From Oscillospiraceae bacterium (GTDB lineage Bacteria; Bacillota; Clostridia; Oscillospirales; Acutalibacteraceae): DNA of 64,000 nt. Shown piece after piece: positions 1-64,000 of the stretch (within the stretch, counting starts at the first letter, position 1; each line of letters opens with the position of its first letter). The notes beneath the pieces were generated by a model. It made no database searches. It saw only the letters and a program-made list of their open reading frames with translations, and was not told the origin of the DNA. The DNA lies in assembly GCA_015066405.1 (NCBI GenBank), contig SVOM01000001.1, positions 1-64,000 of the forward strand, in the 5' to 3' direction. The translations under genes were made by a program, and so were the position numbers.

Positions 1-1
1 C

Positions 2-430
2 CGCAGTGTTACGGGGGCTGAAGATTTTTTAAATGAAGAACAGGTGTGGCAAACCTTTATTGTGCTCGCTGAAGATATTGCAAAACGCTTGCGCGCCCAC
101 GGGCAATATGCGGGCGGTATACAGGTGCACACAAGGAATACCGAACTTAAAGTGCGGGAATTCAGCCGCGCGCTTGATAGCCCTACAGATATAAGCATAA
201 AAATTGCCGAGGAAGGCATAAAGCTGTTCCGCGATAATTACTATTGGGATTTACCACTGCGTTCGGTGGGGCTTAGAGCCATAAATTTAAAGGATGAGCT
301 AACCGCCGTTCAGGAAGATTTATTTTCTGATACTGATAATCAAATAAAACTCGAAAAAATCGAGGACAGCATACACTCAATTCGCAAAAAGTTTGGAGAT
401 ACAAGCATAAAACGAGGGCGGAACGTATAA
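2..430 (+). CDS. dinB: DNA polymerase IV / Y-family polymerase, C-terminal fragment (gene continues left of window)
   Basis: Frame is open from base 2 upstream of the first listed Met (RSVTGAEDFLNEEQVWQTFIVLAEDIAKRLR...). Little-finger-like segment VHTRNTELKVREFSRALDSPTD. Confidence 0.75.
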   Translation, partial: RSVTGAEDFLNEEQVWQTFIVLAEDIAKRLRAHGQYAGGIQVHTRNTELKVREFSRALDSPTDISIKIAEEGIKLFRDNYYWDLPLRSVGLRAINLKDELTAVQEDLFSDTDNQIKLEKIEDSIHSIRKKFGDTSIKRGRNV

Positions 431-438
431 ATAAACTG

Positions 439-483
439 TAAAGAGAGAACCATTCTACGTACAGTAGAGTGCTCTCTCTTTTA
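439..483 (+). terminator. Rho-independent terminator-like hairpin
   Basis: AAAGAGAG...CTCTCTCTTTT inverted repeat followed by T-run after the polymerase stop. Confidence 0.6.
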
Positions 484-584
484 AATTTATATTGCTTTTT
501 TAAGTGTGGATGCAAAACCCCAACAATAGATTGAAAAGCATACCGAAGCAACACTATAATTGTGCAAGAAAGGTTGGGGAAAGC

Positions 585-2378
585 ATGCAAATACACAAAA
601 ACACAGTTCCGATATTTTTCGCAACGGATGACAGTTATGCTCCGTTCGCGGCGGTTGCAATTAAATCACTGAGTGATAACGCATCAAGAAAATATCGCTA
701 CAAAATACATATTTTATTTACAGATTTATCAGCCGATAATCGCAAAAAAATCGGTACGCTTGAAACCGAAAATATGAAAATCGAGTTTTTTGATGTGAAA
801 GAAAAAATGAAGAAGAGCGGCGGCAACTTTCATCTTAGAGATTACTACAGCTTCGCCACATACTACCGTTTTTTCATTCCCGAAATGTTCCCGCAGTATA
901 AAAAAGGGATTTATCTTGACTCTGATATTGCGGTTTTGGGAGATATATCCGAGCTTTACAACATAAAACTATCAGATAATCTTGTGGCGGCGGTAAGCGA
1001 TGAAATTGTTGCCGATATGGATGCGTTTGGCGAGTATGTCGAGAAGGTTATAGGCACGCCGAGAGAAAAGTATTTCAATGCGGGTGTTCTTTTGATGAAC
1101 CTCGAAAAATTGCGTGAAGTGGACATTGAATTGAAACTTAAAAAGCTTATGCAGTTATACCGTTTTCCCGTAGCGCAAGACCAGGACTACCTAAACGTTT
1201 TGTGTGCGGATAAGGTTGTGTATCTTGATAAATCGTGGAACAAAACGGCATATCCCGAGTCGCCTAAAAATGCCAAGCCCAATATCGCACACTACAAAAT
1301 GAACTATAAGCCTTGGCATTATGATGGTGTAGGATATGAAGAATACTTTTGGGAATATGCAAAAAAAACACAGCCGTATAAAGAGCAAATCATCAACATA
1401 AAAAACTCTTATACCGAAGCGGACAGAGAAAACGATGCCCACGCCGGTGAGTCCCTACAAGAACTTGCCTTGCTGGAAATAAAGAAAGCACTGCAAAGCG
1501 ACTATGTTTTGCCGATTAATATGGCGGAGGAGGGCACGGGCGAGCAGCTTTCAAGAGCCGAAATACTCAAAAAAATAGAAGAGTATGAAAGAGAGGGGCT
1601 TTTTGATGTTGATGTAGAAAACGACCCACCAACAAGACCTCTTGAAACGGGCGAGGTAGATTATCTCGGCAAAAAACTTAAAACGAGGTTTTGTACATTT
1701 ATCGCAAACGTTGTCGCTAAAACCTATTTTGATGGTCTAATCAGAAAAAATGAACTCATAATAAAAGAAATCCGCGGTATAGAAAATTATAAAGCGGTAG
1801 CAAAAAAAGGTGTTATAATTACCGCTAACCATTTTAATCCGTATGATAATTATGCAGTTTATAAGGCGATAGAACCGTTGCTCCGCGGCAAGCGGCTTTA
1901 TAAAATAATTAGAGAGGGGAACTATACAACCTTTAAAGGTCTTTACGGCTTTTTCTTTAGGCATTGTAACACATTGCCAATTCCGTCAAAGCTCTCGGTA
2001 TGGCGTGAGATGAGTGATGCAGTGTGCACACTTATTTCGAAAAACGAAAAAATACTTATATATCCCGAGCAGGCTTTATGGTGGAATTACAAAAAGCCGC
2101 GTCCGCTTAAAAGCGGCGCGTTTCGGTTTGCGGTTAAATCGGGCGCTGTGGTTCTGCCTGTATTTATAACGATGGAAGACTCTAAGTATTTAGAGCCCGA
2201 CGGCTCCAAAAGGCAAGCATACACGCTGCATTTTCTAAAGCCGATTTATGCCGACCCCGATTTATCAGACAAGCAAAACACCGAAAAAATGGCTGAGCAA
2301 AACTATGCCGCATGGAAAGAGGTTTATGAGTCATTTTACGGCAAACCATTAAAATATTCGGATGGTGGGGAGAAATGA
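585..2378 (+). CDS. Fusion: glycosyltransferase family 8 domain + PlsC-like acyltransferase domain
   Basis: N-terminus VPIFFATDDSYAPFAAVAIKSL and YLDSDIAV (GT8 DxD). C-terminus ITANHFNPYDNYAV (HX4D) and IYPEQ (PlsC-like). Start taken at the internal Met at 585 rather than 504. Confidence 0.8.
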   Translation: MQIHKNTVPIFFATDDSYAPFAAVAIKSLSDNASRKYRYKIHILFTDLSADNRKKIGTLETENMKIEFFDVKEKMKKSGGNFHLRDYYSFATYYRFFIPEMFPQYKKGIYLDSDIAVLGDISELYNIKLSDNLVAAVSDEIVADMDAFGEYVEKVIGTPREKYFNAGVLLMNLEKLREVDIELKLKKLMQLYRFPVAQDQDYLNVLCADKVVYLDKSWNKTAYPESPKNAKPNIAHYKMNYKPWHYDGVGYEEYFWEYAKKTQPYKEQIINIKNSYTEADRENDAHAGESLQELALLEIKKALQSDYVLPINMAEEGTGEQLSRAEILKKIEEYEREGLFDVDVENDPPTRPLETGEVDYLGKKLKTRFCTFIANVVAKTYFDGLIRKNELIIKEIRGIENYKAVAKKGVIITANHFNPYDNYAVYKAIEPLLRGKRLYKIIREGNYTTFKGLYGFFFRHCNTLPIPSKLSVWREMSDAVCTLISKNEKILIYPEQALWWNYKKPRPLKSGAFRFAVKSGAVVLPVFITMEDSKYLEPDGSKRQAYTLHFLKPIYADPDLSDKQNTEKMAEQNYAAWKEVYESFYGKPLKYSDGGEK

Positions 2379-2920
2379 AACTATACACAATAATAATCGG
2401 TATTGCTAATTTAGTTATAATGGCGGCAAACATTTTGTGGCACGGAAATGTACCCTTGTCCTTACTGGCACCGCCAGCCGCCACGGTTTTTGTAATAGCA
2501 CTTGATGGCGTTGGCGCCGCGCTTTTGCGAAAGCTCCCCGAAAGATTTTTCTCGCCCGACCGCCGCGTTTTTGTGGCAGGTAAAAAAGAAAGAAATTTTT
2601 ATCGGTGTTTAAAAATCAAAAAATGGAAAGCCAAAATACCCGAGCTTGGCGGATTTACAAATTTCCACAAGGACAAAATCGAGAGCAAAACCGACAAGCA
2701 GTATTTACGCAAATTTTTGCTTGAAATAAACTACGGAGTTATAATACACCTGCAAAATGCGGTGTTTGGCTTTTTAACTATGCTTTTGCCGTTTCCGTTG
2801 TCCGTAACGCTGCTAGTAGCAATAGTTAATTTTGTTTTAAGCTTGATGCCTATGGCGGTGCTGCGCTATAACGGAACAGTGCTTAAAGAACTCTATATAA
2901 AACAAAAAACCGTCCGGTAG
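2375..2920 (+). CDS. Membrane protein resembling the CrtO-type glycosyl-4,4'-diaponeurosporenoate acyltransferase family
   Basis: NFYRCLKIKKWKAKIPELGGFTNFHKDKI motif plus hydrophobic helices; overlaps the upstream stop by ATGA. Confidence 0.5.
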   Translation: MKLYTIIIGIANLVIMAANILWHGNVPLSLLAPPAATVFVIALDGVGAALLRKLPERFFSPDRRVFVAGKKERNFYRCLKIKKWKAKIPELGGFTNFHKDKIESKTDKQYLRKFLLEINYGVIIHLQNAVFGFLTMLLPFPLSVTLLVAIVNFVLSLMPMAVLRYNGTVLKELYIKQKTVR

Positions 2921-2932
2921 GGCGGTTTTTTA
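2904..2932. terminator. Bidirectional terminator between convergent genes
   Basis: AAAAAACCGTCC GGTA GGGCGGTTTTTT. Confidence 0.65.
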
Positions 2933-3916
2933 GGATTTGGGGGTTAGTTTCTTTTTATAGTTTTCGCCAAATAATTTATCGGCGAACCACACATTCTCTA
3001 CAGTAAAGGCTTTGCCGTTTAGATAGTTAAGCTTGCCGGCATCGGTTGTGAAACAAAATGTGAGTTTATATGAATAAAGCGCTTGCTTATCAAAGCCCAT
3101 CTTTTTGTCTTTTGCATTTTTACCGTACTTGCCGTCCCCAAGCAGTGGCAGACCGACACTCGCCATATGGGCGCGTATTTGGTGGGTCCTGCCTGTCAGC
3201 AATAAAATTTCGAGCAAGCACAAATCATTTTTGTGGCAAATAACACGGTATTTTGTTTTTATCGGCACATTTTTGCCATTGGCTTTACCCGATAAAAACA
3301 CTTTGTTTTTATCGCTGTCCTTTTCGAGATACCCTGTCAGTAAATCTTCACGTACCTTAGGCACACCGTGTACAACGGCTAAATATTCCTTGTCAATTTC
3401 TCGTGTTTTTATTTTGTCGCAAAGGATTCGCAGTGCCTCGGCATTTTTAGCGGCGATTACAATACCGCCTGTGTTTCGGTCAATGCGGTTGGCAAGCGCG
3501 GGCTTAAATGAGTTTTCTTTTTCGGGGTCATATTCGCCCTTTTCATACAAATAACGCTGTATTCGGCCTATGAGTGTATCGTTGTACTCGGTATCATCGG
3601 GGTGCACGATAAGACCTTGCGGTTTATCAGCAAGCAGTATATTTTCATCCTCATAAACGATTTTCAAGGTGTCGCTCGCTCGCAAGAAATCATAGTGGGG
3701 CGGCACGGCAGTAAAGAACTCATCGTTTATATACATATCAACCACATCGCCAACATTAAGTTTTGTGGAAATCTCTGCGCGCTTTCGGTTGATTTTTATG
3801 TTTTTTGTGCGTATAGATTTGTACATAAGCGATTTGGGTAGCAGCGGCACGGCTTTAGATATAAACTTGTCCAAGCGTTGTCCTGCATCATTTTGACCAA
3901 TTACAAAAGACTTCAC
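2930..3916 (-). CDS. RluA-family pseudouridine synthase
   Basis: S4-like N-terminus (AGQRLDKFISKAVP), NRIDRNTGGIVIAAKN catalytic motif, LLTGRTHQIRAHMA. Confidence 0.9.
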   Translation of the reverse strand: MKSFVIGQNDAGQRLDKFISKAVPLLPKSLMYKSIRTKNIKINRKRAEISTKLNVGDVVDMYINDEFFTAVPPHYDFLRASDTLKIVYEDENILLADKPQGLIVHPDDTEYNDTLIGRIQRYLYEKGEYDPEKENSFKPALANRIDRNTGGIVIAAKNAEALRILCDKIKTREIDKEYLAVVHGVPKVREDLLTGYLEKDSDKNKVFLSGKANGKNVPIKTKYRVICHKNDLCLLEILLLTGRTHQIRAHMASVGLPLLGDGKYGKNAKDKKMGFDKQALYSYKLTFCFTTDAGKLNYLNGKAFTVENVWFADKLFGENYKKKLTPKS

Positions 3917-4034
3917 TTCCAGCCCCCCTTTTTAAAATAATCATAACACAAAACCGAAAATTTTCAACGATTTTTATTTACTTTCTAAAATATTGTATTA
4001 TAATGGTAGTATAATATTTTTGGCGGAGCGAATA

Positions 4035-4739
4035 ATGGAACACAAAGAGCAACCATCATACATAAACCATAGAAAAAGGGTAAAAGAAAAATTTCTTAAA
4101 GACGGTTTTACCGAGGGCACAAAGGCATATGAAGTGCTTGAATTGGTGCTGTTTTACTGCATCCCAAGGGTAAACACCAAAGAAATAGCTAAAGATCTTT
4201 TAAGAAAATTCGGCTCGTTGGAGGGAGTTTTTAATGCACCCGCACAAGAGCTTAAAAAATTCCCCGGAATTACCGATAACGGAGTTGTACTTTTAAGGTT
4301 GATGATAGAGCTAACGCATATATGCGCCGCAAAATCGGTAGATAAGAAAACGGTATTTTCCTGTGTTGATGAAATCGGCACATATTTGCTCGGCCGATAT
4401 GCCGGAATAACGGATGAGCGGTTTGCGGTGGTGTGCTTGCAAAACAACGGTAATTTCATTTCGTTTGACTTTATCGGTGATGGCGACAAATCGTCTGTAG
4501 GGGTTAGCACCCGCAAAATTATCGAAATAGTTATTGAACACAAAGCGACTATGATAGTCATAGCCCATAATCATCCCGGTGGGTTAGCATTGCCGTCCGG
4601 TACTGACCTTGAAACCACCAAACGCATAAGCGAGGCGTTAAAGCATATAGGAGTCAGATTGTTCGACCATATAGTTATAGCCGATGGCGATTTTGTTTCG
4701 TTCGCCCAGTCAGAACAGTTCCGTGAATATTTAAAGTAA
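4035..4739 (+). CDS. radC: RadC/JAB-domain DNA repair-like protein
   Basis: HNHPGG...PSGTDLETTKRI JAMM-type motif; N-terminal helix-hairpin-helix region. Start at internal Met 4035. Confidence 0.9.
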   Translation: MEHKEQPSYINHRKRVKEKFLKDGFTEGTKAYEVLELVLFYCIPRVNTKEIAKDLLRKFGSLEGVFNAPAQELKKFPGITDNGVVLLRLMIELTHICAAKSVDKKTVFSCVDEIGTYLLGRYAGITDERFAVVCLQNNGNFISFDFIGDGDKSSVGVSTRKIIEIVIEHKATMIVIAHNHPGGLALPSGTDLETTKRISEALKHIGVRLFDHIVIADGDFVSFAQSEQFREYLK

Positions 4740-4740
4740 A

Positions 4741-4766
4741 AAAAGTGTGCCGAAGCACACTTTTTT
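4741..4766. terminator. Bidirectional terminator between radC and cotJC
   Basis: AAAAGTGTGC CGAA GCACACTTTTTT. Confidence 0.75.
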
Positions 4767-5376
4767 ATTTTTTACCGCAATTTTTATCAAAACTGGGGTT
4801 GCAGGCATAGAAGTTTTTGCTGTTTAGTTTATCGGTCGTAATACCGAGTGCCTCACCAAAACGCTGATAGTGAACTATTTCGCGTTGTCTAAGGAACTTA
4901 AGCGGGTCGCGTACATCAGGGTCGTCGATTAGTCGCAACAGGTTATCATAGGTTGTTCTTGCCTTTTGCTCGGCTGCCAAATCCTCGTGCAAATCGGTTA
5001 TAATATCGCCTTTTGCTTGGATATACTCGGCACGCCAGGGAAGGCCTGATGCGGCTATCGGGTACACACCTGCGGTGTGGTCGACAAAGTATTTATCAAA
5101 GCCCGATGCTACAATTTCCTTTTCGCTTAAATTTTTGGTTAGCTGATAAACCATAGCGCAAACCATCTCGAGATGGGCAAGCTCCTCGGTGCCGATATCG
5201 GTTAAGAGGCCCTTAACCTCGGCATAGGGCATTGAATAGCGCTGCGTTAAATATCGCATTGATGCGCCAAGCTCGCCATCGGGACCGCCGTACTGACTGA
5301 TGATTATTTGCGCGTATTTCGGGTTGGGGTTTTTGATGTTTACGGGGTATTGAAGTTTTTTAGTATATTGCCACAT
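4765..5376 (-). CDS. cotJC: CotJC-like manganese-catalase-family spore coat protein
   Basis: MWQYTKKLQYPVNIKNPNPKYAQIIISQYGGPDGELGASMRYLTQRY; EELAHLEMV and EIVHYQRFGEAL metal-binding helices. Confidence 0.9.
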   Translation of the reverse strand: MWQYTKKLQYPVNIKNPNPKYAQIIISQYGGPDGELGASMRYLTQRYSMPYAEVKGLLTDIGTEELAHLEMVCAMVYQLTKNLSEKEIVASGFDKYFVDHTAGVYPIAASGLPWRAEYIQAKGDIITDLHEDLAAEQKARTTYDNLLRLIDDPDVRDPLKFLRQREIVHYQRFGEALGITTDKLNSKNFYACNPSFDKNCGKK

Positions 5377-5378
5377 AA

Positions 5379-5651
5379 CTAACAGTTCGCCTCGTTTTCC
5401 CATGGCCACGGGTTATCTACCCAGGTCCATCGTTGTTCATTATGAGCATCCTTTGCCGTTACTACATAAGGGCCGAAGCGTGCTTCGTACTGCTCTATAG
5501 CAGCAGCTCTTTTGAGTTTATAGTGTCTAAGCTTTTCGAGTGCTTTTTTATCAAGCGGATGGGTATCAAGATACAGCACCATTTCATAAATGGCAAAATC
5601 GTATGCGTGTATTGTCCGCCTTAATTTTTGTTGCTCGCTCATATTTTGCAC
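5379..5651 (-). CDS. cotJB: CotJB spore coat protein
   Basis: FAIYEMVLYLDTHPLDKKALEKLRHYK...FGPYV; lies between cotJA and cotJC. Confidence 0.85.
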   Translation of the reverse strand: MQNMSEQQKLRRTIHAYDFAIYEMVLYLDTHPLDKKALEKLRHYKLKRAAAIEQYEARFGPYVVTAKDAHNEQRWTWVDNPWPWENEANC

Positions 5652-5827
5652 TCCTCCATAAACGGTTTATGAAGCTCGCGGAATATGGTGCCAACGCTGT
5701 AGCCCTCGGCAGTGGGGTAGGTGTCGAGCACCTTTTGCCTGCGGACATACGCCATTGCAAGCGGAACTTCATCGGTATCATTCCGTGTACCGTTTATAAC
5801 AATAAATTCTTGTAATGGATTAATCAT
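5639..5827 (-). CDS. cotJA: CotJA-like spore coat-associated protein
   Basis: VPLAMAYVRRQKVLDTYPTAEGYSVGTIFRELHKPF; overlaps cotJB. Confidence 0.75.
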   Translation of the reverse strand: MINPLQEFIVINGTRNDTDEVPLAMAYVRRQKVLDTYPTAEGYSVGTIFRELHKPFMEECKI

Positions 5828-5948
5828 TATAAAGTTACCTTTCTTGCCGCCTTATATATTTTATGCCGAGTTTGGACGCTTGTTAAAAAGGGGTGGAAAT
5901 TTTAAAAGAGATGTTGTATAATAATGGCATATTGATGTTAAGTAGGTA

Positions 5949-7316
5949 ATGCTTATGAAAATTATGGTTGTAGGTTGCGGCAAAATAGGGGCTACCATCA
6001 CAAAAGCCTTGATAGCTGAGGGGCACGATATTACGGTTATGGATAATGACCCCGCGGTTATTTCCGAGATTACAAACATATATGATGTTATGGCTATTTG
6101 CGGCAGTGGTACCGACTGTGAGGCATTAGCCGAAGCAGAGGTTGATACCGCCGAGCTTTTTATTGCCGTTACGGGTTCGGATGAATTTAATATGTTAAGC
6201 TGTTTCTTGGCACAAAAGATGGGTGCTACATATACTGTGGCGCGTATTAGAAATCCGCAGTACAACGCCAAAAAATCAGATTTGCTAAAGAAGGAACTTT
6301 CAATTTCTCACGCCATTAATCCTGAGCTTTCCGCAGCCAAAGAAATGCTCAATGTTTTAAAACTGCCGTCAGCCGTTAAGGTTGAAACCTTTTCGCGCGG
6401 TAATTTTGAGATGATTGAACTATCGGTCAAAGAAAATTCTCCGCTTGATAATATGATGCTTATGGAGCTTAGAAAAAAATACACCGAGAAATTCCTTATT
6501 TGCGCGGTTGAGCGTGATGACAAGGTTTATATTCCCGGCGGTAATTTTGTGCTTAAAAGTGGGGACAAAATAGGTCTTTTGGCCGCTCCAACCGAAATTC
6601 AGCGTCTACTTAAGCAGCTTGGCATCCTGCAAAAGCAAGCGAGAAATGTAATGATACTCGGTGCCAGCCGTACGGCATACTATTTATCTCGTATGCTGCT
6701 TGATAGTGGCAACTCGGTAAAAATAGTTGAAATTAATCACGCAAGATGCATTGAAATGAGCGAGGCCTTACCCGAGGCGGTTGTTATAAACGGCGATGGC
6801 GCCAGCCGTGAGCTTTTACTCGAAGAGGGTATAGCAAATGTTGATGCATTTTTATCTCTTACGGGCGATGATGAGAAAAATATACTTTTATCCTACTTTG
6901 CGCTTGAGCAAAATGTACCAAAGGTAATCACAAAGGTTAACCGCGATGAATATTTTGCAACGGCGGAAAAATTAGGTCTTGAAACAATAATCACACCGCG
7001 CAAGTCCATAGCAAACATTGCCGTGCGCTACGCAAGGGCACTGCAAAACTCTATGGGCAGCAAGGTTGAAACCCTTTATAAGCTTATGGATGAACACGCC
7101 GAGGCACTCGAATTTGTGGCGGCGGCCGACTGCGAGATTTTGGGCATACCGCTTAAACAGCTTTGCACAAAGCCCAATGTTTTGGTGGGCGGTATTATAC
7201 GCGGCAGACGTGCCATCATACCAAACGGCGATGACGCTATCATGGCAGGGGACAGAGTGGTTGTTATATCAACCGGTCATCCGCTTGCCGACCTTGAAGA
7301 TATTGTTGAGGGATAG
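5949..7316 (+). CDS. trkA: Trk potassium uptake protein TrkA
   Basis: Two Rossmann/TrkA-N domains (MKIMVVGCGKIGATITKAL; NVMILGASRTAYYLSRML) and TrkA-C segments. Confidence 0.93.
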   Translation: MLMKIMVVGCGKIGATITKALIAEGHDITVMDNDPAVISEITNIYDVMAICGSGTDCEALAEAEVDTAELFIAVTGSDEFNMLSCFLAQKMGATYTVARIRNPQYNAKKSDLLKKELSISHAINPELSAAKEMLNVLKLPSAVKVETFSRGNFEMIELSVKENSPLDNMMLMELRKKYTEKFLICAVERDDKVYIPGGNFVLKSGDKIGLLAAPTEIQRLLKQLGILQKQARNVMILGASRTAYYLSRMLLDSGNSVKIVEINHARCIEMSEALPEAVVINGDGASRELLLEEGIANVDAFLSLTGDDEKNILLSYFALEQNVPKVITKVNRDEYFATAEKLGLETIITPRKSIANIAVRYARALQNSMGSKVETLYKLMDEHAEALEFVAAADCEILGIPLKQLCTKPNVLVGGIIRGRRAIIPNGDDAIMAGDRVVVISTGHPLADLEDIVEG

Positions 7317-7319
7317 TGT

Positions 7320-8789
7320 ATGAACCGTAGAATGATTTTTAGGGTTATCGGCAGTATTTTGCAGATCGAAGCTATATTTTTGGTGCTTTCGGGCGTTGTA
7401 TCGGCGATTTATAAAGAGAATAAATCGCTGTTAGCGTTTTTATTAAGTGCAGTTATAGCGATTACTGTAGGTACTCTTTTAAAGACCTTTTCAAAGCCGA
7501 AAACCTTTGTTATATATGCTAAAGAGGGGTTTGTAATTGTAGCGTTCGCGTGGATGCTTATGTCGCTTATCGGCGCTTTGCCGTTTGTTATTAGCGGAGA
7601 TATACCAAGCTATGTTGATGCGGTTTTTGAGATAGTCAGCGGCTTTACAACAACAGGTGCTTCCATTATTACAAGCTTTGACGGCATCAGCCACGGCACA
7701 CTTTTTTGGCGCAGCTTTTCACACTGGATAGGCGGTATGGGTATACTCGTATTTGTAACGGCTATATTGCCGAGCGTTTCCGAGCGCCCTATTCACATTT
7801 TGCGCGCTGAAATGCCGGGTCCCACAATGGGAAAACTTTTACCGCGCCTTAAAGATACCGCGGTAATTCTTTATATAATTTACGTGATTATGACTGTCAT
7901 TTTAATCGCGCTGTTAATCTTTGGCGGCATGCCTGTGTTTGATAGTATCATACATGCGTTCGGCACTGCGGGTACGGGTGGATTTGGTGTCAGAGCTGAT
8001 AGCGTCAGTTCATATAGTTCATACTTGCAGTGGGTAATTACCGTCTTTATGATACTCTTCGGCGTTAATTTCAATATATATTATTTACTGCTTATAAAGA
8101 AGATTAAAAATTTCTTCACAAGTGAAGAATTGTGGAGCTATATCGGCATAATTTTATCGGCGACGGCGATAATCACCGTTAATATTTTCTCGATTTATCA
8201 GAATTTTGCCGACTCGCTTCGCAATTCGGCTTTTCAGGTGGCATCGATTATATCAACGACCGGTTATTCCACCGTTGATTTTAACAACTGGCCTACTCTT
8301 TCAAAAACGATACTGATAATTCTTATGTTTATAGGCGGTTGCGCGGGCTCAACGGCGGGTGGTATAAAGGTTTCGCGCATCGTTATAATGTTTAAAATGA
8401 TAGGCAAGGAAATAAAGCATATGCTCCATCCGCGCGCGGTATCATCGGTGAGATTTGAAAAGCGTCCCGTAGATGCGGCGACAACCAAGAATATAGGCAA
8501 TTACTTTCTTATCTATTTTGTTTGTTTCTTTGTAATTTTGTTGCTTTTATCGGCGGATTCGATTACCGTGGGAACGGTAAATAATGCGTTTGAAACTAAT
8601 TTTTCTGCCGCGGCGGCGTGTTTTAACAACGTAGGCCCCGGTCTTTCGGCGGTCGGACCCTTGGCAAGTTATGCACAGTACTCAGATTTTTCGAAAATTG
8701 TTTTGTCGTTTGCAATGCTGCTTGGCCGACTTGAAATATTTCCGCTGATTATTGCTTTATCTCCGTCTTGTTGGTCGAGAAACAAATAA
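7320..8789 (+). CDS. trkH: Trk potassium transporter TrkH
   Basis: TTTGASIITSFD, GTAGTGGFGVRA, STTGYSTVDF selectivity-like loops; GRLEIFPL C-terminus. Confidence 0.93.
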   Translation: MNRRMIFRVIGSILQIEAIFLVLSGVVSAIYKENKSLLAFLLSAVIAITVGTLLKTFSKPKTFVIYAKEGFVIVAFAWMLMSLIGALPFVISGDIPSYVDAVFEIVSGFTTTGASIITSFDGISHGTLFWRSFSHWIGGMGILVFVTAILPSVSERPIHILRAEMPGPTMGKLLPRLKDTAVILYIIYVIMTVILIALLIFGGMPVFDSIIHAFGTAGTGGFGVRADSVSSYSSYLQWVITVFMILFGVNFNIYYLLLIKKIKNFFTSEELWSYIGIILSATAIITVNIFSIYQNFADSLRNSAFQVASIISTTGYSTVDFNNWPTLSKTILIILMFIGGCAGSTAGGIKVSRIVIMFKMIGKEIKHMLHPRAVSSVRFEKRPVDAATTKNIGNYFLIYFVCFFVILLLLSADSITVGTVNNAFETNFSAAAACFNNVGPGLSAVGPLASYAQYSDFSKIVLSFAMLLGRLEIFPLIIALSPSCWSRNK

Positions 8790-8828
8790 AGACAAATAAA
8801 GAAATGTTTGACAAATAAGCAATTCTTG

Positions 8829-8857
8829 TTGACATTTTTTGTGCGGTATAGTACACT
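8829..8857 (+). promoter_or_regulatory. Sigma-A-like promoter
   Basis: TTGACA - 17 nt - TACACT. Confidence 0.6.
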
Positions 8858-8889
8858 TATCCCGCAATATATGTGATTTGGAGGATATC

Positions 8890-9870
8890 ATGAAGGAAAA
8901 AATCATGACATTTTTTAAAGCGGTTGCAAGGTTTATTACCGAAAATAAGCTTATTGTAACCCTTATAGCACTTGTGTTGGTGGCGGCAATAGTGGCGCTT
9001 AGCATCACTCTTGCGGGCAAGCCCACAAAACCTGCCAATAAACCCACCCCGTCTGAGCCCGCATCAAGCCAGCAAAGCAGTTCGGAAACACCATCTAATA
9101 CACCGTCCGAACCCGAAAAGGTTGAGCTTACAATGGACGAGCTGTACAAGCAGTATAACGAAAAAATGGATATGGATAAGAATCCTTTTATGGATTCGCT
9201 TGAATATACCGGATACAACCTTGCAAAACATAGGGCTGATGGCGAAATGTGGAACTACGTTCTTGCTTCTACCAAAAGAGGCAGGGGTTGGCTTTCGAAA
9301 ATCAGTTACGACTATGATGGCGGAACAACCGGTTATGAAGTAAATGAAGAGGGTAAACCCGACATTGAGTTCTTTGAAAAGAACGATATGGTTTGTGCAA
9401 CCTACATTTCTTACGTTTACTTTAACTATATGGGTAACTTTATGGGTATTGACGTATCGGGTATTGAAAAGCCCGAAAAACCCGAACTTGCAAACTCTTG
9501 GTATCACACCGCAAAAAGATGGGTTGAGGCAGGTTATTCCAAGCAAATTACCTATGATGCTAAAATCGTAAGTGAACGCATAGTATTTAACGAACATGAG
9601 GAAATACCGATTGGTTCTCTCATATTCTTTAAATCTCGTTATGAGGACATAAGACCGGGCGAATCCACCCACGTTGCAATCTATGCGGGTTACAAAAACG
9701 GTAACCATTGGGTATACCACGTTGGTAACGATAACGGACCTGAATTTTGCTCCATTCAACGTATGTGCTGCAACTCGGCGCCGGGAGCCAGAGACGGTCA
9801 GTTTATGATGGGCGTTTTTACCACCCCCACCTACATTGCACAAGGTATTTTAGACAAAATGGGCGAATAA
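8890..9870 (+). CDS. Membrane-anchored NlpC/P60 (CHAP-like) hydrolase
   Basis: N-terminal TM, low-complexity PASQQSSSETPSN linker, MVCATYISYVYF candidate catalytic Cys, GSLIFFK...STHVAIYAGY candidate His motif. Confidence 0.6.
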   Translation: MKEKIMTFFKAVARFITENKLIVTLIALVLVAAIVALSITLAGKPTKPANKPTPSEPASSQQSSSETPSNTPSEPEKVELTMDELYKQYNEKMDMDKNPFMDSLEYTGYNLAKHRADGEMWNYVLASTKRGRGWLSKISYDYDGGTTGYEVNEEGKPDIEFFEKNDMVCATYISYVYFNYMGNFMGIDVSGIEKPEKPELANSWYHTAKRWVEAGYSKQITYDAKIVSERIVFNEHEEIPIGSLIFFKSRYEDIRPGESTHVAIYAGYKNGNHWVYHVGNDNGPEFCSIQRMCCNSAPGARDGQFMMGVFTTPTYIAQGILDKMGE

Positions 9871-9882
9871 AATCAATAATTA

Positions 9883-9935
9883 ACAAAAGATTTTTATGGA
9901 CTGAGCATTTATCCATAAAAATCTTTTGTTTTTTT
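9883..9935 (+). terminator. Rho-independent terminator
   Basis: ACAAAAGATTTTTATGGA/TCCATAAAAATCTTTTGT followed by T-run. Confidence 0.8.
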
Positions 9936-10071
9936 ACAAAAAATGCGCAAAAAAAGGTGGAAATATTATATAAAGTATGATATAATTTTAACATAGTATA
10001 CGGTGAGGAAATGCGGTCTTTTAAAAGTCCCATATTTACCGTAACTTTTAAGTATCAAAAGGAGGATTATC

Positions 10072-10569
10072 ATGCAAAAGAAAATCAGTAAACTTCCTTT
10101 CAAAGGCACAGCCGAGCAGGAAGCAGAGCTCAAAGCGTTTATTGCCGAAAATAAGGATGATAAAAGCAAACTTATGGCAGTAATGCAACAGGCTCAGGAA
10201 ATTTACGGCTATCTACCGATGGAAGTACAGCAAATGATAGCTGACGGTATGGATGTTCCGCTTGAAAAGGTATACGGCGTTGCAACATTCTATGCACAGT
10301 TCTCACTCTCTCCAAAGGGCAAATACAATGTATCTGTTTGCCTTGGTACCGCTTGCTATGTAAAGGGTGCGGGTGAGCTTATGGATAAATTGAGCGAAGT
10401 ACTCGGTATCGGTGCTGATGAATGTACTGAGGACGGCAAGTTCTCTCTTACAGCATGTCGTTGTATCGGTGCTTGCGGCTTGGCTCCTGTTCTTACAGTA
10501 AACGATGATGTTTACGGTCGTTTGGTAGTCGATGATATTCCGGGCATTATTGCTAAATATCAGGATTAA
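10072..10569 (+). CDS. hndA: NuoE/HndA-like 24 kDa [2Fe-2S] subunit of NAD(P)-dependent [FeFe] hydrogenase
   Basis: AEIYGYLPMEVQ-like region, VSVCLGTACYVKGA, CRCIGACGLAPV cysteine motifs. Confidence 0.9.
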   Translation: MQKKISKLPFKGTAEQEAELKAFIAENKDDKSKLMAVMQQAQEIYGYLPMEVQQMIADGMDVPLEKVYGVATFYAQFSLSPKGKYNVSVCLGTACYVKGAGELMDKLSEVLGIGADECTEDGKFSLTACRCIGACGLAPVLTVNDDVYGRLVVDDIPGIIAKYQD

Positions 10570-10581
10570 GAGGAAACTCAC

Positions 10582-10935
10582 ATGAAAATAAGTCATATAA
10601 TAGAGCACTTGGATGCCAAGGTTGTATGGGGAGAAGAGCATATCGGTCGCCACGTGTATTCTGCTTGCGGCAGTGATATGATGAGCGATGTTTTAGCCTA
10701 TGTAAAGGACCAATCGGTTTTAATTACAGGTCTTGTAAATCCGCAGGTCATAAGAACTGCCGAGATGATGGATATGGTTTGTATAGTTTTCGTTCGTTCC
10801 AAAATGCCTACAAATGAGATGATAGAATTAGCAAAGGAGAGCGGCATTGTGCTGCTCGCAACCGATAAAAGAATGTATGAGGCATGCGGTAAGCTATATG
10901 CCGCAGGTCTTATAGGAAACGCGGTGCGCAAATGA
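10582..10935 (+). CDS. DRTGG-domain protein 1
   Basis: VLITGLVNPQVIRTAEMMDMVCIVFVRSKMP...GIVLLATDKRMYEACGKLYAAGL. Confidence 0.75.
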   Translation: MKISHIIEHLDAKVVWGEEHIGRHVYSACGSDMMSDVLAYVKDQSVLITGLVNPQVIRTAEMMDMVCIVFVRSKMPTNEMIELAKESGIVLLATDKRMYEACGKLYAAGLIGNAVRK

Positions 10936-11354
10936 GCGATAAGCTGACCTTTGATTTTTTGGTTGACGGTACCGATTTTACATCGGCGGGTCAAGCATCA
11001 GGAAAGCTTAAAAAGAATCTCAGGCAATTAGGCATAGCGCCTGAAACTATACGAAGAGCATCCATAGCAATGTATGAGGGCGAAATCAATATGGTAATTC
11101 ACGCGGGCGGCGGCAAAGCCACCGTAACCGTTAGTGAAGAATGTATTGAAATCACACTTGCCGATAACGGTCCGGGAATTCGGGACATTGAACAGGCAAT
11201 GCAGGAGGGCTTTTCCACTGCAACCGATACCGTCCGTTCGTTGGGCTTTGGCGCAGGTATGGGACTTCCCAATATGAAGCGCTATTCCGATGAAATGACG
11301 ATAGATTCCACTGTCGGTGTCGGCACTACCATAGTGATGAAAATCAACCTTTAA
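10932..11354 (+). CDS. RsbW-like anti-sigma-factor GHKL ATPase
   Basis: ASIAMYEGEINMVIHA N-box, LADNGPGI, GFGAGMGLPNMKRYSD G-boxes; ATGA overlap with upstream gene. Confidence 0.85.
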   Translation: MSDKLTFDFLVDGTDFTSAGQASGKLKKNLRQLGIAPETIRRASIAMYEGEINMVIHAGGGKATVTVSEECIEITLADNGPGIRDIEQAMQEGFSTATDTVRSLGFGAGMGLPNMKRYSDEMTIDSTVGVGTTIVMKINL

Positions 11355-11366
11355 TGGTGAACAGAT

Positions 11367-12650
11367 ATGGAAAATTACAAACATTCCGTTTCGTTGGACG
11401 CATCTAAATGCACAGGCTGTACCACCTGTTTAAAGCACTGTCCCACAGAAGCTATCCGAATTCGCGACGGCCGCGCCGTTATAAATTCAGATAGATGTAT
11501 CGATTGTGGAGAGTGTATCAGGGTTTGTCCCCACAAGGCAAAAAAAGCGGTGCTGGACAGCATCACGGATTTAGGTAAATTCAAATACAAGGTGGCATTA
11601 CCCGCCCCGTCTTTATACGCACAGTTCGAAAATCTTGAGGAGATTGACTATGTTTTGCAAGGACTGCTTGACATAGGATTTGACAAGGTTTATGAGGTGT
11701 CGCGTGCGGCGGAACTTGTATCGGCATACACAAGAAACTATTTAAAAACCGAGGGTATACAAAAACCGGCTATCAGCTCGGCTTGTCCCGCGGTAGTTAG
11801 ACTTATTGAACTAAGGTTTCCATCCCTTAAAGATAATGTTGTTCAAATGTTGCCGCCGATGGAAATTGCGGCATACTTGGCTCGCAAAGAGGTAGAGCAA
11901 GAACATCCCGAGCTAAAACCCGAGGATGTGGGTATATGCTTTATATCTCCTTGTCCTGCCAAAATGAGCTATGTTAAAAACGGACTTTCAAATTATAAAA
12001 GCAAGGTAGATGTAGTGGTTTCTATTTCCGATATTTACTTTTTGCTTATAAATGCTATGAATCGCGGCAAAACACCTACCGTTAATACAGGGTCGGGAAG
12101 AATAGGTATCAGTTGGGCTTCATCAGGCGGTGAGGCAACGGCAATTTTTAATGATAACTATCTTGCGGCCGATGGCATAGAGGATGTTAACCGCATACTT
12201 GATGAAATTGAGAACGGCAATATACCGCATCTTGAGTTTGTTGAGCTTAACGCCTGTACGGGCGGATGTGTAGGCGGTGTGCTTACAATGCAAAATGCAT
12301 TTATAGCTAAGGCAAAGCTGCGCGGGCTTAGAAGATACCTGCCTATATCGGAAAACACGTTAAGTGATGCCGAAACCAAATACATACCCGAGCACTTTTT
12401 CTTCGAGGGTTTCTCAAACTATAGACCTATATCACGGCTTAGCGACAGTATGGCGGAATCTATGCGGATGATGGCCGATATACAAAAACTACGCGCCAAT
12501 CTCCCCGGGTACGACTGCGGCGCTTGCGGTGCACCTACTTGCAGAGCCTTTGCGGAAGATGTTGTAAAGGGTACGGCAGTCCCGCAAGACTGTATACTTA
12601 AATACAAGGACGGCTTTAAAGAATATTTAAAGACTATCGGTAAGGAGTAG
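11367..12650 (+). CDS. [FeFe]-hydrogenase H-cluster-domain protein, sensory HydS-like, with 2x[4Fe-4S] ferredoxin and C-terminal Fe-S domain
   Basis: CTGCTTCLKHCP and CIDCGECIRVCP; SSACPAVV, SPCPAKMS, NACTGGCVGG; C-terminal CGACGAPTCRAFAEDVVKG. No PAS region evident. Confidence 0.85.
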   Translation: MENYKHSVSLDASKCTGCTTCLKHCPTEAIRIRDGRAVINSDRCIDCGECIRVCPHKAKKAVLDSITDLGKFKYKVALPAPSLYAQFENLEEIDYVLQGLLDIGFDKVYEVSRAAELVSAYTRNYLKTEGIQKPAISSACPAVVRLIELRFPSLKDNVVQMLPPMEIAAYLARKEVEQEHPELKPEDVGICFISPCPAKMSYVKNGLSNYKSKVDVVVSISDIYFLLINAMNRGKTPTVNTGSGRIGISWASSGGEATAIFNDNYLAADGIEDVNRILDEIENGNIPHLEFVELNACTGGCVGGVLTMQNAFIAKAKLRGLRRYLPISENTLSDAETKYIPEHFFFEGFSNYRPISRLSDSMAESMRMMADIQKLRANLPGYDCGACGAPTCRAFAEDVVKGTAVPQDCILKYKDGFKEYLKTIGKE

Positions 12651-12655
12651 GGCGT

Positions 12656-12988
12656 ATGACAGTAAGTGAGCTATCAAAAAATAATTCTCTTACCGCACTG
12701 TGTATGCCCGATGGCGATAGGGTTATAAAAGGCGCATATATCGGAGACCTGCTATCTTGGGTGATGGGCAGGGCAAAAGCGGATAATGCGTGGATAACCA
12801 TTATGTCCAACAGTAATACAGTTGCGGTGGCATCTCTTGCCGATGTTTCGTGTGTTATATTAGCCGAAGGCGTAACTCTTGAAGATTCGGTTATTGAAAC
12901 GGCGAAGCAAAATAATATAAATATTTTGTCAACTAACCTTACGGCGTATGAAGCTGCGGTTATGTTGAGCAAGCTTGAAGAAATATGA
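12656..12988 (+). CDS. DRTGG-domain protein 2
   Basis: Same architecture as 10582-10935 (GAYIGDLLSWVMGRAKADNAWITIMSNSNTVAVASLADVSCVILAEG). Confidence 0.65.
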   Translation: MTVSELSKNNSLTALCMPDGDRVIKGAYIGDLLSWVMGRAKADNAWITIMSNSNTVAVASLADVSCVILAEGVTLEDSVIETAKQNNINILSTNLTAYEAAVMLSKLEEI

Positions 12989-13713
12989 ACCGTTATTATT
13001 ACGATTTACACACTCATTCCTGTCTTTCGCCCTGCGCCGATAATGATAATACCCCGTATAATCTTGTGGGTATGGCGGTGCTGTCGGGCATAAACATTTT
13101 AGCGCTTACAGACCACAACACCTGTAAAAATTGCCCCGCGTTTTTTGCGGCGGCCAAACAGTACGGTATTGTAGCCGTGGCGGGAATGGAGCTTACAACG
13201 GCGGAAGAAATACACGTTGTATGCCTTTTTGAAGAACTCGAACGGGCAATGCAGTTTAGTGAAGAAATTGATTCGCGCCGTATAAAAATTAAAAACCGTA
13301 CCGATATTTTCGGCGAGCAGTTAATTATGGGCGAAAACGATGAGATTGTCGGACATGAAGAGTATTTGCTCTCAAATGCCACAACAGTTTCTCTTGATGA
13401 AGTGCCAAAACTTGTCGAAAAATACGGCGGCGTGTGTTTTCCCGCGCATATTGACCGCGTGGCAAACAGCTTAATCGGAGTTTTGGGCGATATACCAAAA
13501 ACACCCGAATTTAACTGCTTTGAGGTCTATGATGCTGAGAAAATACCCGAAATAGTAGAGAAGTACGCTCTTCAAGGCAAAAAAATAATAATCGATTCCG
13601 ATGCGCATTATCTTGATAATGTTAGAGACAAGGAAAATTATTTCGACCTCGATGATGAGCCGTACAGCAGCAATAAAGTGAGAGCATCTCTTTTTAAGGA
13701 GTTAAGAGGATGA
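12985..13713 (+). CDS. PHP-domain phosphoesterase
   Basis: YDLHTHSCLSPC, LALTDHNT, AGMELTT, CFPAHIDR, IIDSDAHYL metal-binding motifs. Confidence 0.9.
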   Translation: MNRYYYDLHTHSCLSPCADNDNTPYNLVGMAVLSGINILALTDHNTCKNCPAFFAAAKQYGIVAVAGMELTTAEEIHVVCLFEELERAMQFSEEIDSRRIKIKNRTDIFGEQLIMGENDEIVGHEEYLLSNATTVSLDEVPKLVEKYGGVCFPAHIDRVANSLIGVLGDIPKTPEFNCFEVYDAEKIPEIVEKYALQGKKIIIDSDAHYLDNVRDKENYFDLDDEPYSSNKVRASLFKELRG

Positions 13714-14261
13714 AGGAATTATCATTAAATATTCTTGATATCACCGAAAACTCGGTAAAAGCGGGCGCTACACTCACAAAAATTTTATTAGAAGAAACTG
13801 ACGACAAATTGACCGTGATAATTGCCGATAACGGCTGCGGTATGAGTGAAGAAACGGTAAAGCGGGTAACCGACCCGTTTTACACAACAAGAACTACAAG
13901 AAAGGTAGGACTTGGTATTCCGTTTTATAAGCTCTCGGCCGAGCAAACGGGCGGCAGTTTCAAAATTGAGTCAAAATACGAAAAAGAATACCCCTTGGAA
14001 CACGGAACGGTGGTAACGGCCGTTTATAACAAAAATCATATTGATTTTACACCACTCGGCGATATAGTCGCCACCATAACAACGCTGATTCAAGGGCATC
14101 CTGATACGGACTTTTTGTTTAGGCACACAAAAAGCGGTAAAACTGCCGAGCTTGATACACGGCAACTCCGTGAGGTGTTGGGCGAAGAGGTTTCGTTATC
14201 AGAATATGAAGTTATTAAATGGATTGAAGAGTTCCTAAAAGAACAGTACATCAATCCTTGA
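13710..14261 (+). CDS. GHKL (HATPase_c) ATP-binding protein without DHp domain
   Basis: NILDITENSVKAGAT, IADNGCGMS, TTRKVGLGIPFYKLSAEQTGG. Confidence 0.85.
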   Translation: MKELSLNILDITENSVKAGATLTKILLEETDDKLTVIIADNGCGMSEETVKRVTDPFYTTRTTRKVGLGIPFYKLSAEQTGGSFKIESKYEKEYPLEHGTVVTAVYNKNHIDFTPLGDIVATITTLIQGHPDTDFLFRHTKSGKTAELDTRQLREVLGEEVSLSEYEVIKWIEEFLKEQYINP

Positions 14262-14291
14262 TAGAATTAATTAAGGAAAGGGTAGAGATTT

Positions 14292-14657
14292 ATGAAAACA
14301 TTGGCTGAACTCCAAGCAATCAAAGACAAAATGAAGGATAAGGTTGTTCTTCGTGAGGGCTTTGGTGAAAAGCGTATAGTTGTAGGTATGGCAACTTGCG
14401 GTATTGCCGCAGGTGCACGTCCTGTACTTAATGCTTTTGTTGAGGGCATCAATAACGCGGGCCTTGCAGGTCAGGTGTCTGTTACCCAGACAGGTTGTAT
14501 CGGTATTTGCCAGTACGAGCCGGTTGTTGAGGTGTTCGAGGCAGGCAAAGAAAAGGTAACCTATGTACAGATGACAGCTGAAAAGGCAGCAAAGGTTATC
14601 GAGCAGCATATAAAAAATGGCAAAGTTGTTAGTGAATACACATACGGCGCCAAGTAG
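14292..14657 (+). CDS. hndB: HndB-like [2Fe-2S] thioredoxin-fold ferredoxin
   Basis: VGMATCGIAAGARPV...VTQTGCIGICQYEPVVEV. Confidence 0.85.
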   Translation: MKTLAELQAIKDKMKDKVVLREGFGEKRIVVGMATCGIAAGARPVLNAFVEGINNAGLAGQVSVTQTGCIGICQYEPVVEVFEAGKEKVTYVQMTAEKAAKVIEQHIKNGKVVSEYTYGAK

Positions 14658-14678
14658 ATAAAAGTGGAGGTATTTTAA

Positions 14679-16493
14679 ATGATTCGTGCACATGTATTGA
14701 TTTGTGGCGGTACCGGTTGTACCTCTTCGGGCAGTAAAAGTATTCAGGCCGCTTTTGAGGAGAACTTAGCAAAAAATGGTCTTACCGATGAAATCAAAAT
14801 CGTTCAGACCGGTTGCTTCGGTCTTTGCGCAATGGGACCTGTTGTTATCGTTCATCCTGACGGTACATTTTACAGCCGTGTAGAGCCCACCGACGTTGCA
14901 GAAATTGTTGAAGAGCATCTTTTAAAAGGCCGTGTAGTTACACGTCTTGAATATAAGGAAGATGAAAACGCAGAGGTTCACGAGAATGTAGCGCTTAACG
15001 ATACAGCGTTCTATCGTTCTCAAACACGTGTAGCTCTTCGTAACTGCGGTGTTATTGACCCCGAAAAAATTGATGAATATATCGCTATGGACGGTTATGC
15101 AGCACTCGGTAAGGTGCTTACCGAAATGACACCTGAGGATGTAATCAAATGCATCAGCGATTCGGGACTTAGAGGACGTGGAGGCGGTGGCTTCCCGACA
15201 GGTCGTAAATGGAGCTTGACAGCTGCTAACTCTGCTGACCAAAAATATGTAGTATGTAACGCCGATGAGGGCGACCCCGGTGCATTTATGGACCGTTCGG
15301 TACTTGAAGGCGACCCGCACTGCCTAATTGAAGCTATGGCTATTGCAGGTTATGCTATCGGTGCTACACAGGGTTATGTATATGTTCGTGCTGAGTATCC
15401 TATCGCCGTTGCCCGTCTTGCAATCGCTATTGACCAGGCAAGAGAGTATGGTCTTCTCGGTAAAAACATTTTCGGCTCCGGCTTTGATTTTGACCTTGGC
15501 ATTCGCTTAGGTGCCGGCGCATTCGTTTGCGGTGAGGAAACCGCTCTTATGACATCTATTGAGGGTAACCGTGGTGAGCCGAGACCCCGTCCGCCGTATC
15601 CGGCAGTTAAGGGACTTTTCGGTAAGCCTACAGTTGAAAATAACGTTGAAACATTTGCAAACGTTCCTCAAATTATTTTACGCGGTGCTGATTGGTTTGC
15701 TTCAATGGGTACCGAAAAATCAAAGGGTACTAAGGTATTCGCTCTTGGTGGTAAAATCAAGAACACAGGTCTTGTAGAAATCCCGATGGGTACTACACTT
15801 CGCCACATTATCGAAGAAATCGGTGGCGGTATTCCTAACGGCAAAAAGTTCAAAGCCGCTCAGACAGGTGGTCCTTCAGGTGGATGTATTCCGGCCTCTC
15901 TTATCGATACCGAGGTTGACTACGATAACTTAACAGCTATCGGCTGTATGATGGGTTCAGGTGGTCTTATCGTAATGGATGAAGATACCTGTATGGTTGA
16001 TATGGCTAAGTTCTTCCTTGAGTTTACGGTTGATGAGTCTTGCGGTAAGTGTACACCCTGCCGCGTAGGCACAAAGAGACTTCTCGAAATGCTCGATAAA
16101 ATTACCGAGGGCAAGGGAACACTTGAGGATATTGATGCTCTCGAAGAGCTTTGTGCTTATATTAAAGCTAATTCGCTTTGCGGTCTCGGTCAAACAGCAC
16201 CGAACCCCGTACTTGCTACACTCAACTTCTTCCGCGATGAGTACATAGCTCACGTTGTTGATAAAAAGTGTCCTGCAGGCGTTTGTAAGGGTCTTCTCAC
16301 ATTCGTAATTGATAAAGATAAATGTATCGGTTGCGGTATGTGTGCAAGAAACTGTCCGGCAGATGCTATTGTTAAGACCGATTATGTAGCACCCGGTCAT
16401 AAATTACCGTCCTACACCATCGATACCGATAAGTGTGTTAAGTGCGGTGCTTGTATTGCTAACTGTAAGTTTAAAGCAATCAGTAAACAGTAA
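14679..16493 (+). CDS. hndC: NuoF-like NAD(P)-/FMN-binding subunit of [FeFe] hydrogenase
   Basis: SGLRGRGGGGFPTGRKW, CNADEGDPGAFMDR, ESCGKCTPCRVG, C-terminal 2x[4Fe-4S] ferredoxin. Confidence 0.95.
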   Translation: MIRAHVLICGGTGCTSSGSKSIQAAFEENLAKNGLTDEIKIVQTGCFGLCAMGPVVIVHPDGTFYSRVEPTDVAEIVEEHLLKGRVVTRLEYKEDENAEVHENVALNDTAFYRSQTRVALRNCGVIDPEKIDEYIAMDGYAALGKVLTEMTPEDVIKCISDSGLRGRGGGGFPTGRKWSLTAANSADQKYVVCNADEGDPGAFMDRSVLEGDPHCLIEAMAIAGYAIGATQGYVYVRAEYPIAVARLAIAIDQAREYGLLGKNIFGSGFDFDLGIRLGAGAFVCGEETALMTSIEGNRGEPRPRPPYPAVKGLFGKPTVENNVETFANVPQIILRGADWFASMGTEKSKGTKVFALGGKIKNTGLVEIPMGTTLRHIIEEIGGGIPNGKKFKAAQTGGPSGGCIPASLIDTEVDYDNLTAIGCMMGSGGLIVMDEDTCMVDMAKFFLEFTVDESCGKCTPCRVGTKRLLEMLDKITEGKGTLEDIDALEELCAYIKANSLCGLGQTAPNPVLATLNFFRDEYIAHVVDKKCPAGVCKGLLTFVIDKDKCIGCGMCARNCPADAIVKTDYVAPGHKLPSYTIDTDKCVKCGACIANCKFKAISKQ

Positions 16494-16511
16494 GAAAGGA
16501 GCCTAATTATA

Positions 16512-18248
16512 ATGGAAATGGTAAATGTAAAAGTAAATGGTATTGCCGTTAGCGTACCGAAGGGCTCCACAATTTTGGAGGCCGCACGTAAAGCAGGTGT
16601 TGAAATTCCGACACTGTGTTACATGAAAGAGAAAAACGAAATCGGCGCTTGCCGTATCTGCGTTGTTGAGGCAACAGGTGCCAGAGGATTGGTTACCGCT
16701 TGCGTATACCCCGTAGCTGAGGGTATGGAAATCCAAACCAACACCGCAAAGGTTCAGAAAGCTCGCAAAACAACACTCGAACTCATTCTCTCTACCCATG
16801 AGAAAAAGTGCTTGTCATGTAAGCGTTCTACCAACTGCGAATTGCAAAAGCTTTGCCGTGAGTATGGCGTAGAAGAAGACACCTTCGGTGGTTACAGACC
16901 GATTTATGAAATTGATGATTCAACTCCGCATCTTATCAGAGATAACAATAAATGTATTCTCTGCCGCCGTTGCGTTGCTGTTTGTAACGAGCAGTATGTA
17001 AGCGTTATCGGTGCAAACGACCGCGGTATTGATACCAACATCGGTTCACCCTTTAACCTTAAGCTTAACAATGTTCCTTGTATCTCTTGCGGTCAGTGTA
17101 CTGCCGTTTGTCCGACAGGCGCACTTACCGAAAAGGATGATACTGATAAGGTATGGGCTGCTTTGGCAGACCCCACCAAGCACGTTGTTGTTCAGACGGC
17201 TCCGTCTATTCGTGCAACACTCGGCGAATGCTTTGATATGCCGATAGGCACAAACATTGAGGGCAAAATGGTTGCCGCGCTTCGCCGCCTTGGTTTTGCA
17301 AAGGTTTTTGATACCGACTTTGCTGCCGACCTTACTATCGTTGAGGAAGCTAACGAGCTTGTAGAGCGTATTAAGAACGGTGGCACTTTACCGATGATTA
17401 CATCTTGCTCGCCCGGTTGGGTTAAGTTCTGCGAACTTTATTACCCCGATATGTTAGAGCATTTATCATCATGTAAATCTCCTCAGCAGATGGCAGGTGC
17501 CGTAATTAAAACCTATTATGCAGATAAAATGGGCATTGATCCTAAGGATATCGTTAGCGTATCTATTATGCCTTGTACTGCTAAGAAGTTTGAAATCGGC
17601 CGTGAAGACCAGTCTGCAGCAGGCGTACCTGATGTTGATATCGCTCTCACAACCCGTGAGCTTGCACGTATGATTGATAGAGCAGGTATTAAGTTCACAG
17701 CTCTTCCCGATGAAGAGTTTGATTCTCCGCTCGGCGAAGATACAGGCGCTGCCGTTATCTTCGGTGCAACAGGCGGTGTTATGGAAGCGGCAGTTCGTAC
17801 TGCAAATGCTTGGCTTAACGGTGCAAATGAAGCTATCGAGCTCGAAGCAGTTCGCGGTACTATGGGCCTTAAAACCGCTACAGTTAACGTTGGCGGTACA
17901 GAGCTTAAATTAGCCGTTGCTTCAGGCGCTGCAGCCGCTAAGGTTGTTATGGATAAGCTCAAAAACGGCAACCCTGACGGGTGGGGCTTTATCGAGATTA
18001 TGGGATGTCCCGGTGGCTGTGTAAACGGCGGCGGTCAGCCCATCCAGCCGCAGTATGTTCGTGATACTGTGGACCTTAAAGCAGTTCGTGCTAAGGCGCT
18101 TTATGACCAAGATAAAGCAAGTGCAATCCGTATGTCGCACGAGTCTCCCGTTATCAAAACTCTTTACAGTGAGTGGTATGACGGTTTTGGCGGCCACAAG
18201 GCACACCACGATCTCCACACAACATACACTGCACGTAAGAAATATTAA
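16512..18248 (+). CDS. hndD: NAD(P)-dependent [FeFe] hydrogenase catalytic subunit
   Basis: N-terminal [2Fe-2S], HEKKCLSCKRSTNCELQKLC, 2x[4Fe-4S], ITSCSPGW, IMPCTAKKFE, MGCPGGCVNGGGQP, C-terminal SSU-like tail. Confidence 0.95.
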   Translation: MEMVNVKVNGIAVSVPKGSTILEAARKAGVEIPTLCYMKEKNEIGACRICVVEATGARGLVTACVYPVAEGMEIQTNTAKVQKARKTTLELILSTHEKKCLSCKRSTNCELQKLCREYGVEEDTFGGYRPIYEIDDSTPHLIRDNNKCILCRRCVAVCNEQYVSVIGANDRGIDTNIGSPFNLKLNNVPCISCGQCTAVCPTGALTEKDDTDKVWAALADPTKHVVVQTAPSIRATLGECFDMPIGTNIEGKMVAALRRLGFAKVFDTDFAADLTIVEEANELVERIKNGGTLPMITSCSPGWVKFCELYYPDMLEHLSSCKSPQQMAGAVIKTYYADKMGIDPKDIVSVSIMPCTAKKFEIGREDQSAAGVPDVDIALTTRELARMIDRAGIKFTALPDEEFDSPLGEDTGAAVIFGATGGVMEAAVRTANAWLNGANEAIELEAVRGTMGLKTATVNVGGTELKLAVASGAAAAKVVMDKLKNGNPDGWGFIEIMGCPGGCVNGGGQPIQPQYVRDTVDLKAVRAKALYDQDKASAIRMSHESPVIKTLYSEWYDGFGGHKAHHDLHTTYTARKKY

Positions 18249-18259
18249 TTTCTAAATTA

Positions 18260-18298
18260 ATAACCCCGATATGCTAAGCATATCGGGGTTATTTTTTA
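18260..18298. terminator. Bidirectional terminator hndD / comEC
   Basis: AATAACCCCGATATGC TAA GCATATCGGGGTTATTTTTT. Confidence 0.85.
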
Positions 18299-19627
18299 TA
18301 ACTTCCCAAAGAACATTATTATATTATTAAAATATGCCGTCATAAAACTGCAAATCTTGAAACTTAAATCAGATAGTGGCTGAAAGAAAGGTACAGCGAA
18401 CAAAATAATACCGATAAAAGCTGATACAACCGCCACAGTTACGGCGTGGGAAATCAGTATATTGACAAGAATTGCCCACGGGGATATCCAACCGAAGTAA
18501 TATAAACAAATCGGCAGTGTGGCTAACTGTGCAGATATTGTAACGGTGGCAAGCTCGGCAATAATGCGAAGCGGTTTTATTTTCGATTTGTCAATTCGTA
18601 TTAGCTTTAGCAGCAGTGGATTTAAAATGATAATACCAGCCGTTGATGTAACCGATAAAAGAAAACCGACATTATATATTAAAAACGGGTTATTAATCAT
18701 CATAATCACAAATGCAACCGATAGGGAATTGAGTGCATCGGGCTGGCGGTGCAAAAGATATCCCACAAGCATTATAATATACATAACACCCGAGCGTATT
18801 ACCGATGGTGAAAAACCGCAAAGCGCCATAAAGGCAAGGGTTACGGCAAGTGTTGAAAGGGAAGCCACAAGAGAAGGGCATTTTAAGAATTTGAGAAGCT
18901 GATAAAACGAGCCGCAAACTATTGCCATATGCATACCAGAAACTACCATAACGTGTGTTACGCCGCAATTTTTAACCGCCGCATAAAAGCTGTCTTCTTC
19001 ATAGCTTCGGTCTCCCACAGTTAACCCATTTATTGTTGTGGCTATATCATACGGCAAATTTTTAAAAATTATATTGCGTATATTCTTTCGCAGCTTGCCA
19101 AGGAAATTTTTAGCTGACGGTAAATCTTTTACGCTATGTACCTTGTCAACATACCCTTTAAGATATATGTCATTTGAATAAAAACTGTAGCTATCTTCAA
19201 TAAATGATAGCCGCACATCCATTTTTACTGTCATACCTTGGCCGGCACTCAAGTTATACCCGTAAAGCAAAGCCGTGGTGCCTATAGCTTGCGGTATAGT
19301 GCTGTCGGTTATCTCGACATAATACAAAACAGTGTCTTGATATCTATATGAAGAATCGGTTACGACACCCGTAACGGTCGCTTCATCCTTGTAAAGATTT
19401 TTACAGGTGTTAATGCGGGCAGTATAGGTGTTATAAAAACTAAGGCAAAGCAGCAATAAACACACCGCGATAACGGTGCATTCGCGAAAACTTTTATAAA
19501 AGGCGCATACAACGGTAGCCGAGAAAAATAATGCGGCAAAAAGTATAGAAAGGCGATAATTTACATTAAGCAAAATAAGTGATATAGCGGCCAAAAAGAC
19601 CGCCGCCACAATGATCGGACGTTTCAT
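18296..19627 (-). CDS. comEC: ComEC/Rec2-type competence channel protein, short form
   Basis: GVTHVMVVSGMHMAIV and GFSPSVIRSGVMYIIML competence-domain motifs; many TM helices; ends without a metallo-beta-lactamase domain. Start taken at the second Met. Confidence 0.85.
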   Translation of the reverse strand: MKRPIIVAAVFLAAISLILLNVNYRLSILFAALFFSATVVCAFYKSFRECTVIAVCLLLLCLSFYNTYTARINTCKNLYKDEATVTGVVTDSSYRYQDTVLYYVEITDSTIPQAIGTTALLYGYNLSAGQGMTVKMDVRLSFIEDSYSFYSNDIYLKGYVDKVHSVKDLPSAKNFLGKLRKNIRNIIFKNLPYDIATTINGLTVGDRSYEEDSFYAAVKNCGVTHVMVVSGMHMAIVCGSFYQLLKFLKCPSLVASLSTLAVTLAFMALCGFSPSVIRSGVMYIIMLVGYLLHRQPDALNSLSVAFVIMMINNPFLIYNVGFLLSVTSTAGIIILNPLLLKLIRIDKSKIKPLRIIAELATVTISAQLATLPICLYYFGWISPWAILVNILISHAVTVAVVSAFIGIILFAVPFFQPLSDLSFKICSFMTAYFNNIIMFFGKL

Positions 19628-19641
19628 AAGCACATAAATTT

Positions 19642-19671
19642 AACGCTACTTGTAAAACAAGTAGCGTTTTT
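19642..19671. terminator. Terminator-like hairpin
   Basis: AACGCTACTTGT AAA ACAAGTAGCGTT. Confidence 0.5.
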
Positions 19672-19675
19672 GTGA

Positions 19676-20215
19676 TTACTTAAAGAATAACGGCAGTGGC
19701 TCTAAAAAGATGATATCATCGCGGTCCTTAGCATCGCCTTCGGCTAATACCGCACAAGCAGCAACCTCGTTGCCACCTGCTTCGTTTACTAATTTTCTAA
19801 CAGCAATAAGGGATTCGCCCGTGCTTATAACATCATCAACTATAAGTACACGCTTGCCCTTAATTTTTGCCACTTCGCCGTCTCCCAAATATAAGTCCTG
19901 CACCTTGTTTGTGGTTATCGAGCGCACACTTACGTGCAAGGGGTTGCCCATATAAACCTTAACACCCTTACGTGCTACTACATAGGGCTTGCCCGACTGG
20001 CGAGACATTTCGTACGCTAACGGAATGCTCTTTGCCTCGGGAGTTAAGATAATATCAAACTCGGGCACCTTTTTAAGCAACTCGGTAGCCGCGGCAACAG
20101 TAATTTCAGTGTCCCCAAAGAGAATAAAAGCCGCGATATCAAGCGTATCGCTTACGGGGAACATTTCGAGCTCGCGTGTCAGCCCTGCAATTTGCATTTT
20201 ATAAGTCTTTCCCAT
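19676..20215 (-). CDS. Type I phosphoribosyltransferase (adenine PRTase-like)
   Basis: RVLIVDDVISTGESLIAVRKL PRPP-binding motif. Confidence 0.8.
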   Translation of the reverse strand: MGKTYKMQIAGLTRELEMFPVSDTLDIAAFILFGDTEITVAAATELLKKVPEFDIILTPEAKSIPLAYEMSRQSGKPYVVARKGVKVYMGNPLHVSVRSITTNKVQDLYLGDGEVAKIKGKRVLIVDDVISTGESLIAVRKLVNEAGGNEVAACAVLAEGDAKDRDDIIFLEPLPLFFK

Positions 20216-20230
20216 ATTAAAACTCCTCCA

Positions 20231-20572
20231 TTAACCTGGTGGCCAGGCAAGATTTCTGCGTGCTAATAAATGAAAATGTATATGTCCTACAGTTTGTCCG
20301 CCATCAGCCCCACAGTTGTTGACTACACGGAAACCGTTTTCTAGATTTTCTTGTTTTGCAATTTTTGCTATTGCCTCAAAAATCTTTGAAATCAAAGCAC
20401 TGTTATTACTGTCGATTTCGGCGGCAGAAGTAATATGTTGTTTCGGTATCACAATCGCGTGGAAAGGTGCTTGCGGGTCGATATCGGCAAAAGCGTAAAC
20501 GTTTTCATCCTCATAAATCTTTGTGGATGGAATTTCGCCCGCTACTATTTTACAAAATAAACAGTCAGCCAT
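20231..20572 (-). CDS. HIT-family protein
   Basis: CLFCKIVAGEIPSTKIYEDE; GQTVGHIHFHLLARR HxHxH motif. Confidence 0.93.
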   Translation of the reverse strand: MADCLFCKIVAGEIPSTKIYEDENVYAFADIDPQAPFHAIVIPKQHITSAAEIDSNNSALISKIFEAIAKIAKQENLENGFRVVNNCGADGGQTVGHIHFHLLARRNLAWPPG

Positions 20573-20575
20573 TTT

Positions 20576-23203
20576 TTAGCCCCCTATTTTTTCCTTAACA
20601 AAATCGGCAACAAATGTAAGTGCTTCATCTACTTTTGAAGCATCCTTACCGCCCGCCATAGCGATATCGGGGCGACCGCCACCGTTACCACCTGTAAGCT
20701 TTGCTACAGCGCTTACAATTTCGCCGGCTTTAATGCCGTTTGCTACTGCATTTTTGCCAGCCGCCGCGCAAAATGTGAGCTTTTCGGGTGTAACAGCCGC
20801 TAAAACGATAACTGCGTTTTCGTTTTCAGCTTTAACCTTTTCGCAAATTGAGCGAATTTCATCGGCAGTAGAGCCTTGAAGGGCGGAGGTGATAATCTCT
20901 ACATCGCCTATAATGGTTTTATTTTTAAGAATTTCATCAAGCTTGCCAAAAGCCAATTTTGCTTCCAACTGCTCGATGGTTTTATCTTTGTTTTTAAGCT
21001 CGGTCATTAACTGAGTAGCCTTAGCTGCAACCTCATTCGCGTTGCCGATTTTAAAGGCGGCTGCGGTGTCATTGAGAAGAGACTGCTTATCGTTAATGAG
21101 CTTTAATACGTTAAAGCCGGTAACCGCTTCTATACGGCGCACACCCGCCGCAACACTCGATTCCGAAACGGTTTTGAACATACCGATTTTGCCTGTGTTG
21201 TTAACGTGTGTACCACCGCAAAACTCAACCGATTTATCGGCGGCACGTACCACACGTACAGTATCGCCGTATTTTTCGCCAAACAGTGCCATAGCACCGA
21301 GTTTCCTGGCTTCTTCTATCGGCATTTCGCAGTTTTCAACCTCTATTGCATCAAAAATGTTGGCGTTTACAATGTTTTCAACCTTTTCGATTTCGTTCGC
21401 TGTCAAAGCCGAGAAATGTGTAAAGTCAAAGCGTAGGGCGGTATCACTAACCATGCTTCCTGCCTGCTCAACGTGTGTGCCGAGCACTGTGCGGAGCGCC
21501 GTTTGCAAAAGGTGTGCCGCGGTATGATTACGGCGAATAGCCGCACGGCGTACAGTATCTATTTCGGCAGTGATTTTATCATTTACACATACAGTGCCTT
21601 TTGTGATTTTTACAAAGTGTGTAAAAATGCCATCAGCGGTCTTTTTGGTATCAACAACCTTTGCCTCAAAAATATCGTTCGAGATAATGCCTGTATCTCC
21701 AACCTGTCCGCCCGATTCGGCATAGAATGGCGTGGTATCAAGCACTATAACCGCGTTGGTGTTTTTTGAGGCAGCCACAACGTGCTCGCCGTCAACCACA
21801 ATATCAAGCACCGTGGCATCGGCAGTATTTTCGGTGTAGCCGACAAATAACGTTGCGGGGATGTTGTCGAACGCAATACCATCGCTCTTCCAGCTTTCAG
21901 CATCGGCGGCTTTGCGGCCCTCACGTGCTTTTTGGCGTTGCTCGTTCATAAGGGCTTTGAATTCCTCCTCATCAACGCTCATGCCTTTTTCGGCTAAAAT
22001 ATCCTTTGTTAAATCAAAGGGGAAGCCGTAGGTGTCATAAAGCTTAAATGCATCGGCACCCGAAAGAGTAGTGCCGTTTGCAGTTAAGTTTTCAAGCATA
22101 TTAAGACCTTGGTCAATAGTCTTATTAAATGCGCTTTCTTCGTTTGTAATAACCTTTGTTATAAGCTCTTTTTTCTCTATAAGCTCGGGGTAGCCCGATT
22201 TATTTTCGCCAATTACGGTATCGCAAAGCTCCATAAAGAATGCGCGGTTTATACCGATTAATTTACCGTGGCGCACAGCTCGGCGGATAATACGGCGCAG
22301 CACGTAGCCCCTGCCTTCGTTAGAGGGGATGATGCCATCGCTTATCATAAAGGTAGCGGCTCTTGCGTGGTCGGTAATAGCGCGGATGGAAATATCGGTA
22401 GCGGCATCTTTGCCGTATTCCTTGCCCGAAATTTCACAAACTTTATTGATTATATTACGGATGGTGTCAACCTCAAACATATTGTCAACACCCTGCATAA
22501 CGCAAGCAAGGCGCTCAAGCCCCATACCCGTATCAATATTTTTGTGTTCAAGCTCGGTATATGTGCCGTCTCCCATATTGTTAAACTGGGAGAAAACGTT
22601 GTTCCAAATTTCCATATATCTGTCGCAGTCGCAACCGGGTTTACAGTCGGCACTGCCGCAGCCGTACTTTTCGCCGCGGTCAAAGTAAATTTCGCTACAC
22701 GGGCCGCAAGGACCGGTTCCATGCTCCCAAAAGTTATCGGCTTTGCCAAGGCGTACTATATGCTCGGGATTAACACCGATTTTGTCCTTCCAAATGGTGT
22801 ATGCCTCGTCATCACTTTCGTATATAGAAGGCCATAAAAGGTCGCTCGGAATTTCCAAAGTTTCGGTTAAAAATTCCCAAGCCCAAGTAATAGCTTCCTC
22901 TTTAAAATAGTCGCCAAAGGAGAAGTTTCCGAGCATCTCAAAATATGTGCCGTGGCGCGCGGTATGACCTACACGCTCAAGGTCGGGCGTGCGGATACAT
23001 TTTTGACAGGTTGTAACGCGTTTTGATGGGGGAGTAACCTCGCCAGTAAAATATTTTTTCATCGGCGCCATGCCCGAGTTTATAAGTAAGAGAGATTTAT
23101 CGCCCTGCGGTACAAGTGAAAAAGAACCCAAGCGCAAATGTCCCTTAGATTCAAAAAATGAGAGATATTTTTCTCTTAAAGTGTTTAATGACATCCATTC
23201 CAT
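20576..23203 (-). CDS. alaS: Alanyl-tRNA synthetase
   Basis: LRLGSFSLVPQGDKSLLLINSGMAPMKKYFTGE; RNHTAAHLLQTALR; CGGTHVNNTG. Confidence 0.97.
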   Translation of the reverse strand: MEWMSLNTLREKYLSFFESKGHLRLGSFSLVPQGDKSLLLINSGMAPMKKYFTGEVTPPSKRVTTCQKCIRTPDLERVGHTARHGTYFEMLGNFSFGDYFKEEAITWAWEFLTETLEIPSDLLWPSIYESDDEAYTIWKDKIGVNPEHIVRLGKADNFWEHGTGPCGPCSEIYFDRGEKYGCGSADCKPGCDCDRYMEIWNNVFSQFNNMGDGTYTELEHKNIDTGMGLERLACVMQGVDNMFEVDTIRNIINKVCEISGKEYGKDAATDISIRAITDHARAATFMISDGIIPSNEGRGYVLRRIIRRAVRHGKLIGINRAFFMELCDTVIGENKSGYPELIEKKELITKVITNEESAFNKTIDQGLNMLENLTANGTTLSGADAFKLYDTYGFPFDLTKDILAEKGMSVDEEEFKALMNEQRQKAREGRKAADAESWKSDGIAFDNIPATLFVGYTENTADATVLDIVVDGEHVVAASKNTNAVIVLDTTPFYAESGGQVGDTGIISNDIFEAKVVDTKKTADGIFTHFVKITKGTVCVNDKITAEIDTVRRAAIRRNHTAAHLLQTALRTVLGTHVEQAGSMVSDTALRFDFTHFSALTANEIEKVENIVNANIFDAIEVENCEMPIEEARKLGAMALFGEKYGDTVRVVRAADKSVEFCGGTHVNNTGKIGMFKTVSESSVAAGVRRIEAVTGFNVLKLINDKQSLLNDTAAAFKIGNANEVAAKATQLMTELKNKDKTIEQLEAKLAFGKLDEILKNKTIIGDVEIITSALQGSTADEIRSICEKVKAENENAVIVLAAVTPEKLTFCAAAGKNAVANGIKAGEIVSAVAKLTGGNGGGRPDIAMAGGKDASKVDEALTFVADFVKEKIGG

Positions 23204-23247
23204 ACTGATACATCCTTTATCTTATAAAGATATTTACATACAAAATA

Positions 23248-23276
23248 ATTATATAATAGATAGTATTTTTTGTCAA
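23248..23276 (-). promoter_or_regulatory. Sigma-A promoter of alaS
   Basis: Minus strand TTGACA - 17 nt - TATAAT. Confidence 0.75.
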
Positions 23277-23279
23277 TAA

Positions 23280-23308
23280 AAAAGGGCATCCAAAAGGATG
23301 CCTTTAAA
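23280..23308 (-). terminator. Terminator of the 23311-24186 gene
   Basis: AAAGGGCATCC AAAA GGATGCCTTT. Confidence 0.7.
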
Positions 23309-23310
23309 AA

Positions 23311-24186
23311 CTATTTAGTTGCATATTTGCTCTTTTTCTTTTGCGGAACTTCGATATTTAAAACCTCGGGCGGTGCTTCAAGTAATGACGGGTTGCTTAA
23401 ATACTTTTTCATCCGTCTGAAAGCCAGTGCAAAATAACTGCCCGAGCATATACGCTCATCCATAACAATGCCGAGTGGCATACACTTTTCGTGTATGATT
23501 TCGCCGCCGACACGTTTTGGGATCTCGCGTGAGTTACCCATAGTGATTAAAATACCTGTTGTGCCAAACTCATAAACGTGGTGGAAAATATGGTTGGTAC
23601 GGATGGAAGCCAAGTTAGAGATGACCAAGCTTGTATGGAAAGGACTCGCATCAATGATTGCCTTGGGGAGCAGTCCGTGGCGGTCCAAAAATTTAAACAG
23701 TGCAACGCCCACGGGCAAAACACCGGGAACACTCAGCAAAAACTTTATAAGCTTTTCGGTTGAGTTATTTTGTGCGTTGTTGCGGTTTTCGTTTACGTAG
23801 TCGTTAATAATATTGTTAACATCAAAAATGGTGTTTTCGTAATCAAAATACATTTTTGACATTGTGCCGTTATCCATTTTGCCATTTTGCAAAACAACCA
23901 TACCAACGGCAATTTCGTTACGCGCATAAATGCGCTTATTAACGATAAAGCGGTTAAGAGAGGGGAATTCACCCATTGTTCTGACATACGCCGCAAGTAT
24001 TACAGCCATATGGGAAATCGAAACACCTTCCTTACGCTTTTCGTTTATGTATTTTTGTATTGGCTCGGAGGGTATATTGAGCTCTATCATATTCATAGAG
24101 TCATATCTCTTATCCATAATAAAGGGCGCTACCGTGTACATCGGGTCCGCATTTTTAACCCTTTTGCCGTCAGCTCTCAGTGCCAT
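23311..24186 (-). CDS. 2-oxoacid dehydrogenase / chloramphenicol acetyltransferase-like acyltransferase fold protein
   Basis: ISHMAVILAAYVRTMGEFPSLNRFIVNKRIYARNEIAVGMVV; HEKCMPLGIVMDERICSGSYFA. Start taken at MALRADGKRV. Confidence 0.6.
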   Translation of the reverse strand: MALRADGKRVKNADPMYTVAPFIMDKRYDSMNMIELNIPSEPIQKYINEKRKEGVSISHMAVILAAYVRTMGEFPSLNRFIVNKRIYARNEIAVGMVVLQNGKMDNGTMSKMYFDYENTIFDVNNIINDYVNENRNNAQNNSTEKLIKFLLSVPGVLPVGVALFKFLDRHGLLPKAIIDASPFHTSLVISNLASIRTNHIFHHVYEFGTTGILITMGNSREIPKRVGGEIIHEKCMPLGIVMDERICSGSYFALAFRRMKKYLSNPSLLEAPPEVLNIEVPQKKKSKYATK

Positions 24187-24269
24187 AAAATTTTCCTCAT
24201 TTCCCCCAAAAGATTTAATATTGTTATAATTATAATACAAAACCAACCTAATATCAACCTAAAATATTG

Positions 24270-24298
24270 TTGACTTTGTTGTTTGTTTATGGTAACAT
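24270..24298 (+). promoter_or_regulatory. Sigma-A-like promoter of nhaC-family gene
   Basis: TTGACT - 17 nt - TAACAT. Confidence 0.55.
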
Positions 24299-24322
24299 TT
24301 TGTCGAAAGGTGGGGAACTTTG

Positions 24323-26047
24323 ATGACAAAGACCATGAAAATTTTGACAGTTGTATTCGTACTTGTACTGTCGCTTACAATGTTTGCATTCTCTGCCTCT
24401 GCTACCGAAGCGGTTGATTATACCGATTATGACACGGCGGTAGAGTATTTGGATGCATATACAGACAACAGCAATTCGGATGAGAATTTTGCCGAGAATT
24501 CAGCCACAGCGCTTGAGACAGTTAGGAAAGAAATTCCTTTATTCGCAACGTTTTGGGCACTCGTACCCCCGATTATTGCCATTGTTTTAGCACTTATAAC
24601 AAAAGAGGTTTATTCTTCGCTCTTTATAGGTATTTTGGTGGGTGGTTTGTTTAGCGCTAACTTTAGCGCAACAAAAACACTCGATGTTGTTACCAACACA
24701 GGCTTTATTAATGCCGTTTCAGGCACAGCAGGTATATTTATATTCCTTGTATTGCTCGGCGTGCTTGTAGCTTTGCTTAACAAATCAGGCGGTTCTGCGG
24801 CATTCGGTCGTTGGGCTGAAAAACATATTCACACAAAGGTAGGCGCTTCACTTGCAACGTTTGTGCTCGGTGTGCTTATCTTTATTGATGACTATTTTAA
24901 CTGCTTGACAGTGGGTTCAGTTATGCGGCCTGTTACCGACCGCAACAAAATTTCCCGTGCAAAGTTAGCATTTCTTATTGATGCTACTGCGGCTCCTGTT
25001 TGTATGATAGCTCCTATCTCGTCTTGGGCGGCTGCCGTTTCGGGCTATGCTCCCGAGGGCGAAGGTCTTAAGCTATTTATTGAAGCTATTCCGTATAATT
25101 TCTATTCGTTACTTACGTTTGTATTTATTATCACAATAACTCTTATGAAATTTGATTACGGCCCAATGAAGCTGCACGAAGCTAATGCTCAAAATGGCGA
25201 CCTTTTCACAACCGGTAAGGATGATATTGCAAAGGAAGAAACCGTAGAAGAAAATCCCAAAGGCAAAATTATTGATCTTGTGTTACCCGTAGTTATTCTT
25301 ATTGCGGTTTGTATTTTAGCCTTGGTTTATAACGGTAACGGCAACAGCTTTGCAGGATTAAACTTTATTGATGCTTTCTCTAATACAGATTCAACCGTTG
25401 GTCTGCCTTGGGGCGCATTAGTGGCTGTTCTTATAGCTATTGCTTACTTCGTTATCCGCCGTGTTGTTAGCTTTAAAGCAGCTATGAACTGTGTTCCCGC
25501 GGGCTTTAAAGCAATGGTGCCTGCCATAATTATTCTAACAATGGCAACCGCACTTAAGAATATGACAACTATGCTCGGCGCAAAGGTTTTTGTAGCACAG
25601 CTTATGGAAAATGCGGCAGCGGGACTTGATAAGCTTTTACCTGCAATTATATTTATTGTTGCTTGTGTTTTGGCTTTTGCAACAGGTACATCGTGGGGTA
25701 CCTTCGGTATACTAATCCCCATCGTTACGGCAATTTTCCCGAACGACCACACCCTTATGATAATCGGTATTTCGGCTTGCCTTGCAGGTGCTGTTTGCGG
25801 CGACCACTGCTCACCGATTTCGGACACAACCATTATGTCATCCGCAGGTGCACAGTGCAATCACTTGAACCACGTATCAACGCAGTTGCCTTATGCTATA
25901 ACAGTTGCGTGCGTTTCATTTGTGAACTTTATTATCGCACCCTTTATAAAGAATGCTTGGATTTGTTTGCCAATAGGTATTGTAAGTATGGTGCTTACCA
26001 TATTTGTTATTAAACTCATTACAAGCAAAAAACAGGTTGCTGTTTAG
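24323..26047 (+). CDS. NhaC-family Na+/H+ antiporter with N-terminal signal-like/acidic extension
   Basis: VLGVLIFIDDYFNCLTVGSVMRPVTD; SWGTFGILIPIV; GDHCSPISDTTIMSS. Confidence 0.88.
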   Translation: MTKTMKILTVVFVLVLSLTMFAFSASATEAVDYTDYDTAVEYLDAYTDNSNSDENFAENSATALETVRKEIPLFATFWALVPPIIAIVLALITKEVYSSLFIGILVGGLFSANFSATKTLDVVTNTGFINAVSGTAGIFIFLVLLGVLVALLNKSGGSAAFGRWAEKHIHTKVGASLATFVLGVLIFIDDYFNCLTVGSVMRPVTDRNKISRAKLAFLIDATAAPVCMIAPISSWAAAVSGYAPEGEGLKLFIEAIPYNFYSLLTFVFIITITLMKFDYGPMKLHEANAQNGDLFTTGKDDIAKEETVEENPKGKIIDLVLPVVILIAVCILALVYNGNGNSFAGLNFIDAFSNTDSTVGLPWGALVAVLIAIAYFVIRRVVSFKAAMNCVPAGFKAMVPAIIILTMATALKNMTTMLGAKVFVAQLMENAAAGLDKLLPAIIFIVACVLAFATGTSWGTFGILIPIVTAIFPNDHTLMIIGISACLAGAVCGDHCSPISDTTIMSSAGAQCNHLNHVSTQLPYAITVACVSFVNFIIAPFIKNAWICLPIGIVSMVLTIFVIKLITSKKQVAV

Positions 26048-26064
26048 TAATACTTGAAAAATTA

Positions 26065-26100
26065 AAGCGTTGCATCTATAATAAGGATGCAACGCTTTTT
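26065..26100 (+). terminator. Rho-independent terminator
   Basis: AAGCGTTGCATC/GATGCAACGCTT + T-run. Confidence 0.75.
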
Positions 26101-26114
26101 ATTTTAGGAGTATT

Positions 26115-26936
26115 ATGGAAAGACATATTGAAATTGAAAGAAGCATTATAAAAAAATACCGCAAAAGTATTTGGAATAATTTTGTGGGTGCAGTTAAGGA
26201 ATATGAGCTGATAAGAGAAAACGATAAAATTGCCGTTTGTATTTCGGGCGGTAAGGACTCGGTATTGCTCGCAAAATGTATGCAGGAATTATGTAGGCAT
26301 AGCGAGGTGCCGTTTTCACTCGAGTTTATCGTTATGGACCCCGGCTATAAACCCGAAAACCGCACACTGATAGAATATAATGCGAAGCTTTTAAATATAC
26401 CAATACATATATTTGAAAGCAATATTTTTGATGTTGTAACCGAGGTTACGGGCTCGCCCTGTTATTTGTGTGCCAGAATGCGCCGCGGGTATCTTTACAG
26501 CGAAGCCAAGAAGCTTGGCTGCAATAAAATTGCACTCGGCCATCATTTTGATGATGCTATCGAAACTTTACTTATGAGTATGATGTATTCGAGTGAAATC
26601 AAAACCATGCTACCAAAGCTTCACAGCACTAATTTTGAGGGAATGGAGCTTATACGTCCGCTTTATAAGGTAAAAGAGCGCGATATTATATCGTGGGCTA
26701 ATTATAACGGACTTGAATTTTTACAGTGCGCCTGCAAGTTTACCGAGGCGGGTATGCAAAATGAAGAGCTATCAAAACGCAAGGAAACCAAGAAAATCAT
26801 TGCCGAAATCAGAAAAATAAATCCCGAAATGGATGATAATGTTTTCCGCAGTATGCACAACGTAAATTTAGCGCAAATTGTGGGGTATAGGGACGCCGAC
26901 AAGGGCGAAAAGCATCTTTTCACAGAAAAATATTAA
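26115..26936 (+). CDS. TtcA-like PP-loop ATPase (tRNA 2-thiolation family)
   Basis: VCISGGKDSVLLAKCM P-loop, SPCYLCARMRRGYLY, LGHHFDDAIETLLM. Confidence 0.85.
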   Translation: MERHIEIERSIIKKYRKSIWNNFVGAVKEYELIRENDKIAVCISGGKDSVLLAKCMQELCRHSEVPFSLEFIVMDPGYKPENRTLIEYNAKLLNIPIHIFESNIFDVVTEVTGSPCYLCARMRRGYLYSEAKKLGCNKIALGHHFDDAIETLLMSMMYSSEIKTMLPKLHSTNFEGMELIRPLYKVKERDIISWANYNGLEFLQCACKFTEAGMQNEELSKRKETKKIIAEIRKINPEMDDNVFRSMHNVNLAQIVGYRDADKGEKHLFTEKY

Positions 26937-26940
26937 AACG

Positions 26941-26967
26941 AAAAGCACCGAAAATTCGGTGCTTTTT
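26941..26967. terminator. Bidirectional terminator
   Basis: AAAAGCACCGAAAATTCGGTGCTTTTT. Confidence 0.8.
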
Positions 26968-26983
26968 AATTAATATATTTTTG

Positions 26984-27373
26984 TTAAGCGTTTAGTGTTG
27001 AATTTAGAATCAATATATATTCATTAGTTATTTTATTCGCTTCTGTATAGTATATATTGGTGAGTTTTTGCACCCAATCTTTGTATGTACTCTCATTATC
27101 GTTATTACTTGTTTTAATTTCGGCCATTTTTTGAGTACCTTCCGCCAAAAGATCGTTAAGCAGGTTTATCTTTTGTTTATAAAGCTTAGATAACTTAGCA
27201 GTGTCAGTAATCTCAGAACCTTCGCTTTTAAATTCTTTAACGAGTTGTGAAGATGCTTCTTGGAACTTAACGGTGTATTCATCTAAAACGCTTTGATAGG
27301 TTTGTCCGCCGCATCCTGCGAAAATGCACAAAACTATCAATGCAGTCAAACAAATTATTGAAAACTTTTTCAT
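26984..27373 (-). CDS. Small putative lipoprotein
   Basis: Signal peptide with lipobox-like IFAGC, then helical sequence of unknown function. Confidence 0.65.
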   Translation of the reverse strand: MKKFSIICLTALIVLCIFAGCGGQTYQSVLDEYTVKFQEASSQLVKEFKSEGSEITDTAKLSKLYKQKINLLNDLLAEGTQKMAEIKTSNNDNESTYKDWVQKLTNIYYTEANKITNEYILILNSTLNA

Positions 27374-27397
27374 ATTTTCTTCTCCTTAAAATAAATA

Positions 27398-27436
27398 TAC
27401 CAAATCGGGATATTTATATTATACCAATATGGGATA
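27398..27436. promoter_or_regulatory. Paired operator-like repeats in divergent intergenic region
   Basis: ATACCAAATCGGGAT (27398-27412) and ATACCAATATGGGAT (27422-27436), 24 bp apart, each a partial palindrome. Confidence 0.45.
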
Positions 27437-27458
27437 ATAATGTCAAGGGGGAGATTTT

Positions 27459-27665
27459 ATGAGATTGAAAGAAATAAGAAAATCGAAAGGCATTTCCCAG
27501 TTAAAGTTAGCATTAGATTTAAACACAAACCAAAACACCATAAGCCGATATGAAACGGGGGAACGTGAGCCCGGAATTACTGAGCTTATAAAAATAGCCG
27601 ATTATTTTAATGTTTCGGTGGACTATTTACTTGAGCGTACAAATAACCCTGATATAAAAAAATAA
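27459..27665 (+). CDS. XRE-family HTH transcriptional regulator
   Basis: MRLKEIRKSKGISQLKLALDLNTNQNTISRYETGEREPGITELIKIADYFNVSVDYLLER. Confidence 0.92.
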   Translation: MRLKEIRKSKGISQLKLALDLNTNQNTISRYETGEREPGITELIKIADYFNVSVDYLLERTNNPDIKK

Positions 27666-27687
27666 GCCGTGAACAGCGGCTTTTTTG
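27664..27687 (+). terminator. Short terminator hairpin after XRE gene
   Basis: AGCCG tgaaca GCGGCT TTTTT. Confidence 0.55.
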
Positions 27688-27718
27688 TATTATAAAATGG
27701 TGGAAAGCACAAGATTTT

Positions 27719-27891
27719 AGTGATATTCTGTGCTATGCACAGAGTGATATTATGCCTTTCGGCATAGTGATATTTCTGTTATGCAGAAGTGATATTATAT
27801 TCGCTCTTAAAACTTGCGAAGCGAATATCACTTGGACTTTAGTCCAAATATCATTGCGGAGCAATATCACTCGCCGAAGGCGAATATAACT
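27719..27891. repeat. Symmetric array: four AGTGATATT, a central hairpin, then four AATATCACT-like units; every unit separated by a different small palindrome
   Basis: AGTGATATT at 27719, 27743, 27766, 27788. AATATCACT at 27824 and 27863, AATATCATT at 27847, AATATAACT at 27883. Intervening hairpins: CTGTGC-TAT-GCACAG, ATGCC-TTTC-GGCAT, TCTG-TTATG-CAGA, ATTCGCT...AGCGAAT, TGGACT-TT-AGTCCA, TTGC-GGA-GCAA, TCGCC-GAA-GGCGA. Confidence 0.9.
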
Positions 27892-27892
27892 G

Positions 27893-27926
27893 AAAAACTC
27901 CTTGTTCTTTGGAACAAGGAGTTTTT
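27893..27926 (-). terminator. Terminator-like hairpin downstream of tRNA-Leu
   Basis: AAAAACTCCTTGTTC TTTG GAACAAGGAGTTTTT. Confidence 0.75.
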
Positions 27927-27927
27927 C

Positions 27928-28014
27928 TGGTGCCGCTGACCGGACTTGAACCGGTACGGTATTGCTACCGAGGGATTTTAAGTCCCTTGTGTCTGCCTAT
28001 TCCACCACAGCGGC
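27928..28014 (-). tRNA. tRNA-Leu (anticodon UAA), CCA encoded
   Basis: Minus strand GCCGCTGTGGTGGAATAGGCAGACACAAGGGACTTAAAATCCCTCGG...CCGGTTCAAGTCCGGTCAGCGGCACCA: anticodon loop CTTAAAA, long variable arm, T-loop GGTTCAAGTCC. Confidence 0.95.
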
Positions 28015-28043
28015 ATACTATATTGAATTTAAGCACATAGAAT

Positions 28044-28072
28044 ATGTTAATTTATTTTGCCCGATTTGTCAA
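28044..28072 (-). promoter_or_regulatory. Promoter of tRNA-Leu
   Basis: Minus strand TTGACA - 17 nt - TAACAT. Confidence 0.65.
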
Positions 28073-28084
28073 GTGTTTTTTGAT

Positions 28085-28132
28085 AAAAGCGGCGGTTGAA
28101 AGTTAAATTTTTCACTTTCAACCGCCGCTTTT
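28085..28132 (-). terminator. Terminator of pur operon
   Basis: AAAAGCGGCGGTTGAAAGT...ACTTTCAACCGCCGCTTTT long inverted repeat. Confidence 0.8.
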
Positions 28133-28137
28133 AAAAA

Positions 28138-31100
28138 TTATTTAAAATAGCGAACTGCAGCGCGGAACATATTTATATCATAGTTACCGGGAACATTCTT
28201 ATAAAGTCCATCGCCAATACGCTCACTGTGTCCCATCTTACCGAATACACGGCCATCGGGGGATGTGATACCTTCTATAGCGTACATAGAATCGTTGGGG
28301 TTAAAGCGTATATCACTTGTGGCGTTACCCTCAAGGTCAACATACTGCGTTGCGATTTGTCCGTTTGCGGCTAATTCCTGAATTAGCTTTTCATCCGCAA
28401 TAAAGCGACCTTCGCCGTGTGAAATCGGCACGTTGTAAACCTCGCCAACGTTTGTGTAGCTAAGCCACGGAGATTTGTTTGAAGCAATGCGCGTTCTAAC
28501 AATTCTCGACTGGTGGCGCGCTATGGTATTAAATGTAAGTGTTGGGCAGTTTTCATCGGTATCGATAATCTTGCCGTATGGAACAAGGCCAAGTTTTATG
28601 AGTGCTTGGAAGCCGTTGCAAATACCGCACATAAGTCCATCACGGTTATCGAGCAAGTCGGTTACGCCCTCTTTAATGGCGGCATTGCGGAAGAACGCAG
28701 TAATAAACTTACCGCTGCCATCGGGCTCATCTCCACCCGAGAAACCACCGGGAATAAAGATTGCCTGACTCTTTTTGATTTCCTCAGCAAACTGTTCTAC
28801 ACTGCGGGAAATACCCTCGGAGGAAAGGTTATTGATAACCATAATCTTGGGCTCTGCGCCTGCATCTCTTACAGCTTTTGCCGAATCAAATTCGCAGTTT
28901 GTACCGGGGAATGCAGGGATAAGAATTTGCGGCTTGGCAACCTTTATAGCGGGAGCGGGATAAGAGGAAGCCGAGAAATTAAAGTTTTGCATATTCTTCT
29001 CTTTATTTTCGATATTACAGCTGTAAACACTTTCAAGCTTATCTTCATAAATACCGAGAAGCTCCGCTAAATCAATTTGTTCATCTTTAAGGGTTATAGC
29101 ACCGTTATCGGTTACTGTACCAATTACAGTGGCACCCTCAATATCACTTGTTGTTTCAAGCACAAATCCGCCGTAGTTATAGCTGAAAATATCCTGGGTT
29201 AAAATGCTGTCATCATACTTAAAGCCTAACTTATTACCGAAGCACATTTTCATAACCGCCTCGGCGATACCGCCAAGACCTACAGTATAAGCCGATACGG
29301 CTTTACCGCTCTTTAATGCGTTTGTAACAACATCAAAATTTTTGATAAGGGCATCTGCTTTAGGCAGATTATCATCATCATAAATTACGGGTAGGAATAC
29401 AACCTTGTTGCCCGCCTTTTTAAATTCGGGAGAAACAACATCCTGTGTTTTGCCCGTTGTAACGGCAAAGGAAACGAGTGTGGGCGGTACATCGAGGTCC
29501 TCGAACGAGCCGCTCATAGAGTCCTTACCGCCGATAGAACCGATACCAAAATCCAACTGTGCTTTAAATGCGCCAAGCAAAGCGGCCAAAGGTTTACCCC
29601 AGCGTTTGCCATCCTTTCTCGGATGCTCAAAATATTCTTGGAAGGTAAGATACACATCCTCAAATTTAGCACCCGTAGCAATAAGCTTTGCTACCGATTC
29701 CACAACGGCTAAATATGCGCCGTGGTAGGGAGAAGCTGACATAATAAAGGGGTTGTAGCCCCAAGCCATAAAGGAGCAGTCATCGGTGTGTTTTTTCTCA
29801 ACCGATACCTTTTGTACCATTGCCTGTATCGGTGTTAACTGGTGCTTACCGCCAAACGGCATAAGCACAGTGCCAGCGCCTATGGTTGAGTCAAAACGTT
29901 CGGAAAGGCCGCGCTTTGAGCAAATGTTTAAGTCATCGGCTATTTTCTTATAATTTTCGGTAAATCCGCCTGTTACCGCCTTTTTATAATCAGCGGCAGC
30001 TACAGGGGTTATATCAATATGCTTATCAGCGCCGTTGGAATTTAAGAATTCACGGCTGATATCTACTATTTTTTTGCCGTTCCAGTTCATAACGAGGCGT
30101 GGCTCGGCTTTAACTACTGCAACGGGGAATGCTTGTAGGTTCTCCTCGTTTGCGAGTTTTAAGAAGTTTTCTACGTTGTGCGGCTCAATAACAACCGCCA
30201 TACGCTCTTGCGATTCGCTGATAGCAAGCTCGGTGCCGTCAAGACCTTCATACTTTTTGGGTACTGCGTTTAAGTCAATTTCAAGTCCGTCAGCGAGTTC
30301 GCCGATAGCAACCGATACACCGCCTGCGCCAAAGTCATTACAACGCTTAATCATGCGAGTCGCCTCGGGGTTACGGAATAGGCGTTGTAGTTTTCTTTCT
30401 TCGGGTGCGTTACCTTTTTGTACCTCGGCACCGCAGGTTTCAACCGACTGTGCAGTGTGCGCCTTGGAGGAACCGGTAGCACCGCCTATACCATCGCGAC
30501 CTGTTGAGCCGCCGAGTAATATTACAATATCTCCTGGGGAGGGAACTTCTCTTCTTACGTTTTCAGCGGGAGCGGCGGCAATAACTGCGCCGATTTCCAT
30601 ACGCTTTGCGGCATAGCCCGGGTGGTAAATTTCATCTACAATACCGGTAGCGAGACCTATTTGGTTACCATAGGAAGAATAACCTGCAGCGGCAGTTGTA
30701 ACTATTTTGCGCTGCGGTAATTTACCCTTAATGGTTTCATTAACAGGCTTTAACGGGTCAGCGGCACCCGTTACACGCATAGCGCCGTAAACATAGGCAC
30801 GGCCCGAGAGCGGGTCGCGAATTGCACCGCCAATACAAGTAGCCGCACCACCAAAGGGTTCAATTTCGGTGGGGTGGTTATGCGTTTCGTTTTTAAAGAG
30901 CAGGAGCCACGGCTCAGTCTTACCGTCAACATCAACATCAATTTTAACAGTACAAGCGTTGATTTCTTCCGACTCATCAAGCTTGTCGAGCTTACCTTGA
31001 GTTTTCAGGTATTTAACCGCAACAGTTGCGATATCCATAAGGCAAATCGGTTTAGTACGTCCGAGTTCCCCGCGAACACGGATGTATTCATCGTATGCAT

Positions 31101-31827
31101 CCTGCAAAAGCTTATCTTCAAACTTAACCGAATCAATAACAGTTAAGAATGTGGTGTGGCGGCAGTGGTCCGACCAATATGTATCTATCATACGGATTTC
31201 GGTAATGGTAGGATTACGTTTTTCGCTCTTAAAATAGTCTTGGCAAAATGCGATATCATCAGCATCCATTGCAAGACCATAATCGCTGACAAATTTTTCG
31301 AGTGCGGCTCTATCTAAATCAATAAAGCCGTCAAGTGTTTTAACCGTTGTGGGAATTTCGTAATTAGCCTTTAATGTTTCGTATTTTTCGAAGCTTGCTT
31401 CTCTTGATTCAACGGGGTTAATAACGTATTTTTTAATCTCGTTAATATCGGCATCGGTAAGGTCGCCATAAAGCGCATAAATCTTGGCAGTGCGAACTAA
31501 CGGGCGGTCAAGACATGAGATAATTTGAATACACTGTGCGGCCGAATCTGCGCGCTGGTCAAACTGTCCCGGCAAAAACTCAACCGCAAAAGCGGCAGCA
31601 CCCGATAAATCAACTTCATCGGTTACTATATCGAGCTGTGGCTCGGAAAATACGGTGCCCTTAGCATACTCGAATAATTCTTCGGTAATATTCTCCGCAT
31701 CATAGCGGTTGATTACTCTAACATCGGTAAGTCCCTTAATGCCAAGCAGTGCGGTAGCATCCGAGAAGAGTGCTTTCGCTTCATGTGCGAGTTCTTTTTT
31801 CTTTTCTACATATACTCTATAAACCAT
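28138..31827 (-). CDS. purL: Phosphoribosylformylglycinamidine synthase (single-chain PurL)
   Basis: SDHCRHTTF, KNETHNHPTEIEPFGGA, C-terminal glutaminase LIPAFPGTNCEFDS and GICNGFQAL. Confidence 0.97.
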   Translation of the reverse strand: MVYRVYVEKKKELAHEAKALFSDATALLGIKGLTDVRVINRYDAENITEELFEYAKGTVFSEPQLDIVTDEVDLSGAAAFAVEFLPGQFDQRADSAAQCIQIISCLDRPLVRTAKIYALYGDLTDADINEIKKYVINPVESREASFEKYETLKANYEIPTTVKTLDGFIDLDRAALEKFVSDYGLAMDADDIAFCQDYFKSEKRNPTITEIRMIDTYWSDHCRHTTFLTVIDSVKFEDKLLQDAYDEYIRVRGELGRTKPICLMDIATVAVKYLKTQGKLDKLDESEEINACTVKIDVDVDGKTEPWLLLFKNETHNHPTEIEPFGGAATCIGGAIRDPLSGRAYVYGAMRVTGAADPLKPVNETIKGKLPQRKIVTTAAAGYSSYGNQIGLATGIVDEIYHPGYAAKRMEIGAVIAAAPAENVRREVPSPGDIVILLGGSTGRDGIGGATGSSKAHTAQSVETCGAEVQKGNAPEERKLQRLFRNPEATRMIKRCNDFGAGGVSVAIGELADGLEIDLNAVPKKYEGLDGTELAISESQERMAVVIEPHNVENFLKLANEENLQAFPVAVVKAEPRLVMNWNGKKIVDISREFLNSNGADKHIDITPVAAADYKKAVTGGFTENYKKIADDLNICSKRGLSERFDSTIGAGTVLMPFGGKHQLTPIQAMVQKVSVEKKHTDDCSFMAWGYNPFIMSASPYHGAYLAVVESVAKLIATGAKFEDVYLTFQEYFEHPRKDGKRWGKPLAALLGAFKAQLDFGIGSIGGKDSMSGSFEDLDVPPTLVSFAVTTGKTQDVVSPEFKKAGNKVVFLPVIYDDDNLPKADALIKNFDVVTNALKSGKAVSAYTVGLGGIAEAVMKMCFGNKLGFKYDDSILTQDIFSYNYGGFVLETTSDIEGATVIGTVTDNGAITLKDEQIDLAELLGIYEDKLESVYSCNIENKEKNMQNFNFSASSYPAPAIKVAKPQILIPAFPGTNCEFDSAKAVRDAGAEPKIMVINNLSSEGISRSVEQFAEEIKKSQAIFIPGGFSGGDEPDGSGKFITAFFRNAAIKEGVTDLLDNRDGLMCGICNGFQALIKLGLVPYGKIIDTDENCPTLTFNTIARHQSRIVRTRIASNKSPWLSYTNVGEVYNVPISHGEGRFIADEKLIQELAANGQIATQYVDLEGNATSDIRFNPNDSMYAIEGITSPDGRVFGKMGHSERIGDGLYKNVPGNYDINMFRAAVRYFK

Positions 31828-33099
31828 TTATTTCTCCTCCGTCGCTTTTAATGCCTTAGCACCTATATCATTTCGTTTATATGCGTTTTCAAAGTGAATT
31901 TTTTCGGTAAGCTTATATGCTTTATCAATAGCACTTTTAAGTGTATCGCCTATAGCGGTAGCACCAAGCACTCGGCCACCATTTGTAAGCAGCTTGCCGT
32001 TCTCACACTTTGCGCCTGCAATATAAACATTGTCGGCTATTTGCTTATCAATGGTAATTTCATAGCCCTTTTTATAGCCTTCGGGATAGCCTTTGGATGC
32101 CATAATTACGCAACAAGCGTGTTTATTCTTAAACTTAACCTCGGTGTCTTTAAGAGTACCATAGGTAGTGGCTTTCATAACAGTGAGCAAATCACTCTCG
32201 AGTAGCGGTAATACAACCTGTGTTTCGGGGTCGCCAAAACGGCAGTTATATTCGATAACCTTAGGTCCCTTTTCTGTTAGCATAAGTCCGAAATAAAGGC
32301 ATCCCTTAAAGGTTCGACCTTCCGCGTTCATAGCATTTATAGTTGGCAAGAAAATGGTTTCCATACACTGCTTTGCTATGTCCTCGGTGTAGTAGGGGTT
32401 GGGGGCTACAGTACCCATACCGCCTGTATTGAGGCCTGTATCGTTATCTCCCGCGCGCTTATGGTCCATGGATGACACCATAGGCACTATAGTTTCGCCA
32501 TCGGTAAAGGAAAGCACCGATACTTCGGGTCCCGTTAAAAATTCTTCAATTACAATGCTGTCGCCGCTCTTGCCGAACATTTTGTCCTGCATCATAGAGA
32601 TTACGGCCTTTTTTGCTTCATCTCTTGTGTTGGCGATAATAACGCCCTTACCGAGTGCCAAGCCATCAGCCTTGATAACGGTAGGGATGGGGGCTGTTTC
32701 TAAATACTCAAGCGCCGCCGCCATATCGGTAAAAACTTCATACTCGGCAGTGGGAATTGAATATTTTTTCATAAGATTTTTAGAGAAAACCTTACTGCCC
32801 TCAATTATAGCCGCATTGGCTTTCGGTCCAAAACAGGGGATACCCTTTTCTTCCAAAGCATCCACGCAACCTGCAACGAGCGGGTCATCAGGTGCTACAA
32901 CGGCATAATCTATTTTATTGTTTACCGCAAATTCTGCTATTTTGTCGGTATCGGTGCCAACAATGTCAACCAGTGTAGCATCCGCTACCATACCGCCGTT
33001 ACCGGGGGCCGCAAAAATTTCGGTAATCTCTTTATTAGTCTTTAATTTTTTTATGATGGCGTGTTCTCTTCCGCCACCACCAACAACTAAAATCTTCAT
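31828..33099 (-). CDS. purD: Phosphoribosylamine-glycine ligase
   Basis: MKILVVGGGGREHAII; DGLALGKGVIIA; GCLYFGLMLTEKGPKVIEYNCRFGDPETQ. Confidence 0.97.
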   Translation of the reverse strand: MKILVVGGGGREHAIIKKLKTNKEITEIFAAPGNGGMVADATLVDIVGTDTDKIAEFAVNNKIDYAVVAPDDPLVAGCVDALEEKGIPCFGPKANAAIIEGSKVFSKNLMKKYSIPTAEYEVFTDMAAALEYLETAPIPTVIKADGLALGKGVIIANTRDEAKKAVISMMQDKMFGKSGDSIVIEEFLTGPEVSVLSFTDGETIVPMVSSMDHKRAGDNDTGLNTGGMGTVAPNPYYTEDIAKQCMETIFLPTINAMNAEGRTFKGCLYFGLMLTEKGPKVIEYNCRFGDPETQVVLPLLESDLLTVMKATTYGTLKDTEVKFKNKHACCVIMASKGYPEGYKKGYEITIDKQIADNVYIAGAKCENGKLLTNGGRVLGATAIGDTLKSAIDKAYKLTEKIHFENAYKRNDIGAKALKATEEK

Positions 33100-33117
33100 T
33101 TTAAAACCTCAGGAATA

Positions 33118-34302
33118 TTAATGGTGGAACAAGCGCATACCTGTAAATGACATGGCCATTTTGTATTTATTACAGGTTTCAATTACTGCATCATCGCGGA
33201 TTGAGCCACCCGGTTCAGCAATATATTTAACACCGCTTTTCTTTGCACGCTCAATATTATCGCTAAAGGGGAAGAAGGCATCGGAGCCGAGCGCCACGCC
33301 ATCAATAGTGTCAAGATAAGCGCGAATTTCGGCATCGGTTAACGGCTCGGGCTGACAAGTAAAGTATTTTTGCCAGTTGCCCTCGGCGCAAACGTCCTCT
33401 TCATTGCGGTTGATATAACCGTCAATTACGTTATCTCTATCAGGTCTGCCTAAAGTGTCCTTAAAGGGAAGCGCTAACACTTTATCGTGCTGTCTAAGGA
33501 ACCAGGTGTCTGCCTTAGTACCTGCAAGGCGTGTGCAGTGTATACGAGATTGTTGACCGGCACCCACACCGATTGCCTGTCCGTCTACGGCATAGCACAC
33601 CGAATTTGACTGTGTGTATTTAAGGGTAATAAGAGCAATAATTAAATCTCTTACCGCACTTTCGGGCATATCTTTATTTTCGGTTACGATATTAGAAAGC
33701 AATTCTTTATTAATTTCAAAGTTGTTGCGACCCTGCTCAAAGGTAATACCGAATACCTGCTTGGTTTCTTGAACCTCGGGCACATAGTTGGGGTCGATTT
33801 TAACGATATTGTAGTTGCCCTTGCGCTTTGTTTTGAGTATTTCGAGTGCCTCGGGTGTGTAACCAGGCGCTATAACGCCGTCAGACACCTCTCTTTTGAT
33901 TAAAAGGGCGGTGGTTGTGTCGCAAACATCCGAAAGGGCTACCCAGTCGCCAAAAGAACACATACGGTCGGTACCGCGGGCTCTCGCATACGCCAAGGCT
34001 AAGGGAGAATCATCAAGTCCCTCAATATCATCAACAAAGCATGCCTTTTTTAATTTTTCGCTCATAGGAATACCAACTGCCGCTGATGTGGGGCTTACGT
34101 GCTTAAAGGATGTAACTGCGGGAAGTCCTAATGCCTCCTTTAGTTCTTTTACCAACTGCCAAGAGTTGAATGCATCAAGGAAATTTATGTAGCCTGGTCT
34201 TCCTGAGAGAATTTCTATCGGTAATTCGGAGCCGTCTTTCATATATATTTTTGAGGGCTTTTGGTTGGGGTTGCAACCGTATTTAAGTTCAAATTCTTTC
34301 AT
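33118..34302 (-). CDS. Stand-alone AICAR transformylase (PurH C-terminal domain/PurV-like)
   Basis: LKYGCNPNQKPSKIYM, SFKHVSPTSAAVG, KYTQSNSVCYA, GQQSRIHCTRLAG, DAFFPF; no MGS-like IMPCH domain. Confidence 0.93.
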   Translation of the reverse strand: MKEFELKYGCNPNQKPSKIYMKDGSELPIEILSGRPGYINFLDAFNSWQLVKELKEALGLPAVTSFKHVSPTSAAVGIPMSEKLKKACFVDDIEGLDDSPLALAYARARGTDRMCSFGDWVALSDVCDTTTALLIKREVSDGVIAPGYTPEALEILKTKRKGNYNIVKIDPNYVPEVQETKQVFGITFEQGRNNFEINKELLSNIVTENKDMPESAVRDLIIALITLKYTQSNSVCYAVDGQAIGVGAGQQSRIHCTRLAGTKADTWFLRQHDKVLALPFKDTLGRPDRDNVIDGYINRNEEDVCAEGNWQKYFTCQPEPLTDAEIRAYLDTIDGVALGSDAFFPFSDNIERAKKSGVKYIAEPGGSIRDDAVIETCNKYKMAMSFTGMRLFHH

Positions 34303-34314
34303 TTCAGTTACTCC

Positions 34315-35037
34315 TTATTTATTCTTGTTTATGATAATTTCAGTCGGCTCGTCTCCATCAAGCGGAATAGCGCGCACGAACAGTGATACCTTATTGTCTT
34401 CATTTAAGTTGTTCCATACAAGGTCGGCTAACTCTTCGGCAGTGTTAGGCATTGTAACCTCTTCGGGCTCTCCATAGAAAGAGGGGATGGGGTTTCCATC
34501 GCACTTGTAGGTGTGAATAAAGTGGCCGATACCGTTTTCGGGTACATAGTTATAGAAATAACGGTTACACGCTTCGGGTCTGCCGTTAGAACTCTTTAAA
34601 ATTGAGAGTTTATAGCTAAAATCAGTATTTTCAAAGTCATAGTAGAGCGCACCTGAAATTCTTGGGGTAAAGTTCGGTGCATCATCTTCAAACTCACGTG
34701 TATAGAGTGCATCTTCAAAGGTTTTACCGTTATTGATAAAATCAAAAATAGTATTTGTCTGGTCGCCGTTTGTGATAATATCAATGTTTCCGCCCTTTGT
34801 TGTAAGATAGGGGTTATATATGATAAGATGCGGGTCGGAAAGCTTGCTTTCATCAAACGCCTTGGTACGCATACCGTTTTCAAATCGCTCGAATATACGG
34901 TTGCGGCTGTTTTCACTTCTACCCATAATAAAATAGGCAATTAAAGCACACTTGCCGTCAGCCGATTTACCGATAACTATACCACGGCCGGGATATGTAT
35001 TTTCACTAAGCAATGTTTTCAAATCAAATAAAGACAT
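34315..35037 (-). CDS. purO: PurO-type IMP cyclohydrolase
   Basis: YPGRGIVIGKSADGKCALIAYFIMGRSENSRNRIF and NGDQTNTI; next to AICARFT in a pur operon. Confidence 0.85.
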   Translation of the reverse strand: MSLFDLKTLLSENTYPGRGIVIGKSADGKCALIAYFIMGRSENSRNRIFERFENGMRTKAFDESKLSDPHLIIYNPYLTTKGGNIDIITNGDQTNTIFDFINNGKTFEDALYTREFEDDAPNFTPRISGALYYDFENTDFSYKLSILKSSNGRPEACNRYFYNYVPENGIGHFIHTYKCDGNPIPSFYGEPEEVTMPNTAEELADLVWNNLNEDNKVSLFVRAIPLDGDEPTEIIINKNK

Positions 35038-35052
35038 ATTTAAAACCTTCCT

Positions 35053-35658
35053 TTATTTTATAAGTTCGGCACACACTTTTTCTACCGCGCGCGGCAGTAT
35101 TTTCCACTCAGCCGTTTCCATAACGCGCTTTTGCAGTGTTTCGGGTGTGTCGGTGTCTAAAATATCAACGGCCTTTTGCATTATAATTTCGCCGCCATCG
35201 GGTATTTCATTTACAAAATGCACAGTAGCACCCGTAACCTTTACACCATACTTTAAAGCCGCCTCGTGAACGTGCAGTCCATAAAAACCTTTGCCGCAAA
35301 AAGAGGGGATGAGCGACGGGTGTACATTTATAATGCGTTTGGGATAACGTTTTGTGAAATTCTCACTGAGTATTGACATAAAGCCCGCAAGGACAATTAT
35401 ATCAACGTTGTATTCATCAAGTTTATCTATAATTGCGGTTTCAAAAGCATTTTGGTCCATACCGCAGTCTTTTTTTGTTATAATAGCAGTATCAATGCCT
35501 GCATTTTCGGCTCTTGTGAGTGCATAAGCATCGGCATTGTTGGAAATAACAAGCTTTATTTCGCCGCTTTTTATAATGCCGCTCTTGGTAGCATCAATAA
35601 GCGCTTGTAAATTAGTGCCGCCGCCTGATACGAGCACGGCAATGTTGGCCTTTATCAT
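35053..35658 (-). CDS. purN: Phosphoribosylglycinamide formyltransferase
   Basis: IAVLVSGGGTNLQALIDA; RIINVHPSLIPSFCGKGFYG; GATVHFVNEIPDGGEII. Confidence 0.97.
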   Translation of the reverse strand: MIKANIAVLVSGGGTNLQALIDATKSGIIKSGEIKLVISNNADAYALTRAENAGIDTAIITKKDCGMDQNAFETAIIDKLDEYNVDIIVLAGFMSILSENFTKRYPKRIINVHPSLIPSFCGKGFYGLHVHEAALKYGVKVTGATVHFVNEIPDGGEIIMQKAVDILDTDTPETLQKRVMETAEWKILPRAVEKVCAELIK

Positions 35659-36695
35659 AAGATTATTTTATCCTCCGACTCTATAATCTCGCCAATTACA
35701 TAAGCATCCTCGCCGTTTGCTTTTAATATTTCGAGAGCTTGTTCGGTGTCTTCCTTTGCAACCACAATGCTCATACCAACGCCCATATTAAAGGTGTTGA
35801 ACATATCTCTCTCGGGGATGTTGCCAACCTTTTGGATAAGTGAGAATATCGGCAAAATTTTAACTGCCGATTTATCAATTTTAGCACCAAGTCCGTCAGG
35901 AATGCTTCTCGGAATATTTTCATAGAAGCCGCCACCTGTTATGTGGGAAATACCCTTTACTTTAACCTTTTCTAAAAGTGCTAAAACTGATTTTACATAA
36001 AGCTTGGTGGGTGTGAGCAAGGTTTCTCCTATACTTTTGCCGCCGAGTTCTTCGACAGGCGCCGTAATATCAGCGTTTTCAATATCAAACACCTTACGTA
36101 CAAGTGAAAAACCGTTTGAGTGCACACCGCTGGATGCGAGCGCAATTACTGTATCGCCCGCACACATGGTTTTATTATCAATTATTTTAGATTTATCAAC
36201 GATACCTGTGCAGTAGCCCGCTAAGTCATAGTCGTCCTCGGGCATAAGACCCGGGTGCTCGGCAGTTTCTCCGCCTATGAGCGCACAGCCCGACTGTACA
36301 CAGCCCTCGGCCACACCTGCTACGATATCGGCAATTTTTTCGGGTTTATTTTTGCCGCAAGCAATATAATCCAAGAAGAAAAGCGGTTTAGCACCACAAC
36401 AAATAATGTCGTTAGCGCACATTGCAACACAGTCGATACCGATAGTATCGTGTTTATCGAGCAACATTGCGAGCTTGATTTTGGTGCCTACACCATCGGT
36501 ACCTGCAACGAGCACAGGCTCGGTAATACCTGCGAGATTAAGTCCAAAACAACCGCCAAAGCCACCAACGTCATCAAGGCAACCCTCGTTTTTTGTGCGG
36601 TTTATATGTTTTTTCATAAGCTCAACTGCTTTGTAACCTGCAGTAATATCAACGCCCGCTGCTGCGTAAGAGTCTGATTTAGATTGCATACTCAT
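35655..36695 (-). CDS. purM: Phosphoribosylformylglycinamidine cyclo-ligase
   Basis: YAAAGVDITAGYKAVELMK; VAGTDGVGTKIKLAM; GISHITGGGFYENIPR. Confidence 0.97.
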   Translation of the reverse strand: MSMQSKSDSYAAAGVDITAGYKAVELMKKHINRTKNEGCLDDVGGFGGCFGLNLAGITEPVLVAGTDGVGTKIKLAMLLDKHDTIGIDCVAMCANDIICCGAKPLFFLDYIACGKNKPEKIADIVAGVAEGCVQSGCALIGGETAEHPGLMPEDDYDLAGYCTGIVDKSKIIDNKTMCAGDTVIALASSGVHSNGFSLVRKVFDIENADITAPVEELGGKSIGETLLTPTKLYVKSVLALLEKVKVKGISHITGGGFYENIPRSIPDGLGAKIDKSAVKILPIFSLIQKVGNIPERDMFNTFNMGVGMSIVVAKEDTEQALEILKANGEDAYVIGEIIESEDKIIL

Positions 36696-36699
36696 TATT

Positions 36700-38121
36700 C
36701 TATTCCTTTCCGTTCCAACAGTAAGTACAAAGATTTTCTTTATCTATACCAATTGCTCTAATGATACCTTCGAGCGACTGGAATTCGAGCGAAGCAAAGT
36801 TAAGCTTTTTGCATATCGCCGTGCGTAGTGCCTTTCCGCGCTCGGTTGTGGAGTCTATATATTCATCGATATATTCAAGCCCCTTTTCGCCCTCAAGTTC
36901 AACTATTGTGCGGCGGGCAATTAACTCCATATCATTTGTGGCGCGCGAGAAGCAGAGATATTTACAACCGAACATAATTGGTGGACAAGCAGAACGCATA
37001 TGAACTTCTTTTGCACCGTTTTCATAGAGGAAATCAACCGTTTCCTTTAACTGTGTGCCACGCACGATAGAATCATCTACAAAGAGTAATTTTTTATCCT
37101 TAATTAAATCATGTACAGGTATTTGTTTCATTTTTGCTACACGCTCACGCTCGGCTTGATGCGTGGGTGTAAAACTACGCGCCCAGGTAGGAGTGTATTT
37201 AATAAATGCACGTGCAAAAGGTTTGCCCGAACCACCTGAATATCCTATCGCATGGGGCGTGCCTGAATCGGGAACACCGCCCACGTAATCTATATCCTGC
37301 GCAACACCGTTTTTGCGGTCTTGCTCTGCTATTATCTGTCCGTTGCGGTAACGCATAAGTTCTACATTAACACCTTCGTAAGAAGACGTGGGGTAGCCAT
37401 AATAACTCCATAAAAACGAGCAAATTTTCATTTTTTTGCCCGCATTAGAGAGCACGGTTAAAGTATCGGGTGTTAATTCAACAATTTCTGCAGGACCTAA
37501 TTCCTTAATTAAATCATAGCCAAGCTTAAAGCAGGCAAAGGATTCAAAGGAAACACAGTGGCCGTCTTCGTTTTTGCCGATATGTACGGGTATACGCCCG
37601 AGCTTATCACGTGCGGCAATAAGCGAGCCATCGTCCTTTAAAATAAGGATGGATGCGGTACCTTCGATTTCTTCTTGTGCAAATTTTATACCCTCGCAAA
37701 AAGAGGTTTTTTGGTTAATTAACGCCGCCACAAGCTCGGTTGAATTAATTCTACCCGCCGTCATTGCATTGAAATGACCGTTAAGACAGAGATATTTTTT
37801 TATAAGTTCTTCAGAATTGTTTACGATGCCAATAACACATATAGCGTATGTGCCGAGATTTGAGCAGATAAGCAAAGGCTGTGGGTCATAATCACTTATG
37901 CAACCGATGGCCGATGTGCCTTGCATCTCATCAAAAACATCATCAAACTTTGTTCTGAAAGGAGAGTTTTGTATATTGTGGATTTCGCGTTGCAGGCCGA
38001 GTTCGTTATCATATACTGCCATACCTGCGCGGCGTGTTCCTAAATGCGAATGGTAGTCGGTACCGAAAAACACATCGGATACTGCGCTTTTCTTACTTAC
38101 TACGCCAAAGAATCCTCCCAT
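36700..38121 (-). CDS. purF: Amidophosphoribosyltransferase
   Basis: GGFFGVVSKK N-terminus; LLFVDDSIVRGTQLKETVDFLYENGAKEVHMRSACPP. Confidence 0.95.
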   Translation of the reverse strand: MGGFFGVVSKKSAVSDVFFGTDYHSHLGTRRAGMAVYDNELGLQREIHNIQNSPFRTKFDDVFDEMQGTSAIGCISDYDPQPLLICSNLGTYAICVIGIVNNSEELIKKYLCLNGHFNAMTAGRINSTELVAALINQKTSFCEGIKFAQEEIEGTASILILKDDGSLIAARDKLGRIPVHIGKNEDGHCVSFESFACFKLGYDLIKELGPAEIVELTPDTLTVLSNAGKKMKICSFLWSYYGYPTSSYEGVNVELMRYRNGQIIAEQDRKNGVAQDIDYVGGVPDSGTPHAIGYSGGSGKPFARAFIKYTPTWARSFTPTHQAERERVAKMKQIPVHDLIKDKKLLFVDDSIVRGTQLKETVDFLYENGAKEVHMRSACPPIMFGCKYLCFSRATNDMELIARRTIVELEGEKGLEYIDEYIDSTTERGKALRTAICKKLNFASLEFQSLEGIIRAIGIDKENLCTYCWNGKE

Positions 38122-38141
38122 AGTTTGCTCCTTTTAAAGTT

Positions 38142-38828
38142 TTATGCAAAGAAAAGTTTTGATAAGGTCATAGGGTCAATATATTCGCCGTTTTTATAAA
38201 CGCGCATATTACCCGATGCAATTTCATCTATAAGCATTACGCTGCCGTCTTTGTCATAACCAAATTCAAATTTGATATCGTAAAGAACAAGTCCTTTTTC
38301 TTTAAGATCATCAGCAACAATTTGAGTGATTTTTTGTGTCATTTCCTTCATATCGTCATACTGCTTTGCAGTCATAACGCCGAGGTCTACAAGGCCGTCC
38401 TTGGTTACAAGCGGGTCGCCCTTTTCATCATTTTTGAAGGTCATTTCAACGTAAGCAGGTAAATCAGCACCCTCTTCAATGTAATCGCTATAGCGGCGGT
38501 AGAAGCTACCTACTGCCTTGTGGCGGCAAATAACCTCAAGACCTTTACCGAAAACTTTGGCAGGGAGAACCTCCATTGTTGTGTCCTCAAGGTTTGCACT
38601 TACATAGTGGGTTTTAATGCCCGCGGCATTTACCTTTTCGAAGAAATAGATTGACATACGAAGGTTAACGTCACCAACGCCATCAATTGTGAGACCTACT
38701 GCATTCTCACCCGGGTCAAATACACCGTCTTTACCGGTGCAATCATCTTTAAATTTGAGCAAGTAGTTGCCATTGTCGAGTGCAAAAACGTCTTTAGTTT
38801 TACCTGTGTAAACGAGTTTCTTTTCCAT
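38142..38828 (-). CDS. purC: SAICAR synthetase
   Basis: [47 protein letters not shown]. Confidence 0.96.
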
Positions 38829-38860
38829 TTTTATATATCTCCTTTTTAATTAAATACGTA

Positions 38861-39349
38861 TTAGAGTTTTGACATTATATCGGCATCTTTTTTGAGTACC
38901 GTTTCGGCTGCGGACACACGCATATTATCAAGCTTGTCCGCAAGAACAGTATCTTCTACAGCGATAATCTGGGCTGCAAGCAAGGCCGCATTTGCGCCGC
39001 CGTTTATTGCAACGGTTGCAACAGGGATGCCTGAGGGCATTTGCACGGTGGAAAGCAAAGCATCCATACCGTCAAGAAATGCACTGGCGCAAGGAATACC
39101 GATTACGGGCAGTGTAGTGTTAGCCGCAATAGCACCCGCTAAATGTGCCGCCATACCTGCCGCGGCAATAATGGCACCATAGCCGTTTTTACGGGCGTTA
39201 AGTGAGAATTCACGCGCCTCATTTGGTGTGCGGTGTGCGGAATAAATATTAACTGTGTAGGGGATGCCGAGTTCACTAAGAACTGCAGTGGCTTTTTTAA
39301 TGATTGGCAGGTCGCTATCGCTACCCATAACAATACCAACTTTTTTCAT
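38861..39349 (-). CDS. purE: N5-carboxyaminoimidazole ribonucleotide mutase
   Basis: [17 protein letters not shown]...[10 protein letters not shown]; internal start at 39349 follows the RBS region. Confidence 0.96.
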
Positions 39350-39415
39350 ACTAATCACCCTTTTAAAAAATATTATAGGACACACCTAACCTACCGTTTT
39401 TCACGGCGATTAAAT

Positions 39416-39494
39416 GTGCCCAGACGGTCGGCCTAAAAATATGAATTTCCTGTTCCATTGTGGTGCTCCACTTAATTTCCGTCAGTTACAGAAA
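39416..39494 (-). promoter_or_regulatory. ZTP (pfl-motif) riboswitch in purE leader
   Basis: Minus-strand RNA UUUCUGU-AACUGACGG-...-GUGGAGCACCAC-...-ACAGGAA...GGCCGACCGUCUGGGCAC: P1 (7 bp), P2 hairpin, terminal CCGUCUGGGCAC consensus, GACGG/CCGUC pseudoknot. Confidence 0.87.
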
Positions 39495-39515
39495 ACAAAC
39501 AATTTCGACAAATGA

Positions 39516-39544
39516 ATTATACCATTTTTGCGCCTTTGTGTCAA
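39516..39544 (-). promoter_or_regulatory. Promoter of pur operon
   Basis: Minus strand TTGACA - 17 nt - TATAAT (perfect consensus). Confidence 0.85.
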
Positions 39545-39572
39545 GGAAATAAGCCGTAATTTAATGCGATTT

Positions 39573-39992
39573 TTAGCGGCTTGCCTTGGTTTCGCAATAG
39601 ATACAGCGATATACTCGTTTTTCGCGGTCGGTAAGCTTGAAAATATGCTTAATTTCTTGCTCTGTTGTGGTAATGCAACGCGGATTTTTGCATTTTATAA
39701 CGTTTGTAAGTGTTTCGGGCATTTCTATGCCGCGTTTTTCAATAAGCTTACCATCTTTAATGATATTAACTGTGATTCCCGGGTCCACATAACCGATAAT
39801 TTCAAGATTAAGCGGTATATCGGCATCAATTTTTATAATATCTTTTTTGCCAAGCTTTCGGCTTGTTACATTTTTGATAATAGCAACCGAGCAGTCGGCA
39901 CTGTCAAGACCGAGCAGCTCATAAAGACGCATACCGCGTCCTGCTGAAATATGGTCTATAACATAGCCGTTTTGAATAGAATCTATATTCAT
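39573..39992 (-). CDS. pyrI: Aspartate carbamoyltransferase regulatory subunit
   Basis: [34 protein letters not shown]...YRCIYCE zinc site. Confidence 0.95.
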
Positions 39993-40909
39993 TTTTCCGC
40001 CTCCTCTAATAATTTAAGTATAAGCGCCATACGGATGTATTTGCCGTTTAAGACCTGCTTAAAGTAGCAAGCGCGCGGGTCATCATCAATGGCTACACTT
40101 ATTTCATTTACACGGGGTAGGGGATGCATAATAGACAGGTCGCCTTTAGCGTTTTTAAGCTTGCTCGGCTCTAAAATGTAGCTGTCTTTAAGGCGTAAGT
40201 AATCTTCCTCGTTAAAGAAGCGCTCACGCTGTACCCTTGTCATATAGAGTATGTCAAGGTCGCCTATTGCATCCTCAAGGGACGGATTTTCACAGTATTC
40301 AATTCCGTTTTTATCGAGTACATCGTGTTTAACATAGCTTGGTAGCTTTAGCTCGTCCGGAGAGATAAGCACAAATTTAATACCCTTATAGCGCGATAAC
40401 GCATTTATAAGTGAATGTACCGTTCTGCCGAATTTAAGGTCTCCGCAAAGGCCTATGGTAAGATTATTAAACCTACCTTTTTCGCGGTGTATTGTAAGCA
40501 GGTCTGCCAAGGTTTGCGTTGGGTGATTGTGTCCGCCATCTCCCGCATTTATAACGGGAATAGAAGCGGCTTTAGCGGCTACGAGCGGTGCGCCCTCTTT
40601 TGGGTGGCGCATTGCTATAATATCGGCATAGCAGCTGATAGTTTTTGCGGTATCTGATACGCTTTCTCCCTTAGCAGCGGAGGATGAATTGGCTTCCGAA
40701 AAGCCGATAACATTGCCGCCGAGCTCATACATTGCCGATTCAAAACTTAAGCGAGTGCGGGTTGACGGCTCGAAAAAGAGTGTCGCCAACTTTTTACCGC
40801 GGCATTTTTCAGAGTATTTTTTGGGATTGTCGATAATATCGCAAGCAGTATTAATAAGCGCGTGGATTTCTTCAACCGAAAAATCGAGAATATCAATTAA
40901 ACTACGCAT
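39989..40909 (-). CDS. pyrB: Aspartate carbamoyltransferase catalytic subunit
   Basis: [39 protein letters not shown]. Confidence 0.97.
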
Positions 40910-40921
40910 ATTTTTTCCTTC

Positions 40922-41578
40922 CTATGCTTTCGCACCGTTTATTTCAAGGTATTTCTTAATTCTATCAACATTTTCGCGGTTTTTCTCATCTTCTTCAAGA
41001 TACTCAATAATATCGTATACATCAACTACCGAGTATACGGGGAAGCCGAATTCCTCGCCAACCTCTGCCATAGCAGATTTTTCGGTTTGACCCTTTTCCT
41101 TGCGGTCAACCATAACAAATGTGGCGGCAACCTTTGTGCCCTCGAGTTTTGATAAAATAGCCATACTCTCGCGAATAGCGGTACCTGCGGTAATAACATC
41201 CTCAACTATTACTATTTCCTCGTTTTTGGTAGGCTTATAGCCTACAAAAACACCGCCTTCGCCGTGGTCCTTTTCTTCCTTACGGTTAAAGAAGAAGGGA
41301 ACATCAAGGCCTTCTTTTGCTAACGCTACTGCAACAGATACAGCAATCGGTATACCCTTATATGCAGGGCCGTAAAGTACAGTCTTTTTGTTGCCTACTT
41401 TTTCAAAATATGCCTTTGCATAAAACTCGCCAAGCTTGCAAATTTGCTCGCCTGTTTTTATATCGCCTGCATTTATAAAATAGGGGATTTTTCTGCCCGA
41501 TTTAGCGGTAAAATCGCCGAATTTGAGTACGCCTGCACCCTCTAAAAACTCAATAAATTCTCTTTTGTAAGCTTCCAT
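40922..41578 (-). CDS. pyrE: Orotate phosphoribosyltransferase
   Basis: GPAYKGIPIAVSVA; FNRKEEKDHGEGG; EIVIVEDVITAGTAIRES. Confidence 0.95.
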   Translation of the reverse strand: MEAYKREFIEFLEGAGVLKFGDFTAKSGRKIPYFINAGDIKTGEQICKLGEFYAKAYFEKVGNKKTVLYGPAYKGIPIAVSVAVALAKEGLDVPFFFNRKEEKDHGEGGVFVGYKPTKNEEIVIVEDVITAGTAIRESMAILSKLEGTKVAATFVMVDRKEKGQTEKSAMAEVGEEFGFPVYSVVDVYDIIEYLEEDEKNRENVDRIKKYLEINGAKA

Positions 41579-41616
41579 TTTTCTTCTCCTTCAAATTGAA
41601 TTTGTTTGTAACATGG

Positions 41617-41740
41617 CCTTCTCCAGCGGAGAAGGGGGACCGCTTGCGGTGGATGAGGAGAACACTCGATAATCATCTTTACAATAATCTCCTCATCCGT
41701 CTTTGCCTTGCGGCAAATCCACCTTCTCCGCTGGAGAAGG
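41617..41740. repeat. Inverted pair of palindromic (REP-like) repeats
   Basis: Copy 1 (41617-41660): CCTTCTCCAGCGGAGAAGG + ACCGCTTGCGGT + GGATGAGGAG. Copy 2 (41689-41740), opposite orientation: CTCCTCATCC + TTTGCCTTGCGGCAAA + CCTTCTCCGCTGGAGAAGG. Confidence 0.9.
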
Positions 41741-41755
41741 CTGATAGACGGAATA

Positions 41756-42127
41756 CTAAAACTTTATATTATTCTCATTTATGCCCAAGTGCAACAATAT
41801 ATCCTGACAAACTGAATTAAAGCGTCGGTTAATATCTTCATTGGTATAGCGCAAAACAGTAATTCCTAAATTGTCGAAATCCTCATCACGATTTTTATCT
41901 TTTTGTATGTTCTCTTCGAATCCGTGCCCTTGACCGTCAATTTCAATAACAATTCTGTTTTTGGCAATAAAAAAATCAACGATATAATTGCCTATATTTT
42001 TTTGCCGATTAACTGTGATGGGTAACTTTTTTAAAAAATCATACCAAAGGCGCTTTTCTTCGCGTGTCATATTTTTTCGTAAGTTTTGCGCCAAAGAAAC
42101 ATATTTTTTATTGTATTTATAAATCAT
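41756..42127 (-). CDS. DUF559 family (Vsr-like) putative endonuclease
   Basis: AQNLRKNMTREEKRLWYDFL; NIGNYIVDFFIAKNRIVIEIDGQGH; LRYTNEDI. Confidence 0.88.
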   Translation of the reverse strand: MIYKYNKKYVSLAQNLRKNMTREEKRLWYDFLKKLPITVNRQKNIGNYIVDFFIAKNRIVIEIDGQGHGFEENIQKDKNRDEDFDNLGITVLRYTNEDINRRFNSVCQDILLHLGINENNIKF

Positions 42128-42184
42128 ACATCTAATTCCAAACCATGACTTGCATATTATCAGTAAAATTCAAACTTTCTTCGT

Positions 42185-42547
42185 TTATATTAAACATACT
42201 ATTACACAAATCAACAAAACGCATGTAGAAATTGCGCCAAGTATAATACCTGCGGTTTTCTTTTTAAGTTTACAACCTTTGAAATGGGATACCAACCCAA
42301 AGATTAAAGAAAGACCGCTAAAAATCAGAATATATACAGCGCTTGCAATTTTTTGCATAGTGGCAATATTCGGTATTGATACGCTTGCAATGATCGGCAA
42401 AGTGTACACGCAAGCAATAATACCTAAAACCAAACTCGCTATTGCAAAACCACGCCCTTTTTTCGTTAAAGGCATGCCGCAATTAGGGCAAAATTTTGCC
42501 TTGTCGGAAATTTCTTTTCCGCATTCAACACAATTTATGAGCGCCAT
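42185..42547 (-). CDS. Zinc-ribbon membrane protein (DUF4190-like)
   Basis: MALINCVECGKEISDKAKFCPNCGMPL plus two TM segments; start at 42547 avoids overlap with pyrF. Confidence 0.7.
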   Translation of the reverse strand: MALINCVECGKEISDKAKFCPNCGMPLTKKGRGFAIASLVLGIIACVYTLPIIASVSIPNIATMQKIASAVYILIFSGLSLIFGLVSHFKGCKLKKKTAGIILGAISTCVLLICVIVCLI

Positions 42548-42557
42548 ATTCTTCTCC

Positions 42558-43256
42558 TTAACCGATAAATTCTTCAACGCATCTATTGTATGCGGCAACT
42601 ACGTCTTCAGCAGCGGTAATCGGTCTGCCAACAACTATGTAGTCCGAGCCGATTTTCTTAGCTTCGGCGGGTGTCATAACTCTTCTTTGGTCGCCAATAT
42701 CGCCATCGGCAAAGCGCACACCGGGGGTTATGGTTAAAAAGTCGTTTCCGCATATTTCGTGTACTTTACCCGCTTCCAAAGGAGAGCAAACTACACCGTC
42801 AAGCCCTGCTTTTTTTGCGGTTGCGGCATAATGCATAACAACCTTGTCGATAGGTTCTTTGATAAGTAAGTCATTTTCCATACTCTCTTGGTCGGTAGAA
42901 GTAAGTTGGGTAACGGCTATAAGCAGCGGTCTTGTGCCATCAGGTCTGGTTAGTCCTTCAAGCGCTGCCTCCATCATACGTCCTGTACCACCTGCGTGTA
43001 GGTTGCATATATCAACATCAAGGTTTGATAACACCGCCATCGCCTTTTTAACGGTGTTGGGTATATCGTGAAGTTTAAGGTCAAGAAAAATTTTATGACC
43101 GCGTTTCTTTATTTCTTTAACTATTGACGGGCCCTCTGCATAGAAAAGCTCCATACCTATTTTTACAAACGGTTTGCGGTCGGTAAACTTATCTAAAAAC
43201 TCATAAACCGCAGTAGCACTCGAAAAATCACAAGCTACAATTACATCCTTACCCAT
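42558..43256 (-). CDS. pyrF: Orotidine 5'-phosphate decarboxylase
   Basis: FLDLKLHDIPNTV; TPGVRFADG; YIVVGRPITAAED. Confidence 0.96.
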   Translation of the reverse strand: MGKDVIVACDFSSATAVYEFLDKFTDRKPFVKIGMELFYAEGPSIVKEIKKRGHKIFLDLKLHDIPNTVKKAMAVLSNLDVDICNLHAGGTGRMMEAALEGLTRPDGTRPLLIAVTQLTSTDQESMENDLLIKEPIDKVVMHYAATAKKAGLDGVVCSPLEAGKVHEICGNDFLTITPGVRFADGDIGDQRRVMTPAEAKKIGSDYIVVGRPITAAEDVVAAYNRCVEEFIG

Positions 43257-44167
43257 TATTTAACTCCTCCTATAATGTCTTTCAAATTTCCAATGCCGTA
43301 TTTATCCAAAACAGCAGGCAATTCATTTATAATATCTCGGCAAATGTAGGGGTCTACAAGGTTTGCCGCACCGATTTCTACGGCTGTGGCGCCCGCTAAC
43401 ATCATTTCAATTACGTCTTCGGCACTTGATACACCGCCCATACCAATGACTGGGATATTAACAGCATTTGCCACCTGATAAACCATACGAACGGCAACGG
43501 GGAATATTGCAGGGCCCGAAAAACCGCCCATTTTGTTGGCGATTACGGGGCGCCTTGTTTTAAGGTCAATTCTCATACCGAGCATTGTATTGATTAAACT
43601 TATACCGTCAGCACCCGCCGCTTCACACGCCTTTGCAATGCTTACTATGTCGGTAACGTTGGGCGAGAGCTTTACTATAACGGGCTTGGTGGTAACGGCT
43701 TTAACGGCCTTTACAACCTCGGCCGCCGCCTCGGGCGAAGTACCAAAGCTCATACCGCCACCGTGGACGTTCGGACAACTAACGTTAACCTCAAGCCAGC
43801 CAACCTGTTCCTCTTTGTCTAACTGCTCGCAAGTGTAGGCATAGTCGTCTACCGCGAATCCGCTAACATTTGCCATAACCTTTTTATTAAAGCATTTTTT
43901 AAGCTTCGGCAATTCTTCGCTAATTACCTTTTCTACCCCTGGGTTTTGAAGCCCTACAGCATTTATCATACCGGCATAGCATTCGGCAATTCTCGGTGTG
44001 GGGTTTCCAAAACGCGCATCCTTAGTAGTGCCTTTAAAGGAAAATGTACCAAGCACGTTTATATCGTAAAGCTCGGCAAACTCATAGCCGAAGCCAAAGG
44101 TACCACTGGCGGGGATTATGGGGTTATCAAGTTCAATACCGCATAAATTAACGCTTAGTCTTCCCAT
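43256..44167 (-). CDS. pyrD: Dihydroorotate dehydrogenase B catalytic subunit
   Basis: LSVNLCGIELDNPIIPASGTFGFG; VNVSCPNVHGGGMSFG; GMGGVSSAEDVIEMMLAGATAVEIG. Confidence 0.95.
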   Translation of the reverse strand: MGRLSVNLCGIELDNPIIPASGTFGFGYEFAELYDINVLGTFSFKGTTKDARFGNPTPRIAECYAGMINAVGLQNPGVEKVISEELPKLKKCFNKKVMANVSGFAVDDYAYTCEQLDKEEQVGWLEVNVSCPNVHGGGMSFGTSPEAAAEVVKAVKAVTTKPVIVKLSPNVTDIVSIAKACEAAGADGISLINTMLGMRIDLKTRRPVIANKMGGFSGPAIFPVAVRMVYQVANAVNIPVIGMGGVSSAEDVIEMMLAGATAVEIGAANLVDPYICRDIINELPAVLDKYGIGNLKDIIGGVK

Positions 44168-44892
44168 AAAATCTCCTCCTTTTGCATTACTGGGCCATCC
44201 TTGCATATACGCTTATAACCCGTAATGGTTTTGCAAGAGCATCCCATACAAGCACCAAAGCCGCAACCCATACGCTCCTCAAAGCTGAGTTCGCCACTCG
44301 TTTTGGATGCTTTATAAACGGCTTTAAGCATAGGCTCGGGTCCGCAGGTGTAAAAGTAAGAATATTCTATATTTTCCATTGCGTTTGTTACAAAGCCCTT
44401 TATGCCTTTTGAGCCATCAACCGTAGTAACAAAAACGTGGCAGCCTAAAGCCTCAAACTCTTTTTCATAAAAGATTTCATCCGCTGTATTAAAACCCAAA
44501 ATAACCGATACATCTTTTTCTGCCGCTTTTAGCTGTTTTGCTAACATATAAAGTGGAGGAACACCTACGCCTCCGCCAAGTAAAAGCGGTGTGTCGCCCG
44601 AGCGTGATACATCATAGCCGTTGCCAAGACCTGTTAATACATCCAACTCTTGTCCGTGGGGCATTTTGCTCATTTGCTCGGTGCCATGGCCTACCACCTT
44701 GTAAATAATGGTAATTTCAGTATCGGTGCTATCGCAAACCGAAATCGGTCGGCGCAAATATTTGCCGTCAAGCTTTATGTTAATAAACTGTCCGGGAGCG
44801 GTTATGGCTGATGCATCCCCCGAAAGTGTCATCAGCATAACATCACGCGTTAAATTAACATTTTTTGTTATTTTGAAAATTCCTTGTTTCAT
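44155..44892 (-). CDS. pyrK: Dihydroorotate dehydrogenase electron-transfer subunit
   Basis: PGQFINIKLDGKYLRRPISVCD; GGGVGVPPLYMLA; ERMGCGFGACMGCSCKT. Confidence 0.94.
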   Translation of the reverse strand: MKQGIFKITKNVNLTRDVMLMTLSGDASAITAPGQFINIKLDGKYLRRPISVCDSTDTEITIIYKVVGHGTEQMSKMPHGQELDVLTGLGNGYDVSRSGDTPLLLGGGVGVPPLYMLAKQLKAAEKDVSVILGFNTADEIFYEKEFEALGCHVFVTTVDGSKGIKGFVTNAMENIEYSYFYTCGPEPMLKAVYKASKTSGELSFEERMGCGFGACMGCSCKTITGYKRICKDGPVMQKEEILWED

Positions 44893-44900
44893 TATAAACC

Positions 44901-47900
44901 TCACGCATCAATGGTGGAAATTGTAAGGGTTGTTTCTTCCAATACGTCAAGCAATACCTTTACAGTATCAAGTGCTGTGAAAATTGTGATATTATTTTCG
45001 GTGGCAATTTTACGTATCTGATGGCCATCACTTTCGGGGCCGCCCGCGTTAATATCCTTGGTGTTAAGCACATAAGCGATGTGTCCCTGGCGGAGCGCCT
45101 CTTGAATTTCATCACTGCCATCACTGATTTTCTTTAATATATGTGTGCGAATACCGTTGTCTTTAAGGAACTTAGCCGTACCCTCGGTAGCTTCAATATT
45201 AAAGCCTAAGTTATAGAAGCGGCGAATAAGCGGCAATGCTTCGGGCTTATCTCTATCAGCTATTGTTGCAAACACTGTGCCGTAATTTTGCAAATGCATA
45301 CCCGATGCCTGAAGTGCTTTATAAAGCGCACGGTTTAATTTATCATCATAACCTATCGCTTCGCCCGTTGATTTCATTTCGGGGGAGAGATATGCATCAA
45401 GTCCACGCAGCTTATTAAAGGAGAATACCGGTACCTTTACGTACCAACGCTTTTTCTCGTCTGGGTATATGCCGAATATGCCCTGTTCTTTTAAAGATTT
45501 GCCCAAGATTACCTCGGTTGCAATATCTGCAAGACTGTAGCCCGTTGATTTTGACAAGAACGGTACAGTACGAGATGAACGGGGGTTAACCTCGATTATA
45601 TAAACATCATCATTTTCATCCACTATAAACTGGATGTTGTAAAGGCCAACAATGCCAATACCGAGACCGAGCTTCTTAGCGTACTGCAAAATTGTACCCT
45701 TAACTTTATCGGAGATGCTGAAGGTGGGGTAAACGCTTATCGAGTCGCCGCTGTGTATACCTGTACGCTCTACAAGCTCCATAATACCTGGCACAAACAC
45801 ATCTCTGCCATCGCAAATGGCATCAACCTCAACCTCTTTACCTTGGATGTATTTATCAACAAGCACGGGCTTGTCCTCATCAATTTCAACCGCGGTTTTA
45901 AGATAGTGGCGCAGTTGCTCCTCGTTAGCAACTATTTGCATGGCGCGGCCACCAAGCACGAAGCTGGGGCGCACAAGCACGGGGTAGCCGATTTCCTTTG
46001 CCGCGGCAATACCGTCCTCAATTTTTGTAACGGCTTTGCCTTTTGGTTGCGGAATATCGAGGTCGCGTAAAATCTTCTCAAAACTGTCGCGATTTTCGGC
46101 ACGCTCAATGGCATCACAATCAGTACCGATAATCTTAACACCGCGCTTCATTAACGGCTCAGCAAGATTAATAGCGGTTTGACCGCCGAGAGACGCAATT
46201 ACACCCTCGGGTTTTTCAAACTCGATAATGTTCATAACATCCTCGGGGGTAAGCGGCTCGAAATAGAGCTTATCGGCAGTTGTATAGTCGGTAGATACTG
46301 TTTCGGGGTTATTGTTTATAATAATTGCTTCATAACCCGATGCTTTAATTGTCTGTACGGCGTGTACGGTAGAATAGTCAAATTCTACACCCTGACCTAT
46401 ACGGATAGGACCTGCACCCAGTACTACAATTTTCTTTTTATTGGTAAGGCGAGAAGCGTTTTCGCCCGTATATGAAGAGTAGAAATAGGGTATATATGCA
46501 TCTGTGTGGCAGGTATCTACCATTTTGAACACGGGGAAGATGTTGTTGGCTTTTCTTGTGTTGTAAACATCAAGCTCTTCACATTTCCAAAGACGAGCAA
46601 TATATTTATCACTAAAGCCCATTTTCTTAGCGGCAATAAGTGTATCAACATTATTTACATTCTCTTTGAGGGTGTCTTCCATATCGATAATATTCTTTAT
46701 GGCTTCAAGGAAAAATGCAGTAATTTTGGTGATCTCGTGGATTTCTTCTACCGTTGCGCCGCGGGCAATAAGCTCGGCGATGGCAAAGATATTGTCATCC
46801 TTAAATTCTTTAATATAGTCAAAGAGTTGTTCTTTGCTCATATTATCGAACTTTGGCATATAGAGATGGTTTACATTAATCTCCAGTGAGCGTACTGATT
46901 TGAGCATACACTCTTCAAGGTTTGAGCCGATACCCATAACCTCGCCGGTTGCTTTCATCTGTGTGCCGAGTGTATTGGCGGCCGACGTAAACTTATCAAA
47001 CGGGAAGCGGGGGAATTTTGCAATAACATAGTCAAGCTTCGGCTCAAATGCCGCGGTTGTGTTGGCGATTTGGATGTCTTCGAGCAACATACCGAGCGCA
47101 ATTTTAGCAGTAACTCTGGCAATCGGGTAACCGCTCGCTTTAGAAGCGAGCGCAGAAGAACGTGATACACGAGGATTTACTTCAATTAAATAGTATTCGC
47201 TGGTGTTGGGGTTAAGAGCAAACTGTACGTTGCAACCGCCCTCAATTTTAAGCTCTTTGATAAGCTTAATGGCACTGTCATTAAGCATTTTTTCGTCTTC
47301 TTTTGAGAGCGTCATAATCGGCGCTACAACCAACGAGTCGCCTGTATGCACACCAACGGGGTCGATGTTTTCCATACCGCATATAGTTATAGCGTGGTCG
47401 GAGGAGTCGCGCATAACCTCAAACTCAATTTCCTTGTAGCCCTTAACACTTTTTTCAACAAGTACCTGATGAACAGGGGAAAGCTTAAATGCGTTAAGAC
47501 CAATCTCTATAAGCTCGGTTTCATTTTCGGCAAAGCCACCGCCCGTACCACCGAGTGTAAACGCAGGGCGGAGCACTACGGGGTAGCCGATTCTTTCGGC
47601 CGCCGCCTTTGCTTCTTCAATGCTGTATGTGATTTCAGACGGAATAACAGGCTCGCCGATAGATTCGCAAAGTTCTTTGAAAAGTTCGCGGTCTTCCGCA
47701 CGCTCGATACTCTCACTGCTAGTACCAAGCAACTCTACGCCACATTCTTTCAAAATGCCTTTTTTCTCGAGCTGCATTGCGATATTAAGTCCTGTTTGAC
47801 CGCCGATACCGGGAACGATGGCATCGGGGCGCTCATAACGGAGAATTTTTGCGATATATTCGAGCGTTAACGGCTCCATATATACCTTGTCGGCAATAGT

Positions 47901-48074
47901 GGTGTCGGTCATAATTGTAGCGGGGTTTGAGTTGCAAAGAACAACCTCATAGCCCTCTTCTTTAAGTGCTAAACACGCCTGTGTGCCTGCATAGTCAAAT
48001 TCAGCCGCCTGTCCTATAACAATAGGGCCTGAGCCGATAATCAATACCTTTTTAATGTCTGTTCTTTTAGCCAT
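44901..48074 (-). CDS. carB: Carbamoyl-phosphate synthase large subunit
   Basis: KKVLIIGSGPIVIGQAAEFDYAGTQACLALKEEGYEVVLCNSNPATIMTD; duplicated ATP-grasp. Confidence 0.97.
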   Translation of the reverse strand: MAKRTDIKKVLIIGSGPIVIGQAAEFDYAGTQACLALKEEGYEVVLCNSNPATIMTDTTIADKVYMEPLTLEYIAKILRYERPDAIVPGIGGQTGLNIAMQLEKKGILKECGVELLGTSSESIERAEDRELFKELCESIGEPVIPSEITYSIEEAKAAAERIGYPVVLRPAFTLGGTGGGFAENETELIEIGLNAFKLSPVHQVLVEKSVKGYKEIEFEVMRDSSDHAITICGMENIDPVGVHTGDSLVVAPIMTLSKEDEKMLNDSAIKLIKELKIEGGCNVQFALNPNTSEYYLIEVNPRVSRSSALASKASGYPIARVTAKIALGMLLEDIQIANTTAAFEPKLDYVIAKFPRFPFDKFTSAANTLGTQMKATGEVMGIGSNLEECMLKSVRSLEINVNHLYMPKFDNMSKEQLFDYIKEFKDDNIFAIAELIARGATVEEIHEITKITAFFLEAIKNIIDMEDTLKENVNNVDTLIAAKKMGFSDKYIARLWKCEELDVYNTRKANNIFPVFKMVDTCHTDAYIPYFYSSYTGENASRLTNKKKIVVLGAGPIRIGQGVEFDYSTVHAVQTIKASGYEAIIINNNPETVSTDYTTADKLYFEPLTPEDVMNIIEFEKPEGVIASLGGQTAINLAEPLMKRGVKIIGTDCDAIERAENRDSFEKILRDLDIPQPKGKAVTKIEDGIAAAKEIGYPVLVRPSFVLGGRAMQIVANEEQLRHYLKTAVEIDEDKPVLVDKYIQGKEVEVDAICDGRDVFVPGIMELVERTGIHSGDSISVYPTFSISDKVKGTILQYAKKLGLGIGIVGLYNIQFIVDENDDVYIIEVNPRSSRTVPFLSKSTGYSLADIATEVILGKSLKEQGIFGIYPDEKKRWYVKVPVFSFNKLRGLDAYLSPEMKSTGEAIGYDDKLNRALYKALQASGMHLQNYGTVFATIADRDKPEALPLIRRFYNLGFNIEATEGTAKFLKDNGIRTHILKKISDGSDEIQEALRQGHIAYVLNTKDINAGGPESDGHQIRKIATENNITIFTALDTVKVLLDVLEETTLTISTIDA

Positions 48075-48077
48075 TTT

Positions 48078-49295
48078 TTATTCCTCCATAAATACTTTCT
48101 TGCCATCATATACTGTTAAGTGGCATTTGCCGTCAAGCTCGTAATCTTTAAACGGTGTTGCGCGACCCATAGATAAAAACCTATCGGGGTCAACCGTCCA
48201 TTTTTCTTCTAAATCCCAAACCGTAAAATCGGTACCCAGCGGTATACCAAATCGGCGCCTTGGGTTTATACACATAAGCTCGATTAGTTTTTCGAGCGTT
48301 ATTATACCCGTCTTTACAAGATATGTGTACATAACTGGGAATGCAGTTTCAAGCCCTACGATACCAAAAGCACTACTTTCTAGCCCTCTTGATTTTTCTT
48401 CGGCTGAATGCGGTGCGTGGTCGGTCGCTATCATATCAATAGTGCCATCCTTTATGCCCTCTATCAATGCCTCCATATCTTTGCGCGAGCGAAGCGGCGG
48501 GTTCATTTTAAATCGGCCGTCTTCCTTTAAATCTTCATCACAAAGCACAAGATAGTGCGGTGCGGTTTCGCAAGTAACATTAAGTCCTTCGCTTTTTGCC
48601 TTTCGTATTAATTCGACACTTTCTTTTGTCGATATATGGCATATATGATAAGCGCATCCCGTTTTTCTGACTAAATCTAAATCTCGCTGTATCGGACCCC
48701 ATTCACTTTCACTGCATATACCTTTGTGGTTATGCTCTTTGGCATAAATACCATCGTGTATATATCCGCCGTGAAGCAATGAGTTATCTTCGCAGTGCGC
48801 TACAATTATTTTGCCTAAGCTCTTGGCTTTTAGCATAGCCGCCGTCATCACGTCGGCTTGTTGCACTCCGCGGCCGTCATCCGAAAAGGCGCATACGCTA
48901 TCTTCTATCTTTTCCATATCGGATAGTTCACTGCCCAGTTGACCTACAGTAATCGAGCCGTAGGGAAGCACGTTTATAAGTGCGTTTTGTTTTATTAAAT
49001 CGGTTTGTATTTTTAGGTGCTCGGCACTATCGGGCACGGGGTTTAGGTTTGGCATTGTGCAAACTGCGGTATATCCGCCTGCCGCCGCCGCGGCCGAGCC
49101 ACTCTTTATTGTTTCTTTATATGAAAAACCCGGCTCACGAAAATGCACATGCACATCGCAAAAGCCGGGAAAAATAAAATATTTGGATGAATTAAAACGG
49201 GAAAAGGAAATATCGGACAACAAAGTAGCCGCAACCGAGTTCTCAAAACCCTTGTCGGCTCCGCTTATTAAATTTGCAAGTAACTTGTTAGCCAT
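48078..49295 (-). CDS. pyrC: Dihydroorotase
   Basis: GFCDVHVHFREPGFSYKETIKSGSAAAAAGGYT; DMIATDHAPH. Confidence 0.96.
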   Translation of the reverse strand: MANKLLANLISGADKGFENSVAATLLSDISFSRFNSSKYFIFPGFCDVHVHFREPGFSYKETIKSGSAAAAAGGYTAVCTMPNLNPVPDSAEHLKIQTDLIKQNALINVLPYGSITVGQLGSELSDMEKIEDSVCAFSDDGRGVQQADVMTAAMLKAKSLGKIIVAHCEDNSLLHGGYIHDGIYAKEHNHKGICSESEWGPIQRDLDLVRKTGCAYHICHISTKESVELIRKAKSEGLNVTCETAPHYLVLCDEDLKEDGRFKMNPPLRSRKDMEALIEGIKDGTIDMIATDHAPHSAEEKSRGLESSAFGIVGLETAFPVMYTYLVKTGIITLEKLIELMCINPRRRFGIPLGTDFTVWDLEEKWTVDPDRFLSMGRATPFKDYELDGKCHLTVYDGKKVFMEE

Positions 49296-49311
49296 TTTTC
49301 TTTTCCTTTCT

Positions 49312-49341
49312 AAAATAAAAACCTTGCTGTACAGCAAGGTT
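49312..49341 (-). terminator. Leader attenuator terminator upstream of pyrC
   Basis: AACCTTGCTGTACAGCAAGGTT followed on the minus strand by TTTTATTTT, directly before the pyrC RBS. Confidence 0.85.
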
Positions 49342-49390
49342 GAGCATAACAAAACGGGCAGTCTAAAACTGCAATTTTTTGTTTTTGTTC

Positions 49391-49425
49391 AATCTTGCCG
49401 ATATCTCTGTATCGTCTTAAAGATT
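49391..49425 (-). promoter_or_regulatory. PyrR-binding-like anti-antiterminator element
   Basis: Minus-strand RNA AAUCUU-UAAGA-CGAUA-CAGAGA-UAUCG-GC-AAGAUU: hexaloop CNGNGA, upper stem, asymmetric purine-rich bulge, lower stem. Confidence 0.8.
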
Positions 49426-49435
49426 CATCTTTGTT

Positions 49436-49464
49436 ATTTTAGCATAATAGATAATACTTGTCAA
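49436..49464 (-). promoter_or_regulatory. Promoter of pyr operon
   Basis: Minus strand TTGACA - 17 nt - TAAAAT. Confidence 0.8.
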
Positions 49465-49564
49465 CCGAATTTGTGCATATTTTTAAATTTTATTATATTT
49501 ATATAATATACAATATATATAATGCGCGGTTTTTTGTCTTTTTAGATAATCACAAATAAAATGA

Positions 49565-49593
49565 TTGACCGAAAAGTAGATTTGTTGTATAAT
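49565..49593 (+). promoter_or_regulatory. Promoter of putP
   Basis: TTGACC - 17 nt - TATAAT. Confidence 0.75.
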
Positions 49594-49649
49594 GTTGTAA
49601 ATTGTTTCTATTTTTAGGCAAAATTAATGTAAAAGAAAAAGGGGTAAAA

Positions 49650-51209
49650 ATGGACAACACATTACAAATTCTTATCGCTATGATAATTTACATGGCGGCA
49701 GTTGTGGCTATTGGTATAGTATTTGCCAAAAAGGCCAACAAAAGTTCTGAAAACTACTTTTTAGGTGGCCGTACACTCGGTCCTTGGGTAACGGCTATGA
49801 GTGCCGAGGCATCAGATATGAGCGGATGGCTTTTGATGGGTCTTCCGGGTGTTGCATATTGGTGCGGCTTGGCAGATGCCGCTTGGACTGCCATCGGTCT
49901 TGCAGTTGGTACATATTTTAACTGGCTTATCGTATCCAAAAGACTTCGCCGTTACAGTATTGTAGCCAACAATTCTATTACTCTTCCCGAGTTCTTCTCA
50001 AATCGTTTCAGAGAGAACAAGAAGATTATTATGACCATTGCGGCACTATTCATTCTCGTATTCTTTACAGTTTACGCATCAAGCTGCTTTGTAACCTGCG
50101 GTAAACTGTTTTCGACTCTTTTCGGTACACCTTATATCGCTATGATGCTCGTTGGCGCACTCTTTGTGCTTATATACACAATTTTAGGCGGCTTCTTGGC
50201 TGAGAGCGCATCTGACTTTATGCAGGCGATAGTTATGGTGGTAGCACTTACTGTTATCGTTATTATTGCTACTGTAAAGGCAGGCGGTATAAATGCAGTA
50301 ATTGAAAACGCAAGACAAATTCCGGGCTTCCTTGAGTTTTTTGGTCTTGCAACACCTGTAGTTGAAGAGGGCACACAGTTGGTTGAAAACGGCAAGCCCT
50401 TGTTTGGCGAAGCCGCACCTTACGGTATATTATCAGTTTGCTCTATGATGGCTTGGGGCCTTGGTTACTTCGGTATGCCTCAGGTACTATTGCGATTTAT
50501 GGCTATCCGCAAAGAAAAGGAACTCAAAATGTCAAGAAGAATTGCAATGGTTTGGGTTGTTATATCTTTGGCGGTTGCAGTGTTTATCGGTATTGTAGGC
50601 CGCCAGTTATTCCCCGTAGAGCATCTTACAAAATCGGGTGCGGAAAACATCTTTATAACACTCGCAACTACATCCTTGCCACCCATTCTCGCGGGCTTCG
50701 TTATGGCAGGTATTTTGGCGGCGACAATTAGCTCGTCAGATTCTTATTTGCTTATAGCCGCATCGGCTTTTGCAAAAAATATCTATCAAGGTATTGTGAA
50801 AAAAGATGCAACCGACAAAAAGGTTATGGTTGTTACAAGAATAACCCTTTTAGTAATAGCACTTATTGCAATAATTTTTGCATTGGATGAAAAAAGTATT
50901 ATATTTGACCTTGTATCGTTTGCTTGGGCAGGCTTTGGTGCTACGTTTGGTCCGCTTATGCTATTCTCACTTTTCTGGAAGCGCACAACACATACAGGTG
51001 CCGTTGTAGGTATGGTAGGCGGCGCCGCTATGGTATTCCTTTGGAAGTTGGTTATCAGCAAAATCGGTGGCGTGTTTGCAATTTACGAGTTGCTCCCCGC
51101 ATTTATCTTCTCATCGATTTTAATCGTGGTGGTTTCTCTTCTCACAAAGAAACCCTCCGCCGAAATCGAAGCCGATTTCGAAAAAGCAAAAACCATTGCA
51201 ATGGACTAA
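49650..51209 (+). CDS. putP: Sodium/proline symporter-family (SSS) transporter
   Basis: ENYFLGGRTLGPWVTAMSAEASDMSGWLLMGLPG; GFVMAGILAATISSSDSYLL. Confidence 0.92.
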   Translation: MDNTLQILIAMIIYMAAVVAIGIVFAKKANKSSENYFLGGRTLGPWVTAMSAEASDMSGWLLMGLPGVAYWCGLADAAWTAIGLAVGTYFNWLIVSKRLRRYSIVANNSITLPEFFSNRFRENKKIIMTIAALFILVFFTVYASSCFVTCGKLFSTLFGTPYIAMMLVGALFVLIYTILGGFLAESASDFMQAIVMVVALTVIVIIATVKAGGINAVIENARQIPGFLEFFGLATPVVEEGTQLVENGKPLFGEAAPYGILSVCSMMAWGLGYFGMPQVLLRFMAIRKEKELKMSRRIAMVWVVISLAVAVFIGIVGRQLFPVEHLTKSGAENIFITLATTSLPPILAGFVMAGILAATISSSDSYLLIAASAFAKNIYQGIVKKDATDKKVMVVTRITLLVIALIAIIFALDEKSIIFDLVSFAWAGFGATFGPLMLFSLFWKRTTHTGAVVGMVGGAAMVFLWKLVISKIGGVFAIYELLPAFIFSSILIVVVSLLTKKPSAEIEADFEKAKTIAMD

Positions 51210-51223
51210 CAAATAAAGCTTTT

Positions 51224-51257
51224 AACCGCAGTGAAATTTCACTGCGGTTATTTTTTT
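51224..51257 (+). terminator. Rho-independent terminator after putP
   Basis: AACCGCAGTGAAATTTCACTGCGGTT + T-run. Confidence 0.85.
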
Positions 51258-51268
51258 GCAAAAAACTA

Positions 51269-51297
51269 TTGACAAATAAGATAATAGGGTGTACTAT
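51269..51297 (+). promoter_or_regulatory. Promoter of GntR/ABC operon
   Basis: TTGACA - 17 nt - TACTAT. Confidence 0.7.
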
Positions 51298-51300
51298 ATA

Positions 51301-51325
51301 ACTGTACTAATCGAACTAATACAGT
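51301..51325 (+). promoter_or_regulatory. Putative YtrA-type GntR operator
   Basis: ACTGTACTAATCGAACTAATACAGT, imperfect palindrome (9 of 12 pairs) just after the -10. Confidence 0.6.
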
Positions 51326-51345
51326 AAGAACGGAGGAATGCATAG

Positions 51346-51711
51346 GTGCTACAGTTGGATTATAAAAGCGGCGTGCCGATATACGACCAGCTGGTAAATG
51401 GTATTATTCGCCTTAAAATGTGGGGTGTACTAAAACCCGATGAGCCGCTGCCATCGGTAAGACAGTTGGCGCAAAAAATGTCAATAAACCCCAACACCGT
51501 ACAGCGCGCGTACAGGATGCTTGAAGAAAAGGGCGTAATATATTCTGTGGCGGGCAAGGGCTCATTTATTGCAAGTGAGTCGGACTGTGCGGCCGCAATA
51601 AAGCAAAAGGCGGCGGAGCAATTCTTAAAAGCTATAAACGATGCCAAACAAATGGGGCTTTGTGCAGACGAACTTATAAATATAGTAAAGGAATCGGAGG
51701 GTAAGAAATGA
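51346..51711 (+). CDS. GntR-family regulator, YtrA subfamily
   Basis: GVPIYDQLVNGIIRLKMWGVLKPDEPLPSVRQLAQKMSINPNTVQRAYRMLEEKGVIYSVAGKGSFI; short C-terminus; GTG start. Confidence 0.92.
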   Translation: MLQLDYKSGVPIYDQLVNGIIRLKMWGVLKPDEPLPSVRQLAQKMSINPNTVQRAYRMLEEKGVIYSVAGKGSFIASESDCAAAIKQKAAEQFLKAINDAKQMGLCADELINIVKESEGKK

Positions 51712-52601
51712 TAAAAGCTATAAACCTTACTAAAAAGTTTGCTGAAAAATGTGCACTTGATAATGTCAGCTTTGAAATTCCCGAGGGCTCAATATACGGG
51801 CTTGTAGGCTCTAACGGCTCGGGTAAATCTACCTTTATGCGTCTAATTTCGGGTGTGTATATGGCGGACGGCGGCGAGATTTTGGTTGATAATGAGAATC
51901 CGTTTGATAATTCACTTATTAAAAGCAAAATATGTTATTTGCCTGATACACCCTACTTTATACATCAGTCAAATTTAAACGAAATGATGCGTTTTTATAA
52001 AATGATTTATAAAGATTTTAGTACCGAGCGATTCGAGCAGTTATTAAAAATTTTCCCGCTTGATAGACGCGCCAGAATTTCCACAATGTCAAAGGGTATG
52101 CAAAGGCAGGCGGCACTCATTTTAAGCATATCAACCAAACCGAAATATTTGCTGCTTGATGAAGCGTTTGACGGTCTTGACCCGATTATGAGAAAAGTGC
52201 TTAAATCACTTTTAGCTGAGGGTGTGAGTGATGGTATGACCGCCGTTATCGCATCCCACAATTTAAGAGATTTGGATGAGCTTTGTGATACAGTTGGTAT
52301 ATTGCACAACGGTAAAGTGCTGCTCAATGATGATATTGAGAATTTAAGACAGGGTATACACAAAATTCAGGCTGTATTCAATATGGTGCCCGATATATCG
52401 GCTTTCGATGGGCTTGATATTATGAATATCGAAAAAAGCGGCTCGGTGGTACAGCTGGTAGCTCGCGGTAACGAAACGGAAATAAAGGAATATATAGCCC
52501 GCCTTTTACCGCAGTTTTTGGAGATTATACCGCCGTCTTTCGAAGAAATTTTTATGTATGAATTGGAGGTAAACGGATATGACGCAAAAAATATTTTGTA
52601 A
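51708..52601 (+). CDS. ABC transporter ATP-binding protein
   Basis: GLVGSNGSGKSTFMRL Walker A; MSKGMQRQAAL signature-like; LLLDEAFDGLD Walker B. Confidence 0.93.
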   Translation: MIKAINLTKKFAEKCALDNVSFEIPEGSIYGLVGSNGSGKSTFMRLISGVYMADGGEILVDNENPFDNSLIKSKICYLPDTPYFIHQSNLNEMMRFYKMIYKDFSTERFEQLLKIFPLDRRARISTMSKGMQRQAALILSISTKPKYLLLDEAFDGLDPIMRKVLKSLLAEGVSDGMTAVIASHNLRDLDELCDTVGILHNGKVLLNDDIENLRQGIHKIQAVFNMVPDISAFDGLDIMNIEKSGSVVQLVARGNETEIKEYIARLLPQFLEIIPPSFEEIFMYELEVNGYDAKNIL

Positions 52602-54321
52602 TAAATTTTGCCCCACGTTTAATATGCTTTTGTTTACACTGCGCAAAAATCTCGGTTTCACTGCAGTGGCAACAGTTTTAGCACTTATTTTATCTCCGTT
52701 CTATATGATGAACTTGGTGGAAAACCAGTTGGAGTATTATGTAACCGAAAAACTGAATTTCCAAGAAATATTTTTCCCCGCCGCTATAATTTTAGCGATT
52801 GGTGCGACGCTGTTTCTGGTTATACTTTTGTATATTAATTTTAGCTTCCTGTTTTCGAAAAGCGCATCCGATGCTTTTCACTCTATGCCGATAAGCCGCA
52901 CAAAAATGCTGCTTTCCCGCTTTTTTGCGTCATATATCAGTTCTCTGGTTCCCGTAATAGCCGCATATATCGGCTTTGTTGCGGTTAGCTTTAGTCCATC
53001 GGTTGAAGCAAATGTATCGGCAATAATAGTAGCAGGACTGTTTACTGTATTTATGATGCTGTTTTGCGGTGCATTTGCCTTGCTTTTCATAATAACCGCA
53101 GGCACGGTGTTCGATTCGGTTGTAGCGTTTGCCGCACTCAACGTGGGACTTCCCGTTATAGTGGCACTTATTTGCAGTATGTGCGAAGACAATCTTTACG
53201 GTGTAGCATCAATCGACTATGTTTACGCTTGGCAGTACACTTCTCCGTTTACCTTTTCGCTTATCAAGTTTCTCGCTTTTTTAGAAGAGCCGTTATTGGT
53301 AAATCCGTTTGCGTGGGGCACCACAGTACCCGTTATATTGCTGACGGCTGTGATTATGATAGTAAGTATTTTGCTCTATCGCCGCCGCAAGTGTGAAACG
53401 GCAGGAACGGCATACGCCTATAGGTTTGTACCCGTTATTATAGGCACTGTGGTATCGGTTATATGCTACTTTATTTTAGGCGCAATTTTCGCAAATGACC
53501 GCCTTGAAATTTCATTCTGGATACCGGGCGTTATCGGTGCGGTATTGGGTGCGGTAATTTACAATATAGTAATTAACCGCGGTTTTAAAAATATCAAAAG
53601 GGCAGTGGCACCTGTAAGTATAGCGCTTGTGTTTATCTTTACTGTAACGGCAGGTATTTCGCTTGATGTCTTCGGCTTTGAAGATTACGTACCCGAAAAA
53701 AGTGATATTGCAAATGTGAATGTAAACTACCGCGGTATGAGTATGAACTTTGATGATATAGAGCTTGCAACCGATTTGCATAAACTGATAGTGAGAGATA
53801 AGCCTGAAAGGAGCTATAGAGAAACCTATTCCGATTATGAGTATTTTCATTATACCTATACTCTTAGAAGCGGCGAAACGGTTGAGCGCAGATACTTTGT
53901 CCCTTTCACGTTTGCTACAGCCGAAAAGGCCGAGATAATTAAAACCGAATTGACAAATGAACTCGAAAGGCAGTTTGAAGAATACGGTGGCAATGAATTT
54001 TCGCTTGATGGCAATGTTGGTGGAGAGTATATAAACGTTATGCTAAGCCACGCCGAGGGCGAGAATTTAGTGAGGTCATATATTACAGACCTTAAAAATG
54101 CCGATACCCGACAACTGTTTAGAGAAGAGTACAATTCAATAGACACTCTTCATATTTACGGCAGTTGGGCAAATGCTAAACCCGATGAATATGATTATAA
54201 AAGCTTTGTTAGTTATTCTTCATTTTCTTTCTCTTTCCGTAATGATAAGGAGTATGTCAATTTCCAGCGAGCGCTCAGTGAAATTGATATAGAAGCCAGA
54301 AACAGAGCGGTGGAGAAATAA
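52579..54321 (+). CDS. ABC-type permease protein
   Basis: Multiple TM helices plus a large soluble C-terminal region; overlaps the ATPase gene. Confidence 0.75.
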   Translation: MTQKIFCNKFCPTFNMLLFTLRKNLGFTAVATVLALILSPFYMMNLVENQLEYYVTEKLNFQEIFFPAAIILAIGATLFLVILLYINFSFLFSKSASDAFHSMPISRTKMLLSRFFASYISSLVPVIAAYIGFVAVSFSPSVEANVSAIIVAGLFTVFMMLFCGAFALLFIITAGTVFDSVVAFAALNVGLPVIVALICSMCEDNLYGVASIDYVYAWQYTSPFTFSLIKFLAFLEEPLLVNPFAWGTTVPVILLTAVIMIVSILLYRRRKCETAGTAYAYRFVPVIIGTVVSVICYFILGAIFANDRLEISFWIPGVIGAVLGAVIYNIVINRGFKNIKRAVAPVSIALVFIFTVTAGISLDVFGFEDYVPEKSDIANVNVNYRGMSMNFDDIELATDLHKLIVRDKPERSYRETYSDYEYFHYTYTLRSGETVERRYFVPFTFATAEKAEIIKTELTNELERQFEEYGGNEFSLDGNVGGEYINVMLSHAEGENLVRSYITDLKNADTRQLFREEYNSIDTLHIYGSWANAKPDEYDYKSFVSYSSFSFSFRNDKEYVNFQRALSEIDIEARNRAVEK

Positions 54322-54338
54322 AATAAAACAACTCTTTA

Positions 54339-54367
54339 GTAAAAGGCGGCAAAAAGCCGCCTTTTAC
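54339..54367 (+). terminator. Terminator of ABC operon
   Basis: GTAAAAGGCGGC AAAAA GCCGCCTTTTAC. Confidence 0.75.
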
Positions 54368-54394
54368 GCTTTTAAAATTTAGGGAAAATACCCC

Positions 54395-54423
54395 TTGACA
54401 AAGAAAAGTAATATATATATAAT
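54395..54423 (+). promoter_or_regulatory. Promoter of yceD-rpmF
   Basis: TTGACA - 17 nt - TATAAT (perfect consensus). Confidence 0.85.
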
Positions 54424-54452
54424 ATAGGATGTGTCAATTTGGGGGTAAAGCG

Positions 54453-54947
54453 ATGATTTTAGATTTAAAAAAAGCTTTTATAACCGATGGTTATACATCT
54501 CCGATTGAGTATCAGTTGGATTTAAGCGATATCGAATTTTCGGGTGTGTTCCCACTCAAGAAACCGATTTCGGTATCGGGTACAGTATCCAACAAAGCCG
54601 GTGTAGTTTTATTAAGTATACACTGTGTGGCGTGCTACGATGCGCCGTGCGACCGTTGCGGTGAAGAAGCCGTACGGGAAATCACGGTTGATAACGAGTA
54701 TATCCTTGCTACCGAAATTGAAAATGAGGATAATGACTTTATCTTGCTCGTAAGCGATATGAAGCTTAACTTGGCCGAGCTTTGCCGCACCGATGTATTG
54801 CTTCACATCCCGATGAAGCATCTATGCTGTGACGAATGCAAAGGCATTTGTGCTAAGTGTGGAACAAATCTTAATAAGGCAACTTGCAGTTGTGGGGAAA
54901 GGCAAATAGACCCGCGGCTTCAAGCACTTGCAGATTTATTAAAATAA
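54453..54947 (+). CDS. YceD/DUF177 family protein
   Basis: CDRCGEEAVREI; LCCDECKGICAKCGTNLNKATCSC...DPRLQALADLL; directly upstream of rpmF. Confidence 0.88.
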   Translation: MILDLKKAFITDGYTSPIEYQLDLSDIEFSGVFPLKKPISVSGTVSNKAGVVLLSIHCVACYDAPCDRCGEEAVREITVDNEYILATEIENEDNDFILLVSDMKLNLAELCRTDVLLHIPMKHLCCDECKGICAKCGTNLNKATCSCGERQIDPRLQALADLLK

Positions 54948-54980
54948 TTATGATTATATGTTTTCAGGAGGTAATGAGAA

Positions 54981-55163
54981 ATGGCAGTACCGAAGAGAAG
55001 AACTTCTAAAGCAAGACGCGATAAGAGAAGAAATAATTTATGGAAAATCAGTGCTCCGACACTTGTAAAGTGCAGCCGTTGCGGCGCTTATAAGAGACCG
55101 CACCGCCTTTGCACAGCTTGCGGTTATTACGGCGACCGTGAAGTAATCAAGGTTGAAGACTAA
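54981..55163 (+). CDS. rpmF: 50S ribosomal protein L32
   Basis: MAVPKRRTSKARRDKRRNNLWKISAPTLVKCSRCGAYKRPHRLCTACGYY. Confidence 0.97.
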   Translation: MAVPKRRTSKARRDKRRNNLWKISAPTLVKCSRCGAYKRPHRLCTACGYYGDREVIKVED

Positions 55164-55244
55164 TTAAAAAACTTAACGGGGTAGAGGAGGAGGAATTCTT
55201 CCTCTATTTTGTTTTATTTACGAAATTTGTCAGGGGGTGTCGGG

Positions 55245-56552
55245 ATGTCGGTTATTGTAAAAAATGTTGTAAAAAATTCGCCTGTTTACAAAACGGGTAT
55301 AAAGGCGGGAGATACGCTTATTTCCCTTAACGGTAACGAGATAATGGATGTTCTCGACTACCGCTTTTATGAGAATGACACAAAAATAGCCGTAGCATTT
55401 ATAAATGCAAAGGGCAAAACCGTTACAAAAACGGTTAAAAAGTCGGAATTTGAGGAATTGGGGCTTGAGTTTGAGACCTATTTGATGGACAAGCAACGCT
55501 CTTGTAAAAACAAGTGTATATTTTGCTTTATTGACCAGTTGCCGAAAGGTATGCGTGAGTCTCTTTATTTTAAGGATGATGATTCGCGCCTTTCCTTCCT
55601 TTTTGGTAATTATATAACACTTACAAATATTACCGAGCACGAAATTGAGCGCATTATAAAAATGCATATAAGTCCTATCAATATTTCGGTCCACACAACC
55701 AACCCCGAGCTTCGCGTCCGTATGATGAAGAATAAAAATGCGGGTGCGGTTTTATCGGTTATCGAACGGCTCAACGATGCTGGTATTGATATGAACTGTC
55801 AGTTAGTTCTTTGCCCCCACATTAATGATGGGGCGGAGCTTGAGCGAACACTAGGCGATTTAATAAAAAAAGAGCACATTAAGTGCATAGCTGCAGTACC
55901 TGTAGGACTTACCAAGCACCGCGATGGGCTCGAAAAATTAGAGCCGTACTGTAAAGATACCGCAGCGGCAGTGCTCGATATTATCGAAAAATATAATGAA
56001 AAGTGCAAAGAAAACTATGGCGAGGCAAGGGTATTTGGTGCCGATGAATTTTATTTAAAGGCCGAGCGCGAAATACCAAGCGCTAAACATTATGGCGATT
56101 TTTTACAGCTTGAAAATGGCGTTGGACTCTGGTCGCTTTTCAAAAGTGAGGTTTTAGAAGCACTTGACAACTGCGATATAACCCCAAATGCCAGAGAAAT
56201 TTCTATAGCTACGGGTGTTGCGGCATATCCGCTGATAAATGAACTAAGCGACAGAATAAATAAAAAATTTCCATCGGTTAAAATCGATGTTTATAAAATA
56301 CAAAACAACTTTTTCGGTCCTCTTATAACCGTTGCAGGTCTTGTAACGGGCTCAGATATAATAGAGCAGCTAAAGGACAAAAAATTAGGCACCCATTTGT
56401 ACATACCATCAGCAATGCTAAGATACGAAAACGATAGGTTTTTAGATGACGTAACGGTGGAAGAGTTGGAAAAAGCATTGGGTGTAACACTTGTGCCCGT
56501 TAATAATGACGGCTATGAGTTTTTGGGAAAATTACTTGGAGAGGAGAATTAA
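55245..56552 (+). CDS. PDZ / radical SAM-like / DUF512 family protein
   Basis: N-terminal PDZ-like repeat, CKNKCIFCFIDQLPKGMRESLYFKDDDSRLSFLFGNYITLTN. Confidence 0.9.
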   Translation: MSVIVKNVVKNSPVYKTGIKAGDTLISLNGNEIMDVLDYRFYENDTKIAVAFINAKGKTVTKTVKKSEFEELGLEFETYLMDKQRSCKNKCIFCFIDQLPKGMRESLYFKDDDSRLSFLFGNYITLTNITEHEIERIIKMHISPINISVHTTNPELRVRMMKNKNAGAVLSVIERLNDAGIDMNCQLVLCPHINDGAELERTLGDLIKKEHIKCIAAVPVGLTKHRDGLEKLEPYCKDTAAAVLDIIEKYNEKCKENYGEARVFGADEFYLKAEREIPSAKHYGDFLQLENGVGLWSLFKSEVLEALDNCDITPNAREISIATGVAAYPLINELSDRINKKFPSVKIDVYKIQNNFFGPLITVAGLVTGSDIIEQLKDKKLGTHLYIPSAMLRYENDRFLDDVTVEELEKALGVTLVPVNNDGYEFLGKLLGEEN

Positions 56553-56555
56553 CTG

Positions 56556-57878
56556 ATGGCAAAACCGGTTGTTGCCGTTGTAGGACGGCCAAACGTGGGC
56601 AAATCCACGCTTTTTAATAAAATTATCGGAAAACGGCTTTCCATTGTTGATGATACCCCGGGTGTAACACGCGACCGAATTTACGGCGAAGCCGAGTGGG
56701 CAGGCCGCAAATTTATGCTGATAGATACGGGCGGTATCGAGCCGAAAACCGATGATATAATACTTTCAAGTATGCGCGAGCAAGCCAATTTGGCGATAGA
56801 CACCGCAAACGTTATAATTTTTGTAACCGATGTTAAAAGCGGTGTTACCGCATCCGACCAGGATGTTGCCATAATGCTGCAAAAAAGCGGAAAACCCGTA
56901 ATACTTTGTGTTAACAAATGCGATGGCATAGGCGATGTGCCGATGGAGTTTTATGAGTTTTATAATTTAGGTCTTGGCGACCCTGTGGCAGTGTCCTCGG
57001 TGCACGGTCATGGCACGGGAGATTTGCTTGAGCGCGTGTTTGAGTTTTTACCCGAAAACGCGGATGAAGACGATGATGAAGATATAATAAACGTAGCCAT
57101 TATCGGCAAGCCCAATGCGGGTAAATCTTCACTTGTTAATCGCTTATCGGGCGAAGAGCGTTCTATTGTATCAGATATTGCGGGTACTACGCGCGATGCG
57201 ATAGATACTTTTGTTGAAAATAAATTCGGTAAATTTAATTTTATTGATACTGCGGGACTGCGAAGAAAAAGCCGTGTTGAAGATAATATCGAAAAATACA
57301 GCGTTTTGCGTGCCGAAATGGCGATAGAACGAAGCGATGTTTGCGTTATTATGCTTGACGGTGTCGAGGGCTTTACCGAGCAAGACTCAAAGGTTGCAGG
57401 CTTGGCGCTCGAACAAGGCAAAGCGTGTATTATTGCGGTTAATAAATGGGATATTGTGGATAAGGATGGGCACACAATGGATGCCTACCGCAAAAAACTT
57501 ATGAACGATTTTTCCTTTATGCCCTATGCGCCGATAATATTTATCTCGGCAAAAACGGGGCAGAGAATTGACCGCCTTTATGAGCTTATAAAGTATGTAA
57601 ACGAGCAAAACACAATGCGCATTTCAACAGGCAAGCTAAACGATGTTTTAGCCGATTCCACAGCGCGTGTTCAGCCCCCATCGGACAAGGGCAAACGCCT
57701 AAAAATTTATTATATGACTCAGGCATCAACCCGTCCGCCAACATTTGTTTGCTTCTGCAACAAAGCAGAGCTGTTCCATTTTTCATATCAGAGATATTTA
57801 GAAAACCAAATAAGAGCCACCTTCGGACTCGAGGGTACACCTGTAAGATTTGTTATTCGTGAACGAGGAGATAAATAG
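56556..57878 (+). CDS. der: Ribosome-associated double GTPase EngA
   Basis: Two G domains: VVGRPNVGKSTLFNKI and IIGKPNAGKSSLVNRLSGEERSIVSDIAGTTRDAID; C-terminal KH-like. Confidence 0.97.
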   Translation: MAKPVVAVVGRPNVGKSTLFNKIIGKRLSIVDDTPGVTRDRIYGEAEWAGRKFMLIDTGGIEPKTDDIILSSMREQANLAIDTANVIIFVTDVKSGVTASDQDVAIMLQKSGKPVILCVNKCDGIGDVPMEFYEFYNLGLGDPVAVSSVHGHGTGDLLERVFEFLPENADEDDDEDIINVAIIGKPNAGKSSLVNRLSGEERSIVSDIAGTTRDAIDTFVENKFGKFNFIDTAGLRRKSRVEDNIEKYSVLRAEMAIERSDVCVIMLDGVEGFTEQDSKVAGLALEQGKACIIAVNKWDIVDKDGHTMDAYRKKLMNDFSFMPYAPIIFISAKTGQRIDRLYELIKYVNEQNTMRISTGKLNDVLADSTARVQPPSDKGKRLKIYYMTQASTRPPTFVCFCNKAELFHFSYQRYLENQIRATFGLEGTPVRFVIRERGDK

Positions 57879-57880
57879 AG

Positions 57881-58546
57881 ATGAAGTTTATAATAGCAGT
57901 TTTAACAGTGATATCGGCATATTTAATAGGCAGTATTAATTTTGCCGTGATATTCACAAATGCATTTAACCACACCGATATAAGAGATTACGGTAGCGGC
58001 AATGCGGGCACCACCAACGTTTTGCGCGTATCGGGCGTAAAAGCGGGTGCGCTAACATTTGTTGCCGATGCCTTAAAAGGCGCAGTTGCTTGTATTTTAG
58101 GTATGCTTGTTTTTAAATACCTTTTATACACACCCGATATGCCGATTTTCAGTTCCGTGTACGGCAAATTTGCCTGCGCTTTTGCTTGTATGGTTGGACA
58201 TTGCTGGCCGGTATTTTTCCAGTTCCGCGGCGGTAAGGCGGCGGCTACGAGTGTCGGTATATTTGCCGTGTGCTGTCCACCTGCCATTATTTTGGGACTT
58301 GTGGGCTTTGCAATATGTATGTTAACTGCTAAAATGGTGTCCTTGGGCTCACTCGTCGCAACGGTTATAGTTGTTATTGTTACTATTATTTATGCTCATC
58401 TAAGCCTTTTGGGCGATGTTAACCCGTGGGTTATAAGCGCAATAATGCTTGTGTGCGGCTTTATTGTATTCTACCGCCATAAAGATAATTTAGTGCGTAT
58501 CATTAATGGTACCGAAAAGCGTTTTAGCGTAAAAAAGGACAAATAA
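57881..58546 (+). CDS. plsY: Acyl-phosphate:glycerol-3-phosphate acyltransferase
   Basis: AYLIGSINFAVIF; RDYGSGNAGTTNVLR; FRGGKAAATSVG. Confidence 0.95.
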   Translation: MKFIIAVLTVISAYLIGSINFAVIFTNAFNHTDIRDYGSGNAGTTNVLRVSGVKAGALTFVADALKGAVACILGMLVFKYLLYTPDMPIFSSVYGKFACAFACMVGHCWPVFFQFRGGKAAATSVGIFAVCCPPAIILGLVGFAICMLTAKMVSLGSLVATVIVVIVTIIYAHLSLLGDVNPWVISAIMLVCGFIVFYRHKDNLVRIINGTEKRFSVKKDK

Positions 58547-58548
58547 TT

Positions 58549-59529
58549 ATGGCAAGAATAACAGTGCTTGGAGCAGGCGGCTGGGGTATGGCGTTGGCGC
58601 TTTTGTGCCACAATAACGGCCATACTGTAAATATATGGTCGCCCTTTGAAACGGAAGTTGATTTATTAAACGAAAAACGCACCAATGAGCGCCTTTTAAA
58701 AGATATTTATTTGCCCGAAGCTATCGGCGTTACTACCGACCTATCGGTTGCCGAAAACAGCGATATTACCGTTATCGCGGTGCCATCAGTTGCTGTAAGA
58801 CAAACGGCAAGGAAGCTTAAGGCAATAAAAAACATAGGCATTATAGTTAACGTTGCCAAGGGCTTTGAAGAGGGCACTTTACTTTGTTTATCGGATGTAA
58901 TAAAAGAAGAATTACCCGATAAAAAATTGGTTGTACTAACAGGTCCGTCCCACGCCGAAGAGGTAGCAAGAAAATTGCCGACTTCCATTGTTGCGGCATC
59001 CGCCGATTTATCTGCCGCAGAAAAGGTGCAGGAATTAATGTCGGGCAGTAATATGCGTATATACACAAACACCGATGTTATCGGTGCCGAGGTAGGCGGT
59101 GCGCTAAAAAACGTTATCGCCATTTGTGTCGGCTTTTGCAATGGTCTAAAATTTGGCGATAATACAAGAGCGGCGCTCATCACCCGCGGTCTTGCCGAAA
59201 TGACGCGGCTTGGCGTATCAATGGGTGCAAATGCCGAGACTTTTGCAGGGCTTACGGGTATCGGCGATTTGGTGGTTACCTGTATGTCAGAACATAGCCG
59301 AAATAACCGCTTCGGCACACTCGTCGGCGGCGGTATGGATGTAAAAAAAGCGCTCGAAACAGTAGGCACGGTTGAGGGCTACTACGCCGCAAAAAATGCG
59401 CATTTGCTTTGCGAAAAACACTCGGTTGAAATGCCGATTTTGCAAGAGTGCTATAAAGTGCTTTATAAAAACAAGGATGTAAGAGATACCGTAACGTATC
59501 TTATGAACCGCCCACAAAGAGCAGAATAA
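58549..59529 (+). CDS. gpsA: Glycerol-3-phosphate dehydrogenase [NAD(P)+]
   Basis: ITVLGAGGWGMALALL; VLTGPSHAEEVA; GALKNVIAICVGFCNGLKFGDNTRAALITRGL. Confidence 0.96.
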   Translation: MARITVLGAGGWGMALALLCHNNGHTVNIWSPFETEVDLLNEKRTNERLLKDIYLPEAIGVTTDLSVAENSDITVIAVPSVAVRQTARKLKAIKNIGIIVNVAKGFEEGTLLCLSDVIKEELPDKKLVVLTGPSHAEEVARKLPTSIVAASADLSAAEKVQELMSGSNMRIYTNTDVIGAEVGGALKNVIAICVGFCNGLKFGDNTRAALITRGLAEMTRLGVSMGANAETFAGLTGIGDLVVTCMSEHSRNNRFGTLVGGGMDVKKALETVGTVEGYYAAKNAHLLCEKHSVEMPILQECYKVLYKNKDVRDTVTYLMNRPQRAE

Positions 59530-59575
59530 AACAACCCCTTGATAAACGTATGGTTTATCAAGGGGTTGTTTTTAT
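59528..59575. terminator. Bidirectional terminator gpsA / prophage
   Basis: AAAACAACCCCTTGATAAAC...GTTTATCAAGGGGTTGTTTTT. Confidence 0.85.
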
Positions 59576-60243
59576 TTGCTTAAAATGCTTAATATTTTAT
59601 TAAGTATTTTAATTATAATACTGATTTTTGAATCATCAGTTGCAACGATTTGTTCCGTTGCTTTTAGTTTTAAGCCGCCTTTTTTAATAATTACTTCAGT
59701 AAACGCTGTCGATATTTTTTCGGCAAAATCTTCTGTTAAAATAATCGGAGTATCGTTGGTGCTGTCCATAAAGCCGCACTCCATCAAAATTGCGGGCATT
59801 GTGGTCATACGGCATTCGCCGAAATCTGCTTTTGAAAGCGGTGTTACGCGGTTGCCTTTAAGACCTGTATAAGTTACCGCCGCATCATAAAATGCCTTTT
59901 GCCAATCGACAGTTACTTTATCCACAAAAAGATATGTATAAGCCATTATACCGCCGCCACTGCCACCTTTAATACCTGCATTGTGGTGAATAGATAAATA
60001 TAAATCTGCACCGAAAGAGTTAGCAGTTTTAGCCCTTGTAGCAATAGTTTTATCGACCTTGCCTGTGGTATCGTCTGTGCGTATTATTTCGATGCCGTCA
60101 TATTTTTTAAGTTTTTGCTCTATTTTACTGCAAATTCGGCTATTTAATACCCACTCGCGAGTTTCGTTTTTATCGATACTTTTAAGACATCGCTTTCCGG
60201 CCGTATTTATACCATGACCTGCATTTAATGCCAATTTAAACAT
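59572..60243 (-). CDS. N-acetylmuramoyl-L-alanine amidase (endolysin)
   Basis: LALNAGHGINTAGKRC; LYLSIHHNA; ILMECGFMDSTND (Amidase_3). Confidence 0.92.
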   Translation of the reverse strand: MFKLALNAGHGINTAGKRCLKSIDKNETREWVLNSRICSKIEQKLKKYDGIEIIRTDDTTGKVDKTIATRAKTANSFGADLYLSIHHNAGIKGGSGGGIMAYTYLFVDKVTVDWQKAFYDAAVTYTGLKGNRVTPLSKADFGECRMTTMPAILMECGFMDSTNDTPIILTEDFAEKISTAFTEVIIKKGGLKLKATEQIVATDDSKISIIIKILNKILSILSK

Positions 60244-60484
60244 CGTTTTTTTCCTTTCTTAATTCCTGTAAAAAATTTTGTGCCTTTAATGCGTTTTTGC
60301 TAAAACTATTGTTATACCACCAGCCAGCGATGATTACCGCTATTTCGAGTGCGAGTTCAATAAACTGAGCAATCTCATTTTCACTGATATTTAATGGGTT
60401 AAGTCCGAGCTTTTTAAGTATAAGATTTATAATCACTAATAACACCAATGCCGTGCGTAGTATGGTTGATTTTGAAATCTTCAT
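60236..60484 (-). CDS. Phage holin
   Basis: Two TM segments, LGLNPLNISENEIAQFIE...IIAGWWYNNSFSKNALKAQ; adjacent to amidase. Confidence 0.8.
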   Translation of the reverse strand: MKISKSTILRTALVLLVIINLILKKLGLNPLNISENEIAQFIELALEIAVIIAGWWYNNSFSKNALKAQNFLQELRKEKNDV

Positions 60485-60697
60485 CTATATATCCTCCTTT
60501 TCTAACCTTTCGTCAATGCTTTTTATGTGTTCCTCCAATACGGGTATGCGTACTGCAAAATTATTGTGGGCATCCACCTTTTTCTCAAGCTGTTCAAGAC
60601 GGTAATTAGTGAGTTTGCCTGATGTTACGATTCCGCCAAAAGTACCAAGCACCGTACCCAAAAAAGAAATGATAGCGATGATTACTGTGTCGCTCAT
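60485..60697 (-). CDS. Small phage membrane protein (XhlA-like topology)
   Basis: N-terminal TM followed by coiled-coil; position in lysis cassette. Confidence 0.5.
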   Translation of the reverse strand: MSDTVIIAIISFLGTVLGTFGGIVTSGKLTNYRLEQLEKKVDAHNNFAVRIPVLEEHIKSIDERLEKEDI

Positions 60698-60700
60698 TGT

Positions 60701-62467
60701 TTACTCAACTCGTTTCCAGCAGTAAACGGCTATATACGGCGGCATATTGTTGTGCGGTTGGTCACCACCTGTTTTGAAGACTAAGCCCGCTGCAGTTAGT
60801 GTTCCCGCGGAACCAAAACGCCATCCTACTGTGCCAGATCCCAAAACAGCACCATATCCTTTTATGTTATGATTATGCGACGGCATTTCGCTCGTAGTTA
60901 GCGTATGCGTTGCCTCGCCGCCGGTAGTACCCGCGGCATAAGTGGTACCTGCGCACAAAAGGAATGTATCGCTGATGCTTTCCCACCTTCCGCCGAAAAG
61001 TGTTTCGGGGGATGTGGCATTTACGCTCATATAAATGGCACCTAAAGGATAAATTAAATCCAAAATATTTGTGCCGTTTATCTGCAAAGTACCGTTATCG
61101 GCTATAGGCACGCAGTTTATACCCACCATATTATTTCTAATAGATAATTCGGGTCTTGAAGTTCTTAAAAACGCCGTATATGTATAACTGCCAAAGCTAT
61201 CTTCTATTATTATTTCAAAATTGAAGTTTTTGTCTATTGAAAACTCACCTAAAAGCGAATCATACGCGTAATTTTTAAGGGAAGTGTCATTATGAACTAT
61301 ATACGCATCGTCCCCAAAGATTGTTGTATCGCTTGGTTTTGAGCGCCAATAGATTGAGTAGGCGGAATTTACAGCGATTATTTCCGCAACCTCTGCACTA
61401 AATGATAAATATGTATTTGCATATACATCGTTTTCGCGGTTGAGTTTTATGTTATTAATAATCGGCTGAGAATATTGATAACATGTACCCAACGTTGTTT
61501 CCTTTTTATCATCAACAGAAGTAAACTGTCTGCTATCCTCAACCCAACCGTAAATTTTTTCGGCAGAAGGTATATCGGTAACGGTAAATTCATTACTTTC
61601 ACTCGAAAAAATAGTATTGTCTATCTGAATATGGTATTTTTTAATACTCGCATAGTTCTTGGCAGTGGCACCCGTGAAAGTTACTTTAATTTCAGATTTT
61701 GTCAGTATAATATCGGTATCATTTCCTGTAAGTTGTGCAACAGTCGGATTAATTTGCGTGTATGAAATACTCTCGCAAGTGGGATTACTCGCGGTTACAT
61801 TCGCTTTAAAATCTACCGGTTTTTCACCTATTTTTGTACCCGAATTGTATGTTCTTACAAGTATTTTTGATGAAAATGATGGACTGTTGGGGCATTGCCT
61901 ATAAAGCAAATCATCGGTTTGCCACGGATATTCATCGGTAACGCCCGTGGCGATAGTGCTGTAACTGCCATCTGCTAACAATAACAATATATCGTGGGTG
62001 AAATTGTTGCTTACGCGGTTGGTGGTGATAGTTATCTCTTCACCAATATCAAAAGTCGTTTTGCTAAGCGTTGGGTTGCTGGCTCTTGGAATTGTGGGCA
62101 ACGCCACGTTATAATACTGCTCGTTAGTAGAGAAGGCATAGTGGTCTATATATGAGGACAGTTTAAGCGTACAGCTACCATCGGCATTATGCGGTATAGT
62201 TATATCCTTAGTAAACAGTACAGTATAGCTGTTTTGCGTTATTTTTTGAGAATCTGTTACTTTATTCGAATATAATGTGCCTTGTATACGGCAATAACAG
62301 GTACCCGAGCCCGAAGTTGTATAACCCGCATTATTACGCCACGCTTGTACCTTAACGTTCATCGTTGTGGTATTATTTTGTATGCTTTGCGACGTTGTAG
62401 TTACTACTATTCGGTAGTTAACCTTATCATTACTTGTTGTCATTGTTTGGCTTGTGTAGGTTGCCAT
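60701..62467 (-). CDS. Phage tail fibre / baseplate collar protein (DUF859-like)
   Basis: C-terminus LGAIYMSVNATSPETLFGGRWESISDTFLLCAGTTYAAGTTGGEATHTLTTSEMPSHNHNI. Confidence 0.78.
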   Translation of the reverse strand: MATYTSQTMTTSNDKVNYRIVVTTTSQSIQNNTTTMNVKVQAWRNNAGYTTSGSGTCYCRIQGTLYSNKVTDSQKITQNSYTVLFTKDITIPHNADGSCTLKLSSYIDHYAFSTNEQYYNVALPTIPRASNPTLSKTTFDIGEEITITTNRVSNNFTHDILLLLADGSYSTIATGVTDEYPWQTDDLLYRQCPNSPSFSSKILVRTYNSGTKIGEKPVDFKANVTASNPTCESISYTQINPTVAQLTGNDTDIILTKSEIKVTFTGATAKNYASIKKYHIQIDNTIFSSESNEFTVTDIPSAEKIYGWVEDSRQFTSVDDKKETTLGTCYQYSQPIINNIKLNRENDVYANTYLSFSAEVAEIIAVNSAYSIYWRSKPSDTTIFGDDAYIVHNDTSLKNYAYDSLLGEFSIDKNFNFEIIIEDSFGSYTYTAFLRTSRPELSIRNNMVGINCVPIADNGTLQINGTNILDLIYPLGAIYMSVNATSPETLFGGRWESISDTFLLCAGTTYAAGTTGGEATHTLTTSEMPSHNHNIKGYGAVLGSGTVGWRFGSAGTLTAAGLVFKTGGDQPHNNMPPYIAVYCWKRVE

Positions 62468-63999
62468 TAGTTTTCACCCCCTATAAATACAAAATCCACA
62501 CCGTTTTCGAGCTTTATCATCTTAACGGCTCCAACCGTTAAATCATCTTCAATTATGGTTTTTTGTAGCTTTGTACCTTCATTTGATACATTTATTCTTT
62601 CATTATTATTTTCATCAAGAACCTTAAACGCATCGGGCGTCATTTGTGTTTTCATTTTAACATCGGTTTTACCGACAGTAATGCCCGATTCATCAATCAC
62701 AACCGAAGTGGTTACAACCTTTGAAACACCGTTATTTATGGTGTTTTCTATTCCATCGGTTTTGTTTTTTAATTCAGTTTGAGAGCTTTCAAGCTCAACC
62801 GTTTTTGTTATGCAGGCACTGATGGAAGTACTGTTTTGCTCGATAATGCTTTGCAGTGTGTTGTTGCTCTCGCTAATCTCGGTAACCTTTAATAAGGTGC
62901 TGTCTATCGTGCGTTTCAGTTCATTGGTTTTGTTGTTTTTTTGCTTGATGCTTAAATTTAAACTGGTAAGATTATTTGTGTCGATGCTTCCTGTTGCGGA
63001 AAGTGAAACCCTCATTCCGTTTTGAGTTTTATGCATAACAACCGAGTTTATATACTCTCCATCGGGTGTCCTAATACACAAAACATCACTTAACTTAGGT
63101 ACTTTGTCGCAATCAAACATTTCGCACTCAAAGGGCGTATAACTAAATCCCTTAATTTTGTTTAAAATATTCTCTGCTGCCTCGGTGATTATTTCACGAT
63201 TATCTTCGCCGCTGCTTTCTTCGCCCGTACCGATATAAAACAAAGGGTTACCCTCTATGATATACGCATTGTTTTCGGTATTGCCCTCAGATGAGTCATC
63301 AAAAACAATTATGCCTATATCATCCTCGGTTGAGCGTATTTGCAGCTTGTTAATTAAGGGCGTGGCAGATTCTAAGGTTGAGTAACCAATGTAATCAGCA
63401 TTGGTAATTATCTTATCTTCTTCTACTGTACTTTCGGTATCATAGAACTTTAACTCTGCCTTGCCGTCAGTATTTATATATGCAAAGCATCCTGCGGCTT
63501 CGGCTATCCAGTAAAGCAGGTCTCTGCCCTTTATGTCGGTGCCCTCAAAATTCTTGTGAAAAGTAAGCTCCGCGTTTGTGAAATCGGTATTGGCTACAGG
63601 TACACCCACATACCCACAAAGCGCTGTAAACAATTCTCTTAGAGTAAAACTGTCGGCGAGTGTCTCCAAAAATTCATCAACACATTTTTCGAATTTTAAC
63701 ATTCGGTCGTATGCGGTTATTTTCCAACCCACGTTTTTGATGTGTTCGGCGGTATCAACCGTAAAGTAACCCTTTGGGTTCCCCTCATATTTATAAAGAA
63801 ACTCACGCCCCGTAAGGTCGGCTATCTCATTTTCAAGGTCAAGTATGCTGAATTCAACCTTTGCCATACAGCAACTACCAAGGGTTAGCGTATCGCCGCT
63901 GTTTACCGACTGCGATAAAGTTACTCCGCCCTGAATATTTCCATCATTTAGCGAAAAATTATTGCAAACAAAGGAATTTTGGTGTATAATAATATCAGA
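62467..63999 (-). CDS. Phage tail/baseplate structural protein, partial (5' end beyond window)
   Basis: Reading frame stays open upstream of the listed Met at 63867 (SDIIIHQNSFVCNNFSLNDGNIQGGVTLSQSVNSGDTLTLGSCCMAKVEFSILDLE...) to the window edge. Confidence 0.75.
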   Translation of the reverse strand, partial: SDIIIHQNSFVCNNFSLNDGNIQGGVTLSQSVNSGDTLTLGSCCMAKVEFSILDLENEIADLTGREFLYKYEGNPKGYFTVDTAEHIKNVGWKITAYDRMLKFEKCVDEFLETLADSFTLRELFTALCGYVGVPVANTDFTNAELTFHKNFEGTDIKGRDLLYWIAEAAGCFAYINTDGKAELKFYDTESTVEEDKIITNADYIGYSTLESATPLINKLQIRSTEDDIGIIVFDDSSEGNTENNAYIIEGNPLFYIGTGEESSGEDNREIITEAAENILNKIKGFSYTPFECEMFDCDKVPKLSDVLCIRTPDGEYINSVVMHKTQNGMRVSLSATGSIDTNNLTSLNLSIKQKNNKTNELKRTIDSTLLKVTEISESNNTLQSIIEQNSTSISACITKTVELESSQTELKNKTDGIENTINNGVSKVVTTSVVIDESGITVGKTDVKMKTQMTPDAFKVLDENNNERINVSNEGTKLQKTIIEDDLTVGAVKMIKLENGVDFVFIGGEN

Positions 64000-64000
64000 C

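Follow-up and report, generated by a model that had tools for sequence, protein, structure and literature searches.

What is the short array of inverted repeats that lies between the gene for an XRE-type regulator and the 3′ end of a tRNA-Leu gene in the 64,000 nt stretch of Oscillospiraceae DNA analysed here (hereafter, the window)? A preliminary description had drawn it as four units on the left and four complementary ones on the right, separated by hairpins of unrelated sequence, capable of pairing into a ladder of stems and matching no named family. The parts that we distinguish, together with the neighbouring genes, are the following:

27459–27665, plus strand: gene for an XRE-type regulator (from the sequence), forming the host flank on the head side, outside the element.
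27719–27796, plus strand: head half, with four AGTGATATT units, starting at 27719, 27743, 27766 and 27788 (plus strand, from the sequence), and three hairpins between them, at 27728–27742, 27752–27765 and 27775–27787.
27797–27823, plus strand: centre, with ATATTCGC (27797–27804), a spacer and a short hairpin.
27824–27891, minus strand: tail half, with four complementary units (27824, exact; 27847, AATATCATT, one change; 27863, exact; 27883, AATATAACT, one change) and three hairpins between them (TGGACTTTAGTCCA, GCGGAGC and CGCCGAAGGCG).
27880–27887: tail end, GCGAATAT, covarying with the first base of the centre.
27892–27927, minus strand: right terminal hairpin, terminator-like, GAAAAACTCCTTGTTC...GAACAAGGAGTTTTTC, directly after the tRNA CCA.
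27928–28014, minus strand: tRNA-Leu(TAA) (ARAGORN and Rfam), which is the host target and has the element directly at its 3′ end.

The array at 27719–27891 is real, with two exact and two one-change units on its right side, ATTCGCT...AGCGAAT can be read in its centre, and its neighbours are, from the sequence and ARAGORN, those first described. The six spacers are self-complementary, as had been stated, although they span 7–15 nt rather than the quoted 11–15 nt, GCGGAGC at 27856 having only 7 nt. The 36-bp hairpin at 27892–27927, which fills the gap between array and tRNA, is also part of the feature. Allowing up to one mismatch, the window contains 37 unit matches versus 18.5 ± 4.1 in shuffled sequences, with none of 100 shuffles reaching as many. 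Compared with shuffles, the predicted RNA folding of positions 27700–27910 gave z = −6.8 (single strand), and that of positions 27719–27927 gave z = −11.5 both as DNA (plus strand) and as RNA (minus strand).

We consider it probable, with a rough probability of 0.75, that the array is a copy of a dispersed, horizontally shared, non-coding and non-autonomous mobile DNA element of gut Clostridia, which targets terminators and tRNA 3′ ends. The observations behind this reading are copies dispersed over the genomes, their positions in terminator loops or at tRNA ends, orthologous sites free of the array, sharing between families, and covariation of the hairpins.

A search of its own 1.56-Mb genome with a unit-gap-unit pattern produced 27 matches, versus none with the reversed control, and these collapse to ca. 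12 places with one common plan: units and perfect hairpins (head), NTATTCGC in the centre, a tail with shorter hairpins, and a terminal hairpin. The tail units drift to AATATAACT / AATARAACT. The exact pattern also occurs, very unevenly, in 22 of 98 relatives from the same order, the control giving no matches throughout, and more than 100 stretches were retrieved from the GTDB collection, nearly all of them from MAGs named Clostridia or Oscillospiraceae and mostly from herbivore hindgut. Arrays are therefore numerous in relatives, and the locus is not the isolated case that their absence from related genomes would have made it. A full copy is non-coding, spans ca. 310–410 bp and comprises, in this order, a left terminal region, often with a terminator-like hairpin of its own, a head of four units and three hairpins, the centre, a tail of three to four units with short hairpins, and the right terminal hairpin. 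Element types differ by their terminal hairpins; as judged by inspection, without statistical scoring, the left and right ends have the same core within a type, inverted relative to each other (e.g., GGTGATGTCCTTAGCGGAG / GGCGTGATACTCTTAACGGAG). In variant subfamilies the unit is swapped on both sides and the end type and the target are kept, and subfamilies with different units were found together in one genome. The preliminary description had envisaged a mechanism inserting single palindromes; the thing that moves appears instead to be the element in its entirety, in which hairpin slots, ends and target are fixed.

One locus (L315, contig C7 of genome G007, at ca. 15.5 kb) has both ends and the flanking terminator arms and is missing the array, being an internal deletion derivative. 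Clustered copies were seen at contig ends in genome G000 (contigs C10, C30, C57 and C65) and in several relatives, which would be expected if short-read assemblies break at near-identical copies.

Pairs of near-identical copies at unrelated loci, with identities of 95.8 % in genome G000 and ca. 94–96 % in G082, align over ca. 380 bp, extending past both sides of the array, and diverge sharply beyond. In many copies the flanks at this boundary correspond to the arms of one intrinsic terminator of the host, the element then lying inside the terminator loop; such flank pairs include AAAAGCTCCCCTT and AAGGGGAGCTTTT, AAACCCCCGAAGA and TCTTCGGGGGTTT, AAAAAAGCATCTGC and GCAGATGCTTTTTT, and ATAAAAAAACAACACCC and GGGTGTTGTTTTTTTAT, among others. 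The terminator stems differ between copies while the element is constant, indicating that they are part of the target. Among pairs of own flanks, 20 of 109 had an exact complement of at least 11 nt in common, versus three of 400 mismatched pairs (p ~1e-11). Many copies have no clear terminator stem in their flanks, perhaps because they are truncated or decayed. The site adjacent to folC, which is occupied by copy L180, contains an intact, uninterrupted terminator and no element in the same-genus genomes G003 and G002, which represent two sister species. We considered, and then dropped, the idea that the element has a fixed orientation with respect to the terminated gene, since the folC copy is reversed and many copies lie between convergent genes. 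Inspection revealed no target-site duplication of constant length, and a literature search for MITEs or IS elements inserting in terminator loops gave no relevant result.

Two genomes from different families (G001 and G079) share an array with 98.9 % identity over 175 bp, although the genomes analysed are mostly fragmented MAGs and binning errors could inflate apparent transfer. The plasmid collection did not match the array, and a scan of viral contigs with a loose pattern gave mostly chance matches and one array contig beside phage structural genes. In this IMG/VR contig (L072), the array occupies positions 1376–1558, with a fucosidase-like gene on one side and phage-like genes for capsid, protease and connector on the other, as at a prophage edge or in a phage vehicle for the element. 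The one match in a phage collection (L193; MT835815.1, "Bacteriophage sp."), with a partial array at 5074–5189, was discarded as apparently mislabelled: its ORFs resemble bacterial housekeeping genes, among them those for a release factor, a dephospho-CoA kinase and a glycogen branching enzyme.

Of the 144 distinct copies that could be parsed, 17, including that in the window, end exactly at the 3′ end of a tRNA, always with the tail first, and they involve nine isotypes (Leu, Thr, Tyr, Cys, Gln, Arg, Ser, His and Trp). These copies bring their own terminator hairpin: one hairpin sequence was found next to different tRNAs, each in another genome (L181, L187 and L307), and the hairpin therefore comes with the element. 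At the corresponding locus of the same-genus genome G001, the tRNA-Leu is followed by an ordinary terminator and the XRE gene, the array being absent, and tRNA-Leu is likewise followed by an ordinary terminator in G002, G003 and G007. The comparison with G001 shows that the array is absent from a sister genome, rather than in which direction the change went; since the terminator in G001 differs from the window hairpin, the window copy provides no evidence for insertion into a terminator loop. Many tRNA-associated copies (L409, L410, L413, L305 and L211) have a motif like a tRNA T-arm (GTTCGAA core) 25–75 bp outside the head. In some cases another terminator comes after this motif, so that the element looks as though it lay between remnants of a tRNA 3′ end. 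On the head side of several tRNA-associated copies (L181, L187, L201 and L307) there is also an outward-facing, TATAAT-like promoter.

The statement that the array belongs to no named family has to be abandoned, because both of its halves match the Gut-1 RNA (RF01706) over the full model length, with E ~7e-9: positions 27718–27800 on the plus strand with 47.8 bits, and 27820–27892 on the minus strand with 48.1 bits. An Rfam search at the gathering threshold left the array unmatched because these halves fall ca. 2 bits below the curated cut-off of 50 bits, and Gut-1 surfaced in a relaxed search. Sister copies of the same type in the same genome score above the cut-off (50.6–57.2 bits, the highest being L178 with 57.2 bits). 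Gut-1 matches were found in 44 of the 98 relatives, with up to 39 per genome, and, in a phylum-wide sample of 120 genomes searched with a stricter limit, only in the genome of the window and in one other. Gut-1 was catalogued in 2010 as a probable non-coding RNA on the basis of human gut metagenomes (Weinberg et al., 2010, PMC2864571), and is listed as an sRNA in Rfam; in the literature searched, which left out most subscription journals, RF01706 is mentioned only in that catalogue paper, and a search for the 9-mer as text gave no relevant match among the titles listed. Gut-1 and the array share three hairpins with a constant unit between them (GUGAAAU in the model, GUGAUAU here), and occur in the same bacterial order and the same genomes. 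The best Gut-1 loci, whose unit is GTGAAAT, likewise consist of two inverted halves, so that what the Rfam model describes is half of a symmetric element; additionally, 12 of 26 parsed Gut-1 arrays lie just 3′ of a tRNA. Gut-1 RNA is thus half of an element of this kind: whereas Rfam models it as an RNA standing on its own, from human gut samples, the element described here joins two inverted halves and differs further from Gut-1 as modelled in its terminal hairpins, its location at terminators or tRNA ends and its near lack of G-U pairs. What is new is the reinterpretation, which concerns the element as a whole, with both halves, together with its target and its signature at the level of DNA.

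The match with Gut-1 raises the alternative that the array is a functional non-coding RNA, as catalogued, whose hairpins would fold in a transcript reading through from the tRNA or starting at a promoter of its own. Both the Gut-1 listing and the very stable predicted fold agree with this, and so does the covariation of hairpin arms, which we examined in 82 complete copies with the same slots, using as a control the 3′ halves swapped between copies. In the head slots, own arms paired over 5.5, 4.7 and 5.0 bp versus 1.5, 1.0 and 2.0 bp after the swap, and in the first tail slot over 3.8 bp versus 1.2 bp; there is too little variation in the remaining two tail slots for them to be informative. 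The claim that hairpin sequences vary while their arms stay complementary is borne out. Likewise, the centre base and its partner at the tail end (NTATTCGC / GCGAATAN) occurred in three complementary states in 126 of the 130 copies with both letters (A:T, 44; T:A, 45; C:G, 37), with four mismatched. Nevertheless, only 13 of ca. 1330 stem pairs of the element are G-T (1 %), and Gut-1 proper, on its annotated strand, has no G-U among ca. 428 stem pairs, versus 55 G-U in 828 pairs (6.6 %) in tRNA stems from the same loci, a comparison in which the filters differ slightly between sets and the relatedness of the copies makes p-values optimistic. A selected RNA helix should tolerate G-U, which these stems do not show, suggesting that pairing is probably maintained at the level of DNA, and not of RNA, either through selection for hairpins that form in single-stranded or extruded DNA or because template switching corrects imperfect palindromes, two routes that these data do not separate. 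The scarcity of G-U argues against an RNA, although the array may be transcribed. Also difficult to reconcile with a functional RNA are the two inverted halves, which make both strands alike, the terminator between tRNA and array, and the patchy, multi-copy distribution with array-free sister loci, so that we regard this explanation as unlikely.

In the spacer stems of all copies, the rare cells that are not Watson-Crick pairs are lopsided by half, with A-C exceeding G-T by 22 to 10 on the AGTGATAT/GTGAAAT strand and, for Gut-1 proper, by 13 to 0 on the GTGAAAT strand, which could hint at the strand that folds.

Alternatively, the arrays might be DNA-structure sites useful to the host and spread by selection, in the manner of BIMEs, for the binding of a host protein or the relief of supercoiling. 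Their perfect hairpins and constant units resembling binding sites would suit such a role, as would their location at tRNA ends and at gene ends, since copies are mostly downstream of genes and a rough count of ORFs placed 57 of 91 copies between convergent ones. We consider this quite unlikely, because the element is absent from orthologous sites in same-genus genomes, many close relatives have no array at all, and subfamilies with different units coexist in one genome.

Finally, the ladder of left and right units pairing into stacked four-way junctions as the functional structure, which the preliminary description had proposed, is highly improbable, for although the units are nearly complementary, change together on both sides between subfamilies (which also fits one protein recognising one site) and show some left-right pairing in minimum-energy folds of the window copy, they do not covary within copies (7.945 of 9 positions paired with own partners versus 7.952 with those of other copies) and the drift of the tail to AATATAACT/AATARAACT while the head stays AGTGATATT creates systematic mismatches.

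For the mobile DNA element, a mobilising enzyme was sought among known families. Group IIC introns use intrinsic terminators as insertion landmarks, and REP, BIME and REPIN sequences are palindrome arrays at gene ends, probably mobile, with RAYT (Y1) transposases; the present element differs from the latter in its separators, which are a constant 9-mer, and in that the presence of Y1 is unlinked to that of arrays. Y1 transposases were found in 11 of 22 array-positive versus 35 of 76 array-negative genomes (p = 0.8) and in none of G000, G007 and G082, the last being the most loaded genome, which argues against a RAYT/REPIN or IS200/IS605-type system. Similarly, no DEDD transposase of the IS110/IS1111 type was detected in the five carrying genomes checked (G000, G007, G062, G070 and G082), and reverse transcriptases (RVT_1) gave no match in G000, G007 and G082. 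Y1, IS110 and reverse transcriptase were accordingly rejected as mobilisers by their absence from G000, G007 and G082. A group IIC intron was further set aside because the array has no Rfam intron match and insertion here is inside the loop, and a CRISPR array because the units are inverted at the centre and the spacers are self-complementary and reused between genomes. Searches with three end sequences identified no autonomous copy or parent transposon, and no homology of the array to a known IS or MITE end was found.

Among described repeats, SPRITE, RUP and BOX of Streptococcus pneumoniae are short, non-coding, dispersed repeats with strong stems, SPRITE being terminator-like and enriched between convergent genes, although a hairpin array with constant separators or insertion in terminator loops is not described for them, and no empty site was found for SPRITE by its authors (Croucher et al., 2011, PMC3049150). 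The element resembles MITEs (reviewed in PMC10969869) in being short, non-coding, intergenic and present in multiple copies at unrelated loci, with empty sites and, as judged by inspection, with ends related in inverted orientation. Its target, the terminator loop, and its internal array are unusual, and neither a parent transposon nor, by inspection, a constant target duplication was found.

A plausible mechanism would be that the hairpins act as DNA, single-stranded or extruded, and that a trans-acting recombinase recognises both the terminal hairpins and the repeated units, the constant 9-mers serving as sequence-specific recognition sites; alternatively, the arms might be evened out by template switching. 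Insertion into stop signals by an element carrying stop signals could be nearly harmless, which would explain the copy number. More tentatively, the copies may represent an element class that recognises intrinsic terminators and tRNA 3′ ends in general, through their structure and not their sequence, with an inverted pair of hairpin arrays as its own signal and an enzyme still to be found, in which case Gut-1 would be half of a mobile DNA and not an RNA.

This reading turns an orphan gut "RNA" of the catalogue into a testable hypothesis of a mobile element with defined ends, target and empty sites. The element also provides a marker for horizontal transfer between uncultured gut Clostridia and might account for breaks in assemblies, several copies being at contig ends; if its enzyme were found, a system inserting safely at terminators would be of practical use. 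Methodologically, a covariation test on its own can mistake an array of DNA palindromes for an RNA, and the G-U test helps to tell them apart. Elsewhere in the window, a ZMP/ZTP riboswitch aptamer matches RF01750 at 39411–39499 on the minus strand, with 58.4 bits.
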